This document shows positions 1-35,035 of a DNA stretch of 35,035 nucleotides, one piece after another (position 1 is the stretch's first letter; each line of letters opens with the position of its first letter). A program made the translations under genes and the position numbers. Origin of the DNA: Bartonella sp. DB5-6 (GTDB lineage Bacteria; Pseudomonadota; Alphaproteobacteria; Rhizobiales; Rhizobiaceae); assembly GCF_000278115.1 (NCBI RefSeq), contig NZ_JH725125.1, positions 1 through 35,035 on the forward strand. The letters are read 5' to 3'. The notes beneath the pieces were generated by a model. That model was given only the letters and a program-made list of their open reading frames with translations. It was not told where the DNA came from and ran no database searches.

Positions 1-3000
1 AGCGTCTATAGCAGAAGCAGCAATATGGATATCTTGACCAGAGAGAACAGTCGTGTCTTTTCCAGAACCTAAATGAGAGCCATTGTGTAAGGTAACATGG
101 GAGGTTTGCCCATCCTGCGTATGATTGTCCATGCTGTTGCGGGTGGCATCAATCGAAACATTGCCTTCAGCTTTTAAGAGAAGATTATCCTTTGTTTGAA
201 CATCAGAGCCTAGAACATTGAGATCCTTTCCAGAGACAAGTGCCGTCGAGCCACCAGAGTGTACTTCCGATTTATGGTGCATGGTGGCATCACTATGCTC
301 GCTGTGGTGATGCGTTTGTGCTGCGCCTATCGTCAAATTGCCCTGCTCTGTGGCCATGGCAAGATCACCCCCTGTGGTGATCTTTACCCCTGAGGCTGTG
401 AGATCTTGTTTGGCTATAACAGTTGCATTGCCACCAGTAGAAAGCGCATCGGTGTTTAAAACGGTTTTCACACCTTCAACATTTGTGCGCCCTGCATCCA
501 AGCGGATGTTGTTCTCCGCAACCATAACAGCATCACCACCAGCAGCAAAATGCCCTCCTTGACCGAGGATATCCCCACCATGCACATGCAATTGCTGTGA
601 AGCATTTATCCGCCCTGAATTGGTTATCGTGGAATTGCTGGTATTTTGGCTGGTGATATTGACATCATCCCCCATGATCAAAGCACCAGCAGAAACAAAG
701 GAAGCTCTCTCCTTTTCTGGAATGTAAAGCACAGGCACATAAACATCCATGCCCTTTACGCTTTGGCGTACATAAATCACCATCGGGGCTTCTAGAGAAG
801 CCAATTGTTCTTCTGTTAAAGCCTCTCCAAAGGGGAGATTGTGTGTTTTTGCATATTCTGCCCCACCATCCAGCAAGTTTTTGACTTGTTCAATGGCATC
901 ACTTCCAGGAATAAAGGAACCCTTGCCCAAACCTTGACCAACAAGATCACGCATTTGTTTTTCAATCAGTTGCTTTTCGAAATAAGCATCCCCTAGGAAA
1001 AAAATCTCTCTGTCAGGATTGTAACCTATTCTGTTTAAATAATAGGCTGAGCCATAAAATTTGCCAACATCGAGGAATTCTGCCCGCGTTTCATAAATGA
1101 AATTCTGGTTGGGCAAACTGCCACCAACACCACCCGATTGAGGCTTTGGCAAAGGAAGCCCCTCAGAAAGTTCTCCTGCATTATTGAGATCCACTTTTGG
1201 TGTAAAGAGAGCACCAACCCCAGTCAAACCACTCAGTGCATCCAGCGGATTGCCCCCAACGGCTTTTGCTTCAAAATGCGCATCTCCTGTAATCGAACCT
1301 TCTGCTGCCTTGTTGTTGAGTTGATCAACCACCAGATTCAAAGTGCCACCCGCTTGAACAAGACCAGGAACTGCATCAAGAGCTTCTGAACCAATCTGGC
1401 GAAACGTGCCATTGGCTATATCTAAGGAAACATCGCGGCTTCCATCAGCTTTATAGCCATAACAATTATCCGTGTTTGCGTTACAGCCCATATAGGTGTT
1501 TTTATAAATTGTTGCCCCTAAATTGGTCAGCACATCAGCGTGGATATCCGCATTCCCTCCCGCTTTTATAAGACTATAATGGTTGTCAATGTTATCAGCG
1601 TTAATAATGAGATTGCCACGAGATTGTATCATCCCCTGAACAGTAGGCTTATACAAAAACGCCTGCGTGACGGTCTCTTCGATCATGTGTGACCAGTTAC
1701 TATTCCCAAACCATCCTCCCCACCTATCACCATTCCACACAAACTCTTCTATGTCTCCTTTTCGAGCATTATGTTTCCAAGTGAATGACTTATAGACTGT
1801 TCCATCTTTCAAAGTTGCCGTGCCATAGGTTCCTTCTTTGTTATTCCAAAGTTGTTGCTCAAATATAAAGTGTTTTGGACCTTCCACCCCATGCTTTCTC
1901 TTAGAAAGCTTTCCTTTTCCCCAACGATCCCAGCCCATATCATGATATAAAGGCCTACCATCGAGAAAATTATATTTGTCTGGTTGTTCGAATGCGATGA
2001 CTTCTTCTTCAGTTTTTTCCGTGATGACAGGTGTGCTATCGGCTTCGTTTTTCAGACTGTTGGTTTGGATATTTAAGTTTCCGCCTGCTTGAATAAAGCC
2101 TGCTTTGTTGACAAGGGAAAGGCTTTTCCCTGTACCAGCCACATTGGTGAAAGATAAATCACCCTCTGCTAAAATGGCGCCAAAATCATTCAACAAAGCT
2201 CCATCAACTTGTAAAGCACCATTGCCCTTCACATAAATTAAACCTGTTTTGCTGTTCCTCGCATCACCCCTCACGCTAAAGACTAAATCATGACCTGCTG
2301 CCAATTGTCCGCTATTTTCAAGCTTCCCTGTTTTGATGACAAAATCTCGTGCCGCTAAAACCGATGTGACCTCATCCACCATAACGCCTGGAGCAACAAA
2401 GAGAATATCTCCAGTCCCGCCTTCATCGGTAATGGCTTGTAGCCGTGCATGGTGAATATCAAGAACATTGGTGCTTTGAAAATCTAAACCACCATAAATC
2501 AGCGTGCTGCCCGAGACATAAATATGATCCGCAGTTAAATACAGCGTTTGCGGTGTGTAAATATGAGAACGATCATTGCTCAAATCGAGAGTGTTGGCTG
2601 TCAATCTCACATCCCCCTTAGCAGACAGCACATTCTCAACACTGATCCCTCCTGATACCGAGGTCAATGTGGCTGTGCCATAGCCAATGACCTGATCATA
2701 ATAAATGTCGTTGCCAGCAAGAATATCAATATTGCCACCACTGATAATATGTCCAACCTTTACACCCCTTTGTGCCGTGAGAGAAAGGGAACCTTTGTCA
2801 TGAAAAACAAAATCACCTGTAGGGTTCGAAGGGCTCACCTGAGAGTGAACAAAATCTAAACCTGTCATGAGGGTGCCTGCATCAAGGCTCCCCACCTTTA
2901 AAACGGCATCATCACCCGTCATCATGGCAGAAAATTCTACCGCCCCACCATAAATGTCTGCTCTGCCATAGGCTAAAACTTGCCCAAAATGAATGCCAGC

Positions 3001-4509
3001 ATGAGGTTCAACATGAACGGCAACATTGTGATGCGATAGGATCGTTTGAGAAACAGAAAGCCCATGATATGCAACAAGTGTGACATTTCCTGCTCCATAA
3101 ATATTTGTGGCATTAATGATCCCGCCCGCACTTTGGAGATCGACATCTCCTTGGCTGCCCAAAACAAGGCTACCCGCAGCTTGTGTTGCTGCCATATCAA
3201 CCCCACCAGCTAAAAAATGGGCTTGTATATCACCACCGGCATGCGCCCTTAAATTGCCCCCAGCTAAAACAGTCTCATCAATCGTAAGAGCTCCATCTGT
3301 TTTAAGTGTCACATCAGCGCCAGCGCCAAGCCCTGAAACGTGGAGAGCATGGCGCGAAGAAAGCTCCATTTTGCCCCCCGAGGTGGCTTTTCCGGAAATC
3401 GATAAAAGTCCATCCTGTGCATCTACGCTCAAATGACCATCCGCGCCAACCGTCTCTAACGTAACATCTTTTTTTGCTGCAATCTCAACATGTTTTTTCG
3501 ATGTGATGTGCTTTGCATAAAGGGTATCGCTTTTGGATTGAAGAACAACACCATCATGACCAAAAACATTCTTCAACGAGATTTTCCCGTCAGCAGAAAG
3601 GCGCAACTGCCCCGTATTTGCCGCCATATCATGGCGCATGCGAACCCCAACGCCTTTTTCTGTCGCTACAAGTTTTATTCTATCTGCTTGTAGAGCACCT
3701 AACGCAGAACCATCTATCGCATATTCCGGTTTGCCAGTAATATCGGTCAGTTCCTTCATTTGACGCGAAGCGTAATCAAAGTGACCCGTGCCTGCTGTCA
3801 CTCCAATCTCCCTGCCCGCAACAGCTCCTTCAAAATGCACTGTGCGGGAAACAATATCGACAATATCAACAGAACCTTGGCCTGAGAAAAAATTCGCACC
3901 TTGGGGTCCAAAGGTGATATCCCCACCTCTCACCTCAAAACCTTTCAGAAAACCACGCCCATCAATTTCTGGTACACCCGTGGTTAAGGTCGCATGTGGC
4001 GTATTGATAAAGCCACAACCATCACAGCCAATGCCGTTGGGATTGGCTATAATCACATCGGCTTGGCGACCAAAAACCTCCGCTGGACCATGAAGAGCAC
4101 TACGGTTGCCACTGGTCACTTCATTTAAAATCACTTTTGCTGAACCAGAAGAGCGCAAATGCGGATTACCCGGCATAATGCCCCCCAACTGCGATTGCCC
4201 TACTTCTTGCGCATGATTGTTTAAAATGACGCCTGGATTTCCAATATTGAAATCGTAATATTTATTGTGCGATAAGCCTTTACCATTTGGTGTAACAATA
4301 TCAATCGAGGGAACTCCATTGGGTGCTGCCACAATATCCGGACGATGAGCAGAACCTGCGTTAGGGTCAACAGCAATTTGCGCCTGTAGCGTTGCTGGTT
4401 GTAGAAGAAAAGGTAAACCAATCCCACCTAGCAAAACCTTTTTGAGCATCGTACTGGAGACTAAAACTTCAAACCATCTTGCTCTTTTTGCTCTCTTCTC
4501 ATATCTCAT
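1..4509 (-). CDS. fhaB: Filamentous hemagglutinin / CdiA-like TpsA exoprotein, partial
   Basis: A reading frame without a stop runs from ATG at 4509 to the left edge (1503 codons); the C-terminus lies outside. GGGGAG sits 7 nt before the start. A positively charged N-terminus and hydrophobic stretch end near residue 43 (PATLQA), a likely signal peptide. A TPS secretion domain follows (about 54-290) with the hallmark NPNGI at 156-160. Then come beta-helical FHA repeats rich in GG/GN-D-I patterns. An insert at about 816-955 has 8 Trp and many Lys and lacks the repeat pattern. At about 1139-1275 a segment starting FLDVGKFYGSAYYL and ending in VPVLYIP resembles the receptor-binding region between FHA-1 and FHA-2 of CdiA proteins. 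A second repeat block has a His-rich patch (about 1393-1415). FhaC should export it across the outer membrane as an adhesin or contact-dependent toxin carrier; any toxic tip would be outside the window. The family call is firm, the adhesin-versus-CDI choice is not. Confidence 0.93.
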   Translation of the reverse strand, partial: MRYEKRAKRARWFEVLVSSTMLKKVLLGGIGLPFLLQPATLQAQIAVDPNAGSAHRPDIVAAPNGVPSIDIVTPNGKGLSHNKYYDFNIGNPGVILNNHAQEVGQSQLGGIMPGNPHLRSSGSAKVILNEVTSGNRSALHGPAEVFGRQADVIIANPNGIGCDGCGFINTPHATLTTGVPEIDGRGFLKGFEVRGGDITFGPQGANFFSGQGSVDIVDIVSRTVHFEGAVAGREIGVTAGTGHFDYASRQMKELTDITGKPEYAIDGSALGALQADRIKLVATEKGVGVRMRHDMAANTGQLRLSADGKISLKNVFGHDGVVLQSKSDTLYAKHITSKKHVEIAAKKDVTLETVGADGHLSVDAQDGLLSISGKATSGGKMELSSRHALHVSGLGAGADVTLKTDGALTIDETVLAGGNLRAHAGGDIQAHFLAGGVDMAATQAAGSLVLGSQGDVDLQSAGGIINATNIYGAGNVTLVAYHGLSVSQTILSHHNVAVHVEPHAGIHFGQVLAYGRADIYGGAVEFSAMMTGDDAVLKVGSLDAGTLMTGLDFVHSQVSPSNPTGDFVFHDKGSLSLTAQRGVKVGHIISGGNIDILAGNDIYYDQVIGYGTATLTSVSGGISVENVLSAKGDVRLTANTLDLSNDRSHIYTPQTLYLTADHIYVSGSTLIYGGLDFQSTNVLDIHHARLQAITDEGGTGDILFVAPGVMVDEVTSVLAARDFVIKTGKLENSGQLAAGHDLVFSVRGDARNSKTGLIYVKGNGALQVDGALLNDFGAILAEGDLSFTNVAGTGKSLSLVNKAGFIQAGGNLNIQTNSLKNEADSTPVITEKTEEEVIAFEQPDKYNFLDGRPLYHDMGWDRWGKGKLSKRKHGVEGPKHFIFEQQLWNNKEGTYGTATLKDGTVYKSFTWKHNARKGDIEEFVWNGDRWGGWFGNSNWSHMIEETVTQAFLYKPTVQGMIQSRGNLIINADNIDNHYSLIKAGGNADIHADVLTNLGATIYKNTYMGCNANTDNCYGYKADGSRDVSLDIANGTFRQIGSEALDAVPGLVQAGGTLNLVVDQLNNKAAEGSITGDAHFEAKAVGGNPLDALSGLTGVGALFTPKVDLNNAGELSEGLPLPKPQSGGVGGSLPNQNFIYETRAEFLDVGKFYGSAYYLNRIGYNPDREIFFLGDAYFEKQLIEKQMRDLVGQGLGKGSFIPGSDAIEQVKNLLDGGAEYAKTHNLPFGEALTEEQLASLEAPMVIYVRQSVKGMDVYVPVLYIPEKERASFVSAGALIMGDDVNITSQNTSNSTITNSGRINASQQLHVHGGDILGQGGHFAAGGDAVMVAENNIRLDAGRTNVEGVKTVLNTDALSTGGNATVIAKQDLTASGVKITTGGDLAMATEQGNLTIGAAQTHHHSEHSDATMHHKSEVHSGGSTALVSGKDLNVLGSDVQTKDNLLLKAEGNVSIDATRNSMDNHTQDGQTSHVTLHNGSHLGSGKDTTVLSGQDIHIAASAIDA

Positions 4510-4532
4510 GCTTGTACTCCCCAATAATATGC

Positions 4533-6317
4533 TTAAAGATCCATTGTTAATGTCATAAAAAATGTTCCTGGCTTCTTGTGTTTAACTGTGCTCCACAAAA
4601 CACTGGAATAGCTTGCATCAAGGGAGACTATACCCCCCGCAAGCTTGAACCCTGCTGTCCAACCGGCAAGCTGTTCATGCGTAATTCCATACAAGGGTTG
4701 AGAAAAAACACGCCCATAGTCCAAACCCAAAAAGGGACGTAGTTCACCAAAAACTTTTTTCAGAGAAGCGTTGTTGCTCCACGGTATTGCACGCAAAGAC
4801 AAATCATTACGAATAAAAAAACCGTTATTGCCAAAAAGCAAACTCTCGCGCGTTCCACGCACATTAGAAGCGCCGCCCAACGAAATCTGCTCAGCACCCA
4901 ATAAATTATGTGGAGAATATTGCCCACTCAAAAGATTGCTCAGTATAAAGTCCAAGCCCCCTAATTTAAAAGGCGTCATGGCACTGATCGTACCGGTAAA
5001 TTTAGCAAATTGCGGCTCCGCATCCCCTGCCCCTGGATCATACTTCTTGACAGAATTAAACAAGGGAAGCCCTTGCAAATAGCCGACATCAAATGTCCAT
5101 GTTCCATCTAGCATCTGGCGGGAATGCGAAATCCCAAAATTGGCAACGCTATATCGACGACTGCCAACCTCTATCTTATTACCAAGAAGGTAATTGTTGG
5201 TCTTTTTATAGGAAAGACCAAAATTCAGCGTGGTGAGTGAAACACTATCACGGTGCACAACTCTGCTGGTGCTAGCATGCAATTCACTGGAACTGCCTGT
5301 CGTTTCTATATCTGTAAAGTTACCCTTAATAACGCTCTGATAATCATAAACAGTGCCATTTAACGCAAATGTCCAATAACCGTAAGGAATACTCACACTC
5401 GCAGAAATATTATTGCTATGTCCCTCTTGTTTGCTTCCACCCCAATAATCTTGCTCACTGCGTTGATAGCCAAAATCCCATAAATCATTCAGCCCTAAAA
5501 TATTCTCTAGTTTTAAACCCCCACTATAACGCGCATAACCCGTGGAGGCTTGCCCCATATTGTCATGTGTAAGCGTAACCCTAAAAGCCTTATCAGGATG
5601 ATTGCTAATATTAACAATGGTACTGCCATCTTCACCCCCTGGGAGGAGTTCACTTTGGGCATGCGCCGAAGCCAACCTGTTTATCTGGTCAAGTCCCTGT
5701 TCAATATCGCGCATATTAAGAACATGACCTTTAAGCCCTGGAAAAGCATTCCACACAATCTGATTATAACGAGACGCCGGTGAACCATTATAGTAAATAT
5801 CTGAAAGCTTTCCCTCAACAACAACTAACCTCAGCTCTTTACCACTTTTGATATCTTGGTCTGGAATATAAAAACGCGCCGTCACATAGCCTTGATCCAG
5901 ATAAACTTTGGTTAACTGTTTGATCAATGTCTGTATATCAGAAAGACCTACACATCTTCCAACATAAGAATCCGTAACTTTTGCTATAGTGTACTTCTTT
6001 ATATGATGGACCCCATCAACAATAATATGATCAATGTTGAAGCAACGTCCACCACCAAGATGCGCCCCTCTATCTCTTTCAAGAGAAGTATCCATTCCTT
6101 TGGGTGTTAAAGCTCGTAAATGCTCAATCCTTTTTAATCTTTGCTGCTCAGTGTGCTCACGTGCAAAATTATCTGTTGGAGAATGAAAAATAGCTGAGGA
6201 CCGCGCATAAACAGTTATGCTAGTAAACATACCAAATATAGCTAGAAATATTCTCAAAAGAGAACTTCGGCGTGAAAATACAGAAAACAATACAGATTGC
6301 CCCCCACTTTGCAGCAT
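4533..6317 (-). CDS. fhaC: Two-partner secretion outer-membrane transporter FhaC/ShlB/HecB family
   Basis: This 594-aa protein is the TpsB pore expected for the adjacent fhaB, which starts 23 nt after its stop, so the two form an operon. A signal peptide ends near residue 38 (ITVYA). The POTRA1 domain begins at RCFNIDHI (91-98); Cys92 and Cys122 are spaced like the cysteine pair of ShlB-type POTRA domains. The chain ELRLVVVEGKL (161-171) leads into POTRA2, followed by a beta-barrel from about 255 to the end. The L6-loop motif appears as VRGTRES, where most relatives have an aromatic residue after VRG. Family knowledge: POTRA domains bind the TPS domain of the partner and the barrel conducts it. 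The ATG at 6317 has no clear Shine-Dalgarno; a TTG at codon 10, preceded by GTGGGGGG, is an alternative that keeps the signal peptide. Confidence 0.92.
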   Translation of the reverse strand: MLQSGGQSVLFSVFSRRSSLLRIFLAIFGMFTSITVYARSSAIFHSPTDNFAREHTEQQRLKRIEHLRALTPKGMDTSLERDRGAHLGGGRCFNIDHIIVDGVHHIKKYTIAKVTDSYVGRCVGLSDIQTLIKQLTKVYLDQGYVTARFYIPDQDIKSGKELRLVVVEGKLSDIYYNGSPASRYNQIVWNAFPGLKGHVLNMRDIEQGLDQINRLASAHAQSELLPGGEDGSTIVNISNHPDKAFRVTLTHDNMGQASTGYARYSGGLKLENILGLNDLWDFGYQRSEQDYWGGSKQEGHSNNISASVSIPYGYWTFALNGTVYDYQSVIKGNFTDIETTGSSSELHASTSRVVHRDSVSLTTLNFGLSYKKTNNYLLGNKIEVGSRRYSVANFGISHSRQMLDGTWTFDVGYLQGLPLFNSVKKYDPGAGDAEPQFAKFTGTISAMTPFKLGGLDFILSNLLSGQYSPHNLLGAEQISLGGASNVRGTRESLLFGNNGFFIRNDLSLRAIPWSNNASLKKVFGELRPFLGLDYGRVFSQPLYGITHEQLAGWTAGFKLAGGIVSLDASYSSVLWSTVKHKKPGTFFMTLTMDL

Positions 6318-7832
6318 TCTGTAAGTATTGCTTTAAAAGCAAATAAAAAGCCAGATAAAAATGCAATGACCATTCAAAACTAATAAGCCATTCTCGTCTA
6401 AACTTTTATCACAAGAATACATGCCTTATATTTAAAGACAACTGCCAATAGCACAATATCTTGTTCTCACTCAAGTATAAAAAATCTTTTCCCCATATCT
6501 ATACCACTAAACGCTTCTCCTCCCCTATCAAGCAAAGACTTTAAAACCCCTTTCACCCTCTCAAAACCTCTCTTTACTCTTAAAAATATGAAATACTATT
6601 ATCCCCATAGGAGTTGAATTTTGAAGGTTCCCATTTTAAAGAAAAAACAGTAAAAAATAAAAACGTTATATTTCAATATGTTAAGATTTTACACGCTTTA
6701 ACAACAATCTCTATTAGCCTTACAAGCTTTAAATATAACCCATAGTATAGGTTTTGAGGAGAGGTGTACCTTCAAAACCTTTCTATAAAGTGCATAATAA
6801 AATAGTTCAAAATAATCATTCTGATATTTTAATGCACATAGTGCATTCGTCTTGATTAACACGTGAAATGATCTGTACAAAACCCGTTCTTTTATGCGTA
6901 CAAGTGCAGATTTTAAAAGAACCTCTCATAAGACAAAAAACATTAGCTCTTTATCAAACGCAAGGTTTTTAAGATTTGCTTAGTTGTTAGGTCTATAGCC
7001 TGTTTCCTAATGGGCAATACTCTTAAGAGCAAATGATAACTAGGTTACGATTGTCATAAAACATAGGTTCCAAACACTTCTTAATAAAATATCTCATTTA
7101 TGGCTCTGTCCGTTCATTTAGAGAAGCTATAATCATTTTACATTTTACCTGCTTATTTAAAAAGCTGCTGTTAACTATAGCTTTATATCCATTATGTTGA
7201 TACTGTATCTATACTACCTGCTTACCGTTTTCTAAATTTTTAGAAAAACCTATAAAATCGATATTGTCTTTTTAAACCTTTTACGGTCTTTAATGAATTA
7301 AAACCTATAAGCTTTATATCAGCTTTAAACGATCCCCCTCTTAAGATGGTGATCTGATGTTGTGATAACAGATATAAATTTTGCGCTTCCCTATTTGGAA
7401 AACTGTTAATTTTGTTTTTATCATGTGATTAACAATCCAATCTTTAAACCTATACAATTTATGTTATCGACAATTCCAAACGATTGCGTTTTTAACAATG
7501 CGATTTGTGAGTGATAAAAACGTACCATAAAACTTATGAACTGTTATGAATGATAGCTGCTTTTCATTTCATTTGAATGTACACATGCGTTATAATATTT
7601 ACATCATGATTTGCTTTTTATGGTCTATTCATACATGGCAATCTTATATAAAAAATGGTCAAATGAATCATGCATAAAAATGTGGATTCCAAAGGGGTTT
7701 CATAGAAAATGATTGCATATAACCTCTTGACTTTATTATGTTTTTTTATATATAACACTTTTTCTGTTCCGAAAAGCGTTCTGAATTATGAGCCTCTTAT
7801 AGACGAGATCAACAGAGAGAGATAAAAAATTA
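6318..7832. other. Long AT-rich intergenic region upstream of fhaC, no gene recognised
   Basis: About 1.5 kb separates fhaC from the first prophage leader. No open frame with a ribosome site and a recognisable protein was found on either strand; an open 60-codon minus frame near 6700-6880 has nothing to support it. The stretch holds several inverted repeats: one at 6749-6780 (own entry), a 10-bp palindrome CTCTTAAGAG at 7020-7029, and an A/T-only arm pair TTTTCTAAA / TTTAGAAAA at 7228-7247. The fhaC-fhaB promoter should lie at its left end, but I cannot place it with confidence. Confidence 0.5.
6749..6780. repeat. Inverted repeat with nested palindrome upstream of fhaC
   Basis: AGGTTTTGA (6749-6757) is matched by its complement TCAAAACCT (6772-6780), and the loop itself contains AGGT/ACCT arms. 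No T-run follows on either strand, so a classic terminator is not indicated. It could be an operator or an RNA hairpin in a long fhaC 5' leader. Confidence 0.4.
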
Positions 7833-7860
7833 TTGAAAGCCGCTTGCTGTAATGTATATC
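7833..7860 (+). promoter_or_regulatory. Candidate promoter of leader RNA copy 1
   Basis: TTGAAA (7833-7838) and TATATC (7855-7860) are separated by 16 nt. This places transcription start near 7867-7870, just before the first helix of the leader. The second leader has a promoter-like pair at the same relative position, which supports the assignment. Confidence 0.5.
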
Positions 7861-7867
7861 TTCGATA

Positions 7868-8068
7868 CTAGGTGCCTAGAAAACACCTCAAATCGGTAGC
7901 GGATAGATTACGACACAATCTTTTCTCTGCAAATTTAAAAATTTTGACTCATTATATGCGCGTGGCATATAGTAGTTCTGTCGGGTGTAGCTATGCCATA
8001 AATACCCTTTTGGGAAAAACATAGCGACAGACTATCGACCGTGTTTTCTAGCGCTAGGCACTCTCTTT
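7868..8068 (+). ncRNA. Structured leader RNA, Brt-like, copy 1
   Basis: About 200 nt, homologous to 12855-13053. Helices seen: outer closing stem GTGCCTAGAAAACAC (7872-7886) with GTGTTTTC (8041-8048) and TAGGCAC (8055-8061); CGGTAG (7894-7899) with CTATCG (8032-8037); hairpin ATATGC/GCATAT (7954-7970); TCTGTCG (7977-7983) with CGACAGA (8025-8031), enclosing CTATG/CATAG (7991-7995, 8020-8024). Several pairs differ from copy 2 by compensatory changes, so the fold is under selection. From memory, Bartonella henselae carries a genus-specific family of Brt RNAs of about 194-203 nt, each directly upstream of a gene for a DNA-binding protein and proposed to act both as cis switch and trans sRNA; size, position and genus fit. 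The downstream gene here is a broken antirepressor, so only the RNA may still function. Confidence 0.72.
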
Positions 8069-8083
8069 GGATGTCAACAAAAA

Positions 8084-8101
8084 ACCTCTAATCGATAGGA
8101 G
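8084..8101 (+). promoter_or_regulatory. Shine-Dalgarno segment repeating the leader 5' arm
   Basis: ACCTCTAATCGATAG (8084-8098) runs into the ribosome site AGGAG (8097-8101), 6 nt before ATG 8108. It repeats ACCTCAAATCGGTAG (7885-7899) with two changes. Both copies can pair with CTATCG at 8032-8037, so pairing of the second copy would cover the ribosome site. The same arrangement exists in copy 2. Confidence 0.5.
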
Positions 8102-8107
8102 CTCACA

Positions 8108-8655
8108 ATGAACACTCTTATTAAAATATCAGAAAAAATTATTGAACAAGAAATTGTGCAAACGGTCAATGCGCGTAAGCTACACGCATTCATGAAAATA
8201 GGAAAACGTTTCGCTACTTGGATTACAGATCGTATTAATCAATATACATTTGAAGAAGGTAAAGACTTCATAAAAACACAGGATTTGCGGTTCTCAAAAT
8301 TGAGAAGCGCAAAATCTAGAGCTGCTACAGCAATAGAATACCATCTCACTTTAGACATGGCGAAAGAGCTTTCCATGGTTGAACGCAATGAAAAAGGACG
8401 GTAGACACGTCGTTACTTTATTGAATGTGAAAAAAACTAAAAAGCCAATCTGTTGATTATGACCGTGATACACGTTTTGATTTCCCAGAAGATTGGGATA
8501 AAATGTCTCCAACTAAAAAGGCTGTTTACATTTATGGACCTCTCCACATGCATCTTGTTAAAGCCTTTACGTTGGTAGAAGAAAGCAAGCAGTATAAAAC
8601 ACTCATTGAAGAAGCCAAATAAGTTTTAGCAAAATCTGTTGTAAAAGCTGCTTAG
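8108..8655 (+). pseudogene. Phage AntA/AntB-type antirepressor, broken
   Basis: The first 98 codons match the N-terminal antirepressor domain of the intact gene at 13094 (MNTLI-ISE, QTVNAR-LH-F, HLTL-AKELSM). Three lesions follow. A TAG at 8402-8404 replaces the Glu of the conserved GREARRYF segment. A frame change falls in the A-run 8430-8436. A TAA at 8620-8622 interrupts the last part, which otherwise continues to TAG 8653-8655. The C-terminal part (DYDRDTRFDFPEDWDKM...) has no match in the intact copy, so the two antirepressors had different tails. Antirepressors of this type bind phage repressors and trigger induction; this one should be inactive unless the short N-terminal product has a role. 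Confidence 0.85.
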
Positions 8656-8671
8656 CTTTAGAAACATAACC

Positions 8672-8696
8672 CCTCCCCGTTTTAAAAATGGGGAGG
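8672..8696. terminator. Hairpin between convergent genes (CCTCCCC / GGGGAGG)
   Basis: CCTCCCC (8672-8678) pairs with GGGGAGG (8690-8696), extended by TTTT/AAAA. It lies between the ends of the plus-strand antirepressor pseudogene and minus-strand hicB. No long T-run follows on either side. A close relative lies at 16230-16248, so this may be a dispersed palindromic element that also stops transcription. Confidence 0.5.
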
Positions 8697-8699
8697 TAG

Positions 8700-9128
8700 T
8701 TAAGCCGCGTCTTTAATTGTGATGACCACCTGCTTGCCAAGAACACTCAGTGCTTGCTCCAGTGTCTGAAGTTTGGTTGGATAGTTTGGATCAAGAATGC
8801 GTCTTGCTTCTGTTTCTTTCTTACCCAAACGATGAGCCAATTCTGTTTTTGTAATATTCGCTTCATTAAAGGCTTCTACCACTGCAAGTTTAAGAGCATT
8901 CCACGCATCTACCGTAACCTCTACAAGGTCTTTATACTGTTGTGGCATTGGTAAAGGCAAACCACGCATAGGATAGCTCCGTAATGCTAACCCTAAAGCT
9001 TCAACAGCATTCTCTAATGCCTCAGCTCTATTTTCTCCAGCTGTGATTGCTTCTGGTACATCTGGAAAGGTTACAATAAAACCACCATCTGGATCAGATT
9101 CTAGTTTTGCTTGATAAGTGTATTCCAT
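8700..9128 (-). CDS. hicB: HicB family antitoxin
   Basis: This 142-aa protein has a HicB fold at residues 1-60 (DPDGGFIVTFPDVPEAITAG, then an EALENAVEALGLAL helix) and a helix-turn-helix-like C-terminus (NITKTELAHRLGKKETEARRIL). Family knowledge: HicB masks the HicA mRNA interferase and represses its own operon through the DNA-binding domain. The ATG at 9128 has GAGGAGA 8 nt upstream. It lies 80 nt downstream of hicA in the same orientation, giving the usual hicA-hicB order. The pair looks complete. Confidence 0.88.
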   Translation of the reverse strand: MEYTYQAKLESDPDGGFIVTFPDVPEAITAGENRAEALENAVEALGLALRSYPMRGLPLPMPQQYKDLVEVTVDAWNALKLAVVEAFNEANITKTELAHRLGKKETEARRILDPNYPTKLQTLEQALSVLGKQVVITIKDAA

Positions 9129-9208
9129 GTTTAGGTCTCCTCGCTATGATCGAAATGCTTTTGAAACAAAAAATTAAAAGTCTTTGAGAGAGTAACTCAT
9201 GCCCCCAA

Positions 9209-9388
9209 CTACTTTTTTATTATTTTCACGTAAAGTGGGGTCAATTCACCAGATTTTATAACGGTTGTCTTGTCTCCAAAAGTTACCAAATAATGTGACC
9301 CTTTGCCTGCATCAGGAGCTTCACTGTAATGAATGCTTCTTTTTTTGGCTTCTTTACGTAATTCTCTAAGCAGTGCTTTTCGTTTCAT
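9209..9388 (-). CDS. hicA: HicA-type mRNA interferase toxin (59 aa)
   Basis: A short gene of 59 codons starts at ATG 9388 with a strong GGGGGAGG site upstream and ends at TAG 9209-9211. The protein has the HicA double-stranded-RNA-binding-like fold: basic helix MKRKALLRELRKEAKKR, then AGKGSHYLVTFG with the conserved GSH histidine (His32) that is catalytic in the family, and a C-terminal PLYVKIIKK. Known HicA proteins of 50-60 aa cleave mRNA. With hicB downstream it forms a complete toxin-antitoxin module that would help keep the island in the chromosome. Confidence 0.8.
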   Translation of the reverse strand: MKRKALLRELRKEAKKRSIHYSEAPDAGKGSHYLVTFGDKTTVIKSGELTPLYVKIIKK

Positions 9389-9431
9389 TTAGCCTCCCCC
9401 TTTCTTCATAAAATGAATATCGCACAAAAAG

Positions 9432-9470
9432 GTTCGATAACCAACAATAAATCGAACAAAAAAGTTTGAT
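9432..9470. promoter_or_regulatory. Operator-like repeats upstream of hicA
   Basis: GTTCGAT (9432-9438) and its complement ATCGAAC (9451-9457) are spaced by 12 nt, and a third related half-site GTTTGAT follows at 9464-9470. They lie 44-82 bp before the hicA start. The spacing is what a dimeric or tetrameric HicB with a helix-turn-helix domain could bind for autorepression. The role is inferred from position only. Confidence 0.4.
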
Positions 9471-9689
9471 ACAGACTCTTAATGAAAGGATATTTATTGA
9501 AAAGTTAAAAGCAGAAATAAGAAAGCCGTGCCATTTGTGTGACATGGTTTTTTGATGAATAATTTGTCAAATAATATTATAATGTAATACATTAAAAAAC
9601 TGTTATTAATTTACTGAAATAATTAAAAAATATGCAAATTATGCTAAGATTTTGCATGTATAAATCGCTAATCTAATGGGGCTACAAAT

Positions 9690-10144
9690 ATGCTAAATAA
9701 AGTGACGTTAATCGGGCGCCTTGGTGCTAATCCCGAAAGCAAAACAATGACTTCTGGTGCCGAGATAGTCAATTTTAGTATAGCAACGTCTGAAAGCTAT
9801 ACAGATAAAAAAACAATCAAAAAGTAGAGAAAACAGAATGGCATTCCGTTGTGATTTTTAATCCACATTTGGCAAAAATTGCACTTCAATATCTAAACAA
9901 AGGTTCAAAAGTTTACATAGAAGGAAAATTACAGACACGTAAATGGCAAGATAAAAATGGGCATGACCGTTACTCAACAGAGATTGTCTTACCACAATTT
10001 AAAGGCGAGTTGTATTTGCTTGATGCCAAAAAAGAGCAATCGGCATCCCCTACCCCTTCACCTATTACTTCTCAAAATTATGCTATCGCTTCAGGGGCTG
10101 CTGATCATAGTGCACCCATTAATAATGATAGCATACCATTCTGA
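9690..10144 (+). pseudogene. ssb: Single-stranded DNA-binding protein, frameshifted phage-type copy
   Basis: ATG 9690 opens an SSB OB-fold ([31 protein letters not shown]) that hits TAG at 9825-9827. The correct frame resumes as [21 protein letters not shown] and runs through [24 protein letters not shown] to the acidic tip DSIPF, the peptide by which SSB recruits partner proteins. The shift falls in the A7 run 9807-9813; one more A would restore the frame. The total length of about 150 codons is normal for SSB. Phage SSB copies coat single strands during replication. A shortened product could start at the GTG at 9851 but would lack half of the OB fold. Confidence 0.85.
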
Positions 10145-10155
10145 TTGAAAAAAAT

Positions 10156-10697
10156 ATGACAAAAAGAAAAAAACGTGCAAAACGTGGTCGTCCTCGGATT
10201 AAAGGATGTATCAGAGAACCAAATGGACGCATCTCAAGAGCAAAAACACCGCATGAACCCATGGTAAATTGGCAATTGAAATGCGTGCCAAACGCTTTGG
10301 TTTGACCATAGAAGAGGCTAAAAATCCGCTTTCCGGTACCTATATCGGGTGGCTTTATTTGCAAGGCGAACTTAATCAAGACCAATATGATGCGGCACAA
10401 AAATACCTTGAAGTGAAAAATAATTACCTATGTGCAAAAGCCTTGCCTAGCGCTATTTATGATGAAATGCCTACAACTTCTGATAACAGAGCAAGAGAGA
10501 AATGGGTACAGATAGCAACAGAACATCTTGTAGCTGTAAAAGGTGTTGTTTAAGAAGCGCAGTGTTTACACCGTCAATATAACCTTCATGCCGCATTACA
10601 GTATCTTGTTATAGAAGATCAATCACTACCACATCTTGTGCTTTCATTGCGTATTGTTCTTAATGCGCTTCATAAGCATTTTACGCAAAACCGGTAG
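10156..10697 (+). pseudogene. Phage-associated basic protein of unknown function, broken
   Basis: A frame from ATG 10156 gives a very basic N-terminus (TKRKKRAKRGRPRIKG) ending in PHEPM. After a frame change near 10262-10270 it continues as AIEMRAKRFGLTIEEAKNPLSGTYIGWLYLQG and then LNQDQYDAAQKYLEV to TAA 10551-10553. The same frame stays open beyond that stop (EAQCLHRQYNLHAALQYLV) to TAG 10695-10697, so the TAA is probably a CAA-to-TAA change. The family is not recognised; the segment with DQYDAAQ-YLEV recurs in alphaproteobacterial prophages near ssb. Position after ssb suggests a replication-region gene. Confidence 0.6.
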
Positions 10698-10700
10698 TTT

Positions 10701-11123
10701 TCAAGCGGCATCTTGGATATTAATGGCAACCTCTTTTCCAAGAGCAATGAGAGTAGACTCTAAGGCATCTAATTTGCTTGAGTGGTTTAAATCCAACAAT
10801 CGGTCAATTTGTATTGGATGAAGTTTTAAAAGACGTACGAGATCAGCTTTGCGTAAGTTTTTTTCAATCATAGCGTTATGTATTGCAATTTTTAAAGTCA
10901 CCAATGAAGATACTTCAACAAAAGGATAGGAAATATCACGATGTCCAAAGGGAATAGGTTCACGATCTTGAAAACGCCCTATAATAACTGTTAAAAGTGC
11001 GTTTTTAGCGTGTTCCAAAGCTTCTTTTTCGTCGTTACCGTAGGTAATAAATTCCTGAAAGTCTTTGGAGACAACAAGAAGAGTATCATTGTCATCTTTG
11101 ATAAATTTGATTGCATATTTCAT
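10701..11123 (-). CDS. hicB: HicB-like antitoxin, second module
   Basis: This 140-aa protein resembles the HicB at 8700 in overall plan: YAIKFIKDDNDTLLVVSKDFQEFITYG, a KEALEHAKNAL helix, then a helix-turn-helix-like tail (LRKADLVRLLKLHPIQIDRLL) and the same ending INIQDAA against ITIKDAA. ATG 11123 has GGAGGTG 4 nt upstream. It starts about 20 nt after the end of a hicA gene. The two HicB proteins share plan and ending but differ widely, so the modules are probably distinct specificities and not a recent duplication. Confidence 0.82.
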   Translation of the reverse strand: MKYAIKFIKDDNDTLLVVSKDFQEFITYGNDEKEALEHAKNALLTVIIGRFQDREPIPFGHRDISYPFVEVSSLVTLKIAIHNAMIEKNLRKADLVRLLKLHPIQIDRLLDLNHSSKLDALESTLIALGKEVAINIQDAA

Positions 11124-11143
11124 TTACACCTCCATATTCAGGC

Positions 11144-11326
11144 TTATTTTAGGTCAAGATCTTTAAGAATCTTCTGGACTAATCCTGTTCCTAATTCTTT
11201 TCGCGTACCATGCATAGGTAAAACAGATTTTTTAGAACCACGCTTTACAAGCAAATGACCATCTTTCCCTGAGGTGAAAGTACAACCATGCTTTATAAGA
11301 TATCTTTTCAATTCTTGGCTATTCAT
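11144..11326 (-). CDS. hicA: HicA-type mRNA interferase toxin, second module
   Basis: The protein starts MNSQELKRYLIKHGC as family members do, has the active-site segment GKDGHLLVKRG (His24), then VLPMHGTRKELGTGLVQKILKDL, the typical HicA C-terminal half in which HG-KEL-G is conserved. I chose ATG 11326 because it gives the family N-terminus; an in-frame ATG at 11341 adds MFIII, and neither has a clear ribosome site. All family residues are present, so an active toxin is likely. It pairs with hicB directly downstream. Confidence 0.82.
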   Translation of the reverse strand: MNSQELKRYLIKHGCTFTSGKDGHLLVKRGSKKSVLPMHGTRKELGTGLVQKILKDLDLK

Positions 11327-11445
11327 TATAATAATAAACATCTAAAATGTTTCAATACAACATAAGTGTTGTGCTAAAGGACATCTTTTAAAATGCCATA
11401 TTTAGGTAAAAAAATAAAAAAAACACAAGATCATGATTTTTTCTG

Positions 11446-11474
11446 TTGACAGTATGTGAAAAGTCGTATTTAAT
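11446..11474 (+). promoter_or_regulatory. Candidate promoter of the tail-type genes, with operator-like motif
   Basis: TTGACA (11446-11451) and TTTAAT (11469-11474) are spaced by 17 nt, pointing to the gene at 11673. The spacer contains ACAGTATGTGAAA (11449-11461), found again exactly at 12777-12789 upstream of the second leader. Sharing of a 13-mer by two promoter regions of one island suggests a common repressor. Confidence 0.45.
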
Positions 11475-11672
11475 GACAATACGGCGCTAGTCTTATTGTG
11501 TCTAAATTTCAAAACATCCCCTAAAAATTCAGTAAAATGTGAACTTGAAACGTGGCTAGAAAGCCCTGTTTTCTTGCTAATTCTGGCTAATCTATTTTTC
11601 AAATAGCAAAAATCATTAATTGACAGGTGATGTCATTAATTATGCCTCAATTATGCCTCAAAAGGAGTGACT

Positions 11673-11993
11673 ATGAAAGCTGTCATCACTAAGCCAATGT
11701 GTGTGGTTGGCGACAATAAAAGAACTATTCGTTTTGAACCATCGACAGCAAATATTCCATTTGTTGAAGTTTCCAATCAAGTCTACGCACGTCTCAAACG
11801 CGCCAATGCGGCAAAACTTTTTGTTGACGTTAAAACAACAACAAAACCTGAAAAGGCAGTTGAACAGATTAAGCAGATAGAAAAAGAAGCCGTACAAACA
11901 TCATCTGAACCAGCAGCCGAGGAAATTCCACTCGAAAAACCAAAAGAATCTAAAGTTTCTAAGTCATCAACACCTACCCCAAAAAAGGCTTAG
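11673..11993 (+). CDS. Phage structural-region protein of unknown function (106 aa)
   Basis: ATG 11673 is preceded by AAAGGAG at a 6-nt spacing; an in-frame GTG 6 nt earlier is less likely. The N-terminal 55 residues (VVGDNKRTIRFEPSTANIPFVEVSNQVYARLKRANAAKLFVDV) look like a small folded domain of the kind found in phage head-tail joining regions. The rest is a Lys/Glu/Pro/Ser-rich tail that is probably unstructured. It stops 3 nt before the next gene, so they are co-translated. Two tandem copies of an 11-mer, AATTATGCCTC (11638-11659), precede the ribosome site. No function can be assigned from the sequence. Confidence 0.7.
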   Translation: MKAVITKPMCVVGDNKRTIRFEPSTANIPFVEVSNQVYARLKRANAAKLFVDVKTTTKPEKAVEQIKQIEKEAVQTSSEPAAEEIPLEKPKESKVSKSSTPTPKKA

Positions 11994-11996
11994 AAG

Positions 11997-12578
11997 TTGA
12001 AGTTAATCATCCACCAAAAATGGTATCTTCAACAGGTGAAGGATACCTTCACCAGTCTTCAAGCACCACGCCTTAATTGGGCTTTGCGTAATGCTGTAAA
12101 CACCGCAGCAAAACAAGTAGAACGCTTTGCAGAAAAACAAATTGCCGATGTTACATCTGCCAAACCAAAGCGTGTCAAAAAAGGCGTTTATATTAAAGGA
12201 AAAGCTACAGCAAAGTTTCTTGAGACAGATATCATTGGTTCTGGAACACCGATACCTCTTAAATTTTTTCAAGCACAAGAAACAAAACAGGGTGTAACCT
12301 ACAAAATGTTGGGGAAAAAAGAAATCTTACCCCATGCTTTTATTTGCGGGGGAAAATTTCCTAAGCGTGTTACATTAAAGATGGGAAACAATGTGTTTCA
12401 AAGAGCGGATGGAGATCAATTCCCTATTGCAAAACAAGAGGGACCATCAATTGCTGGAGTGATGTCCAAACCAGAAATTGCAAGTGCTATTGTAAAAGAA
12501 GCCAATGAAAGATTAATTGCCAACATACAGTACCAACTTGCTCGTCATGAATACGCTGCTAACAAGAAAGCTAAATAA
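11997..12578 (+). CDS. Phage minor tail protein Z-like
   Basis: This 193-aa protein has an N-terminal helical half (LNWALRNAVNTAAKQVERFAEKQI) and the segment FKRVTLKMGNNVFQRADGDQFPIAKQEGPSIAGVM in its C-terminal half. A modified-residue-poor FRR-G-LPI-K-GPSIP pattern like this marks the lambda gpZ family of tail completion proteins. The start is TTG 11997, three bases after the stop of the upstream gene, because no ATG occurs in frame for about 95 codons; AAAAGG lies 13 nt upstream. No other tail genes are nearby, so the cassette is a leftover of a deleted morphogenesis region. Confidence 0.65.
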   Translation: MKLIIHQKWYLQQVKDTFTSLQAPRLNWALRNAVNTAAKQVERFAEKQIADVTSAKPKRVKKGVYIKGKATAKFLETDIIGSGTPIPLKFFQAQETKQGVTYKMLGKKEILPHAFICGGKFPKRVTLKMGNNVFQRADGDQFPIAKQEGPSIAGVMSKPEIASAIVKEANERLIANIQYQLARHEYAANKKAK

Positions 12579-12724
12579 TGTTTTTAAACTATGCCTACGT
12601 GCTATACACCGCGGTTTTAATTTTAAAAGCAGATTATCACTTGTGCTTTGGTGTTTTTCAGAAAAAATTCAATAAAATCAATGCAAAAGGTACTTCCCAG
12701 CAGGTTGGGTCTGTTGCGGGGCAG

Positions 12725-12746
12725 GCTAGCGCAAACTATCGCTAGC
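12725..12746 (+). terminator. Hairpin after the tail-type genes
   Basis: GCTAGCG (12725-12731) pairs with CGCTAGC (12740-12746) over an 8-nt loop, followed by GACAGAATTTTC. It sits about 150 nt after the tail gene stop and before the next promoter region. The T-tract is weak, so termination is probable but not certain. Confidence 0.45.
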
Positions 12747-12764
12747 GACAGAATTTTCAAATTG

Positions 12765-12781
12765 ACTGTACACTGTACAGT
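12765..12781. promoter_or_regulatory. Operator-like inverted repeat ACTGTACACTGTACAGT
   Basis: Two perfect 7-bp arms, ACTGTAC and GTACAGT, flank a 3-bp centre. The repeat merges at its right end into the 13-mer ACAGTATGTGAAA shared with the promoter at 11446. It lies about 40-55 bp before the promoter of leader copy 2. A phage repressor or its antirepressor-controlled partner is the natural candidate ligand. Confidence 0.5.
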
Positions 12782-12820
12782 ATGTGAAACGTTTTCTTAG
12801 CAAAAAGTAATTTTTGTTAC

Positions 12821-12848
12821 TTGACAATTCTATAGTAATGGGTATTTT
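12821..12848 (+). promoter_or_regulatory. Promoter of leader RNA copy 2
   Basis: TTGACA (12821-12826) and TATTTT (12843-12848) with 16-nt spacing place the start near 12855, just before the first helix of the leader. The position relative to the RNA is the same as in copy 1. Confidence 0.55.
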
Positions 12849-12854
12849 CGAATC

Positions 12855-13053
12855 AGGTGCCTAAGAAACACCTTAAATCGATAGCGGATAGATTGCCGAC
12901 ACCATCTCTTCTCCGCACATTAAAGACTTTGACTCATTATATGCTACATGCATATAATAGGTTTGTCGGGTGTAGTTACGCTATACAATACTCTTTATGG
13001 GGAAAGCGTAACGACGGACTATCGACCGTGTTTCTTAGCACCCGGCATTCTTC
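12855..13053 (+). ncRNA. Structured leader RNA, Brt-like, copy 2
   Basis: About 199 nt. Helices: CTAAGAAACAC (12861-12871) with GTGTTTCTTAG (13028-13038), continued by GTGCC with GGCAT through a G-U pair; CGATAG (12879-12884) with CTATCG (13019-13024); ATTATATGC/GCATATAAT hairpin (12936-12958); TTGTCG (12963-12968) with CGACGG (13012-13017), enclosing TTACGC/GCGTAA (12976-12981, 13006-13011). The outer and inner stems differ from copy 1 at both partners so that pairing is kept. CTATCG can alternatively pair with CGATAG at 13080-13085, which overlaps the ribosome site AGGAG (13084-13088) of the antirepressor. This is the geometry of a cis-acting translational or attenuation switch. Identity with the Brt family is from memory and should be tested. 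Confidence 0.75.
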
Positions 13054-13093
13054 TGGAATGTCAATAAGAAACCTCTAATCGATAGGAGTTCAC

Positions 13094-13702
13094 ATGAACA
13101 CTCTTATTCCGATATCGGAACAAACTGTTGGACAGGAAACTGTTCAAACAGTAAATGCACGTGAATTGCATAGTTTTTTAGAAGTAGGTAAAAAATTTGC
13201 GGACTGGATTACCGAACGTATCAACAAATATAATTTGGTAGAAAATCAAGACTTTGTTTGCTTCCCTATTTTGGGAAGCAAAGGCAGGGGTGGTCACAAT
13301 CGTAAAGATTATCACCTCACCTTAAGTGTAGCAAAAGAGCTTTCTATGCTTGAGAACAATAAGAAAGGTAGAGAAGCACGTCAATACTTTATCAAATGTG
13401 AACAGCTTTTGAAACAAGTAGCAACCCCACAAGTTGACTACTCCAAACCCGAGGAATTGCTTGGTGTTTTGAATCATCTACAAAATCAAATCGAGCAGAA
13501 GGATCATGTAATTGCCGAGTTAACACCCAAAGCACAAGCACTTGAAGGCTTAAAGCGCTCTGATGGGTTGTTTGGTCTTATGGATTGTCCTGCTATCACC
13601 ATTCAAAGACCGGATGGAACAGATGAGGTGCTGCCTTCAACAAAAATTACACCAAAAGGATTGGCATGTTTGAGAGAACAAATCTTTGGAGGTGTGCAAT
13701 GA
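13094..13702 (+). CDS. Phage antirepressor, AntA/AntB family
   Basis: This 202-aa protein has an AntA/AntB domain at about 15-115 (QTVNARELHSFLEVGKKFADWI, then HLTLSVAKELSMLENN-KGREARQYF). A short coiled-coil-like stretch follows (LGVLNHLQNQIEQKDHVIAEL) and a C-terminal part with QALEGLKRSDGLFGL and LPSTKITPKGLACLREQIF, which resembles a small KilA-C-type DNA-binding tail. Family knowledge: such proteins inactivate the phage repressor. AGGAG lies 5 nt before ATG 13094. Translation is probably governed by the leader 12855-13053, whose 3' arm can pair next to the ribosome site. The stop overlaps the next start as ATGA. Confidence 0.85.
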   Translation: MNTLIPISEQTVGQETVQTVNARELHSFLEVGKKFADWITERINKYNLVENQDFVCFPILGSKGRGGHNRKDYHLTLSVAKELSMLENNKKGREARQYFIKCEQLLKQVATPQVDYSKPEELLGVLNHLQNQIEQKDHVIAELTPKAQALEGLKRSDGLFGLMDCPAITIQRPDGTDEVLPSTKITPKGLACLREQIFGGVQ

Positions 13703-13905
13703 ATAGCAGTATCGATTTTTTATATGATTTGTGGATGACTTTGTTTCAGTTTGTCAATTGTGAAGACATTGAAGACAGTGTAAAAGTGATGTCGCGTTAT
13801 ACAAAATGGATTGTACTCATTATACTCTTATTAGCGCTTGATTTTTCACGTCTTATAGATGCTGTAGGAAATATTTTTACACAAAAACCAAATATCCGAC
13901 TCTAA
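13699..13905 (+). CDS. Small single-span membrane protein coupled to the antirepressor
   Basis: ATG 13699 overlaps the antirepressor stop (ATGA) and has GGAGGTG upstream, so translation is coupled. The 68-aa product has an amphipathic start (SIDFLYDLWMTLFQFV), an acidic middle and one strong membrane segment, IVLIILLLALDF. No family is recognised; holin-like or superinfection-exclusion roles are possible but unsupported. The C-terminus may be altered: a +1 frame stays open past the stop to 14020 (own entry). A 3' end of similar coding sequence, DA-DNIFTH, recurs at 16162. Confidence 0.6.
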   Translation: MNSSIDFLYDLWMTLFQFVNCEDIEDSVKVMSRYTKWIVLIILLLALDFSRLIDAVGNIFTQKPNIRL

Positions 13906-14020
13906 ACATACTCTGAGACACGCGAAATTCTTTAGCAAATGGTTTCTTAATTTTGCACGCCTCATGGCTACAAGAGAGAATGTTTTTGCACATTTAAAAT
14001 GGTGGTTCTCAAAGAATTAA
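13906..14020 (+). pseudogene. Possible frameshifted 3' extension of the membrane-protein gene
   Basis: In the +1 frame the sequence after the stop reads HTLRHAKFFSKWFLNFARLM and then ATRENVFAHLKWWFSKN to TAA 14018-14020, an aromatic, basic, protein-like stretch. A one-base change in the A-run near 13880 would join it to the upstream gene. The last 45 nt (13976-14020) match 16171-16215 without gaps. Confidence 0.35.
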
Positions 14021-14021
14021 A

Positions 14022-14047
14022 AATTTGTTCTATAATAATAACAAATT
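14022..14047 (+). promoter_or_regulatory. Inverted repeat around a TATAAT box before the GHKL gene
   Basis: AATTTGTT (14022-14029) and AACAAATT (14040-14047) are perfect arms around a 10-nt centre that contains TATAAT (14031-14036). No good -35 box is seen at 17 nt. The site would let a dimeric repressor cover a -10 box some 80 nt before the GHKL start. Confidence 0.35.
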
Positions 14048-14112
14048 GCTAATATACGTGCGTTTAATAGGTATATTTCGTAATATTATCGGCTAAAAAG
14101 GTGGGAATAATT

Positions 14113-16154
14113 ATGGAAAACGTCGCAGTTCAAAAACAAGAAAAGAATAAAACTGAAAAGTTTTCTATGAAAGAGAATCTTGTTGGAAGAGTTTGTCGTT
14201 TTCCTAAACCGTCCACTGAAATGGAAGCTTTGCAGCCTGTTTTTGAAGCGGTAAGCAACGCTATTCACGCGCTTGAAGATTCTAAGCAAGAAGATTACAA
14301 AAGCGCGGGTAACATAGATATAGAAATCAAAGATATAGATAAAAATGAAACACTTGAAATTATAGTTAAAGACAATGGTGTAGGATTGGATGATGAGCAC
14401 TTTCAAGCTTTTCGCACTGTAGATACTAATTTTAAATTAGAAAAAGGAGGAAAAGGAGTTGGGCGGCTGCTATGGTTGGATGCCTTTAAGAAAATACGAG
14501 TTAAAAGTATATTCCTTGAAGAAGATCAGCTTTACCAGAGAAGCTTTACATTTTGTTTGGAAGAGGAAAATCAGATTCTTGATCATTCAAAAATACCTCT
14601 TATTAATCAAGAAGTAACCGGAACAGAAATTATTTTTACCGGTTTAAGAGATGTAGCGTACCAAAAATATTTTCCACGCAAAACTGAAGCAATTATCGAT
14701 CATATTGGAGCACATTTTTTTTAGATTTAATTTTAGAACAACTTCCTAAAATAACTTTTTGTGATGATCAGATATCTGTTGATTTAGCGCAGAAAGTTAA
14801 AAAATATTTAGTAGACAATAGGGGAGACATCACACTTGAAACCGCAGAGTTTGGTTTATTAAAAATTCGTAATTTTATTTGTATGGCGGATGCTAACTGT
14901 AACTTTAAAGGAAAAAACCACTATCTGCATCTTTTCGCACATGATCGAACTGTTATGACTGAAAGCGTAGATAACCTTATTGGTTTTGGAAAATTTGGAA
15001 ATCAAGGACTGGTGTATCATGGTTGCATAAGTGGTCAGTATTTAGATGATAGGGTTAATCAAGAAAGAACGCATTTTTCTTTTAAAGATAGCATATTGAA
15101 AAATATTTTACGTACCGTCGCTAACAACATTACAGAAAGCGTTCTTGCTCCAAAAAATGAGGAATATGAAAGAGCACGTTTAGACGAATTAAAAAAGTTT
15201 TGTAAAACCCATCCTTCCTATCACTTTGACAGTTATGAAAGCTTATTAAAAAAACTTCCTAAATCTGCAAAGGATACAGAAGACTTTGTTAAGACACTGG
15301 CTATTCATAAGCTTAGGAATGAAAAGAAGAAAAATAAGAGAATTGAAGAAATATACCGTGAAATTACTGAGGGAAATGCCAATACAAATAGTTTTTCCCA
15401 AAAAGTTTCTGAACTTGCAAAAGAAGTTAAAGATGAAGAAACAAGACAGTTAGCAGAGTATGTTATACGTCGTAAAGTTATACTTGATATTTTAGGAGAA
15501 TTAATAATAGAATTTAAGAAAAATGTTGATGGTAAAGAAGTACCGCATCTAGAGAAAACATTGCATAAGCTTATTTGTCCAATGCGTGTTCGGGGAGATG
15601 ATCCTGAATTTCAGGAAAATTTAACGCATGATTTATGGATTATTGATGAACGATTAACATTTACAAAATACTTCGCTTCGGACGTGCCTATCAAAAAAAT
15701 CGTGAAGAATAGTACAGAAGAAGATCGTGCTGATTTATTATGTTATGATCAATTATATGCCCTAGGACTTGAAGGTCGTCTTGATACAGATTTGGACAGG
15801 CTAATGTTAGTGGAGTTTAAAAGACTAGGTCAGAAAAAATATAAAGCGGGTTACTCCCCCATGAATCAAATAAACAAATACCTCAATAAACTTAAAGGAC
15901 AGCGTATAAAAACATTTGATAATAAGAAAATAAAGATTTCAGAGCAGTGTGTTTTTTATTGTTATATTATTGCTGATATAGAAGGTGAACTTAAAACGCA
16001 AACGTCTACATGGCAAAAAACAGCTAATGGGCGAGGGAGAACTAATCCTCTACAAGGTGATTTCCGAGGCTCCGTTGAAATAATAGAGTGGTGTGATTTA
16101 TTGGAGGATGCAAAATTAAGGAATGAAGCATTTATTTCTACATTAAAGGTTTAA
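14113..16154 (+). pseudogene. GHKL ATPase fused to a PD-(D/E)XK-type nuclease, one frameshift
   Basis: Restoring one base gives a protein of about 680 aa. The N-terminal GHKL ATPase shows the N box EAVSNA (Glu45, Asn49), the G1 box DNGVGL (87-92) and the G2 box GGKGVGR (112-118). The middle is helical and charged. The C-terminal quarter has WIIDERL, then DLLCYDQLYALG, DTDLDRLMLVEFKR and a following NQINKYL, fitting a restriction-endonuclease fold with the E-x-K pair Glu-Phe-Lys. Family knowledge: GHKL ATPases of the MutL/MORC-related group are coupled to such nucleases in bacterial restriction-type systems. The frame breaks in the T8 run 14715-14722; the correct frame resumes as DLILEQLPKITFCDDQ. 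ATG 14113 has AAGGTGGG upstream. If the break is real the gene is dead unless slippage at T8 rescues it. Role as an anti-phage effector is inferred. Confidence 0.75.
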
Positions 16155-16161
16155 TTTTTTT

Positions 16162-16215
16162 GATGCGATAGACAATATCTTCACCCATTTAAAATAGTGG
16201 CTAACCAAAAACTGA
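16162..16215 (+). pseudogene. Fragment of the small membrane-protein 3' end
   Basis: Eight bases after the GHKL stop, the sequence encodes DAIDNIFTHLK, TAG, WLTKN, TGA. It resembles DAVGNIFTQ at the end of the gene at 13699 and, over 45 nt without gaps, the segment 13976-14020 (31 of 45 identical by hand count). It suggests that the GHKL gene sits inside a duplicated or interrupted copy of that gene. Confidence 0.5.
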
Positions 16216-16224
16216 AAGCTTTAT

Positions 16225-16248
16225 CCCCTCCCCGCTTTAAAAGCGGGG
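16225..16248. repeat. Hairpin repeat CCCCTCCCCGC / GCGGGG
   Basis: CCCCGCTT pairs with AAGCGGGG (16230-16248) directly after a CCCCT. Its core matches the hairpin at 8672-8696 (CCCCTCCCCG-TTTAAAA). Both lie downstream of phage genes. It may stop transcription of the GHKL gene, but no T-run follows. Confidence 0.5.
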
Positions 16249-16264
16249 AAAGAGAGATTATATC

Positions 16265-16313
16265 GTCATCTATCCGCTAATCGCTTAAGTATTTCTTAGA
16301 TACCTGACTCGAC
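16265..16313 (-). ncRNA. Truncated third copy of the leader RNA 5' end
   Basis: The reverse strand reads TCGAGTCAGGTATCTAAG, AAATACTTAAGCG, ATTAGCGGATAGATGA. This follows the 5' end of leader copy 2 (TCGAATCAGGTGCCTAAGAAACACC...GCGGATAGATT) for about 48 nt. The rest of the RNA, the 3' arms and the antirepressor are absent. The break comes just before the hairpin at 16225. It is probably a remnant of an inverted or recombined unit and cannot fold like the full leaders. Confidence 0.6.
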
Positions 16314-16326
16314 AATAGACATATTA

Positions 16327-17485
16327 TCAAGCCTCTCCTGATATAAAAGACGCCCATTGTTCTAAGAGGATACGGCGCTGTTCTAAAAAATCCGTCCGCA
16401 TGTAGGCTTTTATCACTGAATTCCCGACTGTATGCGCAAGAATAGATTCTGCAATTTCAAATGGTGTTGACGTTGTCTCTGCTATCCAGTCACGTAAGCT
16501 TGAACGAAAACCATGGGGACGATAAGTCAAACCGCAAAGTGTCATATATTTTGCCATGGTAGCATCTGAAATCGGTTTGCCTTTAAGACCAGAAAAGAGA
16601 AAACCATCCTTTTCAAAGGGGAGAGTTTTTTTCAATAACTCTCAAAGCTTCATCACTTAGTGGCACGCGAAAGTCTGAAACTTTCCCTACAATACCTTTC
16701 ATGTTTTCTTTTGGTATCATCCATATATTTTTGTCAATTTGTTCAAGGCGAAAATAGCGCAATGGATATGACCGTGCTCCCGTCAAAATGAGTAACTTCA
16801 GGGCTAAGTTTGAAAGGATATCATCCTTTAAGTTTTGATAAAAAACCGGCACTTCTTGCCATGGCATAGCAGGAATATTTATTGATGTAGCAGGTGGTTT
16901 TCCTAAAAGAGCGCGTGCTTTCATACAAGCCTGTAAATCAACATTTAAACCAAGAGCCGCAGCATATTTCAAGCAAATATTGATACGGTTAAGTGCTTTT
17001 CGCGCTGTGTCTGCTTTTTCATGCCAAAGAGGTGCGAGAACATTGCGAATGATATTGGCTGTTAATTTTTCTATAGGTAATTTGCCTATGTGTGGAATAA
17101 CGTGCAACTGGAGTGGAGAAAACCAGCGGCCGTTTTTGCCTTCATTCTTTAACTCTGCTTTTTTGCTTTCAAAAGCCACTTTTGCAATTTCTTGGAAGAT
17201 ATTGCTTTGCTGTTTTAAAATAGTTTGTTCTCGAAAGACAATAGGATCATTGCCTTCTTTGAGAATATCACTATAATGTCTAGCAAGTTCGCGCGCCTCT
17301 TTTAAAGAGAGTTTTGTAACAGGACCAAGTCCCATTTCACGACGCTTATGGTGGTGCGTATAGCGAAAAAACCAAGAACGTGTATTGTCTTTTCGAACAT
17401 TTAACCATAGCCCTGCCCCGTCACAATATTTACCCTGCAAAGACGACTTTACGAATGATGCTGATAACCGATGAATCGCCCTCAC
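16327..17485 (-). pseudogene. int: P4-type tyrosine-recombinase integrase, one frameshift
   Basis: The gene starts at GTG 17485 with AGGGGA upstream. The N-terminus has the arm-type DNA-binding domain of P4-like integrases (KYCDGAGLWLNVRKDNTRSWFFRY, MGLGPVTKLSLKEAREL). The catalytic domain shows the first Arg in LTGARSYPLRYFR, the HGFR box (H-x-x-R), the histidine in LAHTVGN and the AYMRTD nucleophile Tyr. The frame breaks in an A7 run at about 16627-16633 (plus-strand T-run): with six A the frame reads IEKTLPFEKDGFLFSG straight through. The length of about 385 codons is usual. All active residues are present, so a sequencing error would make this an intact integrase. It excises or inserts the island; the attachment site is not identified. 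Confidence 0.85.
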
Positions 17486-17500
17486 TTAACGTCCCCTCTC

Positions 17501-17547
17501 GTCCACCTTTTCAGGCATTGCTCGTCCACCTTTTTTGGTCCACCTTT
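17501..17547. repeat. Three direct repeats GTCCACCTTT upstream of the integrase
   Basis: Identical 10-mers lie at 17501-17510, 17524-17533 and 17538-17547, and two are extended to CTCGTCCACCTTTT. They begin 16 bp before the integrase start. Short identical repeats at this place are typical of arm-type integrase or excisionase binding sites, or an operator for autoregulation. The role is inferred. Confidence 0.5.
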
Positions 17548-18207
17548 AATTTCTGATTTGAAATTTTTTCTTTAATACTTAATTTTTTATTGAATCATAA
17601 AAAGCTATAGACATCAATAAGTCCTTGCGCTTCTTTATATAGTTTGATCCTTGCTAATAAAGCCCGCTCTGCCGGCATACGGTCCCTTTTAACCTTTAAA
17701 AATCAAACATAAGTAATAAGTTGTTCATCTTTAGTATTTTAAACTTACCTCTTTAGCCACTATTTGATTAAATATTTTTTGATACAAAATTGAATCTTGT
17801 TGTGTATCATATAAAACTGTTAGCAGATCCACCTTATTATGAAGGAATAACAAATCTTGTTTAATTATGATGTAATCTCTCAAAAACTATTTCAACAGAG
17901 ATTTTGAAGGTTGTTATTTAGACTTACTTACATGATTTTATGCGTAATATCATCAAATTGCCCGCGCATATAGGTTGTAGTAGTTCCTTAGTGTAAGTTA
18001 CGAAGTAAAAAATCTAAAAATTTTATCTTTTCATCAACGGCTTACGACCACATTCAATAAAATTATTCCCTCGTGTATTTTTGATTCTCACATCGAGCCT
18101 CCTATATCTTATGTTTTAAAGATATAGCAATTATATTATACTGTGAGCTAGATGATAAGCAGCAATGAAATATATCTCTTTTAGAAACCAATGTACTAAA
18201 AAATAAT
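17548..18207. other. Decayed AT-rich DNA beyond the integrase
   Basis: No intact gene is seen. A minus-strand fragment at 17595-17678 encodes 27 residues (MPAERALLARIKLYKEAQGL, then IDVYSFL) that look like the C-terminal end of a real protein; the frame is closed upstream and the family is unknown. The rest is non-coding as far as I can tell. Confidence 0.4.
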
Positions 18208-18420
18208 TTATTTAAGAGGTTTTAATAAGCTCGAAGTCTGCTTTTCACTCAATAACTGTTTATAGGATCTTTTCTCATTGATAGGATCACTTTCTATTAT
18301 AAATTTTATGATTTTTTTATTAAATTTCTTTTTACCATGTATTATTAAGGGCTCATCAGTAATTGACAGATTTAATACTCTGTTTACGTCTCTATTTTCA
18401 GCGGTGCAGCATATCCATCT
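18208..18420 (-). pseudogene. Remnant of an unknown basic protein
   Basis: The minus strand has an open stretch ending at TAA 18208-18210 that encodes VNRVLNLSITDEPLIIHGKK, then a Lys/Ile-rich run ending SEKQTSSLLKPLK. Upstream the protein-like reading (FNDEDGYAAPLKIET) lies in another frame, suggesting a frameshift. No start codon with a ribosome site is seen, and no family is recognised. Confidence 0.3.
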
Positions 18421-18493
18421 TCATCATTGAATAACTTAAAATAGAGAGATTTTATTAGTGTAGAAAATATTGCTTAGTGCAAAGTGAATAAAA

Positions 18494-18913
18494 ATAAAAC
18501 ATTGGATAGCCGTAATTTCTCGAGCCCACGCACGCCTTGTAGCAGAATTTAGCTTTCTTCAAGATTGTCATGGTAAAGCTGGTCCACTTCGAAAAACATC
18601 TAAGGGAGATGAAGCTTTCATTTGCTGACCACGGAGAGAAATAGGCACTGGGCAGGTTCTTCAAACAATAAAGCTTCAGTGTATATTTAAAGATGATCAC
18701 ATTTATCAAGTAGAGCAAGCACCTAATTTTGTACCTTTCTGAAAAGATGTTATTTTTAATAAACAAGCACACTCTGTTATTTTAAAAGAGGTTCAAAGTT
18801 TTGAATTTTTAATTAACCTTTATTGGGGGATGTTAGCACAACGAGATTTCTTTGAAATCACAGCTTACGATGCAACCTGAATTCGCAAAGCTATGGGAGT
18901 TCGTGATAGTTAA
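18494..18913 (+). pseudogene. EVE-domain protein, broken by nonsense codons
   Basis: One frame reads KHWIAVISRAHARL, CHGKAGPLRKTSKGDEAFIC, IGTGQVLQTIKLQ, IYQVEQAPNFVPF, KDVIF, and ends near IRKAMGVRDS. The segments CHGKA-PL----KGD, GQV and VEQ-P-FVPF--DV-F are hallmarks of the EVE (DUF55, PUA-like) family, which binds modified bases in DNA or RNA and is often linked to restriction. Three in-frame TGA codons interrupt it (18626-18628, 18740-18742, 18878-18880), and the expected start reads ATA (18494). The frame itself is unshifted across 140 codons, so decay is recent. It lies just outside the integrase and may belong to the island or to old chromosome. Confidence 0.72.
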
Positions 18914-19124
18914 TTATTCAACTGTTTTTGTTACTTTTTTTATTTCTGATCAAATGTCTAAAAAAACTTGAATGTCTCCAGTTGATTAAAGCATGGTTTA
19001 AAATAGATGAAAAAATAACTTATGTATATATTTGATTTTATTACCGTTACTGTATTTAAATGACAACTTTGACATTATCCTTTTGTGCGTTTAAACGTAA
19101 ATGATTTATAAAGAGAAGGGCCTC

Positions 19125-19574
19125 ATGTTTAAATGGACACACAGCGAAGAAATTAATACAGAGGCAAGTGCTGAGCAAATTTGGGCTATGTGGGAAGACG
19201 CGGCAACTTGGCCTTGTTGGGACAACGAACTTGAGTGGGTAGAACTTCTTGGTGCTTTCAAAACAGGAACTGTAGGACAAATGAAACCTAAAAAAGGACC
19301 AAAAGTGATCTTTACACTTGATAAGGTTATAAAAAACGTTTGTTTTTCTAATTATGCTAAACTTCCTTTTACGCGCATGATTTTTGATCATGAGTATATT
19401 AGTTCAACAAAATCTGGTTCTTCGCACAATAAAATTCGTCATACAGTAACTATGTCTGGCATACTTTCTCCCTTATTTGGGATGATTATTGGATCAAAAA
19501 TTAAGTTGCATCTTCGTGATGCAATGATTGAAATGAGCCACCATGCTCTTACTGAAAATAAAACCACTCTCTAG
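19125..19574 (+). CDS. SRPBCC (START/Bet v1-like) family protein
   Basis: The 149-aa product begins FKWTHSEEINTEASAEQIWAMW-D---WP-WD, the typical opening of polyketide-cyclase/dehydratase-type SRPBCC proteins, and ends in a long amphipathic helix (LRDAMIEMSHHAL) that closes the ligand cavity. The middle GTVGQMKPKKGPKVIFTL fits the strand pair of the fold. ATG 19125 has GAGAAGGG at a 4-nt spacing and is preferred to the ATG at 19101. Family members bind hydrophobic small molecules; the ligand is not predictable. It stands alone with no operon partner. Confidence 0.8.
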   Translation: MFKWTHSEEINTEASAEQIWAMWEDAATWPCWDNELEWVELLGAFKTGTVGQMKPKKGPKVIFTLDKVIKNVCFSNYAKLPFTRMIFDHEYISSTKSGSSHNKIRHTVTMSGILSPLFGMIIGSKIKLHLRDAMIEMSHHALTENKTTL

Positions 19575-19783
19575 CTATACTCATTCACAAAAAAATTGAT
19601 GTTTTTTCAGAACAGATGGTGTAGGAGTTATCGCTTACATTAGAATGAGCTCTTTGAGCAGTTGGTATTTTACAATTCAACTATCCGCAGAACGTTTTCT
19701 AATTACTCATTTAAATCTGATAAAATCATCGTACGGAATCAATACTGCACTAAAGATTTTATAAAGCGGGATTAAAGAAATTT

Positions 19784-19996
19784 ATGGCTGCTAATATCAG
19801 AAAAATCATAACGAATAAGATATCTTTTACTCTGTTTATGGTTTGTTTTCTTCAAAAGATTATTGTGTCTATTATTAAGAGAGCTCCTAAAAGCAAAGAA
19901 GTTTCCCATACAGAGAAAGTATTTGCTTATACTTGGTTGAAAATTAAAGAATGCTATAGGAGAAATCATCAAAATTTGTTGCACACTCATGAATAA
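19784..19996 (+). CDS. Possible small basic protein (70 aa), weak
   Basis: ATG 19784 opens 70 codons with a hydrophobic N-terminal stretch (ISFTLFMVCFLQKIIVSII) and a basic tail (VFAYTWLKIKECYRRN). No clear ribosome site and no family match are seen, and the opposite strand has an equally long frame. It may be a small membrane protein or chance. The flanking stretches 19575-19783 and 19997-20335 show no other gene. Confidence 0.25.
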   Translation: MAANIRKIITNKISFTLFMVCFLQKIIVSIIKRAPKSKEVSHTEKVFAYTWLKIKECYRRNHQNLLHTHE

Positions 19997-20335
19997 AAAA
20001 CGTGTGGTTTAAGTTATGTTACGGTTATTGGAGCACGCGAGGATTTGAATTTAAAGCCAAGCATTATTCCTAATCTGTTATTGGTTTGATTATCAATGTA
20101 TGCTTGGCTTACAAATATAAAAGCAACGAATTGAGAAAGTTGAAGACAAAGAAACTTTACAATATATTGTGTCTTTTCGAAAAGAACTTAAAAAGAAAAA
20201 TTATTTGATTTATTGAAAGAAAAAAGTGCATGAATGATGCGTAATTTTTATTGATAATCATATAAAAGTTACATTTTTTATAAATTTGCCAAATTACTTA
20301 TCTAGGTAAACAATGAATATTTGAGGGAGTCTATG

Positions 20336-21667
20336 ATGACTGACAAAAACCAGATTGATAAAGCCACTTCGTTAGTTGAAGCGGCAAAGCGTTCTGGGGC
20401 AGATGCTGCTGATGCTGTTGTTGTTCGTACGCATTCTACCAGTGTATCGGTTCGTTTTGGAAAAGTCGAAGCAACAGAATCTTCAGAAAGCAATGATTTT
20501 ACATTAAGGGTTTTTGTTGGAAAGAAAGTAGCAAGTGTTTCTGCTAATTTAGCAGCTTGTCCACACAAACTGGCAGAACGTGCCGTTGCGATGGCAAAAG
20601 CTTCTCCTGACAGTTTATTTGAAGGTTTAGCAGATAAAGAGTATCTGGTTAAACATCCTAAAGATCTTGATCTTTTTGATGATTTTGTTCCCAACAGTCG
20701 TTTTCTCACAGAAGATGCTTTAAAAATAGAAGCAGCAGCCCTTGATATTAAAGGAGTGAGCAATTCTGGTGGAGCCGCTACATCTTATGGTCATAGTGGA
20801 TTTGTTTTGGTGACAAGCGATGGTTTTTGTGGAGCTTATCATTCCAGTGGTTTTTCACGTTCTTGCAGTGCACTTGCTGGTGAGGATACAACAATGGAAC
20901 GTGATTATGATTATACAACTGCCTTACATTTTTCTGATTTGGAAGCGGCAGAAATTGTAGGAAGGAATGCAGGTGTTGGAGCAGTTCGACGTTTGGGAGC
21001 AGTTCGTGCTGCCACAGGGGTTGTGGATGTTATTTTTGATCCACGTACAGCTCGCGGAATTGCTGGACATATCGCATCTATGGTGAATGGAGCATCTGTA
21101 GCTCGCAAAACAAGTCTTTTACAAAATTTCTTAGGAAAAGCGGTAATGAAACCGAATGTTAATGTGACAGACCAACCTTTACGATTGCGTGGGAATGCTT
21201 CCCGTCCTTTCGATGGAGAGGGTGTAGAGGGACAAACATTGAATATTATTGAAAATGGTATTTTAAAAAACTGGCTTCTTTCATCGTCTTCAGCGCGTGA
21301 ATTAGGCTTTCAAACCAATGGTCATGGCGTACGCTCGGCATCATTGGTCCAGCCAGCAAGTACCAATTTTGCTATTGAACCAGGTTTAGTATCACCTCGC
21401 GATATGATAAAAGATTTGCAAAATGGTTTTTATGTTACAGAATTATTCGGGCATGGCATTGATTTTGTTACGGGTCAGTACAGCCGTGGTGCTTCTGGTT
21501 TTTGGATTGAAAATGGCGAAATTGCTTACCCTGTAAGCGAAGTAACACTAGGTTCTGATCTGCTCCATATGTTGGCGCATTTAATACCTGCGAACGATAT
21601 TGACCGGCGTTATGGTACAGCATCTCCAACTTTATTAATTGAAGGGATGACACTTGCAGGAAAATAA
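20336..21667 (+). CDS. pmbA: TldE/PmbA-type subunit of the TldD/TldE protease
   Basis: This 443-aa protein has the N-terminal domain seen in TldD/E (RSGADAADAVVVRTHSTSVSVRFGKVEATESSES-DFTLRVFVGKK) and the C-terminal GHGIDFVTGQYSRGASGFWIENGEIAYPVSEVT signature of PmbA/TldE. As expected for TldE, the HExxxH metal motif of TldD is absent, so it works as the partner subunit. The complex degrades unfolded peptides and processes some modified peptides in E. coli. I chose ATG 20336 because GAGGGAG lies 6 nt upstream. Its end overlaps the next gene by 14 nt, so translation is coupled. Confidence 0.93.
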   Translation: MTDKNQIDKATSLVEAAKRSGADAADAVVVRTHSTSVSVRFGKVEATESSESNDFTLRVFVGKKVASVSANLAACPHKLAERAVAMAKASPDSLFEGLADKEYLVKHPKDLDLFDDFVPNSRFLTEDALKIEAAALDIKGVSNSGGAATSYGHSGFVLVTSDGFCGAYHSSGFSRSCSALAGEDTTMERDYDYTTALHFSDLEAAEIVGRNAGVGAVRRLGAVRAATGVVDVIFDPRTARGIAGHIASMVNGASVARKTSLLQNFLGKAVMKPNVNVTDQPLRLRGNASRPFDGEGVEGQTLNIIENGILKNWLLSSSSARELGFQTNGHGVRSASLVQPASTNFAIEPGLVSPRDMIKDLQNGFYVTELFGHGIDFVTGQYSRGASGFWIENGEIAYPVSEVTLGSDLLHMLAHLIPANDIDRRYGTASPTLLIEGMTLAGK

Positions 21668-22457
21668 AACGCACCATTCTTCTGATTTAAAACTTTTGCT
21701 TGATGCTTGTCGAGAAGCAGGAGGTTTAGCAATGAAGTATTTTGGATGTGCATTGGACGTTTGGATTAAAGAAGGTAATTCACCAGTCAGTGAGGCAGAT
21801 TTTGCGGTTGATCATTTTTTGAAGGAAAAGCTTCTTAGAGAGCGCCCGAATTATGGATGGATTTCAGAAGAAACAAAAGATGATCGAGAACAAGGAGTTT
21901 ATGAACGTTACTTTGTGGTTGATCCTATTGATGGAACGCGTGGTTTTCTTTCTGGCAGTACCTATTGGTGTATTTCGGTTGCTATTATTGAAAATGGGCG
22001 TCCTATCGTAGGTGTCGTGCAATGTCCAGCTCAAGGAGACGTTTATGCAGCTGTTAAAGGTGGGGGAGCAACATTAAATGGTATAGCGCTTCCTCTTTTA
22101 GCATCTCAGATCAATAGAAAATATAAAGCCTCACTTGATAAAGCGCTAATTCAAAAATTACCGGAAGATTTTCGTAATCAAATCAGTTTTTATCACTACA
22201 TTCCCTCTCTTGCGTATCGTATTGTTCTTGTTGCTCAAGACAAAATTGATATTGTATTAATTCGTCCGGATTGCCATGCATGGGATATTGCTGCTGCGGA
22301 TCTTATTTTACAAGAATGCGGAGGATCTTTTCTACCGTTTGATGCACCTGTTATATCTTACGGAATTGAACCTTATCAATACGGGCTTTTAATTGCTGGT
22401 AAAAATAATTGCTGTCAAAATATGATAGATGTTGTTCGTCAAGCAAAGTTAGTTTAA
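21654..22457 (+). CDS. Inositol-monophosphatase family phosphatase, CysQ-like
   Basis: The 267-aa protein carries the family metal sites: SEET (71-74), DPIDGT (90-95) and the late WDIAAADLILQECGG. It fits 3'(2'),5'-bisphosphate nucleotidase (CysQ) or inositol monophosphatase; the motif set does not separate them, though alphaproteobacterial genes next to pmbA are usually annotated as CysQ-like. The start is TTG 21654 inside the pmbA 3' end, with GAAGGGA upstream; no ATG exists near the N-terminal domain start. Function is Mg-dependent hydrolysis of small phosphate esters in the cytosol. Confidence 0.85.
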   Translation: MQENKTHHSSDLKLLLDACREAGGLAMKYFGCALDVWIKEGNSPVSEADFAVDHFLKEKLLRERPNYGWISEETKDDREQGVYERYFVVDPIDGTRGFLSGSTYWCISVAIIENGRPIVGVVQCPAQGDVYAAVKGGGATLNGIALPLLASQINRKYKASLDKALIQKLPEDFRNQISFYHYIPSLAYRIVLVAQDKIDIVLIRPDCHAWDIAAADLILQECGGSFLPFDAPVISYGIEPYQYGLLIAGKNNCCQNMIDVVRQAKLV

Positions 22458-22503
22458 TCACATAAAAAACAAGCTAAAATTTCTTAATGATATGGAGGCA
22501 CAT

Positions 22504-22749
22504 ATGACTGAAATAAATGAAAAAAAGCAATATTTGCATCTTGTATTTGGTGGGGAATTAAAAAATCTTGATAGCAATCAGTTTAAGAATATTAATGATT
22601 TAGATGTGGTTGGTATCTTTCCAGATTATCAATCAGCTCAAGAAGCATGGCAAGCAAAAGCACAAAAAAGTGTAGATAATGCATTACAACGTTATTACAT
22701 CGTAGACTTGCATCGCCTTCTTGACACTGAAATGGGCGATACGCAATAA
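22504..22749 (+). CDS. DUF4170 family protein
   Basis: This 81-aa protein has the DUF4170 pattern: LHLVFGGELKNLDSNQF, LDVVGIFPDY-SAQEAWQAKAQ and RYYIVDLHRLLD. The family is found in Rhizobiales between the IMPase-like gene and waaA; its function is unknown. ATG 22504 has GGAGG 5 nt upstream and follows the phosphatase gene by 46 nt, so they may share a transcript. Confidence 0.85.
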   Translation: MTEINEKKQYLHLVFGGELKNLDSNQFKNINDLDVVGIFPDYQSAQEAWQAKAQKSVDNALQRYYIVDLHRLLDTEMGDTQ

Positions 22750-23561
22750 AATTTAAATATCTGATCATTATTTTCTTGAGTGATGCGAATGAAAAAAATT
22801 GAATTTTTTAGATTATACTTAAGATGAGTGAAAAAATTCAGAAAAAGGAGTAGTGTGTTTTAAAATGCTTTTGGCAAAATGGCCAATATTCACTGATAAA
22901 CATACAGCTTGTATAATTTTTTATGTGAGGGGAGTGTATACATTTTGTTTATTGGACAAATCTGCAATTGAAAAGTTTAGATAATGTTATGAAAATACAG
23001 AGCGTTTATAATTTATTTCTTAATCACTTTTTTTGCATGCACAGCATAGTATGGCACCCTTTTTTCATTCTTAAAGTAAAAAAAGTTATTGCTATATTTG
23101 GGGGAGGCATTCAGAAATAAATACACCATTTGCAAAAAAATAAGGGCTTAAATTCGTTTATGATTTAAAGAGACAAAGCCAAAAACCTTATGTTCACAAG
23201 TATGGATATGAGAACTTCTTAACGCCAAAAATGCTCTTAAACCTAACAAAAGGTACTATAATTGTGGATATCAAACACCCAAAATTAGAAAAGAGATTAT
23301 TTTATTAGCCAAATTATTTACCTGTTCTATCTACTTTGTGTACATGCACTTTCATGAAAAAAGATTCTTGAAAAAACATGATATAAAATTGTGATTCTGA
23401 TTTTTAAATCATTCTCATGAATAAAGCGCGTTTTGTTGCCTAAAATACGAGGAGTATTTTGCTATTCGCTCAAAGAAAAATCGATATCATGAACAAGAAT
23501 GATAAATCGTTTAATAAAAAAGCTCACAAACGTCTCAAAATAGGTGAATGAGGTGGTTTTA
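22750..23561. other. Intergenic region before waaA, no gene recognised
   Basis: About 810 bp of AT-rich sequence separates DUF4170 from waaA, genes that usually lie close together in relatives. No frame with coding character was found on either strand. It should hold the waaA promoter; the extra length may be a decayed insertion. Confidence 0.45.
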
Positions 23562-24884
23562 ATGATGGAACTAAAGGCATGTACAGCTCTTTTAATCTAT
23601 CGAATGGTTGGTTTTTGCTTCCGTCCTATTGTACCTTTTTATTTGTTTATTCGTGCTTTACGTGGAAAAGAAGAGCGGAGTCGCCAAAAAGAGCGTTTGG
23701 GTAAAAGCCATAAAGCACGTCCTCAAAGCCCATTAATTTGGTTACATGCAGCTAGTGTTGGAGAGACACTTGCTCTTGTCCCGCTTATTAATTATATTTT
23801 ATCATCGAAAATCAATATATTATTGACAACCTGCACTGTAACATCTTCTTCTCTTGTGAAAAAGCTGTTTGGTAATCGGTTAATTCACCAATATGCTCCG
23901 TTGGATTTAGATTTGGCAGTACACCGTTTTATTAGTCATTGGAAGCCTGATTTAGTATTGATTTGTGAATCGGAAATTTGGCCTTTACGTATTAAAGAAC
24001 TTGCCAAAATGCGCATTCCACAAATTTTGATTAATGCCCATATGTCTGAGCGTTCTTTTAAAGCTTGGCAAAAACGACGTGTTTTTGCAAGATATATTTT
24101 TAAGCATATTGACTTAGCTATTGGTCAAAACGAACGAGATGTAGCTTATTACCATGCTCTTGGAGTAAAATCTGTTGCGCTTTCTGGTAATCTCAAGGCT
24201 GATGTTTTGCCAGTTGAAGATCAAGAATTACTTAAGTATTATCGTAGTGCTATTGGCAATCGCCCAGTTTGGGCAGCTATTTCAACTCATGAAGGAGAAG
24301 AGGAAATCGCTTTTGAGGTACATAGGATTCTTAAAAATTATTTGCCAGATTTATTGACAATCATTGTCCCCCGTCATCCTGAACGTTTAGGAGATCTTAT
24401 CAGAAAATGTAACAGTAAGAGTTTACGTTTTATTCGTAGAAGCGATAATGCTGTTCCAGATGTAAATACGGACATTTTGTGGGGCGATACGATTGGAGAA
24501 ATGGGACTTTTCCTTCGCTTATCGAAAGTTTCTTTCATTGGGAAGTCGTTATGTGGAGACGGTGGACACAATCCATTGGAATTGGCTTTGCTTGGTTCCG
24601 CTATTTTGACAGGACCTAATATCTCAAATTTTCAAGAGATGTTTGAACAATTTTTAACGCGTGATGCAGCATATATGATTCAAGATACAAAACAGCTTTC
24701 TATTCAAGTATATAAGCTTTTAACAAATGAAGTATTGCGACAAGAAATGGTTGATAAAGCCTATGAAGTAGCAACAAGTATGGCAGGTGCGCTTGAGCGC
24801 ACACTAAAAATTCTTGATCCATTTTTACAACCTCTTGTAATACAAACAGGTTTAAGTCAGTATCGGAGCAAACATGAGATTTAG
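23562..24884 (+). CDS. waaA: 3-deoxy-D-manno-octulosonic acid (Kdo) transferase
   Basis: This 440-aa GT-B glycosyltransferase adds Kdo to lipid IVA at the inner face of the inner membrane. Visible marks are an N-terminal membrane anchor ([20 protein letters not shown]), the acceptor-site loop LHAASVGET with the catalytic Glu, the CESEIWP segment, [12 protein letters not shown] and the donor-site [20 protein letters not shown] 23562 has GAGGTGG 5 nt upstream and is preferred to GTG 23544. The last 11 nt overlap lpxK, so the two lipid A genes are translationally coupled. Confidence 0.94.
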
Positions 24885-25893
24885 CACACCTCATTTTTGG
24901 TGGAAATACAAAAGCTTCTTGCGTTTTTTGTTAACGCCAGTTTCTTGGGGGTATGGTTATTTTTCACACTGTCGTATGACAAGACAGTCTCCTGTTATCA
25001 ATCTTCCAGTTTTGTGTATTGGCAATTTTACATGTGGTGGTGCGGGTAAAACTCCTGTTGTCATTGCTTTTGCCCAAATGGCTAAAGAGCTTGGTTTCAT
25101 ACCTGGTGTTGTCTCACGTGGTTATGGTGGAAGGATTAAAGGGGTGCATCTTGTAAATGAAAAACATGACAATGCACGTGATGTTGGAGATGAAGCACTT
25201 TTACTTGCACAGCATACTTTTGTTGCTATATCACCCGATCGTTATGCGGCAGCACACAGGCTCAAGCAAAAAGGATGCGATTTGATTTTAATGGATGACG
25301 GATTTCAAAGCCGCAGTCTTTATATGGATTATTCATTGCTTGTTGTAGATACGATGCGTGGTTTTGGGAATGGGGCTGTTTTCCCAGCAGGACCTTTGCG
25401 TGTACCGTTAAAAACACAGCTTTCTTTGATGGATAGTGTTTTATTGATTGGTGACTGGAATGCGCGTGATAAAATTGCTTCTCTTGTCACTTATACTGGA
25501 AAACCTGTACATCACGCTCACCTTAAATCATTAGCATCTGATAAAGTTGCAGGAAAGCCATTTTTGGCATTTGCAGGTATTGGTAATCCAGACAAATTTT
25601 TTCAATCAATTAAAGAGCTCTCTGGTCATGTTGTGCAAGCTTACTCTTATCCAGATCACTATTTTTTTACTGATACAGATTTAAAAAATCTCGCACAAAG
25701 GGCTAAAATGCAAAATTTATGGCTAGCTACGACAGCTAAGGATTATGCACGTATACAGTCAAGGAGTGTGCAAAAAGACTTAAAAAATCTTGTTATTTTT
25801 GACGTTAAAGTTAATTTTGCTCAAGAAGATTTCTGCCGTACACTCCTTGAAAAGGTCGTAACGCGTTTTAGAGAACGGAAATATTCACTTTAA
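24874..25893 (+). CDS. lpxK: Tetraacyldisaccharide 4'-kinase
   Basis: This 339-aa kinase phosphorylates the 4' position of the lipid A disaccharide to make lipid IVA, the substrate of the preceding waaA. It has an N-terminal membrane helix, the P-loop [12 protein letters not shown] (about 49-60), the VSRGYGG motif, the family DDGFQSRSL segment and the [10 protein letters not shown] loop. Start ATG 24874 lies inside the waaA 3' end. The length and motifs are normal, and the gene is certainly essential if the strain makes ordinary lipid A. Confidence 0.95.
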
Positions 25894-25908
25894 GATGTAA
25901 TTTTGAAA

Positions 25909-25930
25909 ATAGCCCTCCGGCTTTATTGTT
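25909..25930. terminator. Short hairpin between convergent lpxK and DUF2093 genes
   Basis: AGCC (25911-25914) pairs with GGCT (25919-25922) over CTCC, flanked by A-rich sequence to the left and TTTATTGTTT to the right. It can serve both strands. The stem is only 4-5 bp long, so the call is moderate. Confidence 0.4.
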
Positions 25931-25939
25931 TCTAATCAA

Positions 25940-26173
25940 TTATTTTTGTGCTTTTAACAATTGACTGAGATATGGATTGCATTCAAGTTCGCGATGATAA
26001 GAAATCTCACAACTAGCATATGCTTCTTGGCGGTGATGATTCCAATATTTTAAATCGTCTATCGGGATTTTTTGCCCGCTAACGGCACAGATAGTGTAAG
26101 TTCCATATTCTATAATTTTATACCCATTATTGGAATAATGAATTTTTGCTTCGCGTTCATTACTAGAAAACAT
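25940..26173 (-). CDS. DUF2093 family protein
   Basis: The 77-aa protein has the DUF2093 core: AKIHYSNNGYKIIEYGTYTICAVSGQKIPIDDLKYWNHHRQEAYAS. The family occurs in Rhizobiales next to lpxK and mutL; it is cytosolic with unknown function. It converges with lpxK and lies downstream of mutL on the same strand, separated by about 115 nt. Confidence 0.88.
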   Translation of the reverse strand: MFSSNEREAKIHYSNNGYKIIEYGTYTICAVSGQKIPIDDLKYWNHHRQEAYASCEISYHRELECNPYLSQLLKAQK

Positions 26174-26289
26174 TCTTCATAATCCCTTCTTGTTTGTATG
26201 AGAGAGAATTCGAGTAAAGTGCCATAAAATACCTTATAAAGTCGAGAGTAAATTAAAAAAATATTTTTTCTAAAACAATGAGTGGTAAC

Positions 26290-28131
26290 TTATTTTCTAC
26301 CAAAAAGTCTCTCTATATCAGCCAATTTGAGTTCAATATAAGTAGGACGACCGTGATTACACGTTCCTGTATTGGGTGTTGCTTCTATTTGTCGTAACAG
26401 TGCATTCATTTCCTCGGGACGTAAAAAGCGCCCTGACCGTATTGAGCCATGACAAGCCATTGTTGCTGCAACATAATCAAGGGCTGCTTTTAAATTGTCT
26501 GTCGTATCATATTCTGCAGCTTCATCTGCAAGATCCTTAATGAGGGCTTGTACGTTGATCTCTCCTAACATGGAGGGTGTTTCACGCACAACAATTGCAC
26601 CAGGTCCAAATGGCTCTATGCCTAAACCAAATTTCTGCAAAGCATCTTTATGCGTTAAGAGACATGTTGCATCTTCTTCAGAGAGTTCTACAATTTCAGG
26701 AATAAGGAGCAATTGTGAAGGAAGCGGTTTGGAATAAAGCGCATTCTTGAGTGCTTCATAAACCAATCGTTCGTGAGCAGCATGCTGATCGACAATAACC
26801 AAACTATCTTGGGTTTGAGCAATAATGTAGTTTTTATGGATTTGTGCTCTAGCAGCCCCTAGGGGATAAGATAATTCTTCTGGTGAAGCTATAGTGTTTG
26901 GAATGTAGACATCACCACTTGGTGTATCTAAGCCTTCCATAAGAGGAATAGCATCCTCTTTTAAACCAAAAGAGCTGGTAATATCCAATGGTTTATGAAT
27001 CATTGATGCGGATGCAAAATGGTGAGAGTGTGAGCTGTAAGAAGGAGTCTGTTGAGTACTCTTAAAGTTTCCCAATAGCTGTTGCGTCTGAAATGCAGCC
27101 AACATTGCTTCAGAACACGTTGAAGTAGAACGAACACCTGTTTGATGTAACGCTTCACGAATTGCTCCAACGATTAAACCGCGAATTAACCCTGAATCAC
27201 GAAACCTTACATCAGCTTTAGTTGGATGCACGTTAACATCTACATCAGCGGGTGGTAGATCAATAAAAAGAATGGAGACAGGATAACGATCCCGCGTCAT
27301 GACATCAGCATAAGCTCCTCGAATCGCACCCCAGAGGAATTTATCACGCACTGGGCGCCCATTAACATAAGCAAATTGATGAAGGCTATTACTACGGTTG
27401 AAGGATGGCAAACAAGTAAACCCTGTCAAACGGACTGATTCGCGTTCAGCATTAAGTGCGATACTGTTGGGAGCAAATTCTTTACCCATAATTTGTGTAA
27501 TACGTTGTAATTGCCCTTTGGTGCTCTTTTCCGTAGCAGGTAATTCCATAGAAGTTCTGTCTGATCCTGAAAGAGAAAAGCGGATATGCGGAAATGCAAT
27601 AGCAATTCGTTTAATCATATCGGTAATGGCATTCGTTTCAGCCCGATCAGTTTTCATAAATTTTAGCCGTGCTGGAGTGACAAAGAAGAGATCACGAACT
27701 TCAACGATCGTTCCAAGATTTGCAGCCGCCGGTTTTGGTCCAACAATTTTTCCTGCTTTAACAATAATTTCACTAGCACTATCAGCATCTTGCGTTCGTG
27801 AAGTTAATTTAAGTTTAGCAACAGAACCAATAGAGGGCAAGGCTTCTCCTCTAAACCCTAAGAAGCAAATATTGTGCACGTCATTGGTAATTTTCGAGGT
27901 ACAATGACGAGAAACGGCTAAAGTTAACTGGTCTGCCGGAATACCACAACCATTATCACTCACCTTTATAAAATTTTTCCCACCGTTTGCTGTAACAATT
28001 TCAATTCGAGTTGCTCCAGCGTCAATAGCATTTTCAACAAGCTCTTTGACAACATTCGCCGGACGTTCAATAACTTCGCCGGCAGCAATTTGATTAATAA
28101 TATTTTCGCTGAGATGGCGTATGATCATCAT
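26290..28131 (-). CDS. mutL: DNA mismatch repair protein MutL
   Basis: This 613-aa MutL has the GHKL ATPase boxes [17 protein letters not shown] and GFRGEALPS near the N-terminus, the transducer domain ([19 protein letters not shown]), a variable linker (about 350-430) and the dimerisation domain. The C-terminal domain carries [12 protein letters not shown], the metal-binding motif DQHA-x2-E-x4-E of nicking MutL proteins, so it should be the endonuclease type used where MutH is absent. The start ATGATG at 28131/28128 has only a weak ribosome site. No lesion is visible, so homopolymer decay elsewhere in the window is not explained by loss of this gene. Confidence 0.96.
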
Positions 28132-28423
28132 AAATTATAACAAGATTCCTGCGGATTTTATAAGAGTTTTAAATTATGATAACATTATTTGTGTAACATT
28201 CAAGAATGGGAGTATGTATGAGATATTCTTCTTATTTACTTTCAAATAATGTTGTACAAGTGCTGTTTCATTATTTGTGGCATTCTATGATTAACTATAA
28301 TAGAAAAAATAGAAAATTGATTGGAAAAATTAGAGAGGAGTAGTTTTTATCACCTTAAAATAGCTTGCACCAATCAATCTTCTGAGCCAAAAAGAAATGA
28401 GGTAGAAATGGAAAGCAAAACGT

Positions 28424-29512
28424 ATGGCGCGTATAAGAGGTATTCTTGCAGATAATGATATACAAGCTTTGATTGATAATGACGTTCTCAAAGCTCTTTG
28501 GCCATTTGATGCAACCCAAATACAACCGGCAAGTCTTGATCTTCGTTTAGGAGACAAAGCTTATCGTGTACGGGCTTCCTTTATGCCGGGGCTTGATGTA
28601 AAAGTTTTAGATAAACTCGAACGGTTAAAGTTGCACGAATTTGATTTGCGACATGGGGCAGTCTTGGAAACAGGTTGTGTTTATATTGTTCCTCTTTTGG
28701 AAAATTTAGCTTTACCGGAAAACTTATCAGCAGTTGCCAATCCTAAAAGTTCTACGGGACGATTAGATATTTTTACGCGTGTGATTACTGATAATGCTCA
28801 GGAATTTGACAAAATTTGTGCAGGTTATTATGGTCCACTTTATCTTGAAATTAGTCCACGGACATTTCCAATTTTGGTACGTACTGGTTCACGTTTATCT
28901 CAGCTTCGATTTCGCAAAGGATACAGTTATTTAAATGAAATTGAGCTGCATGCTTTGCATAGAGATGAAACACTGATATCGGATGATCTACCCAATATTA
29001 GCGAAGATGGTATTGGACTTTCCATTAGTTTGAAGGGAGACAAAAACGGGCTTGTTGGCTATCGCGCTAAACGCCATACAAGTGTTATTGATATTGATAA
29101 ACGCGCTGTTGCTCAAGTCCTAGATTTTTGGGAACCTCTTTTTGACCGTGGTCAAAGGGAACTGATTCTTGATCCTGATGAGTTTTATATTTTAGTCTCG
29201 CGAGAGGCTGTCCATGTTCCGCCGCTTTATGCCGCTGAAATGACCCCCTTTGATCCCTTGGTTGGTGAGTTTAGGGTGCATTATGCAGGTTTTTTTGACC
29301 CAGGATTTGGGCATATGGAAGCAGGTGGGAAAGGAGCGAAAGCGGTTTTAGAAGTGCGCAGCCGTGAAATTCCATTTATTTTGGAGCATGGCCAAATTAT
29401 TGGCCGTTTAATCTACGAAAACATGCTTAACCGACCGTTAGCACTTTATGGACGTGATTCTGGCTCACATTACCAAGCGCAGGAATTAAAGTTATCTAAG
29501 CATTTTAAATGA
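28424..29512 (+). CDS. dcd: dCTP deaminase, long alphaproteobacterial type
   Basis: The 362-aa protein deaminates dCTP to dUTP for thymidylate synthesis. The N-terminal half shows the trimeric dUTPase-fold marks: QIQPASLDLRLGDKAYRVRASFMPG and ANPKSSTGRLDIFTRVITD. The second half repeats the fold (HVPPLYAAEM-PFDPLVGEFRVHYAGFFDPGFG, LEHGQIIGRLIYENML), giving the double-length form usual in Rhizobiales. ATG 28424 has GGAAAG 7 nt upstream. It is divergent from mutL across 290 nt. Confidence 0.92.
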   Translation: MARIRGILADNDIQALIDNDVLKALWPFDATQIQPASLDLRLGDKAYRVRASFMPGLDVKVLDKLERLKLHEFDLRHGAVLETGCVYIVPLLENLALPENLSAVANPKSSTGRLDIFTRVITDNAQEFDKICAGYYGPLYLEISPRTFPILVRTGSRLSQLRFRKGYSYLNEIELHALHRDETLISDDLPNISEDGIGLSISLKGDKNGLVGYRAKRHTSVIDIDKRAVAQVLDFWEPLFDRGQRELILDPDEFYILVSREAVHVPPLYAAEMTPFDPLVGEFRVHYAGFFDPGFGHMEAGGKGAKAVLEVRSREIPFILEHGQIIGRLIYENMLNRPLALYGRDSGSHYQAQELKLSKHFK

Positions 29513-29538
29513 GTTTGAAAATATGGATTTCAATAAAG

Positions 29539-29555
29539 TACACTTGGAAAGTGTA
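29539..29555 (+). terminator. Hairpin after dcd
   Basis: TACACTT and AAGTGTA form a 7-bp stem with a GGA loop, 26 nt after the dcd stop. The following TTCGTTG is not strongly T-rich, so termination is plausible but unproved. Confidence 0.4.
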
Positions 29556-30205
29556 TTCGTTGAGAGCACATATTGATTTTATTAAATTACGTCCTTTGTA
29601 TATGATTAGTTGATGTAATATGACTAGAAAATTACTTAACCAAATAAGAGAGTTTTTTGTTAGTACGTACTAACATTCAGAGTTTAAATGCCCTATGTAA
29701 ATTATGAACGCACATTTTGATAAATTTTGATGAAAAGGAAACTTAGCTAAGTTTTGGTTACATTATATTCAATGACTTGATTTTTAGTTCTATTAACAGC
29801 TTTTTTGTCTTTATGGGGTGGTCTATACTCGATGGGTGACTATATACTTTTATAGGCTATAGTGCGAGGCATTTTGGGGGAATTTCTTTAAAATTGCAAT
29901 AAGTAATTGAAGCGATATCTCTTTGAGAACTCTTGGTTATACAGAGGGTAGCGTTTCAGTTCTTGAGATAAATAATTAACAACGTATGTCTGTATATACC
30001 ACTGATTGTAGATACTATGAGATTCTAAATTAAAAAAGGGAAATAAAGGCGTTGTTTTCATCTATTCATTTTTTTGAGTTGCAATCTTTGTTGCCTACCT
30101 TTATCGAAAGGCGTGTTTTATTGAGATGCCTCATAGACATGTGCGGGTTGGGGTTGATTAGTTTTAGGGTATTTTCGCTTTTTATTCAAAAAAATGGTAC
30201 TATTC
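29556..30205. other. Intergenic region between dcd and lldD
   Basis: About 650 bp with no coding frame I can support. It contains the 16-bp palindrome listed separately. The lldD promoter must lie here or close to the gene; no convincing -35/-10 pair was picked. Confidence 0.45.
29659..29674. promoter_or_regulatory. Perfect 16-bp palindrome GTTAGTACGTACTAAC
   Basis: The sequence is its own complement over 16 bases with no spacer. Such sites are typical of dimeric repressors of the TetR, GntR or LuxR kind. It lies 532 bp before lldD and 147 bp after dcd, so the target gene is unclear. The preceding T-run also allows a short hairpin. Confidence 0.45.
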
Positions 30206-31354
30206 ATGATTATTTCCTCAACTCTTGATTATCGCAAAGCAGCAAAACATCGTCTTCCCCCTTTTCTTTTTCACTATATCGATGGTGGAGCTTATGCTGA
30301 AGAAACGTTGCGGCGTAATAATACAGATCTTCAAGCACTTGCCTTACGTCAAAGGATTTTGAGAGAAGTTGGTGAAGTTGATCTTTCAACCAAGCTTTTT
30401 GATCAAACACTTGATTTGCCAATTATACTTGCACCTGTTGGATTAACAGGCATGTATGCACGGCGTGGTGAGGTACAAACCGCACGTGCAGCTGTTGCAA
30501 AAGGCATTCCTTTTACACTATCCTCGGTTTCAGTTTGCCCCATCGCAGAAGTGCAAGAAGCGGTTGGAAGTGCATTTTGGTTTCAACTTTATGTTCTTAA
30601 AGATCGTGGCTTTATGCGTGATGCATTAGAGAGGGCTTGGGCATCTGGTGTGCGCACATTAGTTTTTACAGTTGATATGCCGGTTCCTGGTGCGCGTTAT
30701 CGTGATGCACATTCAGGAATGTCAGGGCCTTATGCGGGGTTACGCCGGATTTTACAAGCTTTTACCCATCCACATTGGGCTTGGAATGTCGGTATTATAG
30801 GACGTCCACATGATCTTGGCAATGTTTCCACTTATCTCAAAAAGAAAATTGCATTAGATGATTATGTTGGTTGGCTTGGTGAAAATTTTGATCCATCTAT
30901 TGGTTGGTCTGACCTGCAATGGATTCGGGATTTTTGGAAGGGAAAAATGATTTTGAAAGGTATACTGGATCCAGAAGACGCACGTGAAGCAGTGCGATTT
31001 GGTGCGGATGGTCTCGTTGTTTCTAATCATGGTGGACGTCAACTTGATGGCGTCTTGTCAACTGCACGAGCTTTGCCAGCAATTGCAGATGCTGTAAAAG
31101 GTGATTTGTCCATTTTAGTGGATTCTGGTGTTCGTTCTGGTCTTGATGTTGTACGCATGATAGCACAAGGTGCGGATGCCGTTATGATTGGCCGCGCTTT
31201 TGTTTATGCACTTGCAGCCGCGGGTGAAAAAGGTGTCATTCATCTCCTTGATCTTTTTGCAAATGAAATGCGCGTAGCTATGACATTGACTGGTGCGCAT
31301 GCGATTAAAGAGATTACACGCGATAGTTTAGCCAATAAAGGTGCTTTTGAGTAA
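30206..31354 (+). CDS. lldD: L-lactate dehydrogenase, FMN-dependent, membrane-associated
   Basis: This 382-aa flavoprotein oxidises L-lactate to pyruvate and feeds electrons to quinones. Almost every segment follows E. coli Lld[77 protein letters not shown], the catalytic and FMN segment [12 protein letters not shown] with the active-site His, and [17 protein letters not shown] chose ATG 30206, giving MIISS as in the family; ATG 30194 adds four residues. It stands alone, with no lldP or lldR seen. Lactate use fits a blood- and cell-associated organism. Confidence 0.95.
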
Positions 31355-31523
31355 TAAAAATTCACTGTACCATCGTTGGAAAAAGAAAACCTTGTTTCAT
31401 TGTAAGGAGGAAAAGTACGATTGAACGTGCTTATATGTCCTTGTTTTCTTTTCGCATCCTTGATAATTTATGCTGTTTTTAGCTAATGAATACATTCCGA
31501 TGTGGTTTAATGTTTGTAATATA

Positions 31524-32457
31524 TTATTTCATTGCCAATACAGCTTTTGTGATACCGTCTCGGTTTATACCATAATTTTCTAAAACATCCAATTGGCTTT
31601 CATTACAAATTGGCTTATCCGGTATTCCTAGCGATACAAATTTATATGCAATGCTATGTTTCATGAATAATCTTGCAATTGCATCTCCAAGCCTTCCATT
31701 CGTGCTATGCTCTTCACAGATAACAACAAATCTATGAGATTTGGATAGTTCTAGCACAGATACATCATCTAAAGTCCTAATTATTGATACACTTACAACT
31801 GTTGATATAACTTCATATTTTTGGAGTTTTCAGCAGCATCGCGACCAATTTGAACAGTCTCACTAGTGGCAAGCAAGAGAATATCTTTTCCCTTTTTTAT
31901 AACAGAAGCTTTATTGATATCTATTTTTGAAGAATCTTTGTGAATATTTGGAACTGCGTGCTTTCCTAAACGTATATAAACAGGCGGAGAATTGCAGCCT
32001 CTGTTTCTTTATATCCGCAGGAGCAATGATGCGCATGTTAGGAATAGCACGAAGTGAAGCAAAATCGGAAATGACATGATGTGTTGCCACGAGTGGTCCA
32101 TAGCTAATACCAGCACTAATACCAATCAATCGGACAGAATTTTCGCAATAAGCGACATCTACCTTTATTTGTTCAAGTGCACACGTTGTCAAAAAACAAG
32201 CCTGTGAAACCACAATTTTTTTCCACACGAGGCAAGATCCGCCGCAATACCTATCAAATTTTGTTCGGCAACTCCAACTTCTACAATATGCTCTGGATAG
32301 AGCTTTGCGAATTAGTCAATTTTCTCAGATATTCGTGAATCAGCTGTTAAAACAACAATGTCTTTATCAAATTGCACTACTTTTGTAAGAGTCTTATCAA
32401 AATTTCGAGGTTTGAAAATTTCACGGCAGTTTGTGTTTCTTGATGAAGAATATTCAC
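31524..32457 (-). pseudogene. Transketolase C-terminal subunit, multiply broken
   Basis: A GTG at 32457 after GGGAGG opens NILHQETQTAVKFS. After a frame change the protein continues NFDKTLTKVVQFDKDIVVLTADSR, then a TAA near 32312, then FAKLYPEHIVEVGVAEQNLIGIAADLASCGKK. An A7 run near 32220 shifts frame again before CFLTT-ALEQIKVDVAYCENSVRLIGISAGISYGPLVATHH and ALRAIPNMRIIAPAD. A further break leads to the C-terminal domain (HRFVVICEEHSTNGRLGDAI, ending NRDGITKAVLAMK). The order is that of a free-standing transketolase C-terminal half. With at least four lesions it cannot make an active protein. Confidence 0.85.
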
Positions 32458-32474
32458 ACGCATCCTCCCAATAA

Positions 32475-32729
32475 TTAAATTTTTGTCTGAATTTCATTGA
32501 AAGCAATATTATATTTCTCATCTTTTAGAACTTTATGGTGCCAGTGTATGTCGTTTTCCATAGAGGAAATTCCACACCCCTTATAGGAAGAGGTAAATTG
32601 TAAATCGAGAGTGTTCTCAGCTGTTTTAATCCGTACATCATCAGGTGCATTATCTTGAGTACCAAAATTAATAACATGACTATGCATATCAACATATTGT
32701 GCAACATCTAATAAAGTATAATTTTTCAT
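32475..32729 (-). pseudogene. Remnant of the transketolase N-terminal subunit
   Basis: ATG 32729 with GGAG upstream opens 84 codons. The last third, YKGCGISSMENDIHWHHKVL, then KDEKYNIAFNEI, is the typical end of a transketolase N-terminal half (KGKGISFMEN---WHHK). The first 45 residues do not show the thiamine-diphosphate-binding part, so most of the subunit is deleted and the ends are fused in frame. It stops 17 nt before the C-terminal subunit start, the usual order for split transketolases. Confidence 0.65.
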
Positions 32730-33000
32730 AAATTTTTCTCCATAAGTCACAGTGTGTTTTTACTCATAATGAGTGTTTCTACTGATCAATATTTCTCTAC
32801 TATAGCCAATAGAATTGGAATGAGATTGATAAAATCATAAGAGATATGTTCTTGAAGGAGCTCTTTTCTCATCTGTCTCTGTAAAATCATCTCGCATTTA
32901 CAATATATGATGGAATTAAAGGGGATGATCATTAAAGCTTAGAGAGCACCTTTTAGTGGCATTATTTCAATATTTGCAATAATTACTTTTTCTTTTTTTC

Positions 33001-33345
33001 CTACTTAGAAATTTTTTTTGAAATCCAACAAATAACTTTTCTGATAAAATTTGTCTTTGGCTTCATAGGAGCAACAAAACTCTTGTCTTGATAAAATGAG
33101 TAGAGAACCTCAGCCATAGGACCTTCTTGTGTCATAGGATATAACATAATAGGCCTACAATCGACTCCAATAGGAGCTCTTCCTGATACCATTCTTTCCA
33201 CATTTGTACCTGTTACTATCTGTCCTTTTTCTTTCCAAGAAGAAACTGTTTCAGGCTCAAACAGCTCATCTTCCTGATAAACTTTTTTACCTTTAAAGTC
33301 CACAGGCTGAGCTGCTCCCATAATTTTTTTCTTTATCAATTTCAT
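33001..33345 (-). CDS. LHH-nuclease-like toxin module with substituted catalytic histidines
   Basis: The 114-aa protein reads KGKKVYQEDELFEPETV, then TGTNVERMVSGRAPIGVDCRPIMLYPMTQEGPMAEVLYSFYQ. This follows the C-terminal toxin modules of polymorphic secreted proteins of the HNH/EndoVII type with LHH signature (typically NLERM--G-AP-G-DGK-V-LHH-TQ--GP-AE----FHQ). Here LHH reads LYP and the last FH reads FY, so the metal-binding histidines seem lost while the frame stays open. It starts at ATG 33345 with AAGGGG upstream. A hydrophobic/basic C-terminal end (NFIRKVICWISKKISK) is extra. It could be an inactivated orphan toxin, or a pseudoenzyme with a binding role. No secretion signal is seen. 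Confidence 0.6.
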   Translation of the reverse strand: MKLIKKKIMGAAQPVDFKGKKVYQEDELFEPETVSSWKEKGQIVTGTNVERMVSGRAPIGVDCRPIMLYPMTQEGPMAEVLYSFYQDKSFVAPMKPKTNFIRKVICWISKKISK

Positions 33346-33415
33346 GATTCATAAGCCCCTTCGATTTTTTCAAAATAATCAATGTATTCTTTGTTTTAAA
33401 TAAACTTAACAAACT

Positions 33416-33432
33416 CTCCTTCCAAGAAGGAG
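33416..33432 (-). terminator. Hairpin directly after the repeat-protein gene
   Basis: CTCCTTC and GAAGGAG form a 7-bp stem with a 3-nt loop immediately after the stop at 33434. On the minus strand it is followed by AGTTTGTTAAGTTTATTT. It separates the gene from the LHH-like gene downstream. Confidence 0.5.
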
Positions 33433-33433
33433 G

Positions 33434-35035
33434 TTATTCCTCGCTAGAAAGCTCTGAGTGATTACCAAAATCTTTTGCCACCTGTTCAATCAAAGCGTAG
33501 CTCAGTTGCTTGGTTTTCGCTGCTTTTTTGGCTAAAGCTAATGCACGTTCTAGGTGGGTTTGGCTGATGCTCTCGTCAAAACCTAGATGATCACCTGCCG
33601 TAAAGCTTTTCTGATAAGATTGTAAGGTCTCAACATCGCCCAACAAAGCAAGAACGCCAATATGAGGCAAAGCATAATCCTTATTATCTGTTTTGGACTT
33701 TGCATCCTGTTGCCAAGGAGCAGCGCCATAATCACAGCGAAGTCTTTCAGAAAGATCAATCTCTTTGACTGCCCATTCTAGCGCATCATCAAGCGCTTGC
33801 TTTAAGCGATCCGCAGTGACTTCTGGTTCAAAGATTTCCAATCCCTTTGCTTCAAAATTAAGTTCTAAATCTGAGAAATCTTGCATGTTGGTAGGATCAA
33901 TGAATTTACAAGCGATGGAAAGAATGCCCGTGCTAATCAAAAAGGCGCTATCAAATTGCGGGCAATCTTTAGCAATTTTATCGTTATAAAGAATATCTAC
34001 TTCACGATCAGCCAATTGATAGCTTGCTATATAATCATCCCCATCGATTTTTTTAGTCGACCAGCCTAAACTTTTTAAAAGAGCTGTGGCACTTTCCATA
34101 GTCAAAGGAGCATCTTTATCATCCGGTTCATCTACCTCCTCTATCGCCTCAACAGCAACAGTTTTGGAAGCAATAGATGTTGTTTGGAGATCAAGGGACA
34201 AAATCGGAGCATTTTTTGGAAAACCCGCTCGATAACCCCGTGCAAGAGTAAGAGCATTGTCAATATCATATTTTGTGATAGTGCCTACAAAGCCTAGACG
34301 ATTTTTTCTTTGAAAACTCTCTTTATAAAATTTGAGCTTTTTGACATTACCAGTCAAAATAAGTGCTATAAGGTGACATTCTGCGGGGAAAGATTCACTA
34401 TCCGTTGACAAAGCAGCATAATCATAGATGATTTGGCTGGTATTTTGCCGATCTGCCCACTCAAGAATATCCGCACAGATCTCTCTCAGTTTGCCCTCGT
34501 CCAATTCAGCACCAGAAAACGTATAAACTTCTTCTGCCTCTTTGAGAGCTATATATTGGGGCAATCTAGGAAACATATCACGATGAGCAGTAGAAAAGCC
34601 AAGTGTTGAAAGCGAAGTCTTGAATGCAACAATCGGCGTTTTTCCTTTTTTATCAAGGCTGTACACTACATTAATGATACGGTCTTTGCTTATAAAATAA
34701 GCATTGCGCTCGTAGTTTTTATCTCGATAAACTGCCCACCCCATCCTTTTTAAATCTTCCGAAACTGTATTAAGAAAAGACAAATCTTGCAAACTAAGAC
34801 GATCATTTATGGCTTTTCGCTCATTAAGGATTTTCAGATGCTCTTCAGCAAATTGAACGGCGTGATTAACATACCCCTCCAGTTCTTCATCAAGATTTTG
34901 CAAATGCTCAGGAATCTTATCCTCTGCGATAGAATCTTGATAGGATTTTAGGACATCAATTTGACCTGTCAATGCTAAACAAGCCAAATGCCAAATCACA
35001 GCTGGATAATAGCTATATTTTTGGATAAGCGTTTT
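33434..35035 (-). CDS. Repeat-built protein of unknown function, partial
   Basis: The frame is open to the right edge: codons KTLIQKYSYYPA precede the GTG at 34999, so the true start lies outside and at least 533 residues are seen. Two units alternate. A short helical unit occurs three times: HLACLALTGQIDVLKSYQDS, HLIALILTGNVKKLKFYKES and HIGVLALLGDVETLQSYQKS, about 215-230 residues apart. A longer alpha/beta unit occurs twice (MGWAVYRDKNYERNAYFIS... and LGWSTKKIDGDDYIASY...). No signal peptide or membrane segment is visible. The family is not named here with confidence. Neighbouring a toxin-like module, an immunity or chaperone role is possible, but the sequence does not show it. Confidence 0.7.
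   Translation of the reverse strand, partial: KTLIQKYSYYPAVIWHLACLALTGQIDVLKSYQDSIAEDKIPEHLQNLDEELEGYVNHAVQFAEEHLKILNERKAINDRLSLQDLSFLNTVSEDLKRMGWAVYRDKNYERNAYFISKDRIINVVYSLDKKGKTPIVAFKTSLSTLGFSTAHRDMFPRLPQYIALKEAEEVYTFSGAELDEGKLREICADILEWADRQNTSQIIYDYAALSTDSESFPAECHLIALILTGNVKKLKFYKESFQRKNRLGFVGTITKYDIDNALTLARGYRAGFPKNAPILSLDLQTTSIASKTVAVEAIEEVDEPDDKDAPLTMESATALLKSLGWSTKKIDGDDYIASYQLADREVDILYNDKIAKDCPQFDSAFLISTGILSIACKFIDPTNMQDFSDLELNFEAKGLEIFEPEVTADRLKQALDDALEWAVKEIDLSERLRCDYGAAPWQQDAKSKTDNKDYALPHIGVLALLGDVETLQSYQKSFTAGDHLGFDESISQTHLERALALAKKAAKTKQLSYALIEQVAKDFGNHSELSSEE

Follow-up and report, generated by a model that had tools for sequence, protein, structure and literature searches.

The C4 antisense RNA of phages P1 and P7 (Rfam RF01695) is described as acting at the ribosome-binding site to stop synthesis of the antirepressor (PMC12197685; PMC5320573), and its precursor is reported to be processed by RNase P in these phages (PMC5320573); a table in Weinberg (2010) carries an entry 'c4-a1b1'. 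A second RNA, sRNA-Xcc1 (RF02221), was cloned as an 88 nt species by end mapping (PMC2996969), and the relevant part of PMC12189769 gives it and the C4 antisense RNA as separate families. In Bartonella henselae the Brt RNAs are leaders of about 200 nt, for one of which, Brt1, the published model is a cis riboswitch or attenuator with a possible response to heme (PMC8070961). Here we compare with these systems two leaders found in the window (the whole stretch of 35,035 nt that was analysed). We read them as C4-type antisense modules with a sRNA-Xcc1-like core that switch antirepressor translation, and put the probability of this reading at about 0.7.

Leaders and downstream genes

The sequence-only reading had placed two leader copies in front of antirepressor genes, and both the siting and the neighbours were borne out. 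Copy 1 occupies approximately 7869–8107 and copy 2 approximately 12854–13093 (+ strand, as for all features below), and each is followed by a gene with a Pfam AntA match, at 8108–8404 for copy 1 (ATG 8108, stop after 98 codons) and at 13094–13702 for copy 2 (202 aa, ATG 13094; PF08346). A predicted promoter upstream of copy 2 (P1, TTGACA-16-TATTTT, 12821–12848, 10/12 consensus matches) would give the full leader mRNA. Blastn matched the leader 13 times in the source genome. The leader is also matched in 50 of 71 Bartonella genomes and in seven plasmid records, all from Bartonella, and found no match in the phage collection searched. The suspected link to phage antirepressors also held beyond the window: among 120 distinct nearly full copies the gene 3′ of the leader, classed by motif, was AntA in 80, Rha in 28, a solenoid protein in nine and something else in three, so that 108 precede an AntA- or Rha-type gene; the 12 that stand before genes not of antirepressor type by motif count against the C4-type reading. 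Some leaders are mosaic or truncated. A leader peptide was considered and rejected, as only 32 of 98 copies have at least 60 open codons in the frame that begins with a GTG close to the start.

A core related to sRNA-Xcc1

An Rfam scan at gathering threshold gave nothing in the window. From covariance-model matches the leader core (12964–13055 in copy 2) is related to RF02221, a point that the sequence-only reading had missed. Copy 2 scores 43.7 bits (E 1.1e-6), under the gathering score of 53 bits, a shortfall that counts against the C4-type reading; in the source genome (G000) three of the 11 matches shown pass it, at C3:134039 (53.9 bits), C15:9071 (53.5 bits) and C11:41348 (53.1 bits), with the remaining eight below, and it is also passed by copies in L067 (57.6 and 56.3 bits) and L028 (55.1 bits). 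In the cmscan alignment of a sibling copy the outer helix, hairpin 1 and hairpin 2 with its linker are all present. In copy 2 the 5′ strand of the outer helix (CGGGTG, 12967–12972) has its partner at 13039–13044 and encloses hairpin 1 (12975–13012, double changes at 4/7 pairs) and a segment that we call M (13019–13038), consisting of word B′ (13019–13025) in the hairpin-2 loop of the RF02221 fold and word A′ (13031–13038) in the linker; in copy 1 M lies at 8032–8051 (B′ 8032–8038, A′ up to 8051). The outer helix is paired in 99.0% of 582 cells with no double change within Bartonella, and across genera it has double changes at 7/9 pairs. The core alone matches the size of the 88 nt sRNA-Xcc1.

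Co-variation of three word copies

The words of M have counterparts on both sides. Upstream are A1 and B1 (12861–12871 and 12878–12884 in copy 2, together 12861–12884; 7876–7886 and 7893–7899 in copy 1, together 7876–7899), and downstream, beyond a small hairpin in copy 2 (13044–13062, double changes at 5/7 pairs), is a third copy, A2 (13065–13072) and B2 (13079–13085), which runs into the Shine-Dalgarno (SD) sequence AGGAG at 13084–13088 (whole feature 13065–13088). In copy 1 (8077–8098) A2 is diverged (8077–8085) and B2 intact (8092–8098). The three stem pairings quoted in the sequence-only reading are present in the sequence, and its claim of selected RNA structure is supported by pairing and double changes above chance in 97 diverged copies. 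The 'closed' structure of 39 pairs is paired in 97.7% of 3759 cells (column shuffles 87.2%, slid controls 30–43%), with 448 double-change cells vs 139.6 (sd 13.1) in column shuffles and double changes at 19 pairs vs 15.1; further pair types (60 vs 57.3) are not clearly above shuffles, 35 of 500 of which reach 60. Pairing of M with the words at the SD site, which had been overlooked, extends over 95.7% of 3089 cells in the 97 copies, with 405 double-change cells vs 138.8 in shuffles, further pair types (52 vs 52.8) again not being above shuffles.

M is complementary to both A1-B1 and the SD-abutting A2-B2, and in 98 diverged copies the three change in concert (own vs permuted, z −30 and −34), with pairing energies for own and permuted partners of −26.5 vs −17.0 kcal/mol for M:5′ and −16.5 vs −7.7 kcal/mol for M:SD. 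M:SD cells are paired in 465 of 480 cases, and pairing over the five variable B positions is full in 91 of 96 parsed copies, which hold 29 different M 5-mers. Where the 5′ words mismatch M (e.g. L019:1500, L031:323, L073), M still fits the SD words. That the repeated words are DNA elements, either operators or recombination repeats, would suit A1-B1 and A2-B2 being direct repeats with M inverted, as well as the mosaic and truncated leaders, but we hold it to be extremely improbable because complementarity is kept across at least 29 word versions, the family whose loop and linker hold the words is known from a cloned RNA, and B2-like words are commoner than expected at start sites of other genera.

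The same test was applied to related RNAs. For RF01695 as a control (30 C4 loci) it gave z −10.0 and −5.7. For RF02221 outside Bartonella (94 RNAs, 61 genomes) M fits its own upstream stretch with z −26 and its own downstream stretch with z −6.4, and complementary runs of at least 7 in the start-site window occur in 40 of 91 RNAs vs 10.9 expected. Some of these RNAs precede Bro-N, KilA-N, Rha, P22-Ant or SymE genes. Three points here count against the C4-type reading: the own downstream stretch is in the best 5% for only 12 of 94; of 20 hand-picked downstream proteins examined with Pfam, four had no match and four were SymE or XRE; and sRNA-Xcc1 is presented as trans-acting and under HrpG/HrpX in a title cited in PMC12444791.

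An internal promoter-like element and the proposed switch

The central A+T-rich, hairpin-like stretch (12929–12958) was rejected as RNA structure, having only five double-change cells over six pairs. By its sequence it reads better as a −35/−10 promoter (P2, TTGACT-18-TATAAT, 11/12, predicted start approximately 12965), another point missed before; the corresponding predicted element in copy 1 is TTGACT-18-TATAGT (7944–7973, 10/12). P2 hexamers with at least 10/12 consensus matches are found in 82 of 97 copies, against a single one of 97 after mononucleotide shuffling, and a P2-like pair lies 7 nt 5′ of the core in 80 of 97. A promoter-like pair in this position predicts a short RNA without A1-B1.

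Under the C4-type reading, P1 would give a long transcript with A1-B1, the core with M, and A2-B2 entering the antirepressor SD site, while P2 (or processing, as in phages P1 and P7) would give a short RNA starting at the core, in which B′ would sit in the hairpin loop and A′ in the single-stranded linker. As the short RNA lacks A1-B1 its words would be exposed, and by pairing with A2-B2 it would block antirepressor translation and hold the prophage module in a silent state. A1-B1 would act as a cis-lock in the long mRNA by occupying that mRNA's own M; with M tied up the mRNA would not silence itself, and the start site would stay open until a short RNA with matching words appeared. The predicted full-leader fold prefers 5′:M in 89 of 98 copies, so M:SD pairing in cis would not be the default, which counts against the C4-type reading.

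A purely cis riboswitch or attenuator, in which a ligand or protein toggles between 5′:M (start free) and M:SD (start closed) with no separate sRNA, would account for two exclusive pairings that co-vary at identical nucleotides and for 5′:M forming first in 95 of 98 nascent folds, and has a parallel in the reported attenuation by Brt1. We nevertheless consider it unlikely, as the promoter-like hexamers before the core, the cloned sRNA-Xcc1 and the precedent of C4 all favour a separate RNA, and wholesale changes of words are hard to explain by a purely internal switch.

Word diversity

Among the sampled copies five A words are common, and about 26 B words occur. If the C4-type modules acted in trans, copies within one genome would have to ignore each other, and word pairs would be expected to be unique within a genome; avoidance of identical pairs was not significant (8 identical vs 7.4 expected, P 0.69), nor was it with near-identical copies collapsed (3 vs 6.6 expected, P 0.10), which counts against the C4-type reading. 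Gene-less truncated copies were considered as dedicated trans regulators of their siblings and rejected, as in the genomes that carry them none shares its M words with any other copy in the (incomplete) sample. A wider reading, to which we give somewhat less than even odds, unites sRNA-Xcc1, the Bartonella antirepressor leaders, a second Bartonella Ant leader and Brt in a single superfamily of two-word antisense leaders that are C4-like and re-programmable. Under it, RNAs hitherto taken for virulence sRNAs or riboswitches would be phage-derived immunity switches, and the Bartonella words would have diversified combinatorially into address codes among prophage modules that coexist.

Should the C4-type reading hold, it offers a testable target rule for RF02221, which has been discussed as a virulence-coregulated sRNA: loop and linker against the start site behind. 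It may also give a reason for the position of sRNA-Xcc1 upstream of symE in integron cassettes, and suggests that Brt1 might be re-read as part of the same two-word design. A C4-like layout in about a dozen copies within single Bartonella genomes would provide natural word sets in which to study what keeps antisense RNAs apart.

Comparison with known systems

The sequence-only reading had proposed the leader as a member of the Brt family, an abundant RNA of about 200 nt controlling a downstream regulator. Similar length speaks for this, as does the complementarity of the Brt 5′ words to their own hairpin-2 loop and linker (z −5.2 over 15 distinct RNAs), but the family identity is largely refuted and we regard membership as highly improbable. 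In one genome, G023, the published Brt fingerprint is recognisable: nine XRE-HTH genes share a common leader over 1439339–1716259 (277 kb), one of them has an internal stop and two have 99.7% identical upstream DNA. Of 30 windows upstream of XRE genes in G023 and G064 we take nine for Brt1–9, and a leader profile (nhmmer) matched none of the 30 at E ≤ 10. The present leader lies elsewhere in G023 (11 matches at 372–412 kb), the one Brt tested closely had no RF02221 match at E ≤ 10, and no XRE-type trp gene is directly 3′ of any of the 120 classed copies. Brt also differs in having no own-specific complementarity within 150 nt downstream (P 0.45). It is at most a distant cousin by architecture. 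The relevant part of the B. henselae RNA-seq study (PMC5387305) names only Brt1–9 as novel abundant RNAs, which counts against the C4-type reading.

With sRNA-Xcc1 the leader has in common the core fold and the hairpin-1 sequence AUACAAUACCC...GGGGAA; the difference is that the Rfam model (87 positions) excludes the flanking A1-B1 and A2-B2 words and the RNA has been treated as free-standing. P22 sar, an antisense control of antirepressor (PMC12197685), and SymR, an antisense control of SymE (PMC12444791), are alike in target but are described as other antisense RNAs, whereas in L261 and L280 it is the leader-encoded two-word RNA that precedes SymE. C4 resembles the leader in order: a1-b1 comes first, then a core whose hairpin loop holds b′ and whose linker holds a′, then a2-b2 at the start site, so that in both two words are complementary to an upstream site and to the ribosome-binding site; antirepressor synthesis is the C4 target, and C4 loops vary between members (PMC12197685; PMC5320573). 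The RF01695 covariance model did not match the leader at E ≤ 5, which counts against the C4-type reading, and had no match in the source genome. The leader differs from C4 in its core sequence, in its conserved internal promoter-like element and in being multicopy, with 13 matches in the source genome and 11 in G023.

Two pairing partners for the middle segment

The window carries two leaders of ~240 nt (delimited more narrowly, at 7868–8068 and 12855–13053, in the sequence-only reading), each 5′ of an AntA-type antirepressor gene. When the segments are listed side by side, the middle segment (M), which is the 3′ half of the stem originally proposed, is complementary to two sites: the 5′ words A1-B1 and a third copy of these words, A2-B2, that extends into the Shine–Dalgarno sequence AGGAG. 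Extraction gave 142 nearly full copies (120 distinct, 118 usable, 98 differing by more than 5%). Across the 98, the M:5′ duplex is at −26.5 kcal/mol with its own partner versus −17.0 with permuted partners (z −30), and the M:3′ duplex at −16.5 versus −7.7 kcal/mol (z −34). Word B was counted directly over five variable positions in 96 parsed copies (480 cells, 2000 shuffles, 29 distinct M 5-mers): M paired with the start-site copy in 465 cells (shuffle maximum 271), completely so in 91 copies, and with the 5′ copy in at least 438 cells and at least 82 copies, these being lower bounds because of parsing slips.

In alignment A1 (97 copies) 97.7% of 3759 cells were paired in the 5′:M structure and 95.7% of 3089 in the M:SD structure, against 30–51% in slid controls over both. 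Double-change cells and covariation score exceeded 500 of 500 shuffles for both structures, tests which, like the E-values, take no account of shared ancestry and are inflated by kinship; this is offset by the failure of the slid controls and by the words having changed many times. Further pair types were not clearly above shuffles in this alignment (60 versus 57.3 for 5′:M, 52 versus 52.8 for M:SD). The leaders thus do keep a paired stem through compensatory changes, as first proposed, and what that two-strand picture missed is the third strand at the start site. In several copies the 5′ words have lost their fit to M and the start-site words still fit.

The RF02221-related core and a predicted internal promoter

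The core of copy 2 (12964–13055) matches Rfam family RF02221 (sRNA-Xcc1) at 43.7 bits (E 1.1e-6), under the threshold of 53, which is passed by sibling copies at two extracted loci (L067, 57.6 and 56.3 bits; L028, 55.1 bits) and by three among the 11 matches listed in the window's own genome (53.9, 53.5 and 53.1 bits). In the RF02221 fold the outer helix (CGGGTG with CACCCG) is paired in 99.0% of 582 Bartonella cells, with zero double changes within the genus; across genera (34 RNAs) seven of its nine predicted pairs show double changes. The loop of hairpin 2 is word B′ and the linker behind it word A′, both of which are exposed in this predicted fold.

The A+T segment separating the 5′ words from the core shows few compensatory changes, and 12929–12958 resembles a promoter (TTGACT-18-TATAAT). 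Promoter-like hexamers scoring at least 10/12 occur in 82 of 97 copies (one in the simple shuffled control), the −10 box ending 7 nt 5′ of the core in 80 of 97, these being consensus matches and not mapped starts. A transcript begun at the predicted start would be without A1-B1 and close in size to the cloned sRNA-Xcc1, reported as 88 nt (PMC2996969). Neither window leader region yielded an intrinsic terminator.

In predicted folds of the full leader, M is held in 5′:M in 89 of 98 copies and the start-site words are free of M. By the precedent of C4, the antisense RNA of phages P1 and P7, the short RNA would silence the mRNA at A2-B2, and we infer that A1-B1 may prevent the mRNA from silencing itself; silencing with such a guard would be the simplest scheme using both pairings. 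Trans specificity between copies is an attractive idea for which a word-pair uniqueness test gave no support.

Distribution and downstream genes

The leader has 13 blastn matches in its own genome (three partial) and is matched in 50 of 71 Bartonella genomes (E≤1e-6), the genomes searched throughout being samples, not complete sets. All seven plasmid records with a match are from Bartonella, as are, by title, all 74 stretches that a degenerate pattern picked up in the species-representative collection. Behind the 120 distinct copies lie 80 AntA-type, 28 Rha-type, nine solenoid-type and three other genes (classed by motif, with Pfam run on seven representatives), which bears out the suggested linkage to phage antirepressors. 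At L043–L046, L238 and other loci, on plasmids and also on other contigs, the proteins behind the leader have weak beta-solenoid (YdcK/bactofilin-like) Pfam matches.

At L151 and L153 of genome G023 (contig C1:377374–379011 and 409436–411662) the leader and its AntA gene are repeated in tandem, the word pair differing from unit to unit. Copies without a gene, ending near GGCAT(T/C)C, lie immediately 5′ of a full copy at L014, L022, L069, L096, L105 and L110; at L014 and L022 their 5′ words do not fit their own M. Near-identical copies at large offsets in three genomes (G022, G027, G066) point to recent large segmental duplications. The window also holds a leader fragment (16234–16306, minus strand; the first 74 model positions), a ShlB/FhaC-type two-partner secretion transporter gene (4533–6317, Pfam) and, from reading the sequence, a single-stranded-DNA-binding-protein-like frame at about 9690–10144 that appears interrupted near 9830.

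Brt RNAs and a second Ant leader

The sequence-only reading had named the Brt family as the best known match of the leader, an identity not supported by sequence, as the leader profile matches none of 30 XRE upstream windows at E≤10. One Brt scanned closely gave no RF02221 match at E≤10. G023 fits the published Brt set. In 15 Brt-type RNAs, located by motif pattern at XRE loci of G023 and G064, the hairpin-2 loop and linker are, as in the leader, complementary to the 5′ segment of the same RNA (z −5.2, individual RNAs ranging from −9.4 to −29.8 kcal/mol); specific downstream complementarity was absent from these 15 (P 0.45).

A second Bartonella Ant leader, which differs in sequence and shares the three-word design, with TATGTCCAAG in its hairpin 1, precedes MNTLIKI-type Ant genes at L028:159–241, L067:2710–2792, L075:2411–2493, L155:17532–17614, L159:7228–7310 and L228:17813–17895; at the first three of these loci it follows immediately after truncated first-leader copies. 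One variant has the words altered at all three sites; the one case scanned closely had no Rfam match.

RF02221 RNAs in other bacteria

RF02221 is matched in 47 of the 385 genomes sampled from the class (eight above cut-off) and in 58 of the 398 sampled from the phylum (40 above cut-off), the window's own genome counted in each. The non-Bartonella hits with retrieved DNA gave 94 distinct RNAs in 61 genomes. In these, complementarity of M to the RNA's own 140 nt upstream reaches z −26, with 63 of 94 falling in the best 5%; to the RNA's own 150 nt downstream it is weaker overall (z −6.4; 12 of 94). In the 34 nt 5′ of the predicted start codon, 40 of 91 RNAs have complementary runs of at least 7 (10.9 expected) and 17 of at least 8 (3.2 expected), so that outside Bartonella the start-site word copy is common without being universal. 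Among 20 downstream proteins picked by eye, 12 match Bro-N, P22_AR_N, Phage_pRha or KilA-N (three below the curated cut-off), two SymE and two XRE-type HTH, and four have no Pfam match. Two small alphaproteobacterial genomes have at least 10 (G361; L243, L302 and others) and at least 11 (G164; L235, L292 and others) RF02221 matches, some 5′ of XRE genes or of a repeated small gene without known family.

Comparison with C4

The antisense RNA C4 (RF01695) is described as directed against synthesis of the antirepressor, whose ribosome-binding site it masks, and as setting the heteroimmunity of P1 and P7 (PMC12197685, PMC5320573). In the open-licence literature, as far as it was accessible, no link of sRNA-Xcc1 to C4-type control was found. 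RF01695 matches occur in 41 of 299 genomes, and 30 such loci, put through the same kind of test as a control, gave z −10.0 for the upstream side (12 of 30 loci in the best 5%) and z −5.7 for the downstream side (6 of 30). C4 loci such as L330 read a1, b1, GGCG, core (b′ loop, a′ linker), a2, b2, GGAG, ATG. The Bartonella module is thus laid out like C4, and is not a member of RF01695.
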